This document shows positions 1 through 64,000 of a stretch of 64,000 bases of DNA, piece after piece (position 1 is the stretch's first letter; every line of letters begins with the position of its first letter). The notes beneath the pieces are model-generated. The model made no database searches. It saw only the letters and a list, made by a program, of their open reading frames with translations, and was not told the origin of the DNA. A program made the translations under genes and the position numbers. The stretch lies in NCBI RefSeq assembly GCF_002813755.1, contig NZ_CP018061.1:1292001-1356000 (forward strand). Direction: 5' to 3'. Origin of the DNA: Enterococcus mundtii. GTDB lineage: Bacteria; Bacillota; Bacilli; Lactobacillales; Enterococcaceae.

Positions 1-2
1 TA

Positions 3-2972
3 CTGTATCAACAACTATATGACTCAGGAAATGACCAAACGTTAGCTAGTAAAGTGTGGGATACTGTTAGTCATTTCATTCCTTTTTACGATTGCGTAAT
101 TGGCATTGTCAATAAGGATGCTGCAAGTGCAGTGCCAAATTGTATCATTGATGCGCTTCTTGTCATTCCTGTATTAGGACAAGTCACTACTATCAATATC
201 CGTTTTGCATTGGGAGCAGCAAGAGTTATTGCAAACAATGGGGTAACGGGATTAATAAAATATAGCGCAAAAGTGCTTCCAAAACTTTCCGATCTGAGAA
301 GTCTTTTGGCAAGTGTCGTGCGGTATATCGACCCAGGTATAGAGGCAGCAATTAATGGCGGACGATTTGTGATCAAGAACTTATTGAAACTTAAAGACCA
401 ACCAATTCTTGCGAGAAATATTCATTTTGGACCTGTATTGATAAAACTAGAAAAATTTGAAAAAGAGATACCAGAACCAGTTATATCAAAAATGGGTATC
501 AACGCCCGTTTACCTAGAAATGGTCCGCAAGTTCTTGTAAAAAAAATGAAGAACAGTTTATATGTCAAAGTTTCAGATTTTAAAAAGGGTGAAGTTTATG
601 GGAAATATTTTACTTTAAGAGGAGAACAATTGAGAGAATTTGAAGGTCCAGCAATTTTTTCTCAAAAACAAAAGGAAATCATCAACTCTTTAAAAATAAA
701 TATCCAGCCTGATGAGATGTTTATCGAAAAGCAAAATTTTTATCCTAAGGGTTATGGTGAAGGAACGGTCATGGACATATTGAAAAACGGCGAAAGAAAA
801 ATGACTGTGATTGAAATGGACGATCAACTTGTTCCTGTTAGAATCCAAACAATCAAAAAATACGGTGTGCGTTATGACGTATTAGATGGCGATAAGGTAT
901 TGCCAGTGAACTTTAATGGTATTGAATGGTATTTCGAACCAGATACATCCCCAATAATTTCGAGACCAGTAAAAATCGAAGTGACGAATCGTATCAATCA
1001 GTTTGAGGCCATATGGGATCCAAGCACCCTTTCGGCACCAGATGAAAATGGGCTGATGTGGAGTGCAGAAGGTCGATCCTATATTAAAATCCAGGAACGC
1101 TATATTCCTTTAGCGTTATTAGATAAGGAAAACAACCGATATCATTTAGTGAAAAAAGATATACTTGAGCCAATGACTGTCTTGCGTTTGGATCCTGGAA
1201 TCGATCAGTTCCGTTTTGAAACTCAATTGGAGAAAAGGGTAGTTGAACATCTGGACGATCTATTACTGGCTGGTGGCTTTGATCAAGGCGCAAGCACTTC
1301 CAAAGGTGGAAATGTCCCTGTCAGAGGCCAGCTATCCACTTTAACGCTTAACAATCCTAAATATCCACCATATATGGGGCTGCCTAAAATACCTGAAAAG
1401 TGGCCGGAATGGAAGACGCATATGAACGCAATTGAGATAGCTGGTCCCAGTACTGTATCTATAGTGGAAGATAGCCGAGTGGTACTTCCACCACTAACTA
1501 AGTTCATACCAGAACCACAAAAACAGATAAGGACAAATGAAGCGTTGACCCTAAAAAAAATCGCGATGGGAATCCAAAGTTGTTTACCCGATGAGTTGAA
1601 AAAAAATTTTCGCGTGTATGCTGGTTTAGATGCCGCTAAGATGCCTGAACATCTAAAAGCATTTCGGGACGTAGTTGCAAAAGAATATAATGAAGCACTG
1701 ACTATCTTAGATCAAGTTATCGAAGAATGTACATATATGCTTAAACTAGAAAAAATAAGTTCCACAAAGAGAGGAATCTATTTATCTAATATGTTTAATG
1801 TATATGGCAAACCCGAAGAACAGGCGGTATTAAAAGAAGGAGTCAAAAGGCTTAAGTCAATCGCAGAAAAAAGCAAAGCGTTTCTTAAACAGTCAGCAGA
1901 TTGGGGATTTAAGAATATTTGGATTGCTTCGACCGATTTACAAAAAGATGCGACTACCAAGGCATTCTATTCATTAAGCAAACAACGTATTTCGCCGTAT
2001 GGATTTGTGATTAGAAATGATGCTGAAAATCGAATCGTGCTTATCGCTGATTCTTTCAATAAGGACCCTAAGATTTGGCCAGAAGCTGAAATAGCACCAC
2101 CTGTTTCAGAAACGTTGCTCCATGAAACGACTCATCTTGTTTCAATGACTAATGATATCGTCACGTACGGACCGTCTTACCGTGGATTATTAAAACGTGG
2201 GAAAGATGCACAAATAGACTTCATTTCAAAGTATCATACTAATTTCGGAACGGCTAGTTTTATCCAGTTTGTTCAACTGATCGCTGATTATTTAGGATTA
2301 GATGGTTTATCAAGGATGGCCGTTTTTCAAAATTTTGGCAAAGATTCTATGTTGTTTGCTAATTATATGCTGACTGATGCGGAAATGGTGGGGACTCTAC
2401 TAAGAGATGTTGCCTATGGATATAAGTATGATCAACCGCTCTTGCGACCGAAACGCTCTGTTGATGAACCAAGTCAAGAACCCATTCAGGAGCTTGGAAG
2501 TGGCAATATACTTATAAGTCTGTCCTTGATGTCAATCGGTGAATTTGGAACTGCAGAAAAAAATATTGGATTGGAAGTGACGAAAGAACCTTCTTTAGGA
2601 AGTACTCTTAGTGGAGTAGCTACCACAACAGAATTTTCTGCCGTAGTAGGTTCGAAAAAGGCAAGTTCTGCTTCAGCGATAGACGCAAAAATGCCCAATA
2701 GTCAATCGCAAAATAGAGAGAGTCCTTCACAACAATCAAGAGTGAAACGAAGTGATTTGAATTTATCGGAAGGGGAGATCAATCAGGGAACATTTCAACC
2801 GATACCTGCCCAACAAACAACCTCAGCTCACCCCGTGAGTACCAATCCTGCGGTTTATGATAATTTCTTCGCAAGGATAAATAGAGGAATCAGAAGAAGC
2901 CAGACGCTAAATAGAACTTCAACAATTAGACAGAATAAAAGGAAACAGTTTGGAATAAATTTACAAAATTAA
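3..2972 (+). CDS. Giant multidomain toxin-like protein A, C-terminal part (5' end outside window)
   Basis: The reading frame is open from the first complete codon at nt 3. The GTG at 54 is not a real start, because the residues before it (LYQQLYDSGN...) match an internal stretch of the downstream paralogue. The visible ~990 residues carry a hydrophobic segment (IPFYDC...VPNCIIDALLVIPVLGQ, about nt 75-190), a beta-rich middle with YFTLRGEQLREFEGPA, and a C-terminal zinc-metallopeptidase signature HETTH at nt 2121-2135. That signature is preceded by SADWGFKNIWI, and a conserved DAE downstream could hold the third zinc ligand. The tail is low-complexity and basic, with two RxKR-S sites. Overall architecture resembles large insecticidal or dermonecrotic-type toxins with a translocation segment followed by an effector domain; that family link is from memory and unsearched. 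No signal peptide can be judged because the N-terminus is missing. Confidence 0.75.
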   Translation: MYQQLYDSGNDQTLASKVWDTVSHFIPFYDCVIGIVNKDAASAVPNCIIDALLVIPVLGQVTTINIRFALGAARVIANNGVTGLIKYSAKVLPKLSDLRSLLASVVRYIDPGIEAAINGGRFVIKNLLKLKDQPILARNIHFGPVLIKLEKFEKEIPEPVISKMGINARLPRNGPQVLVKKMKNSLYVKVSDFKKGEVYGKYFTLRGEQLREFEGPAIFSQKQKEIINSLKINIQPDEMFIEKQNFYPKGYGEGTVMDILKNGERKMTVIEMDDQLVPVRIQTIKKYGVRYDVLDGDKVLPVNFNGIEWYFEPDTSPIISRPVKIEVTNRINQFEAIWDPSTLSAPDENGLMWSAEGRSYIKIQERYIPLALLDKENNRYHLVKKDILEPMTVLRLDPGIDQFRFETQLEKRVVEHLDDLLLAGGFDQGASTSKGGNVPVRGQLSTLTLNNPKYPPYMGLPKIPEKWPEWKTHMNAIEIAGPSTVSIVEDSRVVLPPLTKFIPEPQKQIRTNEALTLKKIAMGIQSCLPDELKKNFRVYAGLDAAKMPEHLKAFRDVVAKEYNEALTILDQVIEECTYMLKLEKISSTKRGIYLSNMFNVYGKPEEQAVLKEGVKRLKSIAEKSKAFLKQSADWGFKNIWIASTDLQKDATTKAFYSLSKQRISPYGFVIRNDAENRIVLIADSFNKDPKIWPEAEIAPPVSETLLHETTHLVSMTNDIVTYGPSYRGLLKRGKDAQIDFISKYHTNFGTASFIQFVQLIADYLGLDGLSRMAVFQNFGKDSMLFANYMLTDAEMVGTLLRDVAYGYKYDQPLLRPKRSVDEPSQEPIQELGSGNILISLSLMSIGEFGTAEKNIGLEVTKEPSLGSTLSGVATTTEFSAVVGSKKASSASAIDAKMPNSQSQNRESPSQQSRVKRSDLNLSEGEINQGTFQPIPAQQTTSAHPVSTNPAVYDNFFARINRGIRRSQTLNRTSTIRQNKRKQFGINLQN

Positions 2973-3234
2973 GATACTACAATCACGATGTATGAATGCT
3001 ATTGAAGAGTAAAACGTGCGTTGATAATTTCGATGTGGACGATGGTTATTTAATGATTATTGGCATATATTTAGGTAGAAGTAGTATATTTTTATTCCTA
3101 AAATCCGTTCAAATAAATTTAGTTTTACTCAGTCAAGTATTGATTTAATGATGCAAATTTTTGGTTCAGTTGTGCATACAATCTATCTCTTATTGAAATG
3201 TGTGCAAAGACCTAATAAATAAAGGAGTTAGAGG

Positions 3235-6200
3235 ATGCCTATCGAACAACATCGAGAAAGAATCGGTCAATTCACCAACAAGTCTCAGAGATATATAACT
3301 GACAATGAGCAACGAAGAAACTTGAATTTACTTGCTCAAAGTTTTGGGCATTATCCTGTCGGTAGAGGCGTTTGGTCGTCGACAGGGATACTTTACTTAT
3401 TAAGTATTGGTCAAAATCTTCGAATATCGGACACAAATTTACCTAATCGACAGCGTGCAGTGCAAGAAACTACTGCAGCGTTTGAAGTGGATACTTTTGT
3501 AGGAGCACGACAACAAGGCGCGGAGATCACTTTAGATTCTTTATTGTCAAGTTCTACCGCGAATCCCCAGCGATTTATTCCAATTATGGTGAATAATGCA
3601 CCTATCCCTACGAGCTCGTTCATTGACGCGGCCCTGCCTTCGAATCCGCTCATCTATTTAGTCGAAAAGGCCCATCAATGGAGCATTGGGATGCACAAAA
3701 TGGCGCATCGAATGGCGCAAGTAGAAAATTGTACGACTACGAGTGAGATTTTTCATCAAAACCCTCTTGGCTTGTGGAATAGTGCCAATCATACACAAGC
3801 TCATTTTAAAACGATTTGTCAGACAGCCATTACAAAATCACAAACAACAAATGAAGAACGGAAAGATATGCCTGCGAACATTCAAAAGTTTTCTTTTAAG
3901 AAGCAAGCAATAGAGAAGGAGACACGCACGTTCACTGCCGAAGAAGCAGCTGAAAAAATGAAAACGGTATTCGAATCAACTGTGGAAGAATTCTATCAAA
4001 CAAATAATGGAAGAACGACAGAAAAGATGAAAAAGCAGAGTATTCCTATTCAAGAGACGCTAGTCATTGATGCTTTTTGGGGAGAACTAACCGAGCTCTT
4101 TACGACCTTTTTCGGCAAAGCAGAGAATGCTACTTATACAGAGAAACCACTAGATGATGCTAATGGCTACTCGGCGATGGCTTATTTTGTTGAATGGATG
4201 AGCCAAACATTCTCGGTCAATTATTCGACCTATGATACAGTTGATAGCCAAATAAATCAGAATGCGCATATTCCTCTAGCGTCAGTTTTATCTGATCAAA
4301 CGCAAACTCAAGCTTCAATGAACGAACCGGCCGTAAAGGAAGTTGAGGCGGGAATCATGGCTCCTTTAAGGGAACTCAAACTCACCAACAAATTGACAGA
4401 AAAACTTGATTACTTTGTAAAAAAATATGATTTTTTAGTCACAAGAGGCGCTGAAGCAGCGCCTACCATTGGTCGAGCAACGTCCGACCAATCTACAACT
4501 CTTCATTCTGTGGGAATAAGTCTAGAGGATCAACCATTGTTTCCTTCTAAGGACTCTGAATATGAACAAGTCATTCAAATCACTGAAGCTATTTCTAAAA
4601 ATAAAAAACCTCCAGGCGCTTTGTCCCCATTACCGAATTTTCATTATGACGTGTTGCTTTCTCAAAGAAGGAATCAAACAGCCCAAGTAAATACTCATTT
4701 AAAAGAATTTTTTGTTGATCAGAGTTTACTTGGATCACAGGCAACTGATCTAGAGTTGATTGAAGTTGTTCAAAGATGGGCCGGAATGAATTGGAAAAAT
4801 GAAGATTCGCTGTACTCCGCTAGAGCACAGTATCTTGCTTATCGAATACTTGAAGGATATGGGATAGAAGATGTACGATTAGGTGACTTCTTATCGGACA
4901 TAAGATTACAGTCGATCTATAAGCAATGGAAAACGAATACTTTGTTGATTGATTATCTTTTTTTAGAAATCAATCAACAAACGAAGCAGTATCACTTATC
5001 ACCTGTAGAGACAGCTACAGTGAATCAATTCCAAAATCAAAAAAAAATAAACAATCAAATCTATGCGGATTTTATACATCAGCGGCCACGAAGTGTTTCT
5101 AAGGATACAAAAATTCCAGCGATCTATTATCATAAAAATACTTTCAACCTGCGAACAAAAACAGTCGAAGTAAACGATATCGTTCAAAAATTTCTTTATA
5201 AGCAACGAATTTATTTGAACAAGCCAACGCCTGCAGGATTAGTTTCTGGGATGCAAAAATGGATTTTAAATGGGAAACTGTACGACGAAATCCTGCAAAG
5301 AGAACGAACAGCAGCCACCTTACTTTTGCAAGCCTATGGCATGACAGAGAAAAATTTAATGGTCAATCAGGCAAGAGCGATTTTGCTGCAATGGGAAGAC
5401 AACAATGCGCAGACCGGTTATACATATAAGAAAATTAAGAAAAAAATTCTGGGCATTGATATCAATAACATCAAAAAGGATCAGGAAAAAGAACGTAAAG
5501 AACAAGTGAAACAAAAAACCGAATTGTTTCTTCGTGAAAATAATATAGATACATCCATAAATAATCTGGAACAACCAGAAAAATCACCGGATATGCATTC
5601 AACAAATGAGGACGATATGGTACGTCAAAGAGTGGCGATATTTTTATCTGAACAGGGTGTTGTGTGTCATGCATCAAATCAAAATGTACTTGCTGAGACA
5701 GTATCACATTGGATTTTACTTGAGGGAGCTACTCAAGACATTATCGATATGGTAAAAGTCAAGCAAATCGCCCAAGTGATCCTCAATGAAAAGGTAGATG
5801 GGGTTATTTCAAATGAACATGCTGAAATCACTTTTACAAAATGGTTGTGGGATCTGATTAAAGCGAATGACTCATTATTGACTGTAGTGCCACGATCAGT
5901 GAGCAATGAATCGGTAGTTGAAAATAGTACAGTCTCATCTTCTACAGACTTGAACGGGATTACTCTGACAGAATCAACGAATAAAGAAGACAAGGAATCG
6001 AAAGAAACAGTAAATAAAGAACAGTGGCGTAGTCCAAAAGTAATGAAACAAGTCGAAGATTTTTTTCGTAACAAAGGACTACTCATTGGTATGGCAACAA
6101 AAGAGGATGTATTGAGTGCGATGGGAAGATGGTTCATCGAAGCTGAGAAGGAAACGATTATCATGCCTGAGAAAGTTCAGGCAGTTGCTTCAGTTATCTT

Positions 6201-9200
6201 AAAAGAACTGAAATTGTATGGTGGTAGTCCAGATGAAATGATCTCTGATTCCAGTGCCGAAAGAACGGTGATGAAGTGGACGTTTGAGAATGTCTTAGGT
6301 AGCTCGATTGAAGCCTATATCGCAAAGCAAATCGTTGAAGCCACTGACCCATCAGCTTTTACGATTGGTCAACTAAGAAGCTTGTTTATGTTTGAAGAAT
6401 TAAAAAAAGCAGGATTGATCAACCTCTCTCAGACACAAGTAGCCTTACAACATGGCATTCGAGCTGAGGATGCAGAGATGTATCTAAAGAAACTTTGGAT
6501 TTCTTTATCCAATCGAGCGTTGCCCCATTACTTACTGAAATCAAGCAATCTTCCAGACAAGTTATTGATTTCTGATTATCATTCGTTAACTCAACTAACA
6601 GGTGCGAGCTTAATGGCCGATTTAGGTTTTTCGAAACAGTTCAATCAGACTGAAACACGATTGCTAGGTGAATTTTTCTTAGAAACACTTAGTTTTGAGG
6701 GAATCCATCACTTCGAAGAGTTGTCCTTCCTTTTGACACCAGCCTTGCTTACTGTGGCGCAACTAGAACCTGATAAAATGCAAGAAGCGCTAGTGAAGGG
6801 AGACTATATCGAAGTAGCACTTACTACATTTATTGGTTATTCGCACAAAGGGTATCTCCAAATGATGAAAACGCAAGCGATTGCTGATGATCTTGTCTTT
6901 ACGTACCGACAAGCTGTGGTCAACAGACGAAAAGTAGTGTTAGTAGATGAAGTATTAGCAGAGTGCAATCGACTTGGAATAAGGCTTGATTTGGCAGCGA
7001 GTCAAGTGTATCTAGCTGGCGGAAACCCGTGTCCCGGTCCATGGATACCACCAGATCTTGAAAGATGGTATACTCGACTGACCAAAGATGTCTCAGACTC
7101 TTTTCACTTGCTCAATGAGTTCCTTATCCAACTGTCCATTCAATCGATCGGGGAACAGGAGTTGGATTTTTTATTTTCTCCAGATAGCCGAATTTATCCA
7201 GCTTCGGCTCAATTTAAAAGTGAAGTCCGGCAATATCAGTTTCCAATAAATCTACGTTCAGTTCCTCCGCTTTTATTTTATAAACAGGAGGAATTATTGA
7301 ACTCGACGCTCCATTTGAATCAAACAGATCTGATTGTCGTCATCAAGGGAAATGAAGAGCGCTGGTATGCATTGAAACAAGTAGAAAAAGGGGGATACAA
7401 TTTTTATCGTGTTGACAAAGATCCATTTTTATTCCTTACCTATGGTCTGATGGATCAAAATGATCTCTGGGATGGGCAATTTCGAAAAAATGGAGATAAG
7501 ATCCGGATTGGAAAGGAAGATTATTCATTTACCACGAAAGTGTATACTGATAAGGAATTTTCTCTTGGGGATGCGAAACAAACATTAGCCAATCAAATCA
7601 GTTTGAAACATAGAGATGCGCTTTATCAACAATTATATGATTCAGGAAATGAACAAACGACCGCTACAAAAGTCTGGAACGTCTTAAAACACGTGATTCC
7701 TTTTTATGATTGTGTTGTCGGCATTTCCGAGCAAAATGTCGAAGAAGCGGTACCTAATTGTCTGATTGATGCTGTCTCATTGATTCCTATTCTAGGTCAA
7801 GTAACTACTTTCAACATGAGGTTTGCCCTAGGAGTTGCAAAATCCGTCGTTAAAAGTGGGCTGAGTGTTACGCTAAAAACGAGCACGCGCTTTCTTCCGA
7901 CTCTAACCGAGCTTAGAGGGCTGTTAGTAAATGCTATACGCTATTTAGATCCAGGAGTAGAGTTGCTCTCAGGTGGTGGACGTTTCATTTTGAAACGTTT
8001 AGTGGATTTTAGCAATGAACAATTTATAGGGAAAGAATTGAAAGCAGCATTGACAAAATTAGATGATTTAGGAAGTAAACAGACCGATTGGACAAAAAGT
8101 TATGTGACTGCACGCTTGGCCAAGGATGGCCCAGAAGTTCGAGTGAAGCGCATGCCAAATAACTTATATTTAAGGGTAAGTGATCTTAGAAATGGGGATG
8201 TTTCTGGGAAGTACTTTACTTTAAGAGGTGATCAGTTGAGAGAATTCGAAGGACCTGCTACCTTTACACCAAGACAAAAGGTAGTGATCCAACGACTTTC
8301 AAGAACATTGGATGTTGATCAAGTATTCGTAGAAGAACCTAATTTAAATCCTAAAGCTTATGGAGAAGGGAACGTCTTTACATTCAAAAAAAGAGATGGT
8401 CAACGAGTTTCTGTGCTTCAAATGGATGGGCATATGATTCCTGTCGAAATAACTGTGCTCAAAAAGCATGGCGTACGCTACGATGTTTCTGATGGAGAAC
8501 AGCTGTTACCCGTCAATTTCAATGGGATTGAATGGTATTTTGAACCTCCTACATCGCCAATTGTTATGAAATCTGTAGAAATAGACGTAACGAACCGAAT
8601 CAATCAATTTGAAGCATTATGGGATCCAAGTATTCTTTCGCCCCCAGATGAACGAGGTTTGATGTGGAACATGGATGGCAGGTCCTACATCAAGATCAAT
8701 GACCGGTATCTCCCGTTGATCTTATTGGATAAGGAAGTAGATCGGTATCATTTAGTAAAAAAAGATTTCCTTGAAACGATGACTGTTTTAAGGTTTGATC
8801 CAATCAATCACTCTTTTAGATTTGAATCTGAGCTAGAAAAACAAACGATTGATATTCAAAATCAAATAAGAAGGACCGGAACAGCTGATAAGTCGCTACC
8901 TGGTACTTCAAGCGATGCTGCTGGTTCGTCACAAGAGGGAACCGCTCCCTCCCAGCTGTTACCAAACACGCCAGGAAGATGGAAAGAATGGAATGAAATT
9001 AGACAAGCAGTGGTAGTGGGCACTGATCCGCTGCCAAGGGTGACTGATAAAAATGTAGAATGTAAAAAATTAACTGCTTTTATCCCAGAACCACAGATCG
9101 AGGTTATTTTGGATGAAAAAAGTACGCAAATAGCAATTTCTAAAGGAATTGAAATGATGTATCATTCGCAACCTGTAGATTACCAAGTTTTTTCTGGTTT

Positions 9201-10353
9201 GGATATTAGCAAGGTACCAGATTATCTTAAACCCTACTTTAAAGAAATGTCAGATGGATTTTTTGAAGCAATCAATTATTTCAAAACTACAAAAGAAAGA
9301 TGTATCGAGTTGTTGAAGCTACATAACATTGCGGAAACACCGGAAGGTAAGTATGCAGTAGAGATGTTTGACATGTATCTGATTGAAAACCGTGAACCTT
9401 ATTTAAAAGAAATTTTTAAAAGATTGTTAACTGTAGCGGAAAAAGGCGAGCGCTTTCTACGGCAATCAGCAGATTGGGGATTTAAAAATATTTGGATCGT
9501 ATCTACTGAATTAGCAAAAAGTGAAACAACGCAGGCATTCTATTCAAAGGTCGAGGCAATTCCGAAAGCATATGCGTTCATATTGAGTCATGATCCGGAA
9601 TGTCGAATCATATTTATTGCTGATACCAATCATATTGATCCAGATTATATGCCAAAAATGCAGATATCTGTAGATCCAAAAGAAACCCTTATCCATGAAA
9701 CAACTCATATCGTGGCTATGGCATATGATGTTATTCCAAGTTATCCGTATATGGTGCCGGGGTATTCAAAATCTGGAGTAGATGTTCGCAACCAATATTT
9801 TAAAAAATATACAGGTTTTTTCAAAACAAACCAGTTCACTCGCTATGTTGATCAGTTAGCAGATTATCAGCAGTCCCCGACATTATCAGAGGAGGCGGTT
9901 ATTCTTGCAGAAAAATCTGATGCGATGATGAGTATGAATATTCAAATCCTTGATGCAGAAACTCTAATGATAATGATCAGAGATGTTGCATTAGGAAATC
10001 CTTTCAATAAGCGTCCAGTCAATCAACGACCAAAACTTTTGAAACGAGACCTCAGTAATAATCAAAACAAACCAAAAATCAATGGGGAAATGCTTGTCAC
10101 TCTTGCATTGATGAATTCTGGACAGTTTCATACAGCAGAAAGAAATTCGGAGTTGACAATTACACAAAAACAGTCGGTGAAGACAACTACAAGTCCCTTA
10201 CCAATTAGCAAGACGAATCAGAACAAGCCCCTACAGAAAAAAACGCGAATAAATAAACTGGTTGGATTTAGCACAAAAATCAGTGGATTTGTGAATGGTG
10301 GGCAAGTAAACACCCCTGCAAAAAAAAAGAGCGACTTAAATCTTCAAAAGTAA
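3235..10353 (+). CDS. Giant multidomain toxin-like protein B with C-terminal HExxH metallopeptidase motif
   Basis: This gene encodes 2372 aa; the ATG follows AAAGGAG at 3221-3227. There is no N-terminal signal peptide or membrane anchor. In order: a ~200-residue N-terminal region; a charged region; four degenerate helical repeats (about residues 483-1018); a region ending near the GNPCPGPWIPPD motif (about 1262); and from about 1463 to the end the part shared with protein A. The shared part has a hydrophobic segment (about 1487-1540, IPFYDC...VPNCLIDAVSLIPILGQ), the YFTLRGDQLREFEGPA motif, SADWGFKNIWI near 2078, and HETTH with H2154, E2155 and H2158. E2242 in DAE is a candidate third ligand. 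The layout (binding and translocation parts, then a C-terminal enzyme) fits a large secreted or injected toxin. Substrate, receptor and export route are unknown. Orientation and position next to protein A suggest tandem duplication. Confidence 0.8.
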   Translation: MPIEQHRERIGQFTNKSQRYITDNEQRRNLNLLAQSFGHYPVGRGVWSSTGILYLLSIGQNLRISDTNLPNRQRAVQETTAAFEVDTFVGARQQGAEITLDSLLSSSTANPQRFIPIMVNNAPIPTSSFIDAALPSNPLIYLVEKAHQWSIGMHKMAHRMAQVENCTTTSEIFHQNPLGLWNSANHTQAHFKTICQTAITKSQTTNEERKDMPANIQKFSFKKQAIEKETRTFTAEEAAEKMKTVFESTVEEFYQTNNGRTTEKMKKQSIPIQETLVIDAFWGELTELFTTFFGKAENATYTEKPLDDANGYSAMAYFVEWMSQTFSVNYSTYDTVDSQINQNAHIPLASVLSDQTQTQASMNEPAVKEVEAGIMAPLRELKLTNKLTEKLDYFVKKYDFLVTRGAEAAPTIGRATSDQSTTLHSVGISLEDQPLFPSKDSEYEQVIQITEAISKNKKPPGALSPLPNFHYDVLLSQRRNQTAQVNTHLKEFFVDQSLLGSQATDLELIEVVQRWAGMNWKNEDSLYSARAQYLAYRILEGYGIEDVRLGDFLSDIRLQSIYKQWKTNTLLIDYLFLEINQQTKQYHLSPVETATVNQFQNQKKINNQIYADFIHQRPRSVSKDTKIPAIYYHKNTFNLRTKTVEVNDIVQKFLYKQRIYLNKPTPAGLVSGMQKWILNGKLYDEILQRERTAATLLLQAYGMTEKNLMVNQARAILLQWEDNNAQTGYTYKKIKKKILGIDINNIKKDQEKERKEQVKQKTELFLRENNIDTSINNLEQPEKSPDMHSTNEDDMVRQRVAIFLSEQGVVCHASNQNVLAETVSHWILLEGATQDIIDMVKVKQIAQVILNEKVDGVISNEHAEITFTKWLWDLIKANDSLLTVVPRSVSNESVVENSTVSSSTDLNGITLTESTNKEDKESKETVNKEQWRSPKVMKQVEDFFRNKGLLIGMATKEDVLSAMGRWFIEAEKETIIMPEKVQAVASVILKELKLYGGSPDEMISDSSAERTVMKWTFENVLGSSIEAYIAKQIVEATDPSAFTIGQLRSLFMFEELKKAGLINLSQTQVALQHGIRAEDAEMYLKKLWISLSNRALPHYLLKSSNLPDKLLISDYHSLTQLTGASLMADLGFSKQFNQTETRLLGEFFLETLSFEGIHHFEELSFLLTPALLTVAQLEPDKMQEALVKGDYIEVALTTFIGYSHKGYLQMMKTQAIADDLVFTYRQAVVNRRKVVLVDEVLAECNRLGIRLDLAASQVYLAGGNPCPGPWIPPDLERWYTRLTKDVSDSFHLLNEFLIQLSIQSIGEQELDFLFSPDSRIYPASAQFKSEVRQYQFPINLRSVPPLLFYKQEELLNSTLHLNQTDLIVVIKGNEERWYALKQVEKGGYNFYRVDKDPFLFLTYGLMDQNDLWDGQFRKNGDKIRIGKEDYSFTTKVYTDKEFSLGDAKQTLANQISLKHRDALYQQLYDSGNEQTTATKVWNVLKHVIPFYDCVVGISEQNVEEAVPNCLIDAVSLIPILGQVTTFNMRFALGVAKSVVKSGLSVTLKTSTRFLPTLTELRGLLVNAIRYLDPGVELLSGGGRFILKRLVDFSNEQFIGKELKAALTKLDDLGSKQTDWTKSYVTARLAKDGPEVRVKRMPNNLYLRVSDLRNGDVSGKYFTLRGDQLREFEGPATFTPRQKVVIQRLSRTLDVDQVFVEEPNLNPKAYGEGNVFTFKKRDGQRVSVLQMDGHMIPVEITVLKKHGVRYDVSDGEQLLPVNFNGIEWYFEPPTSPIVMKSVEIDVTNRINQFEALWDPSILSPPDERGLMWNMDGRSYIKINDRYLPLILLDKEVDRYHLVKKDFLETMTVLRFDPINHSFRFESELEKQTIDIQNQIRRTGTADKSLPGTSSDAAGSSQEGTAPSQLLPNTPGRWKEWNEIRQAVVVGTDPLPRVTDKNVECKKLTAFIPEPQIEVILDEKSTQIAISKGIEMMYHSQPVDYQVFSGLDISKVPDYLKPYFKEMSDGFFEAINYFKTTKERCIELLKLHNIAETPEGKYAVEMFDMYLIENREPYLKEIFKRLLTVAEKGERFLRQSADWGFKNIWIVSTELAKSETTQAFYSKVEAIPKAYAFILSHDPECRIIFIADTNHIDPDYMPKMQISVDPKETLIHETTHIVAMAYDVIPSYPYMVPGYSKSGVDVRNQYFKKYTGFFKTNQFTRYVDQLADYQQSPTLSEEAVILAEKSDAMMSMNIQILDAETLMIMIRDVALGNPFNKRPVNQRPKLLKRDLSNNQNKPKINGEMLVTLALMNSGQFHTAERNSELTITQKQSVKTTTSPLPISKTNQNKPLQKKTRINKLVGFSTKISGFVNGGQVNTPAKKKSDLNLQK
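4681..6288 (+). repeat. Four degenerate ~75-85-residue repeats inside toxin-like protein B
   Basis: Units lie at about residues 483-566, 648-721, 793-876 and 935-1018. Each begins with a helix of the type V-xx-FhxxxG/L (KEFF, QKFL, AIFL, EDFF), then a helix ending in a Trp (VVQRW, GMQKW, VSHWI, MGRWF), then an AxxIL helix (AYRIL, ATLLL, AQVIL, ASVIL), and ends in another Trp (IYKQW, LLQW, FTKWLW, VMKW). Linkers are polar and charged. A truncated fifth start (QKTELFLRENNID, near 765) sits before unit three. Seen only at protein level, so the duplication is old. Confidence 0.6.
7621..10353 (+). repeat. Paralogous segment shared with nt 3-2972
   Basis: The protein encoded here aligns without large gaps to the partial gene at the left edge. 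It shares the QQLYDSGN start, the hydrophobic IPFYDC segment, the LREFEGPA block, NFNGIEWYFEP, SADWGFKNIWI and HETTH. Conservation drops in the linker before the peptidase domain (about nt 8850-9060) and in the C-terminal tail. This is an old tandem duplication rather than a recent one, since the DNA has diverged. Confidence 0.8.
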
Positions 10354-10393
10354 TGGAAACTAGTCAAAGTTAAACACTTTTTGTTGAGCCTCA

Positions 10394-10454
10394 AAAAACA
10401 AGGCGCCATCCACGAAAATTGTTCCTCAAATTTTTATGGATGGCGCCTTGTTTT
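10394..10454. terminator. Intrinsic terminator after toxin-like protein B
   Basis: Two arms read ACAAGGCGCCATCCA and TGGATGGCGCCTTGT and are flanked by A- and T-runs, giving a long GC-rich stem with a loop of about 24 nt. It can terminate transcription in both directions and separates the toxin genes from the regulator operon. Confidence 0.85.
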
Positions 10455-10568
10455 CCGAAGCGGTGACTTCTGTTCCTGTCGTTTATTCAGAGTTCGGACG
10501 AGAGGGCTAACCAACCAGTCTTTTTGCTATTCCTATTTTACGTTTACGCTTATTTTAGCAATATATAT

Positions 10569-10597
10569 TTTACATTTAGTAATGTATAGTTTACAAT
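10569..10597 (+). promoter_or_regulatory. Promoter with internal inverted repeat before the HTH regulator
   Basis: TTTACA at 10569-10574 and TACAAT at 10592-10597 are separated by 17 bp. The spacer holds a perfect inverted repeat, TACATT-TAGT-AATGTA (10571-10586), a likely operator for the HTH protein encoded just downstream (autoregulation is inferred). Confidence 0.6.
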
Positions 10598-10633
10598 ATG
10601 AGTAAGAGATAAGAATGGAGGTTAGTCATCAAG

Positions 10634-10843
10634 TTGAAGAACATCCGAATGAAACTCGCACGTTTAGCAAATGATTTAAGCCAAGAAGAATTAGCACAAC
10701 GTGTTGGGGTGACAAGGCAAACGATTGGATTGATTGAAGCAGGGAAATATAATCCGACACTTAAATTGTGTCAAGCCATCTGCCATGAATTAAATCAAAC
10801 ACTAGATGATCTATTTTGGGAGGATAAAGATGAAAAAGAATAA
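10634..10843 (+). CDS. Small XRE/Cro-type HTH transcriptional regulator
   Basis: This is a 69-aa, almost pure helix-turn-helix protein: SQEELAQRVGVTRQTIGLIEAGKYNPTL covers the recognition region, with no extra sensor domain. It belongs to the short YgzD-like XRE regulators commonly paired with a multi-pass membrane protein, as here. The start is TTG, with AAGAATGGAGGT upstream at a longish spacing of about 12 nt. The 3' end overlaps the next gene by 14 nt, so the two are translationally coupled. It probably represses its own operon through the inverted repeat in the promoter. Confidence 0.85.
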   Translation: MKNIRMKLARLANDLSQEELAQRVGVTRQTIGLIEAGKYNPTLKLCQAICHELNQTLDDLFWEDKDEKE

Positions 10844-11321
10844 GCCTAAAGACGAACGTATTGTACAGATCAATAATCAAATACAAAGCGAAGCTTTTTT
10901 ATTATTATTGGTATTATTAACGACTTCTATCTTTGTAAAGAGCTATCTTTTGGAGCAACCTGTTTCTGAATTGTTGACTGAGTTATTATTGTTAGGAATA
11001 GCGTTCATCTATCTATTGATTCGAGGTTCGCTGATTGGTCATGAGCTCATTGATCCATCCAAACATGCAAAGAAATTGCGTGTGTCAGCAGTGATTGTTG
11101 CGAGTTTATTTGTTTCCATAGTGACGGGAGTCAGAAATTATACCTTATACCATGATTTATATACTGGTTATTTTGATCCTCATTTTTTAGCCGTTTTAGG
11201 GATTACGTTTATATCCTCGGTTTTATTTATGTCTGGCCTAGTATTCTTGGTTTCTTCTGTCAACCGATTTGGACAGAAAAGACTGGAGAGTAAAATAGAG
11301 GATGAGAATGAGGAAAAATGA
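10830..11321 (+). CDS. Multi-pass membrane protein paired with the HTH regulator (DUF6773-like)
   Basis: 163 aa. The ATG at 10830 was chosen because GGGAGG (10818-10823) sits 6 nt upstream; the in-frame upstream start at 10806 lacks a ribosome binding site. Four hydrophobic segments are visible (about residues 18-37, 45-63, 82-101 and 112-135). N- and C-terminal tails are charged (KKNKPKDERI; RLESKIEDENEEK). Proteins of this shape typically sit in the same operon as a small XRE regulator; the function is unknown. The 14-nt overlap with the regulator supports a two-gene unit. Confidence 0.75.
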   Translation: MKKNKPKDERIVQINNQIQSEAFLLLLVLLTTSIFVKSYLLEQPVSELLTELLLLGIAFIYLLIRGSLIGHELIDPSKHAKKLRVSAVIVASLFVSIVTGVRNYTLYHDLYTGYFDPHFLAVLGITFISSVLFMSGLVFLVSSVNRFGQKRLESKIEDENEEK

Positions 11322-11417
11322 CTTCTGAAAAAGATGGCATAAGGATCGATTCATAGGAGATAACAGAGATTCCGCTTGTGTTTTGATAGAGACTAACGCA
11401 TAATAGGAGGAGCGAAA

Positions 11418-11801
11418 ATGGAAGTGAATGTTACTAGAGATACGGGATTTTACGGAATGGGTAGTCCAATCACATTGCGGGTGGATGGTCGGAAAATCAG
11501 TTTGGGGCAAAACCAATCTGTTACTCTAGATGTTGAGCCCCCGTTTCAGATGCAAGTCACCTTTTTTTGGTTGAAAAGTCCAGTCTATACGATAGCAGAA
11601 CCAACTAAAAATTATCGGATCACGATGAATCTATTACTATTACAGTTGTATCCCTTGCTTTTCTTGTTTACAGGGATCAGTGCTATTGTTATTCAAAGTA
11701 TCCTTTATAGTTTACTGATCGTCGTCGTAATGATTGGTTTCTTTCTATTTATAAAAAATAAAGCATATGTCATCAAGGAGGCTAGTGATGAAGAATTCTG
11801 A
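11418..11801 (+). CDS. Hypothetical membrane protein
   Basis: 127 aa; ATG preceded by TAGGAGGAG. The first ~65 residues look like a small beta-rich soluble domain (DTGFYGMGSPITLRVDGRK...), followed by two hydrophobic helices (about 71-93 and 95-112) and a short acidic tail. It was not recognised. It overlaps the CBS protein gene by 14 nt, so the two are probably cotranslated. Its orientation and spacing suggest it belongs with the downstream genes rather than the HTH pair, from which a 96-nt gap separates it. Confidence 0.6.
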   Translation: MEVNVTRDTGFYGMGSPITLRVDGRKISLGQNQSVTLDVEPPFQMQVTFFWLKSPVYTIAEPTKNYRITMNLLLLQLYPLLFLFTGISAIVIQSILYSLLIVVVMIGFFLFIKNKAYVIKEASDEEF

Positions 11802-12486
11802 TCTTTTTTTGAGTAGCTTTAATCGGATCGAAAAATGGATGCAAGAAGAGATGGGGAATCCACGAAATATGGGGTTTACTGAACTCGTTCGTCGTTTAGC
11901 ACAAAAGCAACACCAAAGTATAAAAAAATATGAGGATGACTTACTACAGTTGGCTCAATTACGTAATGCGATCGTGCATGATCGGATCGCCGTCGATTTT
12001 ATCATCGCTGAGCCTAATGAATGGGCGACGAAGCGTATCCAAAGAATCGAGCAAGAACTGATTCGCCCAGAAACAGTGTTACCGCGTTTCGCAAAGCATG
12101 TGACTGGGTTTGAATGGGACATCCCATTACCTAGTTTATTGGAGACTGTTGCTAAAAAGCGTTATTCTCAGTTCCCGCTTTATCATAAAGGAACATTCAA
12201 AGGATTAGTGACGTTGCGTATGTTAGGTTTTTGGTTGGCCAAAGAAAGTCACCATGGTGTGATCGATCTTCAAGGAAAAATAGCTGCCGATCTGATCACA
12301 CAAGATGGCAAGTACACCAATTATCATTTTGTTTCAGCTCAGACAACGATTGCTGAAGTAGAAAAAATGTTTGGTGAGCAGGGTACGCTTGAAGCTGTGT
12401 TGATCACCAAAAACGGCGACCCTAACGGAAATTTATTAGGGATCATCAGACCAAGAGATATTTATCATGAAGTAGAAAAGGAATGA
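11788..12486 (+). CDS. HEPN-like N-terminal region plus CBS-domain pair protein
   Basis: 232 aa; the ATG at 11788 is preceded by AAGGAG (11775-11780), so the in-frame start at 11767 is not used. Residues 1-75 are helical and contain RNAIVH (R59...H64), which matches the Rx4-6H motif of HEPN domains. Residues ~100-230 look like a CBS-domain pair (KRYSQFPLYHKGTFKGLVTLRMLGFWLA and LEAVLITKNGDPNGNLLGIIRPRDIYHEV), which usually binds adenylated ligands such as AMP, ATP or c-di-AMP. The combination suggests a ligand-gated switch, possibly RNA-directed, but activity is not shown. It is followed 4 nt later by lspA. Confidence 0.7.
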   Translation: MKNSDLFLSSFNRIEKWMQEEMGNPRNMGFTELVRRLAQKQHQSIKKYEDDLLQLAQLRNAIVHDRIAVDFIIAEPNEWATKRIQRIEQELIRPETVLPRFAKHVTGFEWDIPLPSLLETVAKKRYSQFPLYHKGTFKGLVTLRMLGFWLAKESHHGVIDLQGKIAADLITQDGKYTNYHFVSAQTTIAEVEKMFGEQGTLEAVLITKNGDPNGNLLGIIRPRDIYHEVEKE

Positions 12487-12490
12487 TTGT

Positions 12491-12955
12491 TTGTTAGCGA
12501 TATATTGGATTATAAGTGCGTTGATCATCGGATTAGATCAATGGGTAAAATGGTTGATCGTCGATAACTTTGCTTTAGGAGAAACGAAATCAGTGATTCC
12601 AGGGATCTTGTCCTTGAATCATATCCGTAATTTCGGAGCAGCTTGGAGTTTACTAGAAGGAAAAATGTGGTTTTTTACTGTCGTGACGATCATCGCAGTT
12701 GTAGTGATCTTGACGTTGATGATCAAAAATCGCAGCAACGGAAATCGTTGGTTCATGATCGGTCTGACATTGATTCTAGCAGGAGCAATCGGTAACTTTA
12801 TCGATCGTGTTCGTTTAGGTTATGTGATCGATATGTTCCAAACTGATTTCATGAATTTCCCGATTTTTAATGTGGCAGACATTTCTCTAGTAATCGGTGT
12901 GATCTGCGTATTGATTTATATTATTTTAGATGAAAAGGACCAACGAAAAAAATGA
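12491..12955 (+). CDS. lspA: Lipoprotein signal peptidase (signal peptidase II)
   Basis: 154 aa, with a TTG start and AAAGGA about 8 nt upstream. Aspartyl membrane protease that removes signal peptides from diacylglyceryl-modified prolipoproteins. Four transmembrane helices are visible, and both catalytic aspartate motifs are present: GNFIDR and NVADISL. Length is normal. Its stop overlaps the rluD start by 4 nt (ATGA), the conserved lspA-rluD arrangement of Firmicutes upstream of pyrR. Confidence 0.95.
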   Translation: MLAIYWIISALIIGLDQWVKWLIVDNFALGETKSVIPGILSLNHIRNFGAAWSLLEGKMWFFTVVTIIAVVVILTLMIKNRSNGNRWFMIGLTLILAGAIGNFIDRVRLGYVIDMFQTDFMNFPIFNVADISLVIGVICVLIYIILDEKDQRKK

Positions 12956-13863
12956 CACAATTAAAAGCAACTATCAAAGAAGAAAAAGGCCGGATCGATA
13001 AAGTTCTGACAGCATTATTTGCGGATCATAGTCGTTCACAAGTCCAACAATGGTTAAAAGACGGTGCCGTTTCCGTAAATGGTGAACCAGTAAAAGCGAA
13101 TTACAAAGTAAAATCGGCGGATGCGATCATCGTTGAAGTACCAGAGCCTGAAGAACTTGAGATCGTAGCAGAAGACTTACCAATAGAAATCGTCTATGAA
13201 GATGACGACGTAGCTGTGGTCAATAAACCACAAGGCATGGTCGTTCATCCTTCTGCTGGTCATGCCCAAGGAACACTAGTCAATGCGTTGATGTACCATA
13301 TGAAAAATCTTTCATCGATTAATGGCGTGATCCGTCCAGGGATCGTCCATCGAATCGATAAAGACACGTCTGGATTATTGATGATCGCCAAAAATGATCA
13401 AGCCCATGAAGCGTTGGCACAGCAATTGAAAGATAAAACTTCCCTAAGAAAATACATTGCTTTAGTCCATGGCGTCATTCCACATGAAAAAGGGACGATC
13501 AATGCACCTATCGGCCGCTCAAAAGTCGATCGAAAAATACAAGCCATCCGTGAAGATGGCAAACCAGCTGTGACGCATTTTACTGTACTAGAACGTTTTG
13601 AGAATTTTACTTTAGTAGAATTACAATTAGAGACAGGGCGCACGCACCAGATCCGTGTGCATATGAAGTATATTGGTTATCCTTTAGCAGGTGATCCCGT
13701 ATATGGACCAAAGAAAACTCTCAAAGGCAATGGCCAATTTTTACATGCGAAATTATTAGGTTTCACTCATCCTCAAACAAATGAACGAATGACCTTTGAG
13801 GCACCATTGCCAGAAGTTTTTGAAAAAACTTTAGAGAAGTTGAGAAAAGATATTGCTTTTTAA
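12952..13863 (+). CDS. rluD: 23S rRNA pseudouridine synthase, RluD family
   Basis: 303 aa. An N-terminal S4 RNA-binding domain (about residues 12-70, RIDKVLTALFADHSRSQVQQWLKDGAVSVNG) precedes the RluA-family catalytic domain with the active-site aspartate in HRIDKDTSGLL. The motif RTHQIRVHMKYIGYPLAGDPVYG is intact. It makes pseudouridines in 23S rRNA, in the cytoplasm. Start codon overlaps the lspA stop. The 3' end carries the likely pyr promoter. Confidence 0.93.
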   Translation: MTQLKATIKEEKGRIDKVLTALFADHSRSQVQQWLKDGAVSVNGEPVKANYKVKSADAIIVEVPEPEELEIVAEDLPIEIVYEDDDVAVVNKPQGMVVHPSAGHAQGTLVNALMYHMKNLSSINGVIRPGIVHRIDKDTSGLLMIAKNDQAHEALAQQLKDKTSLRKYIALVHGVIPHEKGTINAPIGRSKVDRKIQAIREDGKPAVTHFTVLERFENFTLVELQLETGRTHQIRVHMKYIGYPLAGDPVYGPKKTLKGNGQFLHAKLLGFTHPQTNERMTFEAPLPEVFEKTLEKLRKDIAF

Positions 13864-13881
13864 AGTACTTAACGGTATAGT
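13853..13881 (+). promoter_or_regulatory. Candidate pyr operon promoter
   Basis: TTGCTT (13853-13858) and TATAGT (13876-13881) lie 17 bp apart, with the -35 inside the last codons of rluD. Predicted transcription start is near 13888, giving a leader of about 210 nt that contains the PyrR attenuator. Confidence 0.55.
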
Positions 13882-13910
13882 ATTAAACAATAAAAGAAAA
13901 ACTTAATAGA

Positions 13911-14643
<733 letters not shown>

Positions 14644-14657
14644 AGGAGTAAGGCAAG

Positions 14658-15941
14658 ATGGCAGAAGAAAAAAAGTTCCACAACGATAGTGTGGTATTAG
14701 ACATCCATGATCGACCAACCATTGGACACTGGGTGGGATTAAGTTTACAGCATTTATTCACGATGTTCGGTGCAACTGTCTTAGTACCGATCTTAGTTGG
14801 AATCGACCCAGGGATTGCCTTGGTCAGTTCAGGATTAGGAACAATCGTTTACTTGATTACAACGAAAGGGAAGATCCCAGCTTATCTAGGCAGTAGTTTT
14901 GCGTTCATCGCAGCCATGCAGATGTTGATGAAAACCGACGGCTTCCCGGCGATTGCCCAAGGTGCAATGACGACAGCACTCGTCTATCTGATCGTTGCGT
15001 TGATCATCAAGAAAATCGGTTCCGCCTGGTTAGACAAAATCTTGCCACCGATCGTGGTTGGCCCAGTCATCATGGTCATCGGTTTAGGTTTAGCTGCCAA
15101 TGCAGCAAACAACGCGATGTTCAATCAAGACCATTATGATTTCAAATATCTATCAGTTGCGTTGATCACTTTAGGATTGACGATTTTCTTCAATATGTTT
15201 CTACGCGGATTCCTAGGATTGTTACCGATCTTGCTTGGCATCATCTCTGGCTACATCGTCGCTTTACTTTTCGGGATCGTTGACACACAACCAATCATTG
15301 ACGCACCATGGTTCGCACTACCTAACTTCGAGATTCCATTTGTCCAATATCAACCGAAGTTATATATAGGAGCAATCACCACAATGGCACCGATCGCCTT
15401 TGTCACAATGACCGAACACATCGGCCATTTGATGGTCTTGAACAAATTGACGAAACGTAATTTCTTTGAAGATCCAGGCTTACACCGTACATTGACAGGA
15501 GATGGATTGGCTCAGTTAGTGGCAGCTTTCGTTGGTGGACCTCCAGTGACAAGTTATGGTGAAAATATCGGAGTCTTGGCAATCACTCGTGTACACAGCG
15601 TGTTCGTGATCGGAGGCGCAGCGGTCTTCGCAGTGATCCTTGGCTTTATTGGCAAACTAAGTGCTTTGATATTAAGTATTCCTGGCCCAGTCATTTCAGG
15701 TATCAGTTTCATCCTATTCGGAGTGATTGCGGCAAGCGGGATGAAAATCTTAGTCGAAAACAAAATCGATTTTGATAAAAAGAAAAATCTATTGATTGCT
15801 TCAGTCATCTTAGTCGTAGGTATCGGGGGATTAGTCCTTGAAGTAGGAACATTCACTTTATCTGCCATGGCATTAGCAACAGTTTTAGGAATCATTTTGA
15901 ATCTTATCTTACCAGAAACTTCACGCAGCGAAGAAAATTAA
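14658..15941 (+). CDS. pyrP: Uracil permease (NCS2 family)
   Basis: 427 aa integral membrane protein with 12-14 hydrophobic segments; imports uracil by proton symport. Family signatures visible include GSSFAFIAAMQ and the conserved TMAPIAFVTMTEHIGHLMVLNKLTKRNFFEDPGLHRTLTGDGLA region, followed by GGPPVTSYGENIG. The gene is 14 nt after pyrR and 12 nt before pyrB, with its own AGAGGAGTAAGG ribosome binding site. Regulated with the operon through the upstream attenuator. Confidence 0.94.
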   Translation: MAEEKKFHNDSVVLDIHDRPTIGHWVGLSLQHLFTMFGATVLVPILVGIDPGIALVSSGLGTIVYLITTKGKIPAYLGSSFAFIAAMQMLMKTDGFPAIAQGAMTTALVYLIVALIIKKIGSAWLDKILPPIVVGPVIMVIGLGLAANAANNAMFNQDHYDFKYLSVALITLGLTIFFNMFLRGFLGLLPILLGIISGYIVALLFGIVDTQPIIDAPWFALPNFEIPFVQYQPKLYIGAITTMAPIAFVTMTEHIGHLMVLNKLTKRNFFEDPGLHRTLTGDGLAQLVAAFVGGPPVTSYGENIGVLAITRVHSVFVIGGAAVFAVILGFIGKLSALILSIPGPVISGISFILFGVIAASGMKILVENKIDFDKKKNLLIASVILVVGIGGLVLEVGTFTLSAMALATVLGIILNLILPETSRSEEN

Positions 15942-15953
15942 GGAGGACATCGC

Positions 15954-16880
15954 ATGATCATCAAATCAGAACGCATCAGTTTAAAACACTTATTAACGGT
16001 AGAGGCATTGACAGACCAAGAAGTAATGGGGTTGATCCGACGAGGACAAGAGTTCAAGCAAGGCGCAACTTGGTCACCACAAAAATCCCAATATTTTGCA
16101 ACAAACTTGTTCTTTGAAAACAGTACACGAACCCATAAAAGTTTTGATGTAGCAGAAAAGAAACTTGGTCTTGAAGTGATCGAATTTGAAGCAAGTACAA
16201 GTTCAGTTACAAAAGGTGAAACATTATACGATACCGTTCTAACGATGTCTGCACTTGGGGTGGATGTAGCTGTTATCCGTCATGGAGATGAAAACTACTA
16301 TGACGAATTGATCCAAAGTAAAACGATCCAATGCTCAATCATCAATGGCGGTGACGGTAGTGGGCAACATCCAACGCAGTGCTTACTTGATTTGATGACG
16401 ATCTATGAAGAATTTGGCTATTTCGAAGGCTTGAAAGTGGCGATCGTCGGAGATATCACACATTCTCGTGTCGCAAAATCGAATATGCAGATGTTGAAAC
16501 GTCTTGGTGCGCAGGTTTTCTTCTCAGGTCCAAGAGAATGGTATGACGATGAATTTGAAGTTTACGGTCATTACTTACCACTAGATGACTTGCTGGATCA
16601 AGTCGATGTCATGATGATGTTGCGGGTGCAACATGAACGCCACGATGGAAAAGAAAGTTTTTCAAAAGAAGGCTATCATCAAGAGTACGGCTTGACGGTC
16701 GAACGCGCTAAAAAAATGCAAAAACATGCAATCATCATGCACCCGGCACCAGTCAATCGAGATGTCGAGTTGGCGGATTCACTGGTTGAAGGGTTACAGT
16801 CACGGATCATTCAACAAATGAGCAATGGCGTGTTTGTCAGAATGGCAATCTTAGAAGCTGTATTAAGTGGAAAAGCATAA
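15954..16880 (+). CDS. pyrB: Aspartate carbamoyltransferase catalytic chain
   Basis: 308 aa. Condenses carbamoyl phosphate with aspartate, the committed step of pyrimidine synthesis. The carbamoyl-phosphate motif STRTHKSF is present near residue 60, with [10 protein letters not shown] for substrate binding and a C-terminal [11 protein letters not shown] block. Gram-positive type: no pyrI regulatory gene follows. AAGGAGGACATCGC precedes the ATG. Confidence 0.96.
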
Positions 16881-16900
16881 ACATAAGAGGAGGAAGAAAC

Positions 16901-18181
16901 ATGAAAACACTCATTAAAAACGGTCAAATCAATACAAAAAGAAATGAAACAACTCCAGCAGAAATTTGGATCGAAGAAGGAAAGATCAAAGCAATCGGTA
17001 CAGGCTTTCCTGAGGCTGAATTTGATGAAGTGTTTGATGCACAAGGGCAGTTGATCACACCTGGATTAGTGGATGTCCATGTCCATTTGAGAGAGCCGGG
17101 CTTTACTTACAAGGAAACGATCGAAGCTGGCACGAAAGCAGCTGCTCGAGGGGGATTCACCACTGTTTGTGCGATGCCAAATCTTGACCCAGTACCTGAT
17201 ACAGCGGAAAAATTAAAACAAGTCTATGACATCATTAAACGTGATGCGGTCGTCAAAGTATTACAGTATGCACCGATCACTGAGAATCTTCGAAGTGAAG
17301 AACTGGTCGATCAAGAAGCATTGATCAATGAAGGCGCATTTGCTTTTACCAATGATGGTGTCGGCGTGCAAACAGCAGGCACGATGTACTTAGCGATGAA
17401 AGAAGCCGCAAAAAACAATAAAGCACTCGTTGCTCACACAGAAGATGAATCATTATTATTTGGCGGTGTGATGCACGCAGGGGAAAAAGCAGAAGAGCTA
17501 GGGTTGCCAGGTATTTTGAGTGTGACTGAGTCTTCTCAAATTGCTCGTGATCTCCTATTAGCGGAAGCAACAGGCGTTCACTATCATGTCTGCCATGTTT
17601 CAACAAAAGAAAGTGTGCGAGTGATCCGCGATGCGAAAAAGGCCGGGATCCACGTGACTGCAGAGGTTTCACCACATCATCTGATCTTGATCGATGAAGA
17701 TATCCCAGAAGATTTTGGTTTTTGGAAAATGAATCCACCATTGAGAGGCAAAGCCGATCGCGAGGCATTGATCGAAGGCTTGCTTGATGGCACGATCGAT
17801 TGTATTGCCACCGACCATGCCCCTCACGGATTAGAAGAAAAAAGTCAAAGTTTCTTGCAATCACCTTTCGGTATCGTTGGAAGTGAAACTGCCTTCCAAC
17901 TCGTGTATACACATTTTGTTGAAACCGGAAAATTCACACTAGAGCAAGTGATTGACTGGATGGCAGTCAAACCAGCAGCCATTTTTGGTTTGAAAGCTGG
18001 CACCTTGACGATCGGCGCACCAGCAGACTTGGCAGTTTACGATATTGCGCATGCTGCAGTAATCGATAAAAAAGATTTCTTATCAAAAGGCGAGAACACA
18101 CCTTTCGTCGGTTGGGAAATCAAAGGGGAAACATTGATGACATTTGTCAACGGAAAACTTGTTTGGCATAAGGGGGAATAA
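16901..18181 (+). CDS. pyrC: Dihydroorotase
   Basis: 426 aa, class I (long) dihydroorotase of the amidohydrolase superfamily. Metal ligands are visible in [10 protein letters not shown] and in the C-terminal TDHAPH; the HTED and HVS motifs lie between. Cyclises carbamoyl aspartate to dihydroorotate. Preceded by AGAGGAGGAAG. The stop codon lies 4 nt before the carA start. Confidence 0.96.
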
Positions 18182-18185
18182 TTGG

Positions 18186-19265
18186 ATGGAACGGTTGCTG
18201 ATTTTAGAAGATGGCACAGTATTTAAAGGGAAATCATTTGGCGCGACAGCCAATGTGTTTGGAGAAATCGTCTTTACGACAAGTATGACAGGATATCAAG
18301 AAACGATCACAGACCAAAGTTTTAATGGACAGATCATTACATTTACGTACCCGATGGTAGGGAATTATGGCGTCAACCGTGATGATTATGAATCGATTGC
18401 ACCAACGTGTAAAGGTGTAGTGGTCAAAGAGCATGCACGTGTTGCGTCAAATTGGCGTAACCAAATGACATTAGACGAGTTCTTGAAACAAAAGGGAATC
18501 CCTGGTATCTCTGGCATCGATACACGGGCGTTGACACGAAAGATCCGTGAAGTTGGGACGATGAAAGCCAGTATCGTGGATGCAGGCGACACATTTGAAC
18601 ATGCGTTTGACCAACTAAAAGCAACCGTTTTGGCAACGAACCAAGTCCAACAAGTTTCAACCAATAAACCTTATCCTAGCCCAGGAACAGGAAGAAATGT
18701 GGCAGTCATTGATTTTGGATTGAAACATAGCATCTTACGTGAATTGAGTAAGCGTGACTGTAATTTAACCGTCTTACCGTACAATACGGATGCGGAAACG
18801 ATCCTTTCCTTATCGCCAGACGGCGTGATGTTGACGAATGGACCAGGGGATCCGAAAGATGTACCAGAAGCGATCGAGATGATCAAACAAATCCAAGGCA
18901 AGATCCCGATTTTCGGCATCTGCTTGGGGCATCAACTTTTTGCACTAGCAAATGGTGCAGATACGTACAAGATGAAATTTGGTCACCGTGGACTGAATCA
19001 TCCTGTTCGTGAAGTTGCAACAGGAAGAATCGATTTTACGTCACAAAACCATGGCTATGCGGTAGATGAACAAACGATCGATCCGGAACAATTACTTGTC
19101 ACTCATGTGGAAGTCAATGATGGCACAGTCGAAGGTGTCCGTCACCGTCGCTATCCTGCCTTCAGTGTGCAATTCCATCCAGATGCAGCACCTGGCCCAC
19201 ATGATGCACTACATTTATTTGATGAATTTATGGAAATGATGGACGCTGGAAAGGAGCAATTCTAA
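18186..19265 (+). CDS. carA: Carbamoyl-phosphate synthase small (glutaminase) subunit
   Basis: 359 aa from the ATG at 18186, which follows AAGGGGGAA; the in-frame start at 18144 would overlap pyrC by 38 nt and lacks a ribosome binding site. The N-terminal domain starts [13 protein letters not shown]. The class I glutaminase domain has the nucleophile in GICLGHQ and a downstream His-Glu-type end ([12 protein letters not shown]; note A-A-P-G rather than the commoner E-A-x-P-G). It feeds ammonia to CarB. The last base of its stop is the first base of carB's ATG. Confidence 0.95.
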
Positions 19266-22200
19266 TGCCAAAACGCACAGATATCAATAAAATCATGGTG
19301 ATCGGTTCTGGTCCGATCATCATTGGTCAAGCCGCTGAGTTTGACTATGCAGGCACACAGGCTTGTCTTGCTTTAAAAGAAGAAGGCTACGAAGTCGTCT
19401 TAGTCAACTCCAATCCAGCAACGATCATGACCGATAAAGAAATCGCCGATCAAGTCTACCTAGAACCAATCACATTAGAATTTGTCTCACGAATTTTGCG
19501 AAAAGAACGTCCTGATGCGATCTTACCGACATTAGGTGGGCAAACAGGTTTGAATATGGCGATGGAATTAGCTGAATCAGGAATCTTGGACGAATTAGGC
19601 ATCGAATTATTAGGGACAAAATTAAGTGCGATCGACCAAGCAGAAGATCGTGACTTGTTCAAAAAGTTGATGGAAGAATTAAATCAACCGATCCCAGAAT
19701 CAGAAATCGTGACAACGGTGGAAGAAGCAGTTGCCTTTGCCAATAAAATCGGTTATCCGATCATCGTTCGACCAGCCTTCACATTAGGGGGGACTGGTGG
19801 TGGTATGTGTGAGAATGAAGCCGAACTACGCCAAATCGCGGAAAATGGCTTGAGCTTGTCGCCTGTCACACAATGTTTGATTGAACGTAGTATTGCAGGC
19901 TTCAAAGAAATCGAATATGAAGTGATGCGCGACTCTGCCGATAATGCCATCGTCGTCTGCAACATGGAAAATTTCGATCCAGTCGGTATCCATACAGGGG
20001 ATTCGATCGTCTTTGCACCAAGTCAAACATTAGCAGACCATGAATATCAAATGTTAAGAGATGCATCACTATCGATTATCCGTGCATTGAAAATCGAAGG
20101 TGGCTGTAACGTTCAGTTAGCATTAGATCCTCATAGTTTCAACTACTATGTCATCGAAGTGAACCCTCGTGTTTCACGCTCCTCTGCTTTAGCAAGTAAA
20201 GCGACCGGCTATCCGATCGCAAAATTAGCAGCTAAAATCGCGTTAGGCTTGACCTTGGATGAAATGAAAAATCCAGTAACAGGAACGACTTTTGCTGAAT
20301 TTGAACCCGCATTGGACTATGTAGTAGCCAAGATTCCACGTTGGCCTTTCGACAAATTCGAAAACGGTGAACGTGTCTTAGGCACGCAAATGAAAGCAAC
20401 CGGCGAAGTGATGGCGATTGGTCGTAACATCGAAGAATCTTTATTAAAAGCGGTTCGTTCATTAGAAATCGGGGCACACCACCTTGAATTGCCTGAACTG
20501 AAGACAGTCAGTGAAGAACGTTTGATGGAGAAAATCGTTCGGGCACAAGATGATCGTTTATTCTACTTAGCCGAAGCAATCCGTCGTGGCTATCCGATCC
20601 AAGAGTTGGCAGACTTGACGAAAATCGATTTATTCTTCTTGGATAAATTGTTGCACATCGTTGAATTAGAAGCCGAGCTTTCGGAACAACCGAATCAGTT
20701 GGATCTACTTCTTACTGTGAAACAAAATGGCTTCACAGATCGAAAAATTGCGGAATTGTGGAAAACGACGACGGAAGCGATTCGCCAATTACGTACAGAA
20801 AAGAACATTCAGCCTGTTTACAAAATGGTCGATACGTGTGCTGCCGAATTTGAATCCCACACACCTTACTTCTATAGTACGTATGAAATCGAAAATGAAA
20901 GCCATCGTTCAGAAAAACCGTCTGTTCTAGTACTTGGTTCTGGACCGATCCGTATCGGACAAGGGGTAGAATTTGACTATGCGACAGTTCATTCAGTGAA
21001 AGCCATTCAACAAGCAGGCTATGAAGCAATCATCATGAATAGTAATCCTGAAACCGTTTCGACAGATTTCTCGATTTCTGATAAACTTTACTTTGAGCCT
21101 TTGACTTTTGAAGATGTGATGAATGTCATCGAGTTGGAACAACCAATCGGTGTCATCGTCCAATTTGGAGGACAAACAGCGATCAATCTAGCTGAACCAT
21201 TAGCAAAAGCAGGTGTAAAAATCCTAGGAACAACGATCGAAGACCTTGATCGTGCGGAGAACCGTGATCTATTCGAACAAGCGTTACAAGAATTAGGGGT
21301 GCCTCAGCCGCTAGGAGATACTGCGACAAGTAAAGAAGAAGCTGTGGCAGTCGCAAACAAAATCGGTTATCCAGTGCTCGTTCGTCCAAGCTATGTCTTG
21401 GGAGGTCGGGCAATGGAGATCGTCGAGAATCAACGTGACTTAGAAGATTATATGGAACATGCGGTGAAAGCTTCACCAGAACATCCAGTCTTAGTCGACC
21501 GTTACTTGATCGGTAGTGAGTGCGAAGTCGATGCGATCTGTGATGGTGAAACCGTCTTGATCCCAGGAATCATGGAACACATTGAACGTGCAGGTGTCCA
21601 TTCAGGCGATTCGATGGCGGTTTATCCACCACAAGCGCTGTCAGAGGAAATCAAGCAAACAATCGAAGATTACACGATCCGTTTAGCACGAGGGTTGAAT
21701 TGTATCGGGATGATGAACATCCAATTCGTGATCCACGACAACCAAGTATATGTTATCGAAGTGAACCCACGTGCGAGTCGAACGGTTCCTTTCTTGAGCA
21801 AAGTGACGAATATCCCGATGGCACAGATCGCGACAAAAGCCATCTTAGGAGAAAAATTGAAAGACTTAGGCTATGAAGATGGCTTGTACCCTGAAACTGC
21901 CAACGTCCATGTCAAAGCGCCAGTCTTCTCATTTACGAAGTTGCATAAAGTGGACACTTATTTAGGACCAGAGATGAAATCGACAGGTGAAGTCATGGGT
22001 TCGGATCAAAACTTAGACAAAGCGCTGTATAAAGCGTTCGAAGCATCTGGTTTACGCTTGCCTGATTATGGGGCTGTCTTGTTTACGATCGCCGATGAAA
22101 CGAAAGAAGAAGCTTTAGGTCTAGCAAAACGCTTTGCAGAAATCGGCTATAGCTTATTGGCAACGAAAAATACTGCAGCGTTCTTTGAACAACACGGACT

Positions 22201-22450
22201 TGTGGTGACCCCAGTGGCTAAAATTTCTGAAGAAACAAAAGAGAAAAATGTCGTTGACCTGATTCGTGCTGGCAAAGCACAAGTGGTCGTCAATACCATT
22301 GATAAAGATCGTGGGAATGCGTCAAAAGATGGTTTTATCATTCGACGTGAAGCAGTAGAGCATGGCACGCCATTGTTTACCTCCCTTGATACCGCGGATG
22401 CGATCGTCCGCGTGATGGAATCCCGAGCATTTTCAACACAAGCAATCTAA
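19265..22450 (+). CDS. carB: Carbamoyl-phosphate synthase large subunit
   Basis: 1061 aa. Two homologous ATP-grasp halves: the first starts [21 protein letters not shown], the second [20 protein letters not shown] (about residue 555). A C-terminal MGS-like allosteric domain (about 930-1061) ends the protein. Uses bicarbonate, ammonia from CarA and two ATP to make carbamoyl phosphate. Complete, with no frameshift. Position inside the pyr operon suggests this copy serves pyrimidine synthesis. Confidence 0.97.
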
Positions 22451-22454
22451 TCAT

Positions 22455-22472
22455 GGAGGGCAATTGCCCTCC
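22455..22472 (+). repeat. Perfect 18-nt palindrome between carB and pyrK
   Basis: GGAGGGCAATTGCCCTCC starts 5 nt after the carB stop. No T-run follows (TATTTAAAAAA), so it is not a classic terminator. It could be an RNA processing or stabilising hairpin or a DNA operator; the first arm also looks like a ribosome binding site that the hairpin would sequester. Confidence 0.7.
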
Positions 22473-22536
22473 TATTTAAAAAATGAAAAAAGCAAAGCAG
22501 TCTAGCGAAAAAGTCCCAAAACATAGGAGTGTAGAG

Positions 22537-24946
<2,410 letters not shown>

Positions 24947-24949
24947 TCT

Positions 24950-25582
24950 ATGAATATCGAACAAACTATTGCGAAAGACCTTTTAGAAATCGAAGCTGTT
25001 TTCTTAAGCCCCAATCAACCATTTACTTGGGCAAGTGGCATCAAAAGCCCCATCTATTGTGACAATCGCATCACGATGAGTTACCCAAAAGTCAGAAAAG
25101 AAATCGCTCAAGGATTAGCTGAAAAAATCAAGCAAGAATTTCCAGAAGTCGAAGTGATTGCTGGAACAGCAACTGCAGGAATCCCTCATGCAGCTTGGGT
25201 AGCTGAGATCTTAGACTTACCAATGGTCTATATTCGCAGCAAAGCGAAAGCTCATGGCAAAGGGAACCAAATCGAAGGACGGATCTTCGAAGGACAAAAA
25301 ATGGTGGTCATTGAAGATTTGATCTCAACAGGTGGAAGTGTGCTAGAAGCCGCTGAAGCAGCAAAACGAGAAGGGGCGGATGTTTTAGGTGTTGCAGCTA
25401 TCTTTACTTACGAGTTGCCAAAAGGAAAAGCTAACTTTGAAGCAGCGGGTCTGCCATTGGTTACTTTGACGAATTATTCTGTGCTGATCGAATTTGCTTT
25501 AGAAAACAAAACCATCGACGAAACAGAATTAGCTTTACTAAAAGAATGGAAAAAAGATCCTGAGAATTGGGTAACGGATTAA
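24950..25582 (+). CDS. pyrE: Orotate phosphoribosyltransferase
   Basis: 210 aa. PRPP-binding motif [17 protein letters not shown] near residue 120; orotate-binding N-terminal [11 protein letters not shown]. Makes OMP from orotate and PRPP. Last gene of the operon and followed directly by an intrinsic terminator. Confidence 0.96.
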
Positions 25583-25585
25583 GTT

Positions 25586-25627
25586 GAAAAAAGGGCGGGA
25601 AAACATTTGTTGTTTCAGCCCTTTTTC
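25586..25627 (+). terminator. Terminator of the pyr operon
   Basis: AAAAAGGGC pairs with GCCCTTTTT across a loop of about 20 nt, and the T-run follows. It lies 4 nt after the pyrE stop. Confidence 0.85.
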
Positions 25628-25779
25628 TATTTGTGAACTAGCCAAATCCTGACGGTACATAGTAAAAACTAATCTTTTATAAATGAAAACCTCTAAAGAT
25701 AATAAGCTGAAAATTTGCGAATTCAAGTTATTTAATGATAAGATTATCGGAAAAGTCATCTCAAGGAGGAGGAATCTTT

Positions 25780-26421
25780 ATGGGATTGAATGAATTTATT
25801 TTAGGACTAAATAACTTAGAAAGAATCACACGGGCGCCAGGTTTCTTCAAACATACTGAACATACTGTTGCTGCTCATTCCTATCGTGTGGCTTCAATTG
25901 CGCAAGTCTTAGGTGATATTGAAGAACTCCATGGGCAACCAATCGATTGGAAACTCTTGTATGAAAAAGCTTTGAACCATGATTACACGGAACGTTTTAT
26001 CGGCGACATCAAAACTCCAGTAAAATATGCAAGTAAAGAATTGCGAGGGATGCTACAGACCGTCGAAGAAAAAATGACGGATGAGTTTATCAATCAAGAA
26101 ATTCCCGAAGCATTACAAGACGTCTATCGTCGCCGCTTGTTCGAAGGAAAAGACGATACGGTCGAAGGCGAATTGCTAGCTGTATCAGATAAAATCGATT
26201 TGTTGTATGAATCATTTGATGAGATCAGTAAAAATAATCCGGAAAAAGTCTATAAAGAGATGTTTATTGAGGCGGTCACAACGATCAAAGGCTTTGACCA
26301 TCGACCGTCCGTCCAATATTTTTTCAAGGAGATCTTTCCGGAGTTGCTCAATCAAGAATTCTATGGAAAAGAGGATTTCTTAGCAGCTGTTTCAAATATT
26401 GTCAAAAAAGAAAAAGAATAG
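25780..26421 (+). CDS. HD-domain hydrolase, YfbR-like 5'-nucleotidase family
   Basis: 213 aa from the ATG at 25780, preceded by AAGGAGGAGGAA; the in-frame start at 25735 is unsupported. Metal-binding residues H33, H67 and D68 (NHDYTE) and a distal Asp in VSDKID are visible, plus R18. These match in position the catalytic set I recall for E. coli YfbR, which dephosphorylates deoxyribonucleoside monophosphates. Location after the pyrimidine genes fits a role in nucleotide pool control, but substrate is inferred. Followed 41 nt later by the carbonic anhydrase gene, so the three genes up to 28063 may be one unit. Confidence 0.82.
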   Translation: MGLNEFILGLNNLERITRAPGFFKHTEHTVAAHSYRVASIAQVLGDIEELHGQPIDWKLLYEKALNHDYTERFIGDIKTPVKYASKELRGMLQTVEEKMTDEFINQEIPEALQDVYRRRLFEGKDDTVEGELLAVSDKIDLLYESFDEISKNNPEKVYKEMFIEAVTTIKGFDHRPSVQYFFKEIFPELLNQEFYGKEDFLAAVSNIVKKEKE

Positions 26422-26462
26422 TCGAAGTGCCTTGTAGGTAACTGATTCAGGAGGAATTTTAG

Positions 26463-27164
26463 TTGAAGAAGAATATGGATGTTGAGTGGGGTTATTCTGG
26501 TGAAAGAGGACCGGAACATTGGGCAGAGTTGTGCGATTGGTTTGCAAAAGGAGCCGAATTTGAGTTGCAATCGCCCATTCCTCTAGTTACATGTGAAAAA
26601 AGCAGTGACACGAAAGAAACACTGTCTTTTCACTATCAGAAGCAACGCTTCACGGATAAGGAGTTCAAGAACACGATCCATCTTGTGCCATACGATCAAA
26701 TTAGTTACGTTCTTTTCAATGAAGAGACATACTATTTGACCGACATCCATTTTCACATGCCGTCAGAACACGTCATCAATGGGAAACAAGAAGATATCGA
26801 GTTTCACTTTGTCCATACGAACGAACGACAAGAAAACTTAGTGGTTGGTGCGATGTACCATCTATCAAATGATAAGGGTTGGTTATATGATCGCCAAAAT
26901 GGCGACAAATGGGACCTTGATGCACATGAACATTGGACCGATGCCTCTGTCTTTTTCCCTGAGCAGAAAAGTCATTATCATTACGTTGGTTCATTGACCA
27001 CTCCCCCAACGAGTGGACCGATCCAATGGTTCGTCATGGATCAAGTCGGTCAATTGAATCGTGATTTTCTGATCCCATTCAAAGGACAATATGCGCAGCC
27101 AAATAATCGTCCATTACAACCAGTAAAGGAACGAAAAATTTATTATTACAAGGGGACGAAATGA
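26463..27164 (+). CDS. Alpha-class carbonic anhydrase without signal peptide
   Basis: 233 aa; TTG start with AGGAGGAA upstream (an ATG four codons in is possible). The alpha-CA pattern is clear: WGYSGERGPEHW near the start, zinc ligands H96 and H98 (IHFHMPSEH) and H115 (EFHFVH), and GSLTTPPTSGPIQW. It interconverts CO2 and bicarbonate. There is no signal peptide, so it should act in the cytoplasm, although most bacterial alpha-CAs are exported. Placed downstream of carAB, which uses bicarbonate; that link is inferred. Overlaps the LysR gene by 4 nt. Confidence 0.88.
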   Translation: MKKNMDVEWGYSGERGPEHWAELCDWFAKGAEFELQSPIPLVTCEKSSDTKETLSFHYQKQRFTDKEFKNTIHLVPYDQISYVLFNEETYYLTDIHFHMPSEHVINGKQEDIEFHFVHTNERQENLVVGAMYHLSNDKGWLYDRQNGDKWDLDAHEHWTDASVFFPEQKSHYHYVGSLTTPPTSGPIQWFVMDQVGQLNRDFLIPFKGQYAQPNNRPLQPVKERKIYYYKGTK

Positions 27165-28063
27165 ACATCCAACAATTGAAATATGTCACTGCGGTAGCGA
27201 ATAATGGAAGTTTTCGAGAAGCAGCAAAAAAATTGTTTGTTTCTCAACCAAGCCTTTCTGCAGCGATCAAAGAATTGGAAAACGAATTAAGTATCACTTT
27301 ATTTACCCGCACGAATCGAGGTGCCTATCTAACAGAAGAAGGTCAAGCCTTTTTAAAACGGGCGGAACGGATTTTAGTACAATTAGATTCTTTGGAAAAC
27401 TATTACCAGAAAAGTGAAAAGCGAGAAAGCTTTTCGATTGCTTCACAACACTATGATTTTTTAGGGCCATTGACTGCGCAACTGATCGAGACCTTTAAAG
27501 CAGAAGTGAAGCAGTTTCGGATCATGGAAACGACGACAGCAAACGTGATCGAAGAAGTCCAACAGCAGCAAAGCGAGTTAGGTATCCTTTATATGAATGA
27601 CCATAATCGCACAGGAATCAAGCGTTACTTAGAACAAGGGGAATTGATCGCGCAGTCTTTAGGAACATTTAAGACCCATATCTTTCTTAGACAGCGCCAT
27701 CCACTTGCCCAGCAAGAAGAAATAAAGGTAGAAGAGCTAGCAGCATTTCCGCAAGTTCGGTTTACACAAGATGGCAATAATTTCCCTTACTTTTATGAAG
27801 ATCTAATTGAGATCCCTGAACAAGAATCGGTGATCTATACGAGTGATCGTGGCACATTGATGAACATTGTGTTAGAAACAGATGCTTACGCTTCAGGTTC
27901 TGGCATCGTGATCGGGGAGATCAAAGAATATTTACGCTTGATTCCATTAGCTGATAGTCCGATGAATGAGTTATATGTCATTTATTCTGGAAAGCAGCCA
28001 TTAAGTGATATCGCCAAGAAGTTTATCACAAGTATCCAACAGGTGATGAAACAGATGAAGTGA
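27161..28063 (+). CDS. LysR-family transcriptional regulator
   Basis: 300 aa. N-terminal winged HTH (residues 1-60: MNIQQLKYVTAVANNGSFREAAKKLFVSQPS...) and a type 2 periplasmic-binding-fold effector domain (about 90-295). CynR/CysB-like layout of normal length. The gene is translationally coupled to the carbonic anhydrase gene through ATGA, so it may control that gene in response to CO2, bicarbonate or a metabolite; this is inference. A terminator follows. Confidence 0.88.
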   Translation: MNIQQLKYVTAVANNGSFREAAKKLFVSQPSLSAAIKELENELSITLFTRTNRGAYLTEEGQAFLKRAERILVQLDSLENYYQKSEKRESFSIASQHYDFLGPLTAQLIETFKAEVKQFRIMETTTANVIEEVQQQQSELGILYMNDHNRTGIKRYLEQGELIAQSLGTFKTHIFLRQRHPLAQQEEIKVEELAAFPQVRFTQDGNNFPYFYEDLIEIPEQESVIYTSDRGTLMNIVLETDAYASGSGIVIGEIKEYLRLIPLADSPMNELYVIYSGKQPLSDIAKKFITSIQQVMKQMK

Positions 28064-28109
28064 ACGTTTAAAATCGAATCAATCCTTTCATTGGAAAAGA
28101 AGATGAAGC

Positions 28110-28158
28110 AAAAGATAAGTCGTGAAATCAGCGAATGTTGATTTCAGGCTTATTTTTT
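28110..28158 (+). terminator. Terminator after the carbonic anhydrase-LysR unit
   Basis: TGAAATCA pairs with TGATTTCA and the outer AAGATAAG with CTTATTTT, followed by a T-run. It isolates the downstream toxin gene from read-through. Confidence 0.75.
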
Positions 28159-28268
28159 GTTCGTTCAAGTCTGACTGTATTGTTGCAGTAAAGTACATAA
28201 TGTTACATAGTTAAAAAAATGATTCATACTGTCATTAATAAATCGATTGGGAACGATTTCACCATTGG

Positions 28269-28286
28269 TTTATCAATAATGATAAA
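28269..28286 (+). promoter_or_regulatory. Inverted repeat overlapping the toxin gene's ribosome binding site
   Basis: TTTATCA-ATAA-TGATAAA is a perfect 7-bp inverted repeat whose second arm runs into the AAAGGGG ribosome binding site (28284-28290) of the pore-forming toxin gene. It could act as an operator or as a weak translation-blocking hairpin. Confidence 0.45.
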
Positions 28287-28299
28287 GGGGATCAACAAA

Positions 28300-29235
28300 A
28301 TGAAAAAAGTAATAAAATTAATGTTAGGAGTAGTTGGAGCGACGAGTGTAGGACTATTTAAAGGGGAGTCGGTTGCTTGTGCGGATGATTCGCTTCCACA
28401 AATCGGAGAAGGGTATTTGAAATCGGTCAATCAAAGCACGATCGATCGCATGAGTACGATGGCCTATGCTTTGTCCTACCAAATGTATCAATGGGGAGAT
28501 ATTGGTGTGAATGAAAGACTCACTGGCAATGAATACAATCCAAAAAATGTGTCCAGTCAATCCTATTCAGTAGGAGTCAATAGTGATATGGGAACGAAAC
28601 AAACGTCAAAAACTGTGAATACAAGTGTTTTTCATAATCAAACAAATCAAGATCAAACGTTTACCACACCTTCTTATACCGAAACTTATATAGATTCGCT
28701 TACGACATCAACCACACATTCTGCAGGTATTTCTACATCAGCGAGTACTGAAATCAGCGTACCAATGTTTGGTTCGGCAAGTATGGGTCTTGAATTAAGT
28801 TACAATTTTAGTACAACCACTTCACATACTCGGGAAACACAAAAAGGCTGGACTGTTCCTGGTCAAGCCATCAATGTTCGACCGGGACATACAGTCGAAG
28901 TCAATTGGGTATTTTATACGGGTGAAGCAACAGGAACGGTTGATTTACAAGAACGCATCCGAGCAGATATCCCGTATAAAAAAGATTCTGCTGGGCGTAT
29001 CCATACATACGGACTTGGAACGGTAGTTGGCGACCGTCAAGTGCTGTCAGATAGTTATTGGGATCGCTATATCACAGAAAGTCGTAATAACTGGAAGAAA
29101 GTCGATGCAAATGTGGCAGGACAAAAAATTGGTGCTGGTACCTATCGTGTCGATTATGGTTCAGGATTTGTCTTAGAAGCCTTCGATCGAACGACTGGCA
29201 CAAAAGAAATCATTGCGACAGGCTATCGAATTTAA
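28300..29235 (+). CDS. Secreted pore-forming toxin, ETX/MTX2 aerolysin-type (Epx-like)
   Basis: 311 aa from the ATG at 28300 (AAAGGGG, 9 nt upstream); the in-frame ATG at 28219 would put 27 residues before the signal peptide. Signal peptide MKKVIKLML...ESVACA with predicted cleavage A28/D29. The mature protein is beta-rich with long Ser/Thr stretches and the amphipathic strand pair TTSTTHSAGISTSASTEISV...LELSYNFSTTTSHT, typical of the insertion hairpin of the epsilon-toxin/Mtx2 family. Enterococcal members are known as Epx toxins, some of which use MHC class I as receptor. Which Epx type this is cannot be told by eye. Monocistronic, between two terminators, among core genes. Confidence 0.85.
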   Translation: MKKVIKLMLGVVGATSVGLFKGESVACADDSLPQIGEGYLKSVNQSTIDRMSTMAYALSYQMYQWGDIGVNERLTGNEYNPKNVSSQSYSVGVNSDMGTKQTSKTVNTSVFHNQTNQDQTFTTPSYTETYIDSLTTSTTHSAGISTSASTEISVPMFGSASMGLELSYNFSTTTSHTRETQKGWTVPGQAINVRPGHTVEVNWVFYTGEATGTVDLQERIRADIPYKKDSAGRIHTYGLGTVVGDRQVLSDSYWDRYITESRNNWKKVDANVAGQKIGAGTYRVDYGSGFVLEAFDRTTGTKEIIATGYRI

Positions 29236-29259
29236 TTTGTCATTCGCATTTTGAACCAC

Positions 29260-29307
29260 AAAAAAACCGATCGTCAGAAGTCATGACTTCTTGACGTCGG
29301 TTTTTTT
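29260..29307. terminator. Bidirectional terminator between the Epx-like gene and rqcH
   Basis: AAAAAAACCGA...TCGGTTTTTTT flanks an inner AGAAGTCATGACTTCT palindrome. It serves the toxin gene on the plus strand and rqcH on the minus strand. Confidence 0.88.
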
Positions 29308-29315
29308 CAGCAAAA

Positions 29316-31016
29316 TCAATCTTTTGTCATTGCTTGGATTTTTTCTTCTTCTGGTGTTACAATAATCGTTTTTTGGTTTTCGTAAATCACATATCCAGGT
29401 TTTGCGCCATTCGGTTTGCGGATATGTTTGACTTGCACTAGATCCACAGGCACCTGTGCAGAGTGGCGATATTTTGAGTAATACGCAGCTAGTTCCGCAG
29501 CTTCCGTAATGGTTTCATCAGAAGGTTGATCACTCTTGATGATCACATGAGACCCTGGAATGTTTTGCGCGTGCAACCAGTGATCCGTTTTTCTTGCAGT
29601 TTTCATGGTTAATTGATCATTTTGCAGATTGTTTTTACCAACTAAAATCTCAGTGCCGTCAGAAGAGAAGTAGCGATCAGGTTGAGAAGGTTTTGCTTTC
29701 TTTTGTTTTTTGTTTGTTTTCTTTTTCAAGTAGCCCTCTGCTAATAGCTCTTCTTTGATCACTTCGATATCCATCGGTCCAGCAATCTCCAATTGCGAAA
29801 GGACAGATTCAAGGTACTGGATCTCGCTTTTCGCTTCTTCGATTTGTTTCCCGATCAATTTGACCGCATTTTTAAGTTTTTGGTAGCGATGAAAGTACTT
29901 TTGCGCATTCTGATTAGGTGTTAAGGCGGGATCAAGAGCAATCCGGATTGGTTGATTCTCTTCATAATAGTTCGCTAAGGTCACTTCAGTCGCACCACGA
30001 GGAACTTGAGTCATAAAAGTCGTCAATAGTTCGCCATCACGACGAAATTCTTCCGCATTTTCTGAATCAAGCAAGGTCTGCTCGCGCTTTTTCAATTTAT
30101 TGCGATTACGTTTCAGTTCATTTTCGATTTTACGGATCAGTTCGCCGCCTTGTTGCTTCGCTCGATCTTTTTCCGCTTTTTCTTGGTAAAACGCATCTAA
30201 TAACGCGCTTAAAGTTGCGTATTCTTGCACTGAATCGGCTTGTTTCGCCAATTCTTGATAAGCAATCGGCGTAAAGTATTCTTTTGTGCCCACTTCATAG
30301 TGTGTGGGTGTAGGTTGATCGATTGCAGTAAAGAATTCTTCCCAGACAGCCATTTTTTCATTCGGTCGCTGATTGATCCGTTCGACTAATTCTAACGCAG
30401 TGTCGTGGCCTAATCCTTGAAAGGCTTGTTGTAGTGCTTTGGCATTTGGCTCGATTTTTGATAGACGTTCAAATACTTGTTCTTTTGTTGCTTCAAAAGG
30501 ATCAAGTACCGCTTGTTCAGGTGGTGCGACATATTCGACACCAGGGAGTAACGAACGATACGTGTTTTGTGAGCTGCCGATATGTTTGATGGCGTCTAAA
30601 ATCTTTTGTGTTTGTTGGTTCACTAAAACGATGGTACTGTGTCGTCCCATCAATTCAACGATCAAAACAATATTTTGTAAGTCACCTAGTTCATCCCGTT
30701 TTGAAAAATGGAAGTGGATGACTCGGTCATTTTTGATTTGCTTGATATTTTCTAAAATCGCACCATCTAAATGTTTGCGCAACATCATCACGAAGTTCGG
30801 CGGATTTTCTGGATTTTGATAATCGATCTCTGTGATCTGGACACGGGCATAGCTTGGATGAGCAGATAACAACAATCGGTGGTTCTTTCCACGAGAACGA
30901 ATCACCAAAATGATTTCATTTTCATACGGTTGGTGGATCTTTGAGACCCGACCAGATAATAGTGTTTCGCGCAATTCATGGATCATTGCATGGGTAAATA
31001 CACCATCAAAGGACAT
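29316..31016 (-). CDS. rqcH: Rqc2/RqcH-type NFACT protein (fibronectin-binding protein A homologue)
   Basis: 566 aa. NFACT-N domain at the start (MSFDGVFTHAMIHELRETLLSGRVSKIHQPYENEIIL), central helix-hairpin-helix and coiled coil (about 290-420, rich in K/E), and NFACT-R domain near the C-terminus (KTDHWLHAQNIPGSHVII). In Bacillus, RqcH adds C-terminal alanine tails to nascent chains on stalled 50S subunits; enterococcal homologues were first described as the fibronectin-binding EfbA/FbpA proteins. Intact; monocistronic; ATTCCTCATT before the ATG gives a modest ribosome binding site. Confidence 0.92.
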   Translation of the reverse strand: MSFDGVFTHAMIHELRETLLSGRVSKIHQPYENEIILVIRSRGKNHRLLLSAHPSYARVQITEIDYQNPENPPNFVMMLRKHLDGAILENIKQIKNDRVIHFHFSKRDELGDLQNIVLIVELMGRHSTIVLVNQQTQKILDAIKHIGSSQNTYRSLLPGVEYVAPPEQAVLDPFEATKEQVFERLSKIEPNAKALQQAFQGLGHDTALELVERINQRPNEKMAVWEEFFTAIDQPTPTHYEVGTKEYFTPIAYQELAKQADSVQEYATLSALLDAFYQEKAEKDRAKQQGGELIRKIENELKRNRNKLKKREQTLLDSENAEEFRRDGELLTTFMTQVPRGATEVTLANYYEENQPIRIALDPALTPNQNAQKYFHRYQKLKNAVKLIGKQIEEAKSEIQYLESVLSQLEIAGPMDIEVIKEELLAEGYLKKKTNKKQKKAKPSQPDRYFSSDGTEILVGKNNLQNDQLTMKTARKTDHWLHAQNIPGSHVIIKSDQPSDETITEAAELAAYYSKYRHSAQVPVDLVQVKHIRKPNGAKPGYVIYENQKTIIVTPEEEKIQAMTKD

Positions 31017-31208
31017 GATTCATTCCTCATTTCTATTCATAAGTACACTTATTATAACGAAAAAAGAAAGGAAAGACCAATGGACCGGATGATTTCTTCT
31101 GTAAAAGAGAGAACAACGAAAGAATTTACATGAAAAACTAGTGTTTTATTTCGTTCTTTCGCTTGATTTTAGGTATAATTAGAGAAAGGACAGGTGGGGG
31201 AAAAGAAG

Positions 31209-31835
31209 ATGCAGCGATTGATGGTAGAAATAAAGGAAAAAATCATAATGAGCTACACGAATTTATCAGAGGATTTTGAACAACATCCTCAAAAATACTT
31301 CAGACGGATCGGTCTTCTTCTGAGCTGTTCATTTTTGTTGACGGCTGCAATGTTTTTTTTGCCAAGTAAAATTAAAGAAGCACAGGTGGATTCATTGATT
31401 TATTCCTCGATCCATTCCGAAAAGTTACAGCCTTTGCCATTTTCTTCCGCGCATCAAGAGATTACTGATAGTCGAGCCATCTCAGTCATGTTTAGTCTGC
31501 CAAAGGGTGAGCTTTACAAACAAGTGATGGATATATTTGAAGATCCGCAACAAAGTAGTGAGTTGAATCGAAAGATTTTCTTCTATCCACTCATTTATGA
31601 TACCCCAGAATTAGAACAACGGTATGGGATCGAAAAAGATAAAATCACTATTATTTTCTTTGATGGCGGAAAAGAGAGAAATCGCTTAGTCCTTTCTGAC
31701 CAAAATAAAGAAGAACTTGAGAAAACCTTGGTTCCTGCATTGAATCGATTGCCATTGATCAACATCAAACAACTTGAAAAAGAATTAGCAAACGGCGAAC
31801 AAGCGGAAGAAACAACAGAGAGTACCTTGGAGTAA
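31209..31835 (+). CDS. Hypothetical protein with one transmembrane segment
   Basis: 208 aa from the ATG at 31209, which follows GTGGGGGA; a second possible start is the ATG of MSYTNL at 31248. A cytoplasmic N-terminus of about 35 residues, one hydrophobic segment (RIGLLLSCSFLLTAAMFFLPS) and an extracytoplasmic domain of about 150 residues rich in charged residues, ending in acidic EEAEETTEST-type sequence. It was not recognised. A TATAAT at 31174-31179 may be its -10. It has no obvious operon partner: the Trp leader promoter starts just after it. Confidence 0.65.
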   Translation: MQRLMVEIKEKIIMSYTNLSEDFEQHPQKYFRRIGLLLSCSFLLTAAMFFLPSKIKEAQVDSLIYSSIHSEKLQPLPFSSAHQEITDSRAISVMFSLPKGELYKQVMDIFEDPQQSSELNRKIFFYPLIYDTPELEQRYGIEKDKITIIFFDGGKERNRLVLSDQNKEELEKTLVPALNRLPLINIKQLEKELANGEQAEETTESTLE

Positions 31836-31890
31836 GTGTAGCGGAATACTTAGTGATAAATAACAAAAAGTCAAAAAAATAAAAAATTAG

Positions 31891-31919
31891 TTGACGGATA
31901 AATAAAATTCGATTAGACT
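31891..31919 (+). promoter_or_regulatory. Promoter of the Trp leader-trpXYZ transcript
   Basis: TTGACG (31891-31896) and TAGACT (31914-31919) with a 17-bp spacer. Predicted start near 31926, about 27 nt before the leader peptide ATG. Confidence 0.65.
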
Positions 31920-31952
31920 TAGGATAACACTTAAAGGAAAGGATGGTCCAAG

Positions 31953-32015
31953 ATGAACTTATCAATTCAAATTTTATCAGAACATAAAAATAATTGGCGT
32001 AACTGGCGTAGATAA
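31953..32015 (+). CDS. Tryptophan leader peptide (20 aa)
   Basis: A 20-codon reading frame with an AAAGGAAAGG ribosome binding site and an ATG, ending in NNWRNWRR. Trp codons are at 31995 and 32004, close to the TAA at 32013-32015. Tryptophan is the rarest amino acid, so two in the last six codons is a strong sign of a sensor peptide. It sits between a good promoter and a nest of mutually exclusive hairpins upstream of the tryptophan-type ABC transporter trpXYZ. Too short for an ordinary gene and not recognised as a described leader. Confidence 0.75.
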   Translation: MNLSIQILSEHKNNWRNWRR

Positions 32016-32141
32016 GTTGTATCAAGGGCGAACTTTTTCGTAGATACAACTTTTTAGAGTACAACAATGTACGATTCTAAAGTTTGTATCTATGCTGGAC
32101 AAGAATTTGATGACCGCATAGATGGCTCTATGCGGTTTTTT
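32016..32141 (+). promoter_or_regulatory. Five-segment transcription attenuator (putative Trp switch)
   Basis: Segments: A GTTGTATC (32016-32023), B GATACAAC (32043-32050), C TTGTATC with upstream TCTAAA (32076-32090), C' ATCTATGC (32088-32095), D ACCGCATAGA (32113-32122), E TCTATGCGGT (32127-32136) and T6. A pairs with B; B pairs with C (7 bp plus TTTAGA/TCTAAA and an inner GTAC/GTAC); C' pairs with GCATAGAT in D; D pairs with E to give a 10-bp terminator. Inferred logic: a ribosome stalled at the Trp codons leaves A free, so A:B forms, C':D forms and D:E cannot. A ribosome reaching the stop covers A, so B:C forms and the D:E terminator forms. Confidence 0.7.
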
Positions 32142-32147
32142 GTTGGT

Positions 32148-32187
32148 AAAAGACAATGACCGTACCAGCGGTGATTGTCTTTTTTTG
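32148..32187 (+). terminator. Second intrinsic terminator in the trpXYZ leader
   Basis: AAAAGACAAT (32148-32157) pairs with ATTGTCTTTT (32174-32183), extended by ACCG/CGGT around a six-nt loop, and a T-run follows. It lies between the D:E terminator and trpX, so transcripts must pass two terminators. Whether it also has an antiterminator partner was not established. Confidence 0.8.
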
Positions 32188-32258
32188 TTCATTCGCTCGA
32201 AGTTACACACGTAGCCGATTTATTTAAAAAAAATACATAACAAAAAGGGGAAATAAAA

Positions 32259-33284
32259 ATGAAAAATAAACGATTGATCGCAGTAATCGCACTGATACTT
32301 ATCTATTTGACCGGTACATTTATCTACGAAACGATCAAGGATCAGCCACCTGTTGAAGGAAATCGAACAGATGATAAGAAAGTTGTTGGGGTCTTACAGT
32401 TCGTTAGTCACCCTGCGTTAGATGAAATCTATCGGGGGATTAAAGATGGATTAAAAGAGTCAGGTTTGGAAGAAGGACGAAACCTAGAAATCAATTTCCA
32501 AAATGGTCAAGCCGACCAAAGTAAGTTAGCTACTATGAGTCAACAATTGGTTCAAAATAATCCAGACGTTCTCGTAGGTATTGCGACACCAGCAGCACAA
32601 GCCATCGCAAACACTACAAAGGATATCCCACTTGTCTTGGGCGCAGTAACTGATCCTGTAGGGGCAGGACTAGTACAAAGTTTAGAAGCACCAGGAGGCA
32701 ACATCACAGGAGTGTCGGATCAACCACCTGTGGAAGCGCAGATCCAATTAGCGACAGAACTATTACCAAAAGCAAAAACGGTCGGGATTCTTTATGCATC
32801 ATCAGAAGACAATTCACGTTATCAAGTCAGCCAAGCAGAAGAAGCGGCAAAAGCCAAAGGACTAACACCAGTGAAGTATGCCGTCCCTTCAACGAATGAA
32901 ATTGCGCAAACCGTCCAAGTAATGAGCCAATCAGTTGATTTTATCTATGTTCCTTTAGATAACACGATTGCTAACGCGATGCAAACGGTCATCAAAGAAG
33001 CAAATAAAGCAGATATCCCAGTAATTCCTTCTGTCGATACGATGGTCGAACAAGGTGGGTTAGCGACAATTGGAATCAATCAATACGAATTAGGTGTACA
33101 AACAGGTAAAATGGCAGCCGCTTTAGCAAATGGGAAAGAACCAGCCACAACCCCTGTCTATGTCTTTGATAAAGGCGATATCATCGTCAATGAAAAACAA
33201 GCAGAACTATTAGGAATCACGATTCCTGAATCCATCAAACAAGATGCAAAAGTATTGACAGAGATCAAGGAGGAAGAACAATGA
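32259..33284 (+). CDS. trpX: ABC transporter substrate-binding protein, TrpX type
   Basis: 341 aa, PF04392-like solute-binding protein. It starts with an uncleaved-looking membrane anchor (LIAVIALILIYLTGTFIY) and has no lipobox Cys, so it is probably tethered by its N-terminus. The core shows two alternating lobes (VVGVLQFVSHPALDEIYRGIKDGL..., GGNITGVSDQPPVEAQIQLATELLPKAKTVGILY...). Members next to TrpY and TrpZ have been assigned to tryptophan uptake by regulon analysis. The leader peptide here supports that assignment. Overlaps trpY by 4 nt. Confidence 0.85.
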   Translation: MKNKRLIAVIALILIYLTGTFIYETIKDQPPVEGNRTDDKKVVGVLQFVSHPALDEIYRGIKDGLKESGLEEGRNLEINFQNGQADQSKLATMSQQLVQNNPDVLVGIATPAAQAIANTTKDIPLVLGAVTDPVGAGLVQSLEAPGGNITGVSDQPPVEAQIQLATELLPKAKTVGILYASSEDNSRYQVSQAEEAAKAKGLTPVKYAVPSTNEIAQTVQVMSQSVDFIYVPLDNTIANAMQTVIKEANKADIPVIPSVDTMVEQGGLATIGINQYELGVQTGKMAAALANGKEPATTPVYVFDKGDIIVNEKQAELLGITIPESIKQDAKVLTEIKEEEQ

Positions 33285-34162
33285 TCGTATCCGCAATTTC
33301 ACAAGGTATGTTATGGGCCATATTAGGTTTAGGGATTTTTATGACTTACCGCATTTTAGATTTCCCTGATATGACAACAGAAGGTTCATTCCCTCTTGGT
33401 GGGGCTGTCTGTGTAACAGCAATCACGCATGGCGTTAGTCCATTATTGGCAACGATTCTAGGTGTTTTGGCCGGAATGGCAGCTGGCCTTGTCACAGGCT
33501 TACTTTATACAAAAGGAAAGATTCCAGTCATCTTAGCCGGTATCTTAGTAATGTCAGGTTTAAACTCAGTCATCTTGTTCGTGATGCGCACACCCAACCT
33601 TTCATTGTTGAATCATCCAGTCTTACAAGATGTGTTCCACGCACTACATTTACCGAATTATTTTGACACTGTCTTATTAGGATTATTATCGCTGGGCTTA
33701 TTGATCAGCGTGTTGATCTTTTTCTTCAATACAGATCTAGGGCAAGGCTATATTGCCACTGGAGATAATGAGACAATGGCACGTTCATTAGGAATCAAAA
33801 CCGACCGTATGAAAATCTTAGGTTTGACTTTATCTAACGGAGTGATTGCTTTATCAGGCGCATTGATCGCTCAAAACGATGGCTATGCGGATGTCAACAA
33901 AGGAATCGGCGTGATCGTGATCGGACTAGCTTCGATCATCATCGGGGAAGTCATTTTCCAGGAGTTGACACTGATCGAGCGTTTATTAGCAATCGTTGTC
34001 GGAAGCATCATCTATCAATTATTGATTTTAGCTGTTATCAAATTAGGTTTTGATACAACTTATCTGAAATTATTCTCAGCGATCATCTTAGCGGCTTGCC
34101 TGATGATCCCACAAGTAAAACAAGCATTGAAATTAAAAACTGGCTTTGAAAAGGAGGTCTAA
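33281..34162 (+). CDS. trpY: ABC transporter permease, TrpY type
   Basis: 293 aa, 8-9 transmembrane segments. Branched-chain/LivH-like permease family with PDMTTEGSFPLGGAV near the start and GDNETMARSLGIKTDRMKILGLTLSNG in the cytoplasmic coupling loop. Works with TrpX and TrpZ. The gene overlaps trpX by 4 nt and ends 2 nt before trpZ. Confidence 0.87.
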   Translation: MIVSAISQGMLWAILGLGIFMTYRILDFPDMTTEGSFPLGGAVCVTAITHGVSPLLATILGVLAGMAAGLVTGLLYTKGKIPVILAGILVMSGLNSVILFVMRTPNLSLLNHPVLQDVFHALHLPNYFDTVLLGLLSLGLLISVLIFFFNTDLGQGYIATGDNETMARSLGIKTDRMKILGLTLSNGVIALSGALIAQNDGYADVNKGIGVIVIGLASIIIGEVIFQELTLIERLLAIVVGSIIYQLLILAVIKLGFDTTYLKLFSAIILAACLMIPQVKQALKLKTGFEKEV

Positions 34163-34164
34163 CG

Positions 34165-34935
34165 ATGACAGCTATCTTAACGATCAAAAATGGTAGAAAA
34201 GTAGTCAACAATGGGATGCACGAAGAAAAAGTATTATTGGATGATATCCAATTGACCATCAATGAAGGAGATTTTATCACTGTTCTTGGCGGTAATGGGG
34301 CGGGCAAAAGTACTTTGTTCAATACGATTGCCGGAACATTGCAATTAAGTCAAGGCGGGGTTTATTTTAAAGACCAGCCAATCACTAAGTTGTCAGAAGA
34401 AGCACGAGCTTTATTTCTATCACGCGTATTCCAAGACCCAAAAATGGGGACTGCACCACGAATGACGGTGGCAGAAAATCTATTGTTAGCCCAAAAACGT
34501 GGTGAGAAACGGATGCTTCGTTTGCGTCAATTGAAAACCCAAAAAGAAGCGTTCTATAAAATATGCCAAGAAGTAGGCAATGGATTAGAGCAACATTTGG
34601 ATACACCTGCTGGCGAATTGTCAGGGGGGCAACGACAAGCGTTAAGTTTATTGATGGCAACGATCAAAGCGCCAGAATTACTTTTATTAGATGAGCATAC
34701 CGCAGCACTAGATCCTAAGACAGCCAAGCTGCTGATGGAATTGACCAACCAACGCATCACAGAGCAAAAGTTAACATGCTTGATGATCACGCACCGTATG
34801 GAAGATGCTTTGAACTATGGGAATCGCTTGATCGTCTTACAAAAAGGCCGGATCGTCAAAGACTTAGCGAAAGAAGAAAAACAAGCATTATCCATGAACG
34901 ATCTCTTACACTTCTTCGAGGAAGTCATCGATTAG
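34165..34935 (+). CDS. trpZ: ABC transporter ATP-binding protein, TrpZ type
   Basis: 256 aa. Walker A GGNGAGKST, signature LSGGQRQALSLLMA, Walker B LLLLDEHTAALDP and the H-loop ITHRM are all intact. Energises the TrpXY importer. Ribosome binding site AAGGAGGT. Promoter and terminator elements for aroE follow immediately. Confidence 0.9.
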   Translation: MTAILTIKNGRKVVNNGMHEEKVLLDDIQLTINEGDFITVLGGNGAGKSTLFNTIAGTLQLSQGGVYFKDQPITKLSEEARALFLSRVFQDPKMGTAPRMTVAENLLLAQKRGEKRMLRLRQLKTQKEAFYKICQEVGNGLEQHLDTPAGELSGGQRQALSLLMATIKAPELLLLDEHTAALDPKTAKLLMELTNQRITEQKLTCLMITHRMEDALNYGNRLIVLQKGRIVKDLAKEEKQALSMNDLLHFFEEVID

Positions 34936-34958
34936 TCATTCGAGAACGCTATCTCCGT

Positions 34959-34988
34959 TTGACAAGTTTGTTTCCTTCAATTTATACT
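34959..34988 (+). promoter_or_regulatory. Promoter upstream of aroE
   Basis: TTGACA (34959-34964) and TATACT (34983-34988) with an 18-bp spacer. A second TATAAT at 35001-35006 could be an alternative -10. Both lie before the hairpin at 35048-35094. Confidence 0.6.
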
Positions 34989-35047
34989 TGTGATAGCAGG
35001 TATAATAACAATCAAAATCAATACGATTCATATTAGAAAAATGATTG

Positions 35048-35094
35048 ATGCCGCTTGTTCCTTCGTAGGTTCTACGAATGGACGCGGCATTTTT
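35048..35094 (+). terminator. Terminator/attenuator hairpin in the aroE leader
   Basis: ATGCCGC pairs with GCGGCAT, with an inner TCGTAG/CTACGA stem, and five T follow. It terminates trpXYZ, but a promoter lies between trpZ and it, so it may also attenuate aroE. It ends 22 nt before the aroE ATG. Confidence 0.75.
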
Positions 35095-35116
35095 AGCGTA
35101 TTATAGGAGGCGTTAC

Positions 35117-35977
35117 ATGATTTCAGGAAAAACAAGATTAGCAGGGATTTTTGCATCTCCCGTTACCCATAGTTTATCTCCATTGATGCATAATACAGCC
35201 TTTCAAGCGCGTTCGATCGATGCTGTTTACTTGGCATTCACAGTCGATCAGACGAATCTTATGCAGGCGGTTGAAAGCATTCGTACATTCAACATGTTGG
35301 GTGTCAATCTTTCCATGCCTAACAAAACAGCAGTTATTCCTTATTTAGATGAATTAAGTCAAGAAGCGCAGTTGATAGGCGCTGTGAATACCATCGTTCA
35401 TCGAGACAACCGCTTGATCGGCTATAATACGGATGGAATGGGCTTCATGCGTTCAGTACACGAAGCGGGTGTCTCAATCAAAAACAAAAAAATAATCATG
35501 CTAGGTGCAGGTGGCGCAGCGAAAGCAATCGTTGTTCAAGCGGCATTAGATCAAGCAAAAGCAATCGTCATCTATAAAAGGAAGAATGCTACTTTTGCGA
35601 GTGTCGTTGCGGATTTTGAGAGAGTAGCGGAACAAACCAATTGTCCTATCATCGTCAAAGATTATGCAGATACTGAACAGTTGAAAAAAGATCTAGAAGA
35701 TGCGGACCTTTTGATCAATGGTACCGATATGGGCATGGGCGCAAAAAAAGCGTTGATGCCAATTGATCCTCAATTTCTCCATAAGAAAATCGCAGTTTTT
35801 GATTTGATTTATTCCCCTAAAGAAACACGCTTTCTAAAAGAAGCCAAAGCAATCGGCTGTCTCACACGAAATGGGCTAGGGATGCTGATGTACCAAGGAG
35901 CAATTGCCTTTGAGCTTTGGACAGACGAGACCATGCCGATTGAGGAAATCCAACCTTTACTCGTTTCAAAGGAATGA
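35117..35977 (+). CDS. aroE: Shikimate dehydrogenase
   Basis: 286 aa from the ATG at 35117 with TAGGAGGC upstream; the in-frame start at 35078 lies in the hairpin. The shikimate-binding motif SHSLSPLMHN appears here as THSLSPLMHN. Catalytic Lys in NLSMPNKTAV, Asp in GYNTDGMGF, and NADP loop GAGGAAKA. Reduces dehydroshikimate in the aromatic amino acid pathway, though some AroE-family members act on quinate or other substrates. Lies directly downstream of a tryptophan-type transporter, suggesting shared aromatic control. Confidence 0.88.
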   Translation: MISGKTRLAGIFASPVTHSLSPLMHNTAFQARSIDAVYLAFTVDQTNLMQAVESIRTFNMLGVNLSMPNKTAVIPYLDELSQEAQLIGAVNTIVHRDNRLIGYNTDGMGFMRSVHEAGVSIKNKKIIMLGAGGAAKAIVVQAALDQAKAIVIYKRKNATFASVVADFERVAEQTNCPIIVKDYADTEQLKKDLEDADLLINGTDMGMGAKKALMPIDPQFLHKKIAVFDLIYSPKETRFLKEAKAIGCLTRNGLGMLMYQGAIAFELWTDETMPIEEIQPLLVSKE

Positions 35978-36091
35978 AACGCGTGATATCAAAGGATTCG
36001 TTAGCTTTTAGTTAAATTTACAACGATCTTACTGTTTTTCATTAAGAAGTATCGTATGATTTTACTGAGTTGAACAAAGGGAGGAAATCAA

Positions 36092-37240
36092 ATGAGTCGG
36101 ATGGATCGCTATCAGAACATCCATAAAAAAGCAAAACCAATCAAAGAAAAGTCATCGCCGCTATCTTGGCGACGCGCAAGTAAGGAACAAGCGGAGCCTG
36201 AAGAGGAAGCAATCCCTTCTTACGAACAAACTTATGAAGAACGTCCAAGTGATTCTCGATACTCAACGCCTTACGAAGAACACGTTCATTCAGAACAACC
36301 ACCCCAGAAAAAAGGACTCTTTAAAAAGAAACAGCCCAAAGGTCCACGTAAAAAGCGGTCTTGGTGGAAAATCATTTTAGGTATTTTACTAGTCTTGTTT
36401 GTCTTTTCACTGATTTCATTTTTCGTCGGCAAGTTCGTGGCTGAAAATGATCAGTCACTGGAACCAGCGACTTCAGAAACATTCAATGGCACCCAATCAA
36501 CAAGCGGCGCACACAACATTTTGATTTTAGGCAGTGATACAAGGGGTGAAGATGCGGGACGAGCAGATACGATCATGGTTCTGCAATTAGATGGACCAGC
36601 TCGTAAACCCAAATTGATCTCATTCATGCGGGATAGCTTCGTGACGATCCCTGGCGTCGGAGACAATAAAATCAATGCAGCTTATGCTTATGGTGGCGCT
36701 GAATTAGTTCGACAGACCTTGTTAGAGAACTTTGGCTTGAACTGTCAATACTATATGAAAGTCGATTTCAAATCATTTGAAAAAGTGATCGATGCCATGT
36801 TCATGAACGGCGTGTCGCTCGATGCTGAAAAAGACTTGAATCTAGACGGTGTTGATATCGCTAAAGGCAAACAACGTATGGACGGTCATGTGCTGTTGCA
36901 ATATGCGCGTTTCCGTATGGATGAAGAAGGCGACTTCGGTCGTGTCCGCAGACAGCAACAAGTAATGGATGCGATTTTTGGACAACTAAAAAATCCATTG
37001 AACTTGATCCGCGCGCCATATGCTGCCGGAAAAGCAATCGGTTATACATCCACCGATGTACCGATGACTTTTTTAGTCAGAAACAGTTTCTCTATCTTAC
37101 GTGGTGCTGGCGGAATCGACCGGTTAAGCGTCCCAGCTGATAATACTTGGAGCTATGGTCAAAGTGATTATGCGGGTAGTATCCTCGTATTAGATAAACA
37201 AATGAACCGTGAAAAGATTGAACAATTTTTGAGTGAATGA
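36092..37240 (+). CDS. LytR-CpsA-Psr (LCP) family cell-wall glycopolymer ligase
   Basis: 382 aa. A long basic/proline-rich cytoplasmic N-terminus of about 90 residues, one transmembrane helix (IILGILLVLFVFSLISFFVG), then the LCP catalytic domain with LGSDTRGEDAGRADTIMV, SFMRDSFVTIPG, DNKINAAYAYGG and RFRMDEEGDFGRVRRQQQV. LCP enzymes attach teichoic acids or capsule polymers to peptidoglycan at the outer membrane face. It has GGGAGGAAA before the ATG. Monocistronic, with a terminator after it. Confidence 0.92.
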   Translation: MSRMDRYQNIHKKAKPIKEKSSPLSWRRASKEQAEPEEEAIPSYEQTYEERPSDSRYSTPYEEHVHSEQPPQKKGLFKKKQPKGPRKKRSWWKIILGILLVLFVFSLISFFVGKFVAENDQSLEPATSETFNGTQSTSGAHNILILGSDTRGEDAGRADTIMVLQLDGPARKPKLISFMRDSFVTIPGVGDNKINAAYAYGGAELVRQTLLENFGLNCQYYMKVDFKSFEKVIDAMFMNGVSLDAEKDLNLDGVDIAKGKQRMDGHVLLQYARFRMDEEGDFGRVRRQQQVMDAIFGQLKNPLNLIRAPYAAGKAIGYTSTDVPMTFLVRNSFSILRGAGGIDRLSVPADNTWSYGQSDYAGSILVLDKQMNREKIEQFLSE

Positions 37241-37256
37241 TCGTTGATGTTTTTTT

Positions 37257-37300
37257 AAAAGGCTTTTCTAGAAGTATTTAGTTCTAGAAGAGTCTTTTTG
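37257..37300 (+). terminator. Terminator of the LCP gene
   Basis: TTCTAGAA arms (37266-37273 and 37282-37289) are extended by AAAAGGCT/AGTCTTTT pairing, and five T follow. Located 16 nt after the stop. Confidence 0.8.
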
Positions 37301-37315
37301 TGATGTGAATTTATT

Positions 37316-37343
37316 TTGCTTGCTATAAGAATAGTTTTATAAT
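37316..37343 (+). promoter_or_regulatory. Candidate promoter of the toxin-antitoxin pair
   Basis: TTGCTT (37316-37321) and TATAAT (37338-37343), spacer 16 bp, about 60 nt before the antitoxin ATG. Confidence 0.5.
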
Positions 37344-37401
37344 TGATTTACTTAATTGAGTACGTCAAAATATAGGTAATAAATGCAAAAAGGAGAAAAA
37401 A

Positions 37402-37665
37402 ATGTCTAATACTACTTTAAATCCGAGTACTGCACGAAAAAAATTTTATCAATTGTTAAAAGAAGTGAATGAAAATCATACAGAAATCGAGATTATTAGT
37501 GAGCGTAATGAGAATAACGCGGTCTTGATTGGTTTAGAAGATTGGCGAGCAATCAAAGAAACGCTATTTTTGGAACAAATTGGTACACTTGACATCGTAA
37601 AGAAAAGAGAACAAGACGATACGAGATTTATAAATGTAGACGATATTGATTGGGATGACCTTTGA
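37402..37665 (+). CDS. Phd/YefM-family antitoxin
   Basis: 87 aa; AAAAGGAGAAAAA upstream of the ATG. The N-terminal half resembles the Phd/YefM DNA-binding fold (NPSTARKKFYQLLKEVNENHTEIEIISERNENNAVLIGLEDWRAIKETLFL). The C-terminal half is acidic (QDDTRFINVDDIDWDDL), as expected for a toxin-neutralising tail. It should bind and silence a YoeB/Txe-type RNase and repress its own promoter. Its stop overlaps the toxin start (TGATG), but the toxin is broken, so it now stands alone. Confidence 0.88.
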   Translation: MSNTTLNPSTARKKFYQLLKEVNENHTEIEIISERNENNAVLIGLEDWRAIKETLFLEQIGTLDIVKKREQDDTRFINVDDIDWDDL

Positions 37666-37933
37666 TGGGGAGTTATAAGGTAGTGGTTAAAAACTCAGCT
37701 GAAACAGATTTTAAAAAAGCTAAAGAGCTCTAATTTAAAAAAATCAATTTCTTGCTATTATCGAAACGTTAAAAACTGATCCTTATTGCCCTAAACAAGC
37801 ATTTGAAAAGCTAAAGCCAACTCATGAAGGAAGGTATTCAAGAAGATTGAATCGCCAACATGGAGTGGTGTATAAAATAAATGAGAAAGAAAAAATTGTT
37901 GAGATATACTCTGCATGGACTCACTATGAATAA
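37665..37933 (+). pseudogene. Broken YoeB/Txe-type toxin gene
   Basis: The ATG at 37665 starts MGSYKVVVKNSAETDFKKAKEL and meets TAA at 37731-37733. The rest of the protein is readable in another frame from about 37740: FLAIIETLKTDP...KLKPTHEGRYSRRLNRQHGVVYKINEKEKIVEIYSAWTHYE, ending at 37933. That is the normal C-terminal core of YoeB/Txe mRNA interferases (RRLNxxHxxVY...IxSAxxHY). Two lesions are needed to explain it: a nonsense change (AAA to TAA fits) and one base lost in the A-run just after. The toxin is therefore almost certainly inactive. Confidence 0.88.
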
Positions 37934-37952
37934 TCGATCAAACTATACAATA

Positions 37953-37993
37953 ATATGCCACTGAAAGTCATCATATGACATTCAGTGGCATAT
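37953..37993. repeat. Long inverted repeat after the toxin pseudogene
   Basis: ATATGCCACTGAA (37953-37965) and TTCAGTGGCATAT (37981-37993) are perfect complements, with a further GTCAT/ATGAC pairing inside. No T-run follows on the plus strand. It could end transcription from both sides or be the edge of a mobile cassette; undecided. Confidence 0.7.
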
Positions 37994-38061
37994 ATAAATA
38001 AATGAAGAAAAAGCATTTTTTCAAATTCGGGTTCATCACTAAGGATTCAAAAATACACTGA

Positions 38062-38679
38062 TTACTGTAAATCGTTTTTTTTTTCATCGTAAATACTCCA
38101 TAAATAGGCACCGTAACAATCACGCGCACGATTAAAGCGATTGGAGAAGGATGCATCCCACTCGTAGATTTTTAAATGCTCTCTTTCAGGAAAGAATCGT
38201 TGATTAAGCACTAAAAATTGTTCTTTACTCACATTAGTTGTTTGAGTTTCATGGAAAAAGGTTTTTTAAAAGATTCCTCTATTTTTAAATAGACTATCGG
38301 GTTTGACTTCTTCTGCTTTCATCATTTCTTTATTGACGTAATTTGGGTTTGTTTTCCAACCTAAGTAATTAGGGTCTCGCTTGATATAGATAAGTGGGTT
38401 AGCTTTTATTGAACAGAAATACTCGTTGAATTGTTCTATACTTGCAGGGTTCCCAGTTTTTCCTCTGAGGTCTGATGCCCAGCGGTTACATTGCACGATT
38501 CGATTTAGAAATTCTAGATATTCTAGTACGGCTTGTTGGTGACTATGAATTCCTTGATCATTATTTTCAATAAAGAAGGCATAATTAACATAAATTGGAA
38601 TATTTTCTCCACTCCTATCCCGGCATGCTAGTGTTTCTTTTTCCAATAGCTCCAGTTTATCCTCCTCGCAAAAATCCAC
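38062..38679 (-). pseudogene. Frameshifted member of the putative immunity family
   Basis: The intact frame from 38679 reads LELLEKETLACRDRSGENIPIYVNYAFFIENNDQGIHSHQQAVLEYL... and stops at 38266 after LFKNRGIF. The remainder continues one frame over as EESFKKPFFHETQ...LVLNQRFFPEREHLKIYEWDASFSNRFNRARDCYGAYLWSIYDE and ends at 38062. It is clearly homologous to the three plus-strand genes at 39058, 39748 and 40472 (shared RFFP...L-I-Y-W...GAYLWS-YD core). A single indel near 38266-38275 explains the break. Opposite orientation to its relatives, same orientation as the toxin at 41206-43116. Confidence 0.8.
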
Positions 38680-38947
38680 TTATTATTCAGATTGAATTTT
38701 TTTACAATTTTACATTTTTTATGAGCTTATTTTTTTACTTTTATTTCTTAAAAAATAAATCTTTGTTTCGCAGATATGACTTGATAAAAAAACAAGATAA
38801 ATCAATTGAGGAAACTTGTCGATTTCTTTATCATGCGATAATATAAACTTATTAAGATGGTTATTCTACTCAAATATATATAAAATAACTATTTAAAAAC
38901 AATTTTTGGGTTTTCTGTTTAATTTTTTAGAGGTTCGGAGGATGATT

Positions 38948-39007
38948 ATGAAATTTAAGTATACGTTTGGTGATCCAAAGATAAATAGGTCTTTTTGTAA
39001 AGTATAG
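38948..39007 (+). CDS. Possible 19-aa small ORF
   Basis: ATG at 38948 with a strong GGAGG 6 nt upstream encodes MKFKYTFGDPKINRSFCKV and stops at 39007. Nothing was recognised. It could be a leader peptide for the immunity-type gene at 39058 or the remnant of a lost gene. The surrounding 38680-39057 stretch is very AT-rich and shows no other supported feature. Confidence 0.3.
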   Translation: MKFKYTFGDPKINRSFCKV

Positions 39008-39057
39008 GAATTATACTTATTGAGTACATACAACATTATTTAGAGGAGAAAAAAGCC

Positions 39058-39681
39058 ATGGAATTATTGGTAAAAGAAACATTAGCATTAGAAGAAAAAA
39101 GGGATATACTTTTTCCGTATTACGTTGGTTATACGTTCTTTAAGGAAAATAATTACCAAGGAAAGAGCACCCATAAAGAGGCAATCATAGCCTACCTAAA
39201 TTATTTAAGTCGTTTAGCAAAAACAAATCTTTGGTCATCAAAAAAACGCAAAGAAACTGGAAAAACTGTTACCCGTGAAATGTATGTAGCGAAATTTCGT
39301 GAACTAAATTCTGATTCAATTACTTACACAGAAATTGATCCTACTACGTTAAACTTAGATGGCTACCCCATTGAAGTCAACGAAGAGATGATGGAAGGTA
39401 CAGAACTGACTGCGGAAGAATTGTTTATGGATGGTGGGGTATATGAGGAAGCTTTTTTTAATGAATTTCATGGTACAAAGTTATCTAAGAAAGAATTTAA
39501 TCTGGTAAATGAACGTTTCTTTCCTTTAAAAGATAAATTGATCATCTATTCATGGAATTCAGAGTTTACAAATTATTTCAATTATGCGCGTGTGGGCTGG
39601 GGCGCCTATCTTTGGAGTGTTTATGATCCTAGAACCCAAATCTTTACGATCATCGAAATTTATTTAGCGGAACAGGGGTAA
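39058..39681 (+). CDS. Putative toxin immunity protein, copy 1
   Basis: 207 aa, soluble, no signal peptide; AGAGGAGAAAA before the ATG. Helical N-terminal half (MELLVKETLALEEK...STHKEAIIAYLNYLSRLAKTNLW), then FFPLKDKLIIYSWNSEFTNYFNYARVGWGAYLWSVYD near the C-terminus, the part conserved in all four local relatives. No known domain was recognised. Immunity function is inferred from multi-copy clustering beside a secreted RNase A-like polymorphic toxin, cytoplasmic character and decay of one copy. The first ~470 nt of the coding region are nearly identical to copy 3. It could also be an unrelated defence or regulatory family. Confidence 0.6.
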   Translation: MELLVKETLALEEKRDILFPYYVGYTFFKENNYQGKSTHKEAIIAYLNYLSRLAKTNLWSSKKRKETGKTVTREMYVAKFRELNSDSITYTEIDPTTLNLDGYPIEVNEEMMEGTELTAEELFMDGGVYEEAFFNEFHGTKLSKKEFNLVNERFFPLKDKLIIYSWNSEFTNYFNYARVGWGAYLWSVYDPRTQIFTIIEIYLAEQG

Positions 39682-39747
39682 AATGATAACAAACCTATAT
39701 TTAGGTTAAACAATTGAATCATTAATCATGTGAATGAGGAGGACAGA

Positions 39748-40329
39748 ATGAAGTTATTAAAAGAAGATACGTATCAATTTAAACAAAAACTCTATTTAAG
39801 AAAATTTCCAATCAATGGACTTTTACTCGATTATGTATTTTTTGAAGAAACAGGTTATCGTGGATACTCCAGTCATCGTAAAGCCGCTCTTGAATTTATC
39901 AAAGTAATGAATGAAAAAAGAAATATTCCAGGTCTTCTATATACAGATTTGCATTATTTCGATCACTTACCCATAGTATGTAGCCCAATTAAGTTGAGTT
40001 ATGCCGTAAATCCAGAGTTAATGTATGGAAAACAGATGAAGACAGATGTTTTCTTTTCTGTTGAAAAAACAGCTTCTGGAAGCTATTTAAATTGGTATGC
40101 ACAAACATTTCTTTTTCCACCATATTCATATAGTGGGAACGAAGAAGATTTTATTTCCTTGAATAAATTATTATTCCCTAAGAAAAGTGCGTTGATCATT
40201 TATGCTTGGAATAACAATTGGTCGAATTACTTTTCTCCTGGGAGAGAATGGATGGATGCCTTTCTTTGGACGATTTACGATACTGCATCGAATAAACTGA
40301 CTGTCATAGGATCTTCTATGACAGATTGA
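39748..40329 (+). CDS. Putative toxin immunity protein, copy 2 (divergent)
   Basis: 193 aa from the ATG at 39748, preceded by GAGGAGGACAG; the in-frame GTG at 39730 overlaps that site. Same layout as its neighbours (LLKEDT start, YRGYSSHRKAALEFIKVMNE, then LNKLLFPKKSALIIYAWNNNWSNYFSPGREWMDAFLWTIYD) but strongly diverged, so it may recognise a different toxin tip. Sandwiched between the two near-identical copies. Function inferred as for copy 1. Confidence 0.58.
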   Translation: MKLLKEDTYQFKQKLYLRKFPINGLLLDYVFFEETGYRGYSSHRKAALEFIKVMNEKRNIPGLLYTDLHYFDHLPIVCSPIKLSYAVNPELMYGKQMKTDVFFSVEKTASGSYLNWYAQTFLFPPYSYSGNEEDFISLNKLLFPKKSALIIYAWNNNWSNYFSPGREWMDAFLWTIYDTASNKLTVIGSSMTD

Positions 40330-40471
40330 GTTTAATTAAGATTTTTAAATTTTTATCCTACTTAGTAGGCAAATCCAGTCACAATCATTGTTGATTAACA
40401 TTTTCAAGAAAAACAATAACTATGACGAAATAGGTATCATGTAATACATAAAACTTCGAGGAGGAAAAGAC

Positions 40472-41095
40472 ATGGAATTATTGGTAAAAGAAACATTAGA
40501 ATTAAGAAAAAAAAGGGATATACTTTTTCCGTATTACGTTGGTTATACGTTCTTTAAGGAAAATAATTACCAAGGAAAGAGCACCCATAAAGAGGCAATC
40601 ATAGCCTACCTAAATTATTTAAGTCGTTTAGCAAAAACAAATCTTTGGTCATCAAAAAAACGCAAAGAAACTGGAAAAACTGTTACCCGTGAAATGTATG
40701 TAGCGAAATTTCGTGAACTGAATTCTGATTCAATTACATACACAGAAATTGATCCTACTACGTTAAATTTAGATGGCTACCCCATTGAAGTCAACGAAGA
40801 GATGATGGAAGGCACTGAACTTACTGCGGAAGATTTTTTTATGGAAGGCGGGGTATATGAGGAAGCTTTTTTTAATGAATTTCATGGTACAAAGTTATCT
40901 AAGAAAGACTTTAATCTGGTAAATCAACGGTTCTTTCCTTCAAAAGACAAATTAATCATCTATTCATGGAATACAGAGTTTACAAATTATTTCAATTATG
41001 CGCGTGTGGGCTGGGGCGCCTATCTTTGGAGTGTTTATGATTATAGAACCCAAATCTTTACGATCATCAGTATTTATTTAGCAGAACCGGCGTAA
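40472..41095 (+). CDS. Putative toxin immunity protein, copy 3
   Basis: 207 aa, almost the same protein as copy 1; differences are a few residues, mainly at 10-12 (ELRKK for ALEEK) and near the C-terminus (ISIYLAEPA). Ribosome binding site GAGGAGGAAAAG. Upstream and downstream DNA differs from copy 1, so the similarity stops at the coding region. It is the gene closest to the toxin's 3' end, in convergent orientation, and so the best candidate for the cognate immunity gene, though no test is possible here. Confidence 0.6.
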   Translation: MELLVKETLELRKKRDILFPYYVGYTFFKENNYQGKSTHKEAIIAYLNYLSRLAKTNLWSSKKRKETGKTVTREMYVAKFRELNSDSITYTEIDPTTLNLDGYPIEVNEEMMEGTELTAEDFFMEGGVYEEAFFNEFHGTKLSKKDFNLVNQRFFPSKDKLIIYSWNTEFTNYFNYARVGWGAYLWSVYDYRTQIFTIISIYLAEPA

Positions 41096-41167
41096 TATAA
41101 GGTATCATGAGATAATATAGGTTCATATTTACAGATTATTGAATTAAAAATTTTAAATAATTGGCGT

Positions 41168-41207
41168 TAATCTACAGAAAATGACTATGCAGATTAGTAT
41201 TTTTTTT
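41168..41207 (+). terminator. Weak terminator after immunity copy 3
   Basis: TAATCT (41168-41173) and AGATTA (41191-41196) form a 6-bp stem followed by GTATTTTTTT. A separate AACCCGCTAATAGCGGGTT palindrome (41214-41232), inside the toxin's last codons, may add to termination between the convergent genes. Confidence 0.4.
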
Positions 41208-43116
41208 AAATAGAACCCGCTAATAGCGGGTTCATTTCTATCATTTTTTTTAGATCTGGATAGGCAGTGAGAATATAATACTTTCTTTTTTTTCGTATCA
41301 CATTACGAGTACGCTGGATTACTACGCAAGAGTAGGTAATATTGCTAACAGGTAAATAATCATTTTTTCCTTCAACTATTCTCCAAAGTCCCCAGCCATT
41401 CGGGACTATTCCAGAAATATAGGCATGAGACTGATAGATAACACGATTATTTGATGTTTTTAAACGACATTCTCCTAAAGGAAGCTTGATTTTTCCGTCT
41501 AAGTAATTTTGATTCGCAGTAAAAATAGCGATATTAATATATACCAACGCTTGAATGGGATCATTAAAAGTCGATGTATAGTTTAAATCATGCGATATAT
41601 CTAAACGTCCTTTTAATTCTCCATGATTTTTCCCTATATGACTAGCAATCGTATGCCCCTTCCCTCCATCTGCAAAATGTTCATCGTAATATAAATCAAC
41701 AGGAGTGTACCACTCAATTTCTTCATCTTCAACATCAACATCTGCTAATTCCTTAATCTTTTGATAAATTTTCTCTAAACTTTCAGAGAGCCAACTAGCT
41801 CCCATTGCGCCTAGGATTAAAATTTCTTTTGTCTTATCATCTATAATATTTCCAGTCTCTTCATCCAACACCCCACGTTTTCCATCAATAGTGATCGAAT
41901 CATCATTTGGTAGTGCCTCATCACTATAAGAAAACTCAATCGCTCCAACTAAATGCGCTGGAACGGCTTCTTGCGTTTGTGCATAGATAAAGTTCCCAGC
42001 GTGATCCAATACAACTGCGGCACCATATAATGTAGCGATCATTCCTGAGGGGTCAAAGTCTAATCCATTGTTGTTTGGAGCTAAGGCTTCGCTTAAACTT
42101 TGGCTGATTTGGCTGGTTCGTTCATCATATGCGACAGCCATTTCTTGGGCAGTTTCAATAGCTAAGGTTTTAGAAGGTTCATTGACGACCCCAAATTCAA
42201 ATGGTGTGGTTGCTTGGACGTAGTCGAGCAATTGTTCTTTTGTTGTGATCTCTGTTAAGAGCGTGGAGATACTCGTATCAAGCTTGACTTGATAGTTAAA
42301 AGGTTCTGGGAAATCATAGCCGTAGTAAGAAGAACCGGTGATGTTCAAGATGGCATCATCTGCACCTCGAACGGATTCGCCATACTGGATGCTTTCTAAA
42401 ACGAAGAACTCATTCTGGGAGAGAGAATCGGCTAGTGCCGTGTTACGTCCGACCACCGCTGCTTGCTCTCGTAGTGTCCAAGGGATGGTGTAGTTGATGT
42501 AGCGACGATAAAGTTCAACACGGTCACTGACGCTGAAAGTAAAGATTCCGTGGTCGCTCTCGCCAGTTAAGTACTCACGCATCAACGCATTGCTTGTTAC
42601 ATCTTTTGCGTAGCGGTTTTGTAAGGCTGCGGAGAAATTGTAGGTATTTGTTGTCGAATCGATTCCAGACATTGCAAAAGCGTTCAGTTCATTTTGAGTG
42701 GAGGCACTGCTACCGATCGATTCAAATAAGCCACTGTTTGTTTTCGCTAAATCAGCTGTTGCGACGCCTAAAGAGGCACCGAGCTGATAAAAGCCGACCC
42801 CTAGACCAATTCCTAGCAGAGCGGGGACAAGAACAGCGGAGGCGGCGGTCGACAGTAAGCCAGCGCTAAGTGTACTACCTGATAAACCAGATGCATAAGC
42901 AGACATGCTGATTCCATTAAAAACGTTTAAGGCAACTGCTGCATTTTGTGGTTCTGCGGACGAAGGGATCGGTGAGGTGGTATCGATCGGAACGATGGCT
43001 TCGTCAGGTTGGGTGATTTCGCTAGCGATCGCTTCTTGGGCGTGGACATCAAGTGGCAAAGTGGCAAAAGGTGCGAGCAACAGACCAACAAGTAATAGGC
43101 GATAAAATTTTTTCAT
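41206..43116 (-). CDS. Secreted polymorphic toxin with C-terminal CdiA-CT RNase A-like domain
   Basis: 636 aa; AAAGGAG before the ATG. Sec signal peptide (MKKFYRLLLVGLLLAPFATLPLDVHAQ), then a glycine/alanine-rich hydrophobic stretch (about 75-110, SAGLLSTAASAVLVPALLGIGLG), a central domain of about 350 residues not recognised, and a C-terminal domain (about 485-636). That domain has GHTIASHIGK...GRL, STFNDPIQAL and YYILTAYPD. These match the bacterial RNase A-like CDI toxin fold: H493 and R504 are 11 residues apart and T617/Y619 sit in TAY, as I recall for the Yersinia kristensenii toxin (H175, R186, T276, Y278). Its C-terminal coding part is more AT-rich than the rest, consistent with tip exchange. 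Convergent to the putative immunity genes. Confidence 0.78.
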   Translation of the reverse strand: MKKFYRLLLVGLLLAPFATLPLDVHAQEAIASEITQPDEAIVPIDTTSPIPSSAEPQNAAVALNVFNGISMSAYASGLSGSTLSAGLLSTAASAVLVPALLGIGLGVGFYQLGASLGVATADLAKTNSGLFESIGSSASTQNELNAFAMSGIDSTTNTYNFSAALQNRYAKDVTSNALMREYLTGESDHGIFTFSVSDRVELYRRYINYTIPWTLREQAAVVGRNTALADSLSQNEFFVLESIQYGESVRGADDAILNITGSSYYGYDFPEPFNYQVKLDTSISTLLTEITTKEQLLDYVQATTPFEFGVVNEPSKTLAIETAQEMAVAYDERTSQISQSLSEALAPNNNGLDFDPSGMIATLYGAAVVLDHAGNFIYAQTQEAVPAHLVGAIEFSYSDEALPNDDSITIDGKRGVLDEETGNIIDDKTKEILILGAMGASWLSESLEKIYQKIKELADVDVEDEEIEWYTPVDLYYDEHFADGGKGHTIASHIGKNHGELKGRLDISHDLNYTSTFNDPIQALVYINIAIFTANQNYLDGKIKLPLGECRLKTSNNRVIYQSHAYISGIVPNGWGLWRIVEGKNDYLPVSNITYSCVVIQRTRNVIRKKRKYYILTAYPDLKKMIEMNPLLAGSI

Positions 43117-43200
43117 TTACTCCTTTTTATCAAATGGCTTGAGTGACTACCAACAGTTCAACTACCAAAAACCTCCTTATTTGTGTCGTAGATTGCTTAA

Positions 43201-43220
43201 TTATATTTTCCAAAATATAA
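43201..43220 (-). promoter_or_regulatory. Palindromic operator-like site upstream of the RNase toxin gene
   Basis: Arms TTATATTTT and AAAATATAA are perfect complements separated by CC. The site lies about 85 nt upstream of the toxin start and contains TATAAT in the minus-strand direction, so a bound protein would cover a likely -10. The rest of the 411-nt gap between the toxin and topB (43117-43527) is AT-rich with no other gene seen. Confidence 0.5.
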
Positions 43221-43527
43221 CAACAAACTTCAAGTTTATTTAAAATTATAATTATAAAAAAACTCATTTTTTATATAGTTATTTTCTTTGCAAATACTAA
43301 TTATATGTTAAGTCTTGCTGTTCTTTTATCAATGTTTATATTCTTATTTAAAAATAACAGGATGATAATAATAAAAAGATAAATGTTCTTCTTTAGGTGA
43401 TTATAGTTATTTTTTTGTAACGCTTTTTTCCATTCAACAAAAACATCTTCAATTTTTTCGCTATTCTTTTTGAAAACCATTTGGTAAACTGTTAAGGAAT
43501 TCTTATTTTATCAAGAGGAGGGAAAAC

Positions 43528-45699
43528 ATGAAAACAGTGATACTTGCTGAAAAGCCTTCTCAAGCAAAAGCATATGCGGAAACGTTCAAAAAAAGGAAAA
43601 AGCAGGAAGGTTATTTTGAAGTCAGCGATCCACTATTCACAGGTGAAGTAACGATCACTTATGGATTTGGTCATTTAGTGGAAATGGTTCCTCCTGGAGA
43701 GTATGAAGAACGCTGGGCTAAGTGGTCATTGCCCAACTTGCCGATATTTCCAGATCAGTTCAAATATACGGTCCCTCCAGAGAAGCGGGCCCAATTTGCG
43801 ATCGTTAAACGACAATTGCAAGCGGCGAATACGATCATTATCGCAACAGATAGCGACCGTGAAGGTGAAGCGATTGCTTGGTCGATCATCCAGCAAGCGA
43901 AAGCCTTTACGAAGCAAAAGCAGTACTTACGTTTATGGATCAATTCATTGGAAAAAGAAGCCATCTATCAAGGGTTCAAACAACTGAAACCGGCGGAGCA
44001 ATTTTATCCAAAATATAAAGAAGCACAAGCACGTCAACATGCGGATTGGCTGATCGGGATGAATGGCAGTCCACTGTATAGTTTGCTGCTGCAACAAAAA
44101 GGAATCTCAGGGAGCTTCTCCTTAGGGCGCGTGCAGACGCCAACGCTTTATATGATCTACCAGTTACAAGAAGAAATCAGGAAGTTTAAAAAAGAGCCTT
44201 ATTTCGAAGGAGAAGCGCAGATCAAAAGTCAACATGGTCAGTTTGTTGGTAAAATCGAGCCGAAGCAAACCTTTAAGACTGCGGACGAATTAGTTGCTGC
44301 GATTGAGGGAAAAGGTGCGCATTTAGGGAAACAACAAGGAACGATCTTACAAGTAACAAAAAAAGAAAAACAACAAAGTAGTCCACGTTTGTTTTCTTTG
44401 TCTAGTTTGCAATCGAAAATGAATCAACTGATGAAAGTCAGTGCGAAAGCTACACTTGATGCAGTTCAAGGTTTGTACGAAAGTAAGTTTTTGAGTTATC
44501 CTCGAACAGATTCTTTTTACATTACAGAAAGCGAACACCAGTATCTTGTCCAAAATCTTGATCGCTATAAAGCGTTTTTAGGGATCACAGAGGTAGCGAC
44601 ACCAGAAACATTTCCTAAAAAACGATATGTGGATGCAAAAAAAGTCCAAGAGCATCATGCGATCATTCCAACCAAAACGATACCGACGAAGGAACGTTTT
44701 GCGAAGCTTTCCCGACTAGAGCAAGCGATCTATTTGCAGGTGATGCGTACGACTTTAGCAATGTTTGCAGAAAATTATCGCTATGAAGAAACCGTGATCC
44801 TTACAGGAGTGGAACGATTGCGTTTAAAAAGTGTCGGGAAACGTCCAATTGCAGAAGGCTGGCAACAAATCTTGACCGTAAAAAGCAAGAAAAAATCAGA
44901 TGGTCAGCTTTTGCCTAAAGTCAGTGAGCAAGAGGTAGTGACTGTTGATCTGAGAAGCCTTGAGAAAGAGACTCAACCGCCTAAGCCCTACAATGAGGGA
45001 ACGCTGATCACTGCGATGAAAACCGCAGGAAAGACCTTAGACGATGAAGAAGCGCAAGAGATTCTGAAAGAAGTGGAAGGAATCGGGACGGAAGCTACCC
45101 GCGCGAGCATTATTGAAAACTTGAAACAACGGCACTATATCGAAGTCAATAAAAATGATATTCAAGTGACTGCCAAAGGTATCACTTTGTGTAAAGCAGT
45201 AGCAGGAGAATCTTTACTGACAAGCGCTGAGATGACGGCACGGTGGGAAAGTTATTTGAAAAAAATCGGTGAACGACAAGGAACGCCGGAAGTCTTTTTA
45301 GAAAATATCAAAAAATTTATTCTGCATTTATTAGAAGTCGTCCCAGAACAAGTAAAAACAGTCGATTTGTCTGACGAGCAAAGCGGCTTGATGCAAATCG
45401 AAGCAATGGAGAAGAAGAATGACCAAATCGGGCGCTGTCCGAAATGTAAAAAAGGCATTGTGATGTTGTATCCAAAAATCGCGACATGTACGAATAAGGA
45501 ATGTGATTTTAAATTATGGCCTACGATTGCTAAGAAGAAATTGACCAAAACAAATCTTAGAGAGTTACTCTCAAAAGGAAAGACTAGTAAAGTGGTCAAA
45601 GGATTCACTGGTAAAAAAGGAAAGTTTGATGCAGTCCTAATTTTGAAAGAAGATTTAACGATCGGCTTTTCATTTCCTTGGATGGAAAAACAAGAGTAG
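43528..45699 (+). CDS. topB: DNA topoisomerase III
   Basis: 723 aa, type IA. TOPRIM domain at the start (MKTVILAEKPSQAKAYAETF; acidic DSDREGEA), catalytic tyrosine Y324 in SYPRTDSFYI, and a C-terminal zinc-binding-like stretch (CPKCKKG...CTNKECDF). Relaxes and decatenates single-stranded DNA crossings. Full length and in the size range of Firmicute chromosomal TopB; enterococcal plasmids also carry TopB-type enzymes, so origin cannot be judged. GAGGAGGGAAAA precedes the ATG. Confidence 0.93.
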   Translation: MKTVILAEKPSQAKAYAETFKKRKKQEGYFEVSDPLFTGEVTITYGFGHLVEMVPPGEYEERWAKWSLPNLPIFPDQFKYTVPPEKRAQFAIVKRQLQAANTIIIATDSDREGEAIAWSIIQQAKAFTKQKQYLRLWINSLEKEAIYQGFKQLKPAEQFYPKYKEAQARQHADWLIGMNGSPLYSLLLQQKGISGSFSLGRVQTPTLYMIYQLQEEIRKFKKEPYFEGEAQIKSQHGQFVGKIEPKQTFKTADELVAAIEGKGAHLGKQQGTILQVTKKEKQQSSPRLFSLSSLQSKMNQLMKVSAKATLDAVQGLYESKFLSYPRTDSFYITESEHQYLVQNLDRYKAFLGITEVATPETFPKKRYVDAKKVQEHHAIIPTKTIPTKERFAKLSRLEQAIYLQVMRTTLAMFAENYRYEETVILTGVERLRLKSVGKRPIAEGWQQILTVKSKKKSDGQLLPKVSEQEVVTVDLRSLEKETQPPKPYNEGTLITAMKTAGKTLDDEEAQEILKEVEGIGTEATRASIIENLKQRHYIEVNKNDIQVTAKGITLCKAVAGESLLTSAEMTARWESYLKKIGERQGTPEVFLENIKKFILHLLEVVPEQVKTVDLSDEQSGLMQIEAMEKKNDQIGRCPKCKKGIVMLYPKIATCTNKECDFKLWPTIAKKKLTKTNLRELLSKGKTSKVVKGFTGKKGKFDAVLILKEDLTIGFSFPWMEKQE

Positions 45700-45775
45700 G
45701 TATATATATTCCGAAAAGTCATAATACCTAAACCAAAAAATACTAAAGTAATCATTATTAGAGGAGTACTTGTAC

Positions 45776-46090
45776 GTGAAAAAAATCAATTCGCTTTTGA
45801 ATTATGCAATGGGGTTGTTAACGTTGGTTGCGCTATATCAAGCGGTAATCGCATATCCAGAATACGGAACCAAATTATTAGCTATTACAAAACATCCGAC
45901 TGGCTACTCACCGACGGTCATTTTGACAACTTTGACCGCAGCAGCTAAGAGCGGCACTTACTTGTTGCATACAACGAGTAGTCTACTGAAAAGAAAGAAA
46001 CAACGGAAACAGTTGCTTTTCGTATTAGCTGCGGCGGGTGTTGTTTATTTCTTACCAGTGATTACTCAATTTATTCAACAGTTCATATAA
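45776..46090 (+). CDS. Small membrane protein of unknown function
   Basis: 104 aa from the GTG at 45776 (GAGGAG 9 nt upstream); the TTG at 45770 is too close to that site. Two hydrophobic segments (about 7-28 and 80-102), with a polar loop and a basic KRKKQRKQ stretch between them. Not recognised. Lies 76 nt after topB and ahead of a bidirectional terminator, so it may be cotranscribed with topB. Confidence 0.6.
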   Translation: MKKINSLLNYAMGLLTLVALYQAVIAYPEYGTKLLAITKHPTGYSPTVILTTLTAAAKSGTYLLHTTSSLLKRKKQRKQLLFVLAAAGVVYFLPVITQFIQQFI

Positions 46091-46095
46091 ATAGA

Positions 46096-46146
46096 TAAAA
46101 AAAGACGATGATAAGAGAAAAATTTCCTTATTCGCCGTCTTTTTTT
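46096..46146. terminator. Bidirectional terminator
   Basis: AAAAAAAGACG...CGTCTTTTTTT with an inner TGATAAG/CTTATTCG pairing. Shared by the small membrane protein gene and the convergent acetyltransferase gene, whose last codons it overlaps. Confidence 0.85.
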
Positions 46147-46616
46147 AACTCTTTAATATACCAAGCGTCCATCGTGGAGTGTTCAGAACCTGCTAGTGGA
46201 TCAGCTATCAAGTGAAAGCCGAACTTTTCATACAGTTTACAAGCAGGCTTTAATAAATGCATCGTTTCTAAATAGCATTGACGGTAATGTTGAGTGGCAT
46301 AAGACAATGCTGTTTCCATCAATTGGTTGGCAATTCCTAAACCTTTTGCTTCTGGGGCTAAGTACAATTTTTGTAATTCACATATCTGCTTTTGCTCGTC
46401 GAAAGGTGCGATTCCGATTCCGCCAACTACTTTATTTTCTAATTCCACCACCCAATAAGCAGCACAGGGGAGAGCATGGTAGTAGTCTGTTAAATGGTCT
46501 AATTGTGGGTCGAAATAGGCAGTTCCTTCAATCGCTAAATCGAGTGATTCTAGGGAAGTTTGAATAATTTCTTTGATGATTGGATCATCTTGTGGTTTGA
46601 TTTCTCGGATCAGCAT
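46128..46616 (-). CDS. GNAT-family N-acetyltransferase
   Basis: 162 aa. Acetyl-CoA-binding motif A is clear (ELQKLYLAPEAKGLGIANQLMETAL, the Q/R-x-x-G-x-G/A loop written here as AKGLGIA), followed by YLETMHLLKPACKLYEKFGF. Substrate unknown; members of this subgroup include small-molecule and amino-acid acetylases. AAGGAGCC precedes the ATG. Monocistronic and convergent with the gene at 45776. Confidence 0.87.
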   Translation of the reverse strand: MLIREIKPQDDPIIKEIIQTSLESLDLAIEGTAYFDPQLDHLTDYYHALPCAAYWVVELENKVVGGIGIAPFDEQKQICELQKLYLAPEAKGLGIANQLMETALSYATQHYRQCYLETMHLLKPACKLYEKFGFHLIADPLAGSEHSTMDAWYIKELKKDGE

Positions 46617-46720
46617 CGGACAAGGCTCCTTTTCTATCGTGTTTATTTATCGTAATACAAATGAACGGAAGGGTCAATTTACTTTGTACTCAGAGGAACA
46701 TTCTTTTATCAACTTCTCCC

Positions 46721-46749
46721 TTGACCCATTGCTTGAACTGTGAAATAAT
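46721..46749 (+). promoter_or_regulatory. Candidate promoter for the P-type ATPase leader
   Basis: TTGACC (46721-46726) and AATAAT (46744-46749), 17-bp spacer. It would start a leader of about 120 nt before the ATPase ATG. Confidence 0.5.
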
Positions 46750-46800
46750 AACTTCATAAAAAATTTATGACTTAAGAGCGTTCGCCGGAACGATCTTGTA

Positions 46801-46856
46801 GGAGTCAGACAAACGAACCGTAGGCTTTAATGGTTCGTTTGCCTGGCTCCTTTTTG
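46801..46856 (+). promoter_or_regulatory. Terminator-type hairpin in the P-type ATPase leader
   Basis: GGAGTCAGACAAACGAACC pairs with GGTTCGTTTGCCTGGCTCC (one mismatch, one wobble) and TTTTTG follows: a strong intrinsic terminator inside the 5' leader. A small CGTTC-GCCG-GAACG hairpin precedes it. Its placement, 22 nt before the ATG and after a promoter, suggests attenuation control, perhaps by a metal ion. The GGGGAGUA signature of the yybP-ykoY manganese riboswitch is absent. Confidence 0.7.
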
Positions 46857-46877
46857 TTTTGGGAGGGAATAGGCAGA

Positions 46878-49418
46878 ATGAAAATAGAAAACTTACAGAC
46901 AGATAGACAAAAAGGATTAACGGAACAAGAAGCAAACGATCGATTAGAATACTACGGTGTAAACTCGATTGACACTCAGTCAACTAAATCTTTTATTGTT
47001 TATTTCAAAGAAGCAATGAAAGATGTCTCGATTTTGATTTTACTTGTTGCCACAGGACTATCTACGTTTATTGCTTATCAAACACATCCGGACGATTTTA
47101 CAGAACCAATTGTCATCTTTTCAATTGTCCTATTAAATCTTTATTTATCGATACGGCAACAAAAAAGTGCGGAAAAATCAATGGATCAACTGAAAAAAAT
47201 GAGTACGCCATCTAGCCGTGTCTTGAGAGAAAGTTCCGTTAAAGAAATTAACAGCTCTGAGATCGTTCCTGGTGATATCGTACAACTTAAATTGGGTGAT
47301 CGTGTCCCTGCTGACGCGAAAGTAATTACAAGTACTAATTTCTTTGTTGACGAATCATTTTTGACTGGAGAAAGTGAACCGAGTGAAAAAGACGCTTCTT
47401 ATCAACCTACTGATAATGAAGGATTGAGTGATCGTAAAGATCTAGTATTTTCTGGTGCATTAGTCGTGACAGGTAAAGCGACAGTCTTAGTTGAAAAAAC
47501 TGGCAATGCTACAGAAATCGGAAAAATCTCTCATTTGATCACGAATGAAGGAACGCTTGTCGCACCACTGCAAATCAAAATGCAAAGACTGGGTAAAGTG
47601 CTAGGGCTAGTCGCAATCACTGCTGGTTTCTTGGCAATTGTAATTGGTTTAGTAAAAGGTTTGAGCCTAGAATCAAGTATCATGACTGCAATTTCAATGG
47701 CAGTTGCAGCAATACCAGAAGTATTACCTGTTGTCGTAACCATTTCTCTAGCTGTAGGTATGGGGAATATGGCAGTTAAGAAAACCATTGTTCGGACACC
47801 ATCAACGGTTGAAACAGTAGGTGGCGTTTCTGTGATTTGCTCAGATAAAACCGGTACGATCACTGAAAACAAAATGTCTGTGAAAAAAATCGCTCCATTA
47901 ATAGAAATACCTACTCTTTTAGACTTCACTAAAGACAAGGAAAAAAATCTACTTTTGCTGTTTTATCTTGCGAGTGGTTTTTTTGAGAACGAAGGAGGGG
48001 GCAATCCAACGGAATTAGCGATTCAAAAAGCTGTAAATAATCGCTTTTCAGAGAAGGAATTACAGGAACATCTTTCAGATTTGGAAAAAATCAAAGAGTT
48101 GCCCTTTGATTCAAAAAGAAAACGTATGACTGTCGTCTATCGTATGGGTCAAGAATATTTTTCAGTCACAAAAGGAGCATTCGATCGACTACACTTGGTG
48201 AATCTAAACGAAGATTATCAAGCAGAACATGATCAACTTGCTGATCAAGCGTACCGTGTATTAGGGGTAGCTTACAAGGTATTCCAACAATCAATCGAAG
48301 AACTATCAGAGGAAAAATTAGAGGAGGAGCTGACATTTGCCGGCTTTATCGGCATCATTGATCCAGCGAGAAAAGAAGCAGCAAAAGCGGTGGAAGTAGC
48401 CAAAAAAGCAGGAATTAAAACCGTTATGATCACTGGCGATCATTTATTAACAGCTTCACGTATTGCTAAAGAAGTAGGGATAATGGGAGAAGGAGACCGG
48501 GCAATGACAGGGGCAGAACTGAAAAGAATGAGTGATAAACAGTTAGCCGAAACGATCGATATGTATCGAGTGTTTGCTCGAACGTCACCTGAGGACAAGA
48601 TACGAATCGTTAAAGCTTTTCAACAAAATGACGAAATCGTCGCCATGACGGGGGACGGAGTGAACGACGCTCCGGCATTAAAAGCAGCGGACGTCGGCAT
48701 TGCTATGGGGAGTGGAACGGAAGTGGCGAAGGAAGCTTCTGACATGGTTTTAGTAGATGATCATTTTGCAACGATCGTCCAAGCGATAGAAGAGGGGCGA
48801 AGAGTGTATCAAAATATCCGTAAATCTCTATATGCCATGTTAGGTTGTAATATTTCAGCTTTAACGATCGTATTGATTTCTCTGATCTTAGGTTGGGGCG
48901 CGCCAGTCACAGCAATCCAATTGTTGATCATCAAAGTAGTCGCAGATGGCATCCCTGGTTTTAGTTTAAGTGTCGAACCTGCAGAGGAAAAAAATATGGA
49001 AAAACAACCGATCCATAAATACGACAGTATTTTTTCACAAGGATTGACCTTTAAGATCCTTGAAATCTCTGTTGTGTTTACCGTCGTAACATTATTGGCT
49101 ATAGTTATTGGTCGTACACAATCAGTAGCGATTGCTGAAACAATGACATTTATTGTCTTAGGGTTATCCACGATCAGCCATATGTATAATTGTCGCAGTG
49201 AAGTATCTATTTTACGATTGAAATTTTTGGGCAATCCATTGTTAGTCTTAACTACAGCAATTGGTGCATTGATTATTGTCTTATTAGTGACAATCCCTCT
49301 GACACAACATATCTTTGGATTTGTTACGATTGGACTTTCCAACTGGCTATGGGTTCTTGGTTTATCTTTTATTCCAGTAGCCTATATCGAAGTGAAAAAA
49401 TGGACACATCTGTTTTAA
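46878..49418 (+). CDS. P2-type cation-transporting ATPase
   Basis: 846 aa from the ATG at 46878 with GGGAGGG 10 nt upstream; the in-frame start at 46830 lies inside the leader hairpin. The N-terminal cation-ATPase domain (LTEQEANDRLEYYGVNSI) is followed by TGES (actuator), SDKTGTITENK (phosphorylated Asp), and TGDGVNDAPAL in the P-domain. The M4 motif is PEVLP rather than the SERCA PEGLP. Ten transmembrane helices are expected. Calcium or manganese export is the usual role in this group; the ion cannot be decided here. Regulated probably through the leader hairpin. Confidence 0.88.
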   Translation: MKIENLQTDRQKGLTEQEANDRLEYYGVNSIDTQSTKSFIVYFKEAMKDVSILILLVATGLSTFIAYQTHPDDFTEPIVIFSIVLLNLYLSIRQQKSAEKSMDQLKKMSTPSSRVLRESSVKEINSSEIVPGDIVQLKLGDRVPADAKVITSTNFFVDESFLTGESEPSEKDASYQPTDNEGLSDRKDLVFSGALVVTGKATVLVEKTGNATEIGKISHLITNEGTLVAPLQIKMQRLGKVLGLVAITAGFLAIVIGLVKGLSLESSIMTAISMAVAAIPEVLPVVVTISLAVGMGNMAVKKTIVRTPSTVETVGGVSVICSDKTGTITENKMSVKKIAPLIEIPTLLDFTKDKEKNLLLLFYLASGFFENEGGGNPTELAIQKAVNNRFSEKELQEHLSDLEKIKELPFDSKRKRMTVVYRMGQEYFSVTKGAFDRLHLVNLNEDYQAEHDQLADQAYRVLGVAYKVFQQSIEELSEEKLEEELTFAGFIGIIDPARKEAAKAVEVAKKAGIKTVMITGDHLLTASRIAKEVGIMGEGDRAMTGAELKRMSDKQLAETIDMYRVFARTSPEDKIRIVKAFQQNDEIVAMTGDGVNDAPALKAADVGIAMGSGTEVAKEASDMVLVDDHFATIVQAIEEGRRVYQNIRKSLYAMLGCNISALTIVLISLILGWGAPVTAIQLLIIKVVADGIPGFSLSVEPAEEKNMEKQPIHKYDSIFSQGLTFKILEISVVFTVVTLLAIVIGRTQSVAIAETMTFIVLGLSTISHMYNCRSEVSILRLKFLGNPLLVLTTAIGALIIVLLVTIPLTQHIFGFVTIGLSNWLWVLGLSFIPVAYIEVKKWTHLF

Positions 49419-49459
49419 AGAATTACCTGAAGGATTTTCTCTTAGTTAAGTTTAATTTT

Positions 49460-49504
49460 GTTCGTCTGTAGTTTATTTTTCCCGAAGCTACGGACGAACT
49501 TTTC
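49460..49504 (+). terminator. Terminator of the P-type ATPase gene
   Basis: GTTCGTC-t-GTAG pairs with CTAC-g-GACGAAC around a ~15-nt loop, and TTTTCTT follows. Confidence 0.82.
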
Positions 49505-50064
49505 TTAAAATGACTTAAAAAAGCGCAAATGATAAAAATAAATACAGATAACAAAAAAACTAGAGAATTATGGGAATTTATGACTAGTATAAGAGGTTAG
49601 AACGAGGAATTATAAAGGTAATCATTTTTCATTTATTCTAGTTTACATAATATATATTATACAAAGTAGATTCAAATGAAGTATGAACCGTTATCAACCT
49701 GAATTAATCCGAATTTTACCACAAAACCGATTTTTGACCCTTCTGCAAAATTTTAAAATTATTTTGCACTTGATTTATTTTCTCTGACTAGTTATTCATT
49801 ACTCATTTACTAGAAACCAATGATTTTAAATCTATGTTCCTGCAATCTACAAAAAATTAGATTGACGTTCTGTCATCAGATTTAAGTTGGACTCAAGAAT
49901 TTTTTATGACTTCGTCAATTTATGTATTTATCATCAACTAATCTATATCATCCATTCTAATAATATGTTTTGCTAATTCTATATGTTTATTCATGTTTTT
50001 GGTTCTCTTAGGCCAAGTTTAATGTGATATGTTATCTATAGAATAATAACTGAGGTGATAAAAA
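49505..50064 (+). other. AT-rich spacer without a supported gene
   Basis: About 560 nt of strongly AT-rich sequence with stops in all frames. It holds a small inverted repeat (GCAAAAT...ATTTTGC, 49745-49767) and short decayed-looking frames, such as an 18-codon minus-strand frame near 49997-49940 with no ribosome binding site. It could be the remains of a lost gene; nothing firm was identified. Confidence 0.5.
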
Positions 50065-50238
50065 ATGAAAATTGTTAAACTAGAGAAAGAAAAAATCAAA
50101 CAGTACATATTAAATGAAGCCAATGAACAAGATATGATTGAAATGATCGAGCTGATGCGTGCAAAGAAAGCGATTTTAGACTTAGAAAAAATCGCAATGG
50201 AGAAGAAGAAAATCGTTGATAAATTCAACAAATTGTAA
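50065..50238 (+). CDS. Small charged coiled-coil-like protein (57 aa)
   Basis: ATG at 50065 preceded by TGAGGTGATA. The protein (MKIVKLEKEKIKQYILNEA...ELMRAKKAILDLEKIAMEKKK) is very rich in Lys, Glu, Ile and Leu in a heptad-like pattern, consistent with a short helical protein. Not recognised. Stands alone between the AT-rich spacer and a convergent small membrane-protein frame; no function assigned. Confidence 0.55.
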   Translation: MKIVKLEKEKIKQYILNEANEQDMIEMIELMRAKKAILDLEKIAMEKKKIVDKFNKL

Positions 50239-50313
50239 GAGTCTAAGCCCTATAGCCTCTTTTTTCTCTATCTACGAATGCCCTCTTCTCCATTCAAATG
50301 TTCTTATAATTCA

Positions 50314-50568
50314 CTAAAAACGGATCACAGAAATATGATAAAAAATAATCCCGATAAATACGCCAAATAGAATATGTAAAACAACAGCAAAAACTAACGG
50401 AACGACCTTGGCTCCTTTTTTATCCCAGCTGTACGTTGCTTTCTTATTCTTCCATAGTAAAGATACAAGCAACAAACTGAGAATCATAAACCATAATAAT
50501 AGTGCAATACCAACCAAAGGCATTATTTTTTCATTAACAATAGCTAACATCAGCAATGAAATAAACAA
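50314..50568 (-). CDS. Possible small three-helix membrane protein
   Basis: 84 codons with three hydrophobic segments (NEKIMPLVGIALLLWFMILSLLLVSLLW; VVPLVFAVVLHILFGVFIGIIFY) separated by a basic loop (KNKKATYSWDKKGAK), which looks like a real membrane protein. The start is doubtful: the TTG at 50568 abuts the ldh terminator and has no ribosome binding site. It could be a truncated gene that lost its 5' end, or be read at low level past the terminator. Confidence 0.4.
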   Translation of the reverse strand: MFISLLMLAIVNEKIMPLVGIALLLWFMILSLLLVSLLWKNKKATYSWDKKGAKVVPLVFAVVLHILFGVFIGIIFYHISVIRF

Positions 50569-50570
50569 AA

Positions 50571-50627
50571 AACGGGAAAATCGGGAAATAGCAAACTATC
50601 ATTTCCGATTATTCCCGTTTTTTTTTT
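50571..50627. terminator. Terminator downstream of ldh
   Basis: AACGGGAA...TTCCCGTT with an inner ATCGGGAAAT/ATTTCCGAT pairing, and T-runs on both sides. Ends ldh on the minus strand and can stop plus-strand transcripts too. Confidence 0.85.
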
Positions 50628-50670
50628 GATGATAGAAGAGTATATAGAAAAGAAAGGAGAATTTATGGGT

Positions 50671-51615
50671 TTAGCGTACAGTATCAAGTACGGCTTTTAA
50701 TTCACTGACTGATTGATGGAACATTGCTTTTTCTTGAGGTGTGATCGATAGGTCAATGATTTCTCTTACCCCATTTTCATCAACGATCGATGGCACACCA
50801 GTAAAGATATCTTCTTCACCATACTCGCCATTTAAGTAAGCTGAAACTGGTAGTACAGCTTGTTCATTATTTAGGATGGCTTTGACGATTCGAGTCGTAC
50901 TCATACCGATACCGTAATAAGTTGCTTTTTTACGGTCAATGATTTCATAAGCTGCATTTTTTACTTTGTCAGCAAGTACTGTTAGATCATTTTCTTCTAA
51001 ACGATGATCTTTCTCAACGTATTCCATGATTGGTTTACCACCGACTGTAGTATGTGACCAAGCAGCTACTTCTGAATCCCCATGCTCACCTAAGATATAA
51101 CCGTGTACACTACGTGGATCAACTGCAAGTTTCAAAGCAATTTCTTTTCTGAAACGAGTTGTATCTAAAGTTGTTCCAGTTCCTACCACTCTTGAAGCTG
51201 GTAAGCCGGATTCTTGCCATGTTAAGTAAGTTAAAATATCGACTGGGTTTGAAGCAACAACGAAGATACCATCAAAACCTGAAGCCATGACTTCTTTAAC
51301 GATTTGACGAGTGATCGCTGCATTTGTTTTCACTAGATCTAAGCGAGTTTGACCAGGTTTTTGGTTCACGCCAGCAGTTAAGATCACTAGATTTGCATCT
51401 TTACATTCTTCATACGTGCCAGACCATACGGAAACGTTCTTTTCGCCCCATGCCATTCCATCTAGTAAGTCTAAAGCTTCTCCTTCTGCTTTTTCTTGGT
51501 TGACATCGATTAAGACAAGTTCATTGGCAACACCTTGATTGATCATCGCATAAGCAATACTTGTACCGACAAATCCTGTACCTACGATTACAACTTTACG
51601 ACTTGTTTTTTTCAT
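50671..51615 (-). CDS. ldh: L-lactate dehydrogenase
   Basis: 314 aa from the ATG at 51615, whose ribosome binding site AAAGGTG is formed by the codons of the longer in-frame start at 51633. NAD-binding VVIVGTGFVGTSIAYAM, catalytic ILGEHGDSEVAAWSHTTVGG, and substrate-binding Arg in TTLDTTRFRKE. Reduces pyruvate to L-lactate, the main fermentation end step in enterococci. Strong promoter upstream and a terminator downstream; monocistronic. Confidence 0.95.
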   Translation of the reverse strand: MKKTSRKVVIVGTGFVGTSIAYAMINQGVANELVLIDVNQEKAEGEALDLLDGMAWGEKNVSVWSGTYEECKDANLVILTAGVNQKPGQTRLDLVKTNAAITRQIVKEVMASGFDGIFVVASNPVDILTYLTWQESGLPASRVVGTGTTLDTTRFRKEIALKLAVDPRSVHGYILGEHGDSEVAAWSHTTVGGKPIMEYVEKDHRLEENDLTVLADKVKNAAYEIIDRKKATYYGIGMSTTRIVKAILNNEQAVLPVSAYLNGEYGEEDIFTGVPSIVDENGVREIIDLSITPQEKAMFHQSVSELKAVLDTVR

Positions 51616-51646
51616 GTCTAACACACCTTTCATCCGTTCTTTGTTA

Positions 51647-51686
51647 TTTTCATGAAAATTATAAATCGGTTGCTATCATTTTTCAA
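51647..51686 (-). promoter_or_regulatory. Strong ldh promoter with palindrome at the start site
   Basis: On the minus strand TTGAAA (51686-51681) and TATAAT (51663-51658) have a 17-bp spacer. A perfect 12-nt palindrome TTTTCATGAAAA (51647-51658) touches the -10 and covers the expected start, a position suited to a repressor. Confidence 0.7.
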
Positions 51687-51729
51687 TAATATAGAAATTA
51701 TATATACTATAATAATTTTTTATAGAAAA

Positions 51730-52254
51730 TCAATAACGTCCATGATCGGATTGTGTTCTTCTCACTCTTGGTATTTCTTTACGAGAAGTGGACAAGTCAT
51801 TAATTGATGGATTCTTTGTTTTTGCGGAAGCGCTCATTTGCGGTGAAAGGTTTGTAACTTTTGATTGTAAAGGCATAGGTTCAGGTTTTGCTGTTTGATA
51901 AGCTTGGTGTTCCTTAGGTAAGGAACTGGTACTGAATTGTCGTGAGATATGACTAAGATTAGGAACCCCTTCCAAACGAATAGGAGAAATTTTTAGTTGT
52001 AGATCTTCGACATAAATTCTTGAAGAAGGTTTTTTATAGAGTGGATCACCAAGTTTAGGGAACCAGTTTTTTCTTCTTTCACTGCGCTTGAGTTTGTTAG
52101 CTAACCGTTCCATTTCATTTTCACCAGTATACTTGGGATAGTTTGTAGCATGATAAGTCGAATAGATGGCTTCGTTGATTCGTTGGAATAGCATTTCCCG
52201 ATATGTATTTGTATTGAATAATCGATGCAACTGATACAAAATAAAATCCCTCAA
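51730..52254 (-). CDS. Hypothetical protein, third gene of an unknown operon
   Basis: 174 aa, no transmembrane segment or signal peptide. Basic, with an N-terminal helical part (MRDFILYQLHRLFNTNTYREMLFQRINEAIYS...) and a Ser/Pro/Thr-rich C-terminal half (PEPMPLQSKVTNLSPQMSASAKTK...) that looks disordered. Not recognised. Overlaps the preceding gene by 4 nt. It may be a cytoplasmic partner of the two small membrane proteins encoded upstream. Confidence 0.65.
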   Translation of the reverse strand: MRDFILYQLHRLFNTNTYREMLFQRINEAIYSTYHATNYPKYTGENEMERLANKLKRSERRKNWFPKLGDPLYKKPSSRIYVEDLQLKISPIRLEGVPNLSHISRQFSTSSLPKEHQAYQTAKPEPMPLQSKVTNLSPQMSASAKTKNPSINDLSTSRKEIPRVRRTQSDHGRY

Positions 52255-52595
52255 TCTTCTTGCTCCTCATTCTGATGCCATGGCTCAAAGACATCTCTTT
52301 GTCTACTCGCTCTGGCCTTTTCTTTTTCTATATTGCTCTTAACTCTTTCTTCTTGGACTTTGTAAGAAGCCGCAACTTCTTTTTTGAAGTGTCTGCGGTC
52401 TTTACGAGTCACCCTTTTTATATATTTGAATATTTGCCAAATGATCACGACAAGTAAGTAAACCGTGAAAAAGCCAGAAAAGCCAAACTGAATAATAAAT
52501 GACATAAGAAAGGCAGCAAGCTTACCTGCTTGACTAGCTGATGGAAAATTTTCCTGTTGTTGCGCAATAAATGTTAAAACCCAGTACATTCCCAT
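52251..52595 (-). CDS. Hypothetical membrane protein, second gene of the unknown operon
   Basis: 114 aa; AGGGGGAAAAAA before the ATG. A hydrophobic N-terminal segment and a longer transmembrane stretch (AFLMSFIIQFGFSGFFTVYLLVVIIWQIFKYI), then a highly charged cytoplasmic tail (KRVTRKDRRHFKKEV...IEKEKARASRQRDVFEPWHQNEEQED) predicted to be helical. Not recognised. ATGA overlap with the following gene indicates coupling. Confidence 0.68.
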   Translation of the reverse strand: MGMYWVLTFIAQQQENFPSASQAGKLAAFLMSFIIQFGFSGFFTVYLLVVIIWQIFKYIKRVTRKDRRHFKKEVAASYKVQEERVKSNIEKEKARASRQRDVFEPWHQNEEQED

Positions 52596-52627
52596 TTTTT
52601 TCCCCCTACTCTTCTTTGCTCCAGTAC

Positions 52628-52819
52628 TTACTTAGTCTTTTTATACCGACTTTTAGCAAGTGCTTGTTTAGATGGTTTCTCCATTTTAGGTTGTGCAACC
52701 ATTTTTACAGAAATAAAAACACATAAAACAATAACAAAACTCGTGATACCAATGATCATAGATGTGTTATTGACAAAATATTTTGTGATTAATTGAATCA
52801 TGTCTGTTTGACCAATCAC
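52628..52819 (-). CDS. Small membrane protein, first gene of the unknown operon
   Basis: 63 aa from the GTG at 52819, which has a perfect AAAGGAGGTG 8 nt upstream. One transmembrane helix (SMIIGITSFVIVLCVFISVKMV) and a basic tail (KPSKQALAKSRYKKTK). Not recognised. Lies 32 nt before the next gene. Confidence 0.65.
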   Translation of the reverse strand: MIGQTDMIQLITKYFVNNTSMIIGITSFVIVLCVFISVKMVAQPKMEKPSKQALAKSRYKKTK

Positions 52820-52916
52820 TATTTTTCACCTCCTTTAGACATACAATAAGCAATCATAGTTTATAATGAAAGGATGATTTTAAAAAAACTTTTTTTTGCT
52901 TATTTTGAAAAAATAG

Positions 52917-52977
52917 AAAAGAACTTGCATCTGTAAGCCTTCAACATGGCTCACGCGGATACAAGTTCTTTTTTTAC
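52917..52977. terminator. Bidirectional terminator
   Basis: AAGAACTTG (plus ATC/GAT pairing after a one-base bulge) pairs with CAAGTTCTT and is flanked by T-runs. It ends the acidic repeat protein gene on the minus strand. Confidence 0.8.
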
Positions 52978-53271
52978 TTATTCTTTGTGTTTCGTTTTAA
53001 AAGCGTCAAATTTTTCTTTCGCTTCTTCTACCACTTCTTCTAGTTCATCCTTCAAATGATGTTTTTTTGTTGGATGCTCGGACTCTTCTTCCACTGCGTT
53101 TGAACCAGACATCGCGACTTCTTTTTCTTCACCGGAGTTGGTTCCAGCTAACGCCTCTTCTTTATCTGTTGTTTCACCTGAATTAGTTCCAGCTAACGCA
53201 ACTTCATCATCTGTTTTAGGCGCCATGGAACCTCTTAAACGTTTTTCTTTTTCTCCATCATAATTTGTCAT
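52978..53271 (-). CDS. Acidic repeat-containing hypothetical protein
   Basis: 97 aa; AAGGAGGACGAG before the ATG. The middle contains three short tandem repeats: VALAGTNSGE, EALAGTNSGE and VAMSGSNAVE, separated by acidic linkers. The C-terminal third (HHLKDELEEVVEEAKEKFDAFKTKHKE) is a charged amphipathic helix. No signal peptide. Not recognised; composition resembles small stress or intrinsically disordered proteins. Monocistronic. Confidence 0.65.
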   Translation of the reverse strand: MTNYDGEKEKRLRGSMAPKTDDEVALAGTNSGETTDKEEALAGTNSGEEKEVAMSGSNAVEEESEHPTKKHHLKDELEEVVEEAKEKFDAFKTKHKE

Positions 53272-53355
53272 GTTTCTCGTCCTCCTTGTTGCTCTGTCTC
53301 TATCCTACAACAAGAATAAAATAACTGTCAAAACATAAAGGCGGGAACATTCGTA

Positions 53356-55404
53356 TTAATTTTCTTTCCTTAGAATTTTCACTTCGTAAGGTGCAAACGT
53401 TTGGATACCAGTAAGCGTTTGATTTGTTTCGATAGCCAAGTAAGGATCAAGCAACTCAAGCTGTTGCCTCTCCTCAGAAAAATTCATTAGAAAGTAATAG
53501 CAGTGTGTTCCATCGGTTCGCGATTGAATCGAAATTTTTGGATTTGAACTCTTAACGATTCCTTGCTGCAACTGTAATTTTTCGATGATTGGCTGGTAAA
53601 ACACTTCTAGAAAATCGAGATCGGTACGAGCTGCTAAGTAATAAGCAGTTCCCTCGCCTAATTGATTTTCAACTAGAGCTGGCGTTTCAGCATAAAAATC
53701 TTGTTTGTAAGTAGCTCTCACCTTCCCTGTCGTTTCGTTGACGATGCCACAGTAGTCTTTTGTTTGATATGTTTGTTCCTTGTAAAGGATTTGATTGTGT
53801 TCTCCTGGATAAAGCGTGTCAAGCTCTTTTGGAAGGACACCAAAAAGTGTTTGCAAAACTTGTGGCCATTCTCCAAGATGTAACCGATCATGTTCATTGA
53901 CCATTCCGGTAAAATAGCTACCAATCAAGGTGCCACCTTTTGTCACATATTCTGAGAGTTTGACCATCGTTTCTTCACGCATCAAATAGAGCATTGGTGC
54001 AACGACTAAGGCATAATTAGAGAAGTCTTGATTTGGCGTCAAAATATCAACAGCTATATCTCTTTCCCAAAAGAATCGGTAATGTTCTTGTAGTGTTTGG
54101 ATATAACGACGAGTTGGACGACCAAAACCACCGCCTCTTTTTAATGCCCAATTGCTTTCCCAGTCAAATAAAATAGCGACTTTTGCCTCTGTTTGTGTAC
54201 CTTTGATCGAAGACAAAGTGTCTAATCGTTTTCCGTAAGCCGCTACTTCTTGGAAGACTCGATTGTTTTCTGAATTGTCATGTTCAACTACTGCCCCGTG
54301 GAATTTTTCGGAATTTCCTAGTGATTGCCGCCATTGAAAATAGAGTGTGCTATCTGACCCATGTGCCAGTTGTTGCATCCCACTTAGCAGGTGCATTCCT
54401 GGCTTCTTCGCCTTGTTGAATGCGTGCCAATTCACGTAACTAGGCGTCGATTCCATCACGAGAAATGGTTGTTTCTTCAATGAACGATATTGATCGTGGA
54501 CGTAAGCTGATTTCATGGCGGTCACATGTAAAGGTTCGTACGGGTTATGCCAGTCGGGGTAGCTATCCCAACTGACGATATCAACAACTTCTGCAAATCG
54601 AGAATAATCAAGTCCTTCCAGGGGAATAAAGTCATGCTGGTCATGGCCTTCTGCCATAAAATTAGTCGTTACTGGAATAGCTGGTGTGATTTCTCTAATC
54701 GGTTCGATTTCATGTAAAAAGAAATCGATCGTCCGATCTGTCACAAATCGTTTCCAGTCTAGATCCATGCCATGCACTTTATGTTCTCCAAGAGGTGAAG
54801 GCGGCACAACTTGGGACCAACTGGAATAATCATTACTCCAAAATGTCATCCACCAAGCGTCATTCACTGCTTCTAAGGTTTGATATTTCGTTTTGACCCA
54901 CTCACGCCATTTGGCTGCACAAAGTGGACAGTAGCATTCTCCGGAGTATTCATTACTGATATGCCACAGCAATAATGCCGGATGGTCACCATATCGTTCA
55001 GCTAAACGGCGATTGATTTGCTGGACTTTTTCCCGATAAACAGTTGATGTGTAACAATGGTTATGGCGAAAACCATGATGATGCTTTTGTCCTTGTGCAT
55101 TCGTTCGATTCACTTCTGGATATTTTTCACTCAACCATTGAGGGCGTCCACCACTTGGTGTGGCTAAAATCACACGTCCTTGACGTTTGTGCATCTCTTC
55201 AAATACTTTATCTAAACACTCAAAGTGATAAACCCCTTCTTCTGGTTCTAATGTACTCCATGAAAAGATCCCTACAGTTACGGTATTGACATGTGCTTTA
55301 TCCATCAACTCAAAATCTTTTTTCAAGATTTCAGGGTGATTCAACCATTGTTCCGGATTATAATCCCCACCATGGAGTAAACGTGTGTCATTATAAGTCT
55401 TCAC
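53356..55404 (-). CDS. Beta-galactosidase, GH42 family
   Basis: 682 aa. GH42 signatures: HGGDYNPEQW near the start, acid/base Glu in HISNEYSGECYC with the zinc-binding cysteines of this family (CYCPLCAAKW), and the nucleophile Glu in FLVMESTPSYVNWH. No signal peptide, so it acts in the cytoplasm on galactosides, probably after PTS uptake. Starts 1 nt after the stop of the alpha-galactosidase gene. Last gene of the galactoside operon. Confidence 0.92.
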   Translation of the reverse strand: MKTYNDTRLLHGGDYNPEQWLNHPEILKKDFELMDKAHVNTVTVGIFSWSTLEPEEGVYHFECLDKVFEEMHKRQGRVILATPSGGRPQWLSEKYPEVNRTNAQGQKHHHGFRHNHCYTSTVYREKVQQINRRLAERYGDHPALLLWHISNEYSGECYCPLCAAKWREWVKTKYQTLEAVNDAWWMTFWSNDYSSWSQVVPPSPLGEHKVHGMDLDWKRFVTDRTIDFFLHEIEPIREITPAIPVTTNFMAEGHDQHDFIPLEGLDYSRFAEVVDIVSWDSYPDWHNPYEPLHVTAMKSAYVHDQYRSLKKQPFLVMESTPSYVNWHAFNKAKKPGMHLLSGMQQLAHGSDSTLYFQWRQSLGNSEKFHGAVVEHDNSENNRVFQEVAAYGKRLDTLSSIKGTQTEAKVAILFDWESNWALKRGGGFGRPTRRYIQTLQEHYRFFWERDIAVDILTPNQDFSNYALVVAPMLYLMREETMVKLSEYVTKGGTLIGSYFTGMVNEHDRLHLGEWPQVLQTLFGVLPKELDTLYPGEHNQILYKEQTYQTKDYCGIVNETTGKVRATYKQDFYAETPALVENQLGEGTAYYLAARTDLDFLEVFYQPIIEKLQLQQGIVKSSNPKISIQSRTDGTHCYYFLMNFSEERQQLELLDPYLAIETNQTLTGIQTFAPYEVKILRKEN

Positions 55405-55405
55405 T

Positions 55406-57646
55406 TCATTTCCTCCTTTCTACAAGATGATAGATGAATGATTGACAGTCTCCTGCAAGTTGGTAAGTGGTATGATTCACTCCATTGAACAAACGTGGTT
55501 TTTTCAGACCGACATTCATCAGGAAATTACCGTTAATCGTTTCTTTTTGATTGATTTGATAATAACTATCCTTATTCAGGCATTCTGGAAGTGGTAAATA
55601 TGCCTTTGCGGCTGGATTGGCACGTGCCGATTTTTGATAATAACCAATGATTGCCTCTGACTGATCGTGACTGAAAACACCCCAGCAAATTTCATTATCA
55701 GCAGGATGGTTTGGCAAAATCTGGAGAAATTCCCCATGAGTCAGCAAATGACGATGGGCTTTGTAAAAAGTGATCCGGTCACTGATCTGTTGTATTTCAT
55801 CTTCTGTCAAAGCCAATAGGTCTAATTCGTAGCCTAAAGGGCCAAACATCGCCACATCTTGGCGGAATGCTAAGGAAGTGTCACGTAACACTTGGTGGTT
55901 CGGAGAAGCAGAGACATGATTACTAAAGCTAGAAAGGGGATATCCTGCTAATGTTCCGCTAAGAATACTTAATCGTTCCAACCCATCACTGGTATCGCTA
56001 GGCCAGATTTGCGGACTATAAAATAATATACCTAAATCATATCTGCCTCCACCACCAGCACAACCTTCGATCAAAAGATCAGGATAGCTGGTCAATAATT
56101 TGCCATAAAGCGTGTAGACGCCTTGGACATAGCGATGGAAGAACTCCTGTTGATGAACCCCCTGTTTTTCTAAATAGGCGGAATAGGCTTCAGTAATATT
56201 TCGGTTCATATCCCACTTGATATAAGTTAAATTTGTTTCTTCAATGATCTTTGCCATTTGCTCATAGATCTCTTCAACAACGGCCGGATTCGCAAAATCA
56301 AGGACATATTGCCCACGTCCCACCGAGATACGTGAATAGGGATGTCTCACTACCCAATCAGGATGTTTTTCCAATAACTGACTATCAGGAGAGATCATTT
56401 CAGGTTCGAACCACATGCCGAATTGAAGGCCCATATTTTTGAGCTTTGTTGCAAAGGCAGCCAATCCGTGTGGGAATTTTTGCTTATCAGGCGTCCAGTC
56501 ACCTAACGAGGACCGATCGTTGTTTCGTTTGCCAAACCAGCCATCGTCTAAGACAAAACATTCCATTCCTAATTTTTTTCCAATGGTCGCAAGCGACAAG
56601 AGTTTTTCTTCGGTAAAATCAAAATATGTTGCTTCCCAGTTATTGAACACGATTGGTCTTGGCGTGTTTTGCCATTGACGATCAATCAAATAGTTTTCGA
56701 TAAAATGCGTAAATTGTTTGGCAAGACCATTCGTACCTGCAGCGCTATACATCAAGACTGCTTCTGGTGTCGTAAAGCTTTCCTTAGGCGTTAATGTCCA
56801 AGTAAATTGTGTCGGATGGATACCGATCATCACTCGCGTTTTATCCCATTCATCCACTTCTGCTTGAGCGAGAAAATTGCCGGAATAAACGAGATTCATC
56901 CCATAGACCTCTCCTTGATCAAGCGTTGAATTTTGATGTTCCAGCCGGATAAAGGGATTATGCTGATGGCTACTTGCACCTTTTAGTGACCCAATCGCTA
57001 CGACTCCTTGTTCAAGCGGCCGTTTCTTTTCATGTCGTTCTTTTAACCAAGCACCTGAAAAATGAGTGAAATCATACGCTTTGGTAGAAAGATTCAAGAC
57101 GCCTGAAAGCATGCGATGGATCTGTAAATCTGTCTCAGATTGATTGATCAGCGTCTGACTTTGAACGATGGCGGTGGAATCGCAAAATAATGTGTAATGA
57201 AGTATCAGCTCTAACTGACGTTCCTGATCCACTAATCGCAAAGAGAGTGTTTCCGTTTCTTCCTCTTTCCCATAAGCAGCCGGACACTTTAAGTTTCTTT
57301 CCTTGCCTTTTTTAGTCGTTGCTTCGACAAAACGAAAATCGGTGTAGTAAGGCGTTTGGTTACTTGAAAGTTCGATCGCTCCTTCTTTGAAATCAGAAGA
57401 ACCATACACAGGATATGCTTGTGGATGATCGGTCAAGGTAAAGTTAGGGTCATCTTCAAAAAACTTGACTGTTCCAGCAGATTTATTTTGATCTGTGACC
57501 AAGTAGTCGATTTCTTCGACAGATAAACCATGTAAAGATTTTCCGTAATAAATTTGCTCGATCTGTCCATTTTGCATGACATGGAGAATAAAGCTAACTT
57601 GCGAATTATTCATGTGAAATATGCGATTGTTTAATTGTTCAATCAT
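55406..57646 (-). CDS. Alpha-galactosidase, GH36 family
   Basis: 746 aa from the ATG at 57646, which has AAGAGGTG 9 nt upstream; GTG and TTG codons just before it lie in that site. N-terminal beta-supersandwich, then the catalytic barrel with FVLDDGWFGKRNNDRSSLGDW, nucleophile Asp in YIKWDMNR and acid/base Asp in WPSDTSDGLER. Cleaves alpha-galactosides such as melibiose or raffinose. Cytoplasmic. Preceded by an intercistronic hairpin that may reduce expression relative to the PTS gene. Confidence 0.93.
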   Translation of the reverse strand: MIEQLNNRIFHMNNSQVSFILHVMQNGQIEQIYYGKSLHGLSVEEIDYLVTDQNKSAGTVKFFEDDPNFTLTDHPQAYPVYGSSDFKEGAIELSSNQTPYYTDFRFVEATTKKGKERNLKCPAAYGKEEETETLSLRLVDQERQLELILHYTLFCDSTAIVQSQTLINQSETDLQIHRMLSGVLNLSTKAYDFTHFSGAWLKERHEKKRPLEQGVVAIGSLKGASSHQHNPFIRLEHQNSTLDQGEVYGMNLVYSGNFLAQAEVDEWDKTRVMIGIHPTQFTWTLTPKESFTTPEAVLMYSAAGTNGLAKQFTHFIENYLIDRQWQNTPRPIVFNNWEATYFDFTEEKLLSLATIGKKLGMECFVLDDGWFGKRNNDRSSLGDWTPDKQKFPHGLAAFATKLKNMGLQFGMWFEPEMISPDSQLLEKHPDWVVRHPYSRISVGRGQYVLDFANPAVVEEIYEQMAKIIEETNLTYIKWDMNRNITEAYSAYLEKQGVHQQEFFHRYVQGVYTLYGKLLTSYPDLLIEGCAGGGGRYDLGILFYSPQIWPSDTSDGLERLSILSGTLAGYPLSSFSNHVSASPNHQVLRDTSLAFRQDVAMFGPLGYELDLLALTEDEIQQISDRITFYKAHRHLLTHGEFLQILPNHPADNEICWGVFSHDQSEAIIGYYQKSARANPAAKAYLPLPECLNKDSYYQINQKETINGNFLMNVGLKKPRLFNGVNHTTYQLAGDCQSFIYHLVERRK

Positions 57647-57680
57647 GGAAGGCAACACCTCTTAATTTTTAGTTAGTAAA

Positions 57681-57731
57681 ACAAACAAGGAATGAAGAGA
57701 GCGACGTTTTGTTCCTCCATTCCTTGTTTGT
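57681..57731 (-). terminator. Intraoperonic terminator-like hairpin
   Basis: ACAAACAAGGAATG and CATTCCTTGTTTGT are perfect 14-bp complements with a 23-nt loop. On the minus strand a T-rich tail (TTTACTAAC) follows. It lies between the DUF3284 and alpha-galactosidase genes, so it probably gives partial termination or protects the upstream mRNA end. Confidence 0.7.
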
Positions 57732-57738
57732 GGAGAAA

Positions 57739-58176
57739 TCAGAGCTTTTGTATCAAATAATTGACTCTTTTAGCTAACTGATGATTGTAAAAGAATTTAT
57801 AAAATGGCAGGACAAAAAGCAAACTCAGCTGCGTTTTGGCATCAATCAGTTCATTTCTTTCAGAATAATGCAACGTGAACTCCTGCTCATCTTGACGTTT
57901 CAGTTGGTAGGTTTGAACGATTTTTCCACCGGAGTAATCAGTAGTCATTTCAAGTAGTTCATCTTTGACTAAACGTTGGATCGTCATCGTGCTTTCGACA
58001 GTCGCTTGCCCGAGTTTTGTTCGAAGCGCAGTCGTGACGGCTGCTCCTTCTGTCAGCTCGGTAATCGAAGAGTCCTTGCTGTGAAAATAGCTTAATTGTT
58101 CTTCCAGTAGTATTTGGTAAAAATGTGTGGCTTGTGTCGGTATTTTCTTTCGGTAGTTCAAGGTATCGATCCGCAT
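57739..58176 (-). CDS. DUF3284-like protein
   Basis: 145 aa from the ATG at 58176 (AGGGAGTG upstream). A small, soluble alpha/beta protein (MRIDTLNYRKKIPTQATHFYQILLEEQL...) of the type found beside lactose/cellobiose-type PTS genes in lactic acid bacteria. Biochemical role unknown. Lies 12 nt after the PTS EIIC gene in the same orientation. Confidence 0.75.
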   Translation of the reverse strand: MRIDTLNYRKKIPTQATHFYQILLEEQLSYFHSKDSSITELTEGAAVTTALRTKLGQATVESTMTIQRLVKDELLEMTTDYSGGKIVQTYQLKRQDEQEFTLHYSERNELIDAKTQLSLLFVLPFYKFFYNHQLAKRVNYLIQKL

Positions 58177-58188
58177 GGGGTTCACTCC

Positions 58189-59523
58189 CTACTGTTCTTC
58201 TATGGTGATTTTTCCATCCATCAGTTGGTTTTCTTTTTCTTGTTTCACTTGTTGGCGTTCTTCCTTCAAATATTCACGGTCCATCGCAACTAAGAAAGGC
58301 ACCCAAATCAGTGTCATCACAACTACAGTCACGATTTGTAAAAGTGCGCCGGTGATCGAACCAGTTCCTAACCAACCTGACAGTAAAATCGGCGTCGTCC
58401 AGACAACCGTTGCCCCGATTGGACGAGGAACTAAGCCAAAGTAAATCGCAAAGTATGAAATCGTAGTAGAAGCTAGTGGCGCTAAAATCCAAGGAATGAA
58501 TGCCACTGGGTTCAACACGACGGGCAGGCCAAAAGTCATTGGTTCTGATACATTAAAAATCGCTGGTGCAATGATCGTTTTCATCGTCTTCTTCATACGA
58601 ATTGAGCGAGCGATAAAGAATGCCATTGTGATCGAAATACCAAGTTGCATTCCTTGATTGACGAACACGCCCATAAAGGTCGTGTTGATGATATGTGGCA
58701 ACTGTTCTGCGCCATTTTTATATGCTTCAAAGTTTTCAATTGCTAAAGCACCCATGATTGGATCAATCACTGCATTGACGACTAACGTGCCGTGGATACC
58801 GAACCACCAGAAAAGTTGCGTAAAGAAAACAGCGATCAATACAGCGGGTAAAGTTCCGCCAAGTCCCATCAAAGGTTGTTGCAACATCTGATAAACGAAA
58901 TCGACTGCATTTCCCCAGGTGGTAAAAGTAAATAGATAGCGGATGATGTTGAATAAAAACAAAGGAGCAGCTCCAGGGATGATGGCCACAAAAGATTCAG
59001 CAATCATCGGTGGAACGGATTCTGGCATCTTGATCGTAAACCCTGTGCGACTGATCCGACTATAGATTTCTGTAGCGACGATTGCTGTCAAGATACCCAC
59101 GAACATCCCTTCAGCACCTAGTTTCGATAAAGGAATAAACGTACCCATGGTTTCATCGCTCCCAAACGGTAACAGCATGATGAAACAAGAAAGTGAAATG
59201 GCACCAGCAAAGATTTGTGGTTGTTTGTAGTGACCAGCCAATTGATAACCGATCCCAAATACAATAAAAAGTGCTGAAATACTCATTGTCGCATTGCCGA
59301 CAGGTCCAAAGAACTCATTTAAAAAGGTATTGAATGCTTCTGGCAGAAAAGTAGCGAAGCCAAATGTTGTTGGCAAATTTTGGATAATGATCATGATGGA
59401 AGCAAACATTGTTGCAGGAAAAGCCATCATAAAACCATCTCGGAGACTGAGTAGATATTTATTATTTGCGATCAGCGTTGCAGCGGGCACCATTTTTTCA
59501 GCTAATTTATCGACAAATTTCAT
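58189..59523 (-). CDS. PTS EIIC component, lactose/cellobiose family
   Basis: 444 aa, about 10 transmembrane segments; EIIC_Lac-type with WWFGIHGTLVVNAVIDPI and FNVSEPMTFGLPVVLNP. Translocates a galactoside while phosphorylating it with help from EIIA and EIIB, which are not encoded in this window. The substrate is inferred from the two galactosidases in the same operon. AAGGAG precedes the ATG; operator repeats and a cre-like site lie just upstream. Confidence 0.9.
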   Translation of the reverse strand: MKFVDKLAEKMVPAATLIANNKYLLSLRDGFMMAFPATMFASIMIIIQNLPTTFGFATFLPEAFNTFLNEFFGPVGNATMSISALFIVFGIGYQLAGHYKQPQIFAGAISLSCFIMLLPFGSDETMGTFIPLSKLGAEGMFVGILTAIVATEIYSRISRTGFTIKMPESVPPMIAESFVAIIPGAAPLFLFNIIRYLFTFTTWGNAVDFVYQMLQQPLMGLGGTLPAVLIAVFFTQLFWWFGIHGTLVVNAVIDPIMGALAIENFEAYKNGAEQLPHIINTTFMGVFVNQGMQLGISITMAFFIARSIRMKKTMKTIIAPAIFNVSEPMTFGLPVVLNPVAFIPWILAPLASTTISYFAIYFGLVPRPIGATVVWTTPILLSGWLGTGSITGALLQIVTVVVMTLIWVPFLVAMDREYLKEERQQVKQEKENQLMDGKITIEEQ

Positions 59524-59550
59524 GTGTGATAACTCCTTTTATTTAATATG

Positions 59551-59595
59551 TGCAAACGTTTACTTGGTGAGTATAATTGTTTACTTAATGTTTAC
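59551..59595 (-). promoter_or_regulatory. Operator/cre cluster upstream of the galactoside operon
   Basis: TGCAAACGTTTACT (59551-59564) matches the catabolite-responsive element consensus apart from one base and also resembles a LacI-family operator. Further GTTTAC copies start at 59579 and 59590. Similar GTTTAC repeats precede the LacI-type gene itself. Confidence 0.7.
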
Positions 59596-59611
59596 ACAAG
59601 TGAGAAAACAA

Positions 59612-59646
59612 AAAAAGTTCGAGAAAGAGAGATTCTCGAACTTTTT
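59612..59646 (-). terminator. Terminator between the LacI-type gene and the PTS gene
   Basis: AAAAAGTTCGAGAA pairs with TTCTCGAACTTTTT around a seven-nt loop; T-run on both strands. Separates the regulator transcript from the operon. Confidence 0.88.
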
Positions 59647-59675
59647 CAAGGGATAAATGTGTAAAATGAGTTAAT

Positions 59676-60713
59676 CTAAAGCGGGATGTCCTGTCCGATG
59701 GAGTCTCGTAACACGAGTTCACTGCGACAGATCACACGGATCGGCATCGTTCGTTCTTTTAGCATGCGTTCCTTCGCTAAGCGTACAGCTAAACGCCCCA
59801 TTTCTTCCGGGTTTGCCTTAATACTTGATAAGCTTGGTGTCATGAATTGAGCCATTTCGATATCATCAAAACTCACGACAGCAATATCATCAGGGATTTT
59901 TTTATTTGCTTCACTGATTGCTTTATAAACACCTACTGCCATCGGATCACTGGCGACGATAACTGCTGTGGGCGGTGAGGATTGCGCCAATAACTCTTTG
60001 CCTAACCGAAGGCCATCTTCAGGTTTCCAGTTTCCCTGATAGGTGTTGGCATAATGTTGCAGGCCATTTAATTTCATCCATTTCAGGTAAGATTCCGCCC
60101 GGATCTCCTCTTTGTTTTTATGAACTTCACCGTTTTCAGCTACTTGACTGCTGTATCCACCGATAAATGCGATGTTTCGATGGCCTTTCTTGTAGAGGAC
60201 CTCTAAAACTTCAACGGTTTTTTGTTGGAAATCGGTTTGGATACAGTCAAATTCTTCAGAGTTAGAGTAATTATCGACCAAGATCAAGTTGGGATTGATC
60301 GTAGCGATTTTTTTCGTTGCTTCAATCGTCATTTCACTGATCATGATCACTGCACCATATTTTGCTAACTCTTTCCACTCTTTATGGGCATCTCTCATAT
60401 GAAAAGCACGTATTGTACGAAAGCGCCACTTTGCCGCTTCTTTTTCGATGCCACCACGGATTTTGCGAAAATAGGGATCATCTAATTCTGCTTCTTCTTG
60501 ATGTCGAACGATCAAGGCGATCGTCATTTCATCTCCTAGACTTCGACTGCCACGTTTATTTTTGTCGACTGAATAGTTTAATTGATTGGCAATTTCAATC
60601 ACACGTATCCTTGTTTGTTCGTTGATGCTAAATGTGGGATCTTCATTCAGGATACGGGAAACACTCGCTGCTGAAACCCCAGCGATTTTGGCAATATCAC
60701 GTATAGATGCCAT
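59676..60713 (-). CDS. LacI-family transcriptional regulator
   Basis: 345 aa. N-terminal HTH (ASIRDIAKIAGVSAASVSRILNEDPTFSINEQTRIRVIEIA) and a periplasmic-binding-type sugar-sensing domain (IGGYSSQVAENGE...; AVIVASDPMAVGVYKAISEANKKIPDDIAVVSFDD). Likely represses the downstream galactoside operon and itself. GAGGTGAGTAA is the ribosome binding site. Same orientation as the operon but separated by a terminator. Confidence 0.92.
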   Translation of the reverse strand: MASIRDIAKIAGVSAASVSRILNEDPTFSINEQTRIRVIEIANQLNYSVDKNKRGSRSLGDEMTIALIVRHQEEAELDDPYFRKIRGGIEKEAAKWRFRTIRAFHMRDAHKEWKELAKYGAVIMISEMTIEATKKIATINPNLILVDNYSNSEEFDCIQTDFQQKTVEVLEVLYKKGHRNIAFIGGYSSQVAENGEVHKNKEEIRAESYLKWMKLNGLQHYANTYQGNWKPEDGLRLGKELLAQSSPPTAVIVASDPMAVGVYKAISEANKKIPDDIAVVSFDDIEMAQFMTPSLSSIKANPEEMGRLAVRLAKERMLKERTMPIRVICRSELVLRDSIGQDIPL

Positions 60714-60724
60714 TTACTCACCTC

Positions 60725-60751
60725 TTGTTTACTGTTTACTAAATAGTAACA
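60725..60751 (-). promoter_or_regulatory. GTTTAC repeats upstream of the LacI-type gene
   Basis: TTGTTTACT (60725-60733) and TGTTTACT (60733-60740) are direct repeats, the second running into TAGTAACAG to form an imperfect palindrome. Position just upstream of the start suggests autoregulation. Confidence 0.5.
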
Positions 60752-60841
60752 GATGATTAAACAAAAGGCGAATGAAAAATTTAGCATTCATTCTCTGAGG
60801 ATTTGTTGTTGTTCTGTGTGAATCAGTGGGTAGAATAAACG

Positions 60842-60872
60842 AAAAAACCGTAAATCACCATTTGGATTTACG
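60842..60872 (-). terminator. Terminator of the Gfo/Idh oxidoreductase gene
   Basis: CCGTAAATC pairs with GGATTTACGG around a short loop; the plus-strand AAAAAA before it is the T-run for minus-strand transcripts. Confidence 0.75.
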
Positions 60873-60929
60873 GCTCGATTCTTTCATTACTTGGAAAAAG
60901 TGTCTCCCCTTTTGGATGTAACAACATCC

Positions 60930-61967
60930 TTAATTTTCAAATGCAGTTTTTGCTTCTTCGATCTGTTGGATACCTGTTTCTAATATTTTCATTTGTAATA
61001 ACGTTTCTTCATCTTTTACGATTTTTTCTGCGCCATTGATCAACGTTTCGTAGATTCCTTCGTACACGCGGCGATAATCTCCGACTTCAGAAACAACTTT
61101 CTCTTCATGATAAGTTCCTTCTTCATCAATGTAGGTCAATACACCATAGTGTTCCGGTTGATCAATCCCAAAGTCAGCATTTTCAGGCATATAGAACATT
61201 TTCAAGTGTTCTTCTTGTCGGTCTTTTGTTTGTTTGACAAACATCCCTTTTTTGCCATAGACAACAAAACTAGGACGTTCTTTGATACGGAAGTAACTTG
61301 ATTTGATCGAAACTTTCATTCGACCGTAGTAAAAGTCTAAGTCAAAGTAATCATTCATTCGGCCGGTACCTAGTAATTGACGGACATCGTAATGGATATC
61401 ATCTGGTTCACCAAAATAAGAAAGGACCTGATCCACTGTATGACAAGCATGGCCATATAAGTAGCTATTGGCAACTGAAAATTCCTTTGTACCCTCTGGG
61501 ATTTCTGGGCGGAAGTAGTCATAGTGCATTTCCACTTCTAAAATATCACCAAGTTTGCCACTTTCGATCACTTTTTGAACGGTCAAAAAGTCCGAATCAA
61601 AGCGGCGATTTTGATAACATTGGATAAATAGTCCTTTTTCCGCTGCTAAGTCGAATAATTCTTTTGCTTCTTTTGAAGTTTCTGCAAAAGGTTTTTCGAC
61701 TAATACGTTCTTACCATTTTCCAAAGCAAGTTTTGCGTATTCTGCATGAAATTGGCTAGGTGTCGTGATGACCACTAATTGGATCTCAGGATCATTCCAC
61801 AGATCAGACAACTGATCGGTATATTCGATTTCATCAAAAGTCTTCCAAATAGGTGCTGATGGAGAGTAGATTTTTTTGACGTTGATCTTATCTGGTAGTC
61901 TTCTTGAGAACGGTAAATGATAGCGATTGGTACTTTTGCCATTGCCTAAATATGCGATTGTTAACAT
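60930..61967 (-). CDS. Gfo/Idh/MocA-family NAD(P)-dependent oxidoreductase
   Basis: 345 aa from the ATG at 61967 (GTAGGAGGAAACGAC upstream); the longer in-frame start at 62018 lacks a site. Rossmann fold at the N-terminus (LTIAYLGNGKSTNRYHLPFSR) and the family signature VEKPFAETSKEAKELF with the catalytic Lys. C-terminal alpha/beta substrate domain. Substrate probably a sugar or inositol derivative but not decided. Divergent from an RpiR regulator, its likely controller. Confidence 0.88.
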   Translation of the reverse strand: MLTIAYLGNGKSTNRYHLPFSRRLPDKINVKKIYSPSAPIWKTFDEIEYTDQLSDLWNDPEIQLVVITTPSQFHAEYAKLALENGKNVLVEKPFAETSKEAKELFDLAAEKGLFIQCYQNRRFDSDFLTVQKVIESGKLGDILEVEMHYDYFRPEIPEGTKEFSVANSYLYGHACHTVDQVLSYFGEPDDIHYDVRQLLGTGRMNDYFDLDFYYGRMKVSIKSSYFRIKERPSFVVYGKKGMFVKQTKDRQEEHLKMFYMPENADFGIDQPEHYGVLTYIDEEGTYHEEKVVSEVGDYRRVYEGIYETLINGAEKIVKDEETLLQMKILETGIQQIEEAKTAFEN

Positions 61968-62179
61968 GTCGTTTCCTCCTACTTTCGAATGATTTCGTTT
62001 CTTGAGTATAGCGCACAATAGATAAAAGAAAGCCGATTCTAGTTTTTTTGGTAGAAATGTTCAAAGAAATTGAAAGAATGACGATATTTTTGAAAAAGAT
62101 GTTCAATCTTAGACTAATCTAAAAAGAAGTGGTTATTTTTCTAGTTATTCAGTAAGATAGATTTGGAGGTGTGTGATGG

Positions 62180-63052
62180 ATGCTTATCGAAGAAAAATTA
62201 ACCCAACAAGAAACATTTACTACAAATGAAAAACGGATCGCCGATTATCTACGTATGAACTTGGAAGCAGCAGTTTATATGACGATTGAAGAGCTGGCAA
62301 AGGAGACCTATACCTCCCATTCCGCAATTATCCGCTTCTGTAAAAAAATCGGCTATAGCGGATTTAAAGAATTTCGCTTTGAATTAGGGCGAGAAGTCCA
62401 CCAACTGGTTGCTCAGTTCAATCAAGTCATCGATCCTAATTTTCCTTTTACCGTTGATGATGATGCGAAGATGATTGCCAAAAAAATGGCGGATCTATCC
62501 ATTCAAGCCATCAAAAAAGCGCAATTCCAAATGGAAGATCAATCGTTAGAAACCATCGCGACTGTTTTAAACAAAGCAGAGCGCATTTTCTTATTTGCAA
62601 AAGGTGATTCGCAAACAACCGCTCGGAAATTCCAAAACAAATTAGTCAAACTAAATAAGTTCTTGATCTTAGCCGAAGAATATAGCGATTCGTCCTGGAA
62701 TGCAGCTAATTTGACGGAAAATGACTGCGCAATTTTTATTAGCTATAGTGGACGCATCCATCATTACGAACGTATTCTTACCTATCTGGCACATATTGGT
62801 GCACCTAGTTTATTAATCACAGGAAATGAACAGTCTGAAATGGCAAAGAAAGCAGCCATGCGGTTGGTCGTGTCCCAAGAAGAGTATGATTTTGCGAAAG
62901 TTGCTACATTCTCTTCTCAAATTGCCTTCGACTATGTCTTGAATACCTTGTACTCCTTGATGTATACGCAAAACTACCAAGAAAATTTATTGAATTTGAA
63001 AGAAAAACAAGAACTGATCCAAAAAGGCTTGTTAAAGGAATACAAGAAGTAA
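62180..63052 (+). CDS. RpiR-family transcriptional regulator
   Basis: 290 aa. N-terminal HTH_6 domain (FTTNEKRIADYLRMNLEAAVYMTIEELAKETYTSHSAIIRFCKKIGYSGFKEFR) and a C-terminal SIS domain (about 125-260: FLFAKGDSQTTARKF...FISYSGRIHHYERILTYLAHIGAPSLLITGN) that senses a phosphosugar. GGAGGTGTGTG precedes the ATG. Probably controls the divergent oxidoreductase gene through the shared 212-nt intergenic region. Confidence 0.9.
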   Translation: MLIEEKLTQQETFTTNEKRIADYLRMNLEAAVYMTIEELAKETYTSHSAIIRFCKKIGYSGFKEFRFELGREVHQLVAQFNQVIDPNFPFTVDDDAKMIAKKMADLSIQAIKKAQFQMEDQSLETIATVLNKAERIFLFAKGDSQTTARKFQNKLVKLNKFLILAEEYSDSSWNAANLTENDCAIFISYSGRIHHYERILTYLAHIGAPSLLITGNEQSEMAKKAAMRLVVSQEEYDFAKVATFSSQIAFDYVLNTLYSLMYTQNYQENLLNLKEKQELIQKGLLKEYKK

Positions 63053-63070
63053 GCGTTGTAGGAACAAAGA

Positions 63071-63113
63071 AATAGCCCAAAGACTGAATCCTTCGTTTAG
63101 TCTTTGGGCTATT
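63071..63113. terminator. Hairpin between the RpiR gene and the histidine phosphatase gene
   Basis: AATAGCCCAAAGACT pairs perfectly with AGTCTTTGGGCTATT around a 13-nt loop. No long T-run on the plus strand, but the position between convergent genes fits a terminator. Confidence 0.7.
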
Positions 63114-63149
63114 AGTATGGGCGTATAGCGCTTCATTTATCAAAATAAC

Positions 63150-63728
63150 TTAAAATTGATGATTGATTGCTTGGATAAATGTAAATTGACGATCGCTATA
63201 CTCGAATTCTAAAATACAACAATTTGAAAATTTTATCTTGGCTACTTGCTCATAAGGTAACCATTTTTGAATAAATAAATACATGGCACCACCATGGCTA
63301 ACTGCTAACACGCTTTGGTGCTCTTTTTCCATGATGTCGATCAAGGTCGTGTTCATTCTTTGTTGGAGTTCTTTTGAAGACTCCCCGCCATAAGGAACAA
63401 ATGAATCACCATAAGAAGTTTCGCCAACTGGTCGTTTAGGATTCAACGCTTCACTTTCTCCTTCAAATCGGCCAAAGTTCCATTCTTTTAATCCTTTACT
63501 TCGCTGATATTCTTTTTGCCCGATAATGATTTCTAGCGTATCGGAAGCTCGTTCTTGTGTGGATGAATAATACGCATCAAAGGTGATTTGATTGGTTTCA
63601 AAATAGTCTCTTGCCACCTCTGCTTGTCTGATCCCAGCTTCTGTCAAGGGAGAGTCACAAGCCCCTTGGATTTTCCCTAATTGATTGAACAAGGTTTGAC
63701 CATGGCGCATGAGATAAAGTTTTTTCAT
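63150..63728 (-). CDS. Histidine phosphatase superfamily protein (phosphoglycerate mutase-like)
   Basis: 192 aa. Phospho-accepting His in LMRHGQTLFNQ, GxxDSPLTEAG, an acidic residue in LKEWNFGRFEGE and the second His in VSHGGAMYLF. Cytosolic. The 192-aa size and sequence suggest a broad phosphatase rather than true phosphoglycerate mutase. AGGAGGTC precedes the ATG. Driven by a MerR-type promoter. Confidence 0.9.
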   Translation of the reverse strand: MKKLYLMRHGQTLFNQLGKIQGACDSPLTEAGIRQAEVARDYFETNQITFDAYYSSTQERASDTLEIIIGQKEYQRSKGLKEWNFGRFEGESEALNPKRPVGETSYGDSFVPYGGESSKELQQRMNTTLIDIMEKEHQSVLAVSHGGAMYLFIQKWLPYEQVAKIKFSNCCILEFEYSDRQFTFIQAINHQF

Positions 63729-63770
63729 TTAAAGACCTCCTGTCGATTTGAATATGTATCTTCACTATTT

Positions 63771-63801
63771 AGTATAGTCTCTGGAGTAAACTCCAAGTCA
63801 A
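63771..63801 (-). promoter_or_regulatory. MerR-type promoter with 19-bp spacer
   Basis: On the minus strand TTGACT (63801-63796) and TATACT (63776-63771) are 19 bp apart, too long for normal sigma-A use. The spacer carries the inverted repeat TGGAGT-TT-ACTCCA, the classic layout of MerR-family activated promoters. No MerR gene is in this window. Confidence 0.8.
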
Positions 63802-63914
63802 TAGAAAACCTATTTTTTTCGATGTGGTTGGTATACAAGTTGTCTTGACTTGAAATGATCAATGCTCCAGATGTTTACCATCAAGCTTTAATAATAGTTA
63901 TTCAGCGACTGTAT

Positions 63915-63974
63915 AAAAAAGAAGCGCCTACTCCCAACATCGGAAAATTCTGGGGAAGTAGTCGCTTCTTTTTT
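63915..63974. terminator. Bidirectional terminator at the right edge
   Basis: AAAAGAAGCG, CTACT and CCC pair with GGG, AGTAG and CGCTTCTTTT; T-runs lie on both sides. Belongs to a gene beyond the window or to the far side of the histidine phosphatase promoter region. Confidence 0.8.
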
Positions 63975-64000
63975 ATTTGTAGATTTTATCTAGCTATCAG

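Follow-up and report, generated by a model that had tools for sequence, protein, structure and literature searches.

Proposed ribosome-read attenuation of trpXYZ in Enterococcus mundtii, a probable member of a modular class with exchangeable specifier codons

We find that the leader of the trpXYZ operon in Enterococcus mundtii is very probably controlled by ribosome-mediated attenuation at tryptophan codons. With good, if somewhat lower, confidence we read it as an attenuator that senses the charging of tRNA-Trp and belongs to a modular class with exchangeable codons. An earlier reading of the sequence alone had proposed a Trp leader peptide in which a stalled ribosome frees one RNA segment (A) and leads to read-through, and the comparative evidence favours this core. 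That evidence is computational throughout (conservation, pairing potential, covariation and the match between codons and genes); the ribosome footprint, stalling, folding order and read-through are the parts of the mechanism that we infer.

The window is the whole stretch of 64,000 nucleotides that was analysed. The sequence-only reading had labelled the genes 3' of the leader trpXYZ, and profiles bear this out. TrpX scores 471.5 bits against NF041285 ('tryptophan ABC transporter substrate-binding protein'; cut-off 390) and is followed by a permease and an ATPase recognized by Pfam, so that the three genes are predicted to encode one ABC importer. The window trpX is 99% identical to trpX of two E. 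mundtii records and has one match within its own genome, and a profile search identifies aroE as the next gene. By eye, a terminator-like hairpin (GCCGC...GCGGC, then a T-run) lies between trpZ and aroE at 35048-35095. An ORF at 28219-29235 has what we take to be a resemblance to ETX/MTX2-type pore-forming proteins. The features of the leader and operon are as follows.

31891-31919, + strand: promoter, -35 TTGACG and -10 TAGACT, spacer 17 (from sequence)
31938-31943, + strand: Shine-Dalgarno-like AAAGGA of the leader ORF, 9 nt 5' of the ATG (from sequence)
31953-32015, + strand: leader ORF MNLSIQILSEHKNNWRNWRR, 20 codons, C-terminus NNWRNWRR (from sequence and WxxW conservation)
31995-31997 and 32004-32006, + strand: the Trp codons within the leader ORF
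32003-32014, + strand: segment Z, CUGGCGUAGAUA, inside the leader ORF, a mimic of D able to pair with C
32016-32023, + strand: segment A, pairs with B, 9 nt 3' of the last Trp codon (own-partner test)
32039-32057, + strand: segment B (32039-32050 in the shorter delimitation), partner A or C (own-partner test, conservation)
32077-32098, + strand: segment C, partner B, D or Z (own-partner test, conservation)
32112-32122, + strand: segment D, 5' arm of terminator T1, partner C or E
32127-32144, + strand: segment E, 3' arm of T1 (32127-32137) and U-tract, partner D or F
32152-32164, + strand: segment F, 5' arm of terminator T2, partner E or G
32169-32186, + strand: segment G, 3' arm of T2 (32169-32181) and T-tract, partner F
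32037-32147, + strand: match to Rfam RF04312 (trpB motif), 44.3 bits at a looser threshold (gathering score 59)
32259-33284, + strand: trpX, tryptophan ABC importer substrate-binding protein (NF041285)
33281-34162, + strand: trpY, ABC permease (Pfam PF02653)
34165-34935, + strand: trpZ, ABC ATPase (Pfam PF00005)

The 20-codon frame with its ribosome binding site and Trp codons was located in the sequence as first described. The leader ORF is predicted to be translated, and its specifier codons correspond to the operon's amino acid. The promoter, earlier called good, is no better than chance by score (three promoter-like sites found here against 2.9 expected), but TTGAC is similarly placed in all 20 relatives printed (of 63).

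We scanned a genome collection for TrpX and obtained 68 loci. The check on which the sequence-only reading had staked itself, whether relatives keep the Trp codons and the pairing segments, came out for it: a short WxxW ORF lies upstream in 63 of the 68 TrpX-like loci, with WxxW leaders in Enterococcus, Tetragenococcus, Vagococcus and Bifidobacterium. The other five are L071, L078 and the distant L092-L094; L071 is a short contig, and in L216 Trp codons are visible there with no start under the rule used. Among the 143 Trp leaders with a matched A, 121 place that segment 8-10 nt after their last Trp codon; the remaining 21 of 164 Trp leaders gave no A match, and both 143 and 164 may include duplicates. 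Set A1 comprised the window and 57 of the 63 leader loci, omitting the near-identical L027 and L028 and Bifidobacterium L079, L081, L083 and L090; set A2 comprised 36 hand-chosen loci. These four Bifidobacterium loci have WRGWRS leaders before trpX-like genes, and no A-E chain was seen in them by eye. In L077 (B. mongoliense) the A-E chain is present, with GC-rich compensating changes (GUCGCA / UGCGAC / UCGCGU).

The leader folds to -92 kcal/mol against -63.0 (sd 4.6) for shuffled sequences, and 0 of 100 shuffles was as stable. Compensatory changes among relatives were examined by asking whether each segment pairs better with its own partner than with the partners of other species. Across the 105 loci sampled (of 142), A:B, B:C, C:D and D:E each favour their own partners, and covariation backs A:B and C:D as well as E:F and the pairing of Z, with its Trp-Arg codons, with C. 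The permutations lessen the effect of shared ancestry without removing it; since control pairings were flat, ancestry alone is argued not to be the source of the signal. The putative antiterminator C:D and the T-tailed intrinsic terminator D:E, both backed by this test, are mutually exclusive. Segments A-E of the five-segment attenuator first proposed stand with their coordinates, but five was an undercount: with Z, F and G there are eight. Segment Z consists of the final Trp codon, two Arg codons and the first two bases of the stop codon, and pairs with C over 12 bp when the window leader is folded without a ribosome.

We propose the following sequence of events. With no ribosome on the leader, Z would pair with C, D:E would form and transcription would end. 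A ribosome stalled at a Trp codon would cover Z and leave A free, so that A:B forms; C:D would then block T1, E:F would block T2 and RNA polymerase would continue. A ribosome that reaches the stop codon would cover both Z and A, allowing B:C to pair and D:E and F:G to form, and transcription would again end. Expression would be switched on only by a stalled ribosome. An A:B relay may have been inserted because C lies beyond the reach of a ribosome at the stop codon. The chassis of Z, A, B, C, D and E, often with F and G, would stay constant, and codons at or just before Z would be swapped to suit each gene. Within this scheme we regard the step involving Z as likely, and the coupling of T2 to the switch as the better-supported option, held somewhat less firmly.

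To model the ribosome, we folded leaders to just before E with the ribosome edge set by hand, in line with ribosome footprints, either 13 nt beyond the specifier codon's first base or 10 nt beyond the stop. The sample was 193 distinct of 205 loci; TL077 and TL081 had been dropped after the terminator scan found no T1. For the 152 Trp loci, C:D had a mean probability of 0.28 without a ribosome, 0.72 with a stalled ribosome and 0.34 with a ribosome at the stop, and the stalled state had the highest C:D in 132 of them. Shuffling A lowered the stalled value to 0.22. Across the Trp loci this supports the earlier statement that the geometry gives the right sign, but for the window alone this crude model did not separate the stalled and stop states (C:D 0.69 and 0.72), though the C:D helix remaining at the stop is 5.8 kcal/mol weaker. 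The His and Leu groups were also poorly separated, the Leu group (7) still including the chance hits L188 and L244. When E was included, the fold favoured T1 whether the ribosome was stalled or at the stop; the choice must therefore be made while the RNA is being transcribed, as happens in known attenuators.

The second terminator could instead stand apart from the switch, with T1 alone controlled and T2 either a separate terminator that leaks to some extent or a remnant of terminator duplication. Consistent with this, T2 is missing in 23 of the 105 loci, and in the non-Trp set D:G favours its own partner (0/4000 permutations), as expected of a T2 copied from T1. The Trp set behaves otherwise: E:F favours its own partner (-12.4 against -8.7 kcal/mol for others; 0/4000) and D:G does not (439/4000), and we set aside a mere by-product of T1 duplication for this set only. 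An unswitched T2 would also blunt induction, and we judge control of T1 alone to be rather unlikely. Among the 105 loci, T2 occurs in 62 of 73 Trp members and one of eight His members.

We asked how the leader codons relate to the gene that follows. TrpX-type substrate-binding proteins (SBPs) are preceded by Trp codons in 92 of 95 distinct cases (the others being two Phe and one Tyr), TrpB by Trp codons in 4/4, and HisZ-like genes by His runs (HHH to HHHHH) in 11/11. NSS transporters follow runs of Phe (6), Tyr (3) or Leu (5), a TrpY-like permease follows Phe (7) or Tyr (1), and BrnQ (2) and AroE (1) follow Tyr/Phe. Across 136 distinct leader-gene combinations, with gene classes taken as similarity clusters and their representatives named by profile, the association was reached by 0 of 10000 permutations, with Trp included or excluded. 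A single genome, G744, holds HHHR before HisZ (L217), LLLLANLR before an NSS transporter (L228, weak SD) and VVFSSQFR before a permease (L235). TrpX-family SBPs also occur behind Phe/Tyr leaders (L193, L205, L212, L282, L287 and L289), that of L193 scoring 319 bits on the TrpX model, below the cut-off of 390; to judge from their leaders, the substrate of these proteins may be Phe or Tyr instead of Trp. The related loci L271 and L272 have a weak match to our chassis model (R1, below) and an Asn-containing leader, MLNFQFIKLNNGYNI, with an aspartate--tRNA ligase gene about 340-360 nt downstream, and are a possible Asn/Asp version. About 1 kb upstream of the Phe-type attenuator in L133, positions 465-556 match the pan motif (RF01749) above its gathering score.

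In the Rfam scan of the window no family reached its gathering score. The window falls below that of RF04312, whose core corresponds to segments B-E, and five of 20 close relatives scanned pass it, so that the window belongs to the class by homology. In the parts of the 2024 trpB motif paper that we consulted, RF04312 has more than 900 representatives, most often precedes an uncharacterised ABC transporter and is ranked as a strong riboswitch candidate, with a classic attenuator left as a possibility; Fusobacteria are named there (PMC11109978). Genome searches at E up to 0.001 turned up RF04312 in 160 out of 295 genomes of Lactobacillales (52 over cut-off), in 12 of the 59 from the family to which G657 belongs, in 20 of 391 from its class and in 5 of 398 from a phylum draw; for Lactobacillales, 110 among the matches listed were read. 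The sequence-only reading had thought the extra hairpin unusual. The A:B relay and T2 are indeed additions to the classical plan, but the device is widespread. In 144 of the 153 matches examined, the motif is where an SD-led ATG ORF of 8-45 codons ends, compared with a mean of 9.2 (range 4-14) for dinucleotide shuffles. Seven of the 153 were judged to be chance hits, of low score with no fitting leader or gene (L135, L136, L188, L233, L244, L251 and L252), omitted from the codon-gene and own-partner tests; leaving them out gives 142 of 146.

The discoverers' speculation that RF04312 RNA directly binds an amino acid or related ligand (PMC11109978, in the parts seen) could draw on the high conservation of B, C and D in the TrpX set as well as on their ranking. 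Conservation of B-E is also expected of the attenuator, given that every one of these segments pairs with at least two others. Since an ORF nearly always ends at the motif and it is the last codons of that ORF, and not the RNA core, that vary with the gene behind it, we consider ligand binding very improbable. A TnaC-like arrest, with the nascent WxxWRR peptide stalling the ribosome on free tryptophan or at termination, seems more improbable still. The WRR-stop C-terminus is strongly kept within Enterococcus, but leader stop positions and C-termini vary widely beyond it (WRR against WYKTLY in Tetragenococcus), and it is the specifier codons and their spacing to A that are constant; we therefore set the arrest peptide aside. 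We likewise rejected a T-box for the trpXYZ leader: RF00230 has no match in the window, in agreement with the earlier remark that no T-box motif is visible. Outside the window, the same genome has 18 T-box matches, nine over cut-off.

A covariance model of the chassis (R1; 36 sequences) gives two strong hits in the genome that contains the window, the trpXYZ leader (73.9 bits) and C1:299437 (84.3 bits). The second has the leader MKITLNSQLNTYYFSYFR (YYFSYFR) and precedes DAHP synthase, the first shikimate-pathway enzyme. A third match, L288 (40.7 bits), seems to lie inside a gene and was discarded as chance, as were G401 and G538, which have no fitting leader. The C1:299437 copy passes Rfam RF02863, 'Enterococcus sRNA 2410' (66.8 bits, gathering 61); Rfam scans reported no RF02863 match for the window leader. 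RF02863 and RF04312 match together at five of 11 loci scanned (L200, L212, L222, L223 and L241), mostly below one or both gathering scores.

R1 occurs in 86 of 88 Enterococcaceae genomes, mostly with two to four matches each. Among 30 loci listed, 23 have Tyr/Phe leaders, of which 20 stand ahead of an aroE relative and one ahead of DAHP synthase; the other seven have Trp leaders, each followed by a trpX relative. RF02863 was found in 15 of 15 genomes of a genus draw, and in G004 (presumed E. faecium) it lies directly before a second TrpX-type gene. In E. faecium Aus0004, sRNA_2410 was confirmed by Northern blot as two transcripts (PMC5593968, seen in part), as might be expected of a leader whose transcription can stop early. 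In L289:1501-1695, the presumed E. faecium form, the D:E hairpin is without a U-run and enclosed by an outer hairpin, with a later terminator 3' of it, so the two bands are not assignable to T1 and T2. The main text of PMC7724050, as far as seen, yielded no mention of trp or aro leaders.

For aromatic amino-acid genes of Enterococcaceae, T-boxes or TRAP would be expected. The enterobacterial trp, his and phe operons carry a leader ORF with specifier codons, alternative pairings and a T-tailed terminator. Our leaders share these features, Z-C-D-E corresponding to segments 1-4; peculiar to them are the A:B relay, the second, putatively coupled terminator and a chassis common to several specifiers. 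Like T-boxes, they would combine one chassis with an exchangeable specifier to sense tRNA charging at similar genes, but here the specifier would be read by a translating ribosome. RF04312 as published, in the parts seen, shares the B-E core but is a two-hairpin riboswitch candidate whose model is without leader ORF, Z, A and T2 (PMC11109978). RF02863 shares the chassis with FSYFR-stop but is listed as an sRNA.

The earlier reading took ribosome-mediated trp attenuation to be the enterobacterial solution; leader-peptide attenuation as such is already known in Firmicutes: the Leu leader-peptide attenuator of S. aureus ilv (PMC5794164), predicted His leaders (PMC9413887), with which our His members probably overlap, and a His leader in bacilli (PMC2965389). 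The ilv and predicted His systems are each described for one pathway, whereas several specifiers occur here. In the portions of these papers that we saw, we found no link to RF04312 or to Trp, Phe or Tyr versions (PMC5794164, PMC9413887), no mention of specifier codons in RF04312 (PMC11109978) and, in the literature searched, where one paper names the trpB motif, no description of its leader ORF. As far as that search goes, what is new is the leader ORF assigned to RF04312, the merging of that family with RF02863, the spread of specifiers, segment Z and the putative coupling of T2.

On balance, we favour uniting RF04312 and RF02863 as one class of modular, ribosome-read amino-acid sensors, an eight-segment domino RNA and counterpart of the T-box. 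Its swapped specifiers would be Trp, Phe, Tyr, His, Leu and perhaps Asn; a coding mimic of D would keep the untranslated state off, the A:B relay would reach the antiterminator, and two terminators would be disarmed in a row. A published orphan riboswitch candidate and an enterococcal 'sRNA' would thereby gain a testable identity tied to amino-acid supply. The natural specifier swaps would show how such devices evolve, and leader codons may suggest substrates for transporters that lack firm annotation. If this reading is true, leader-peptide attenuation would be common for aromatic amino-acid uptake and synthesis in Enterococcaceae.
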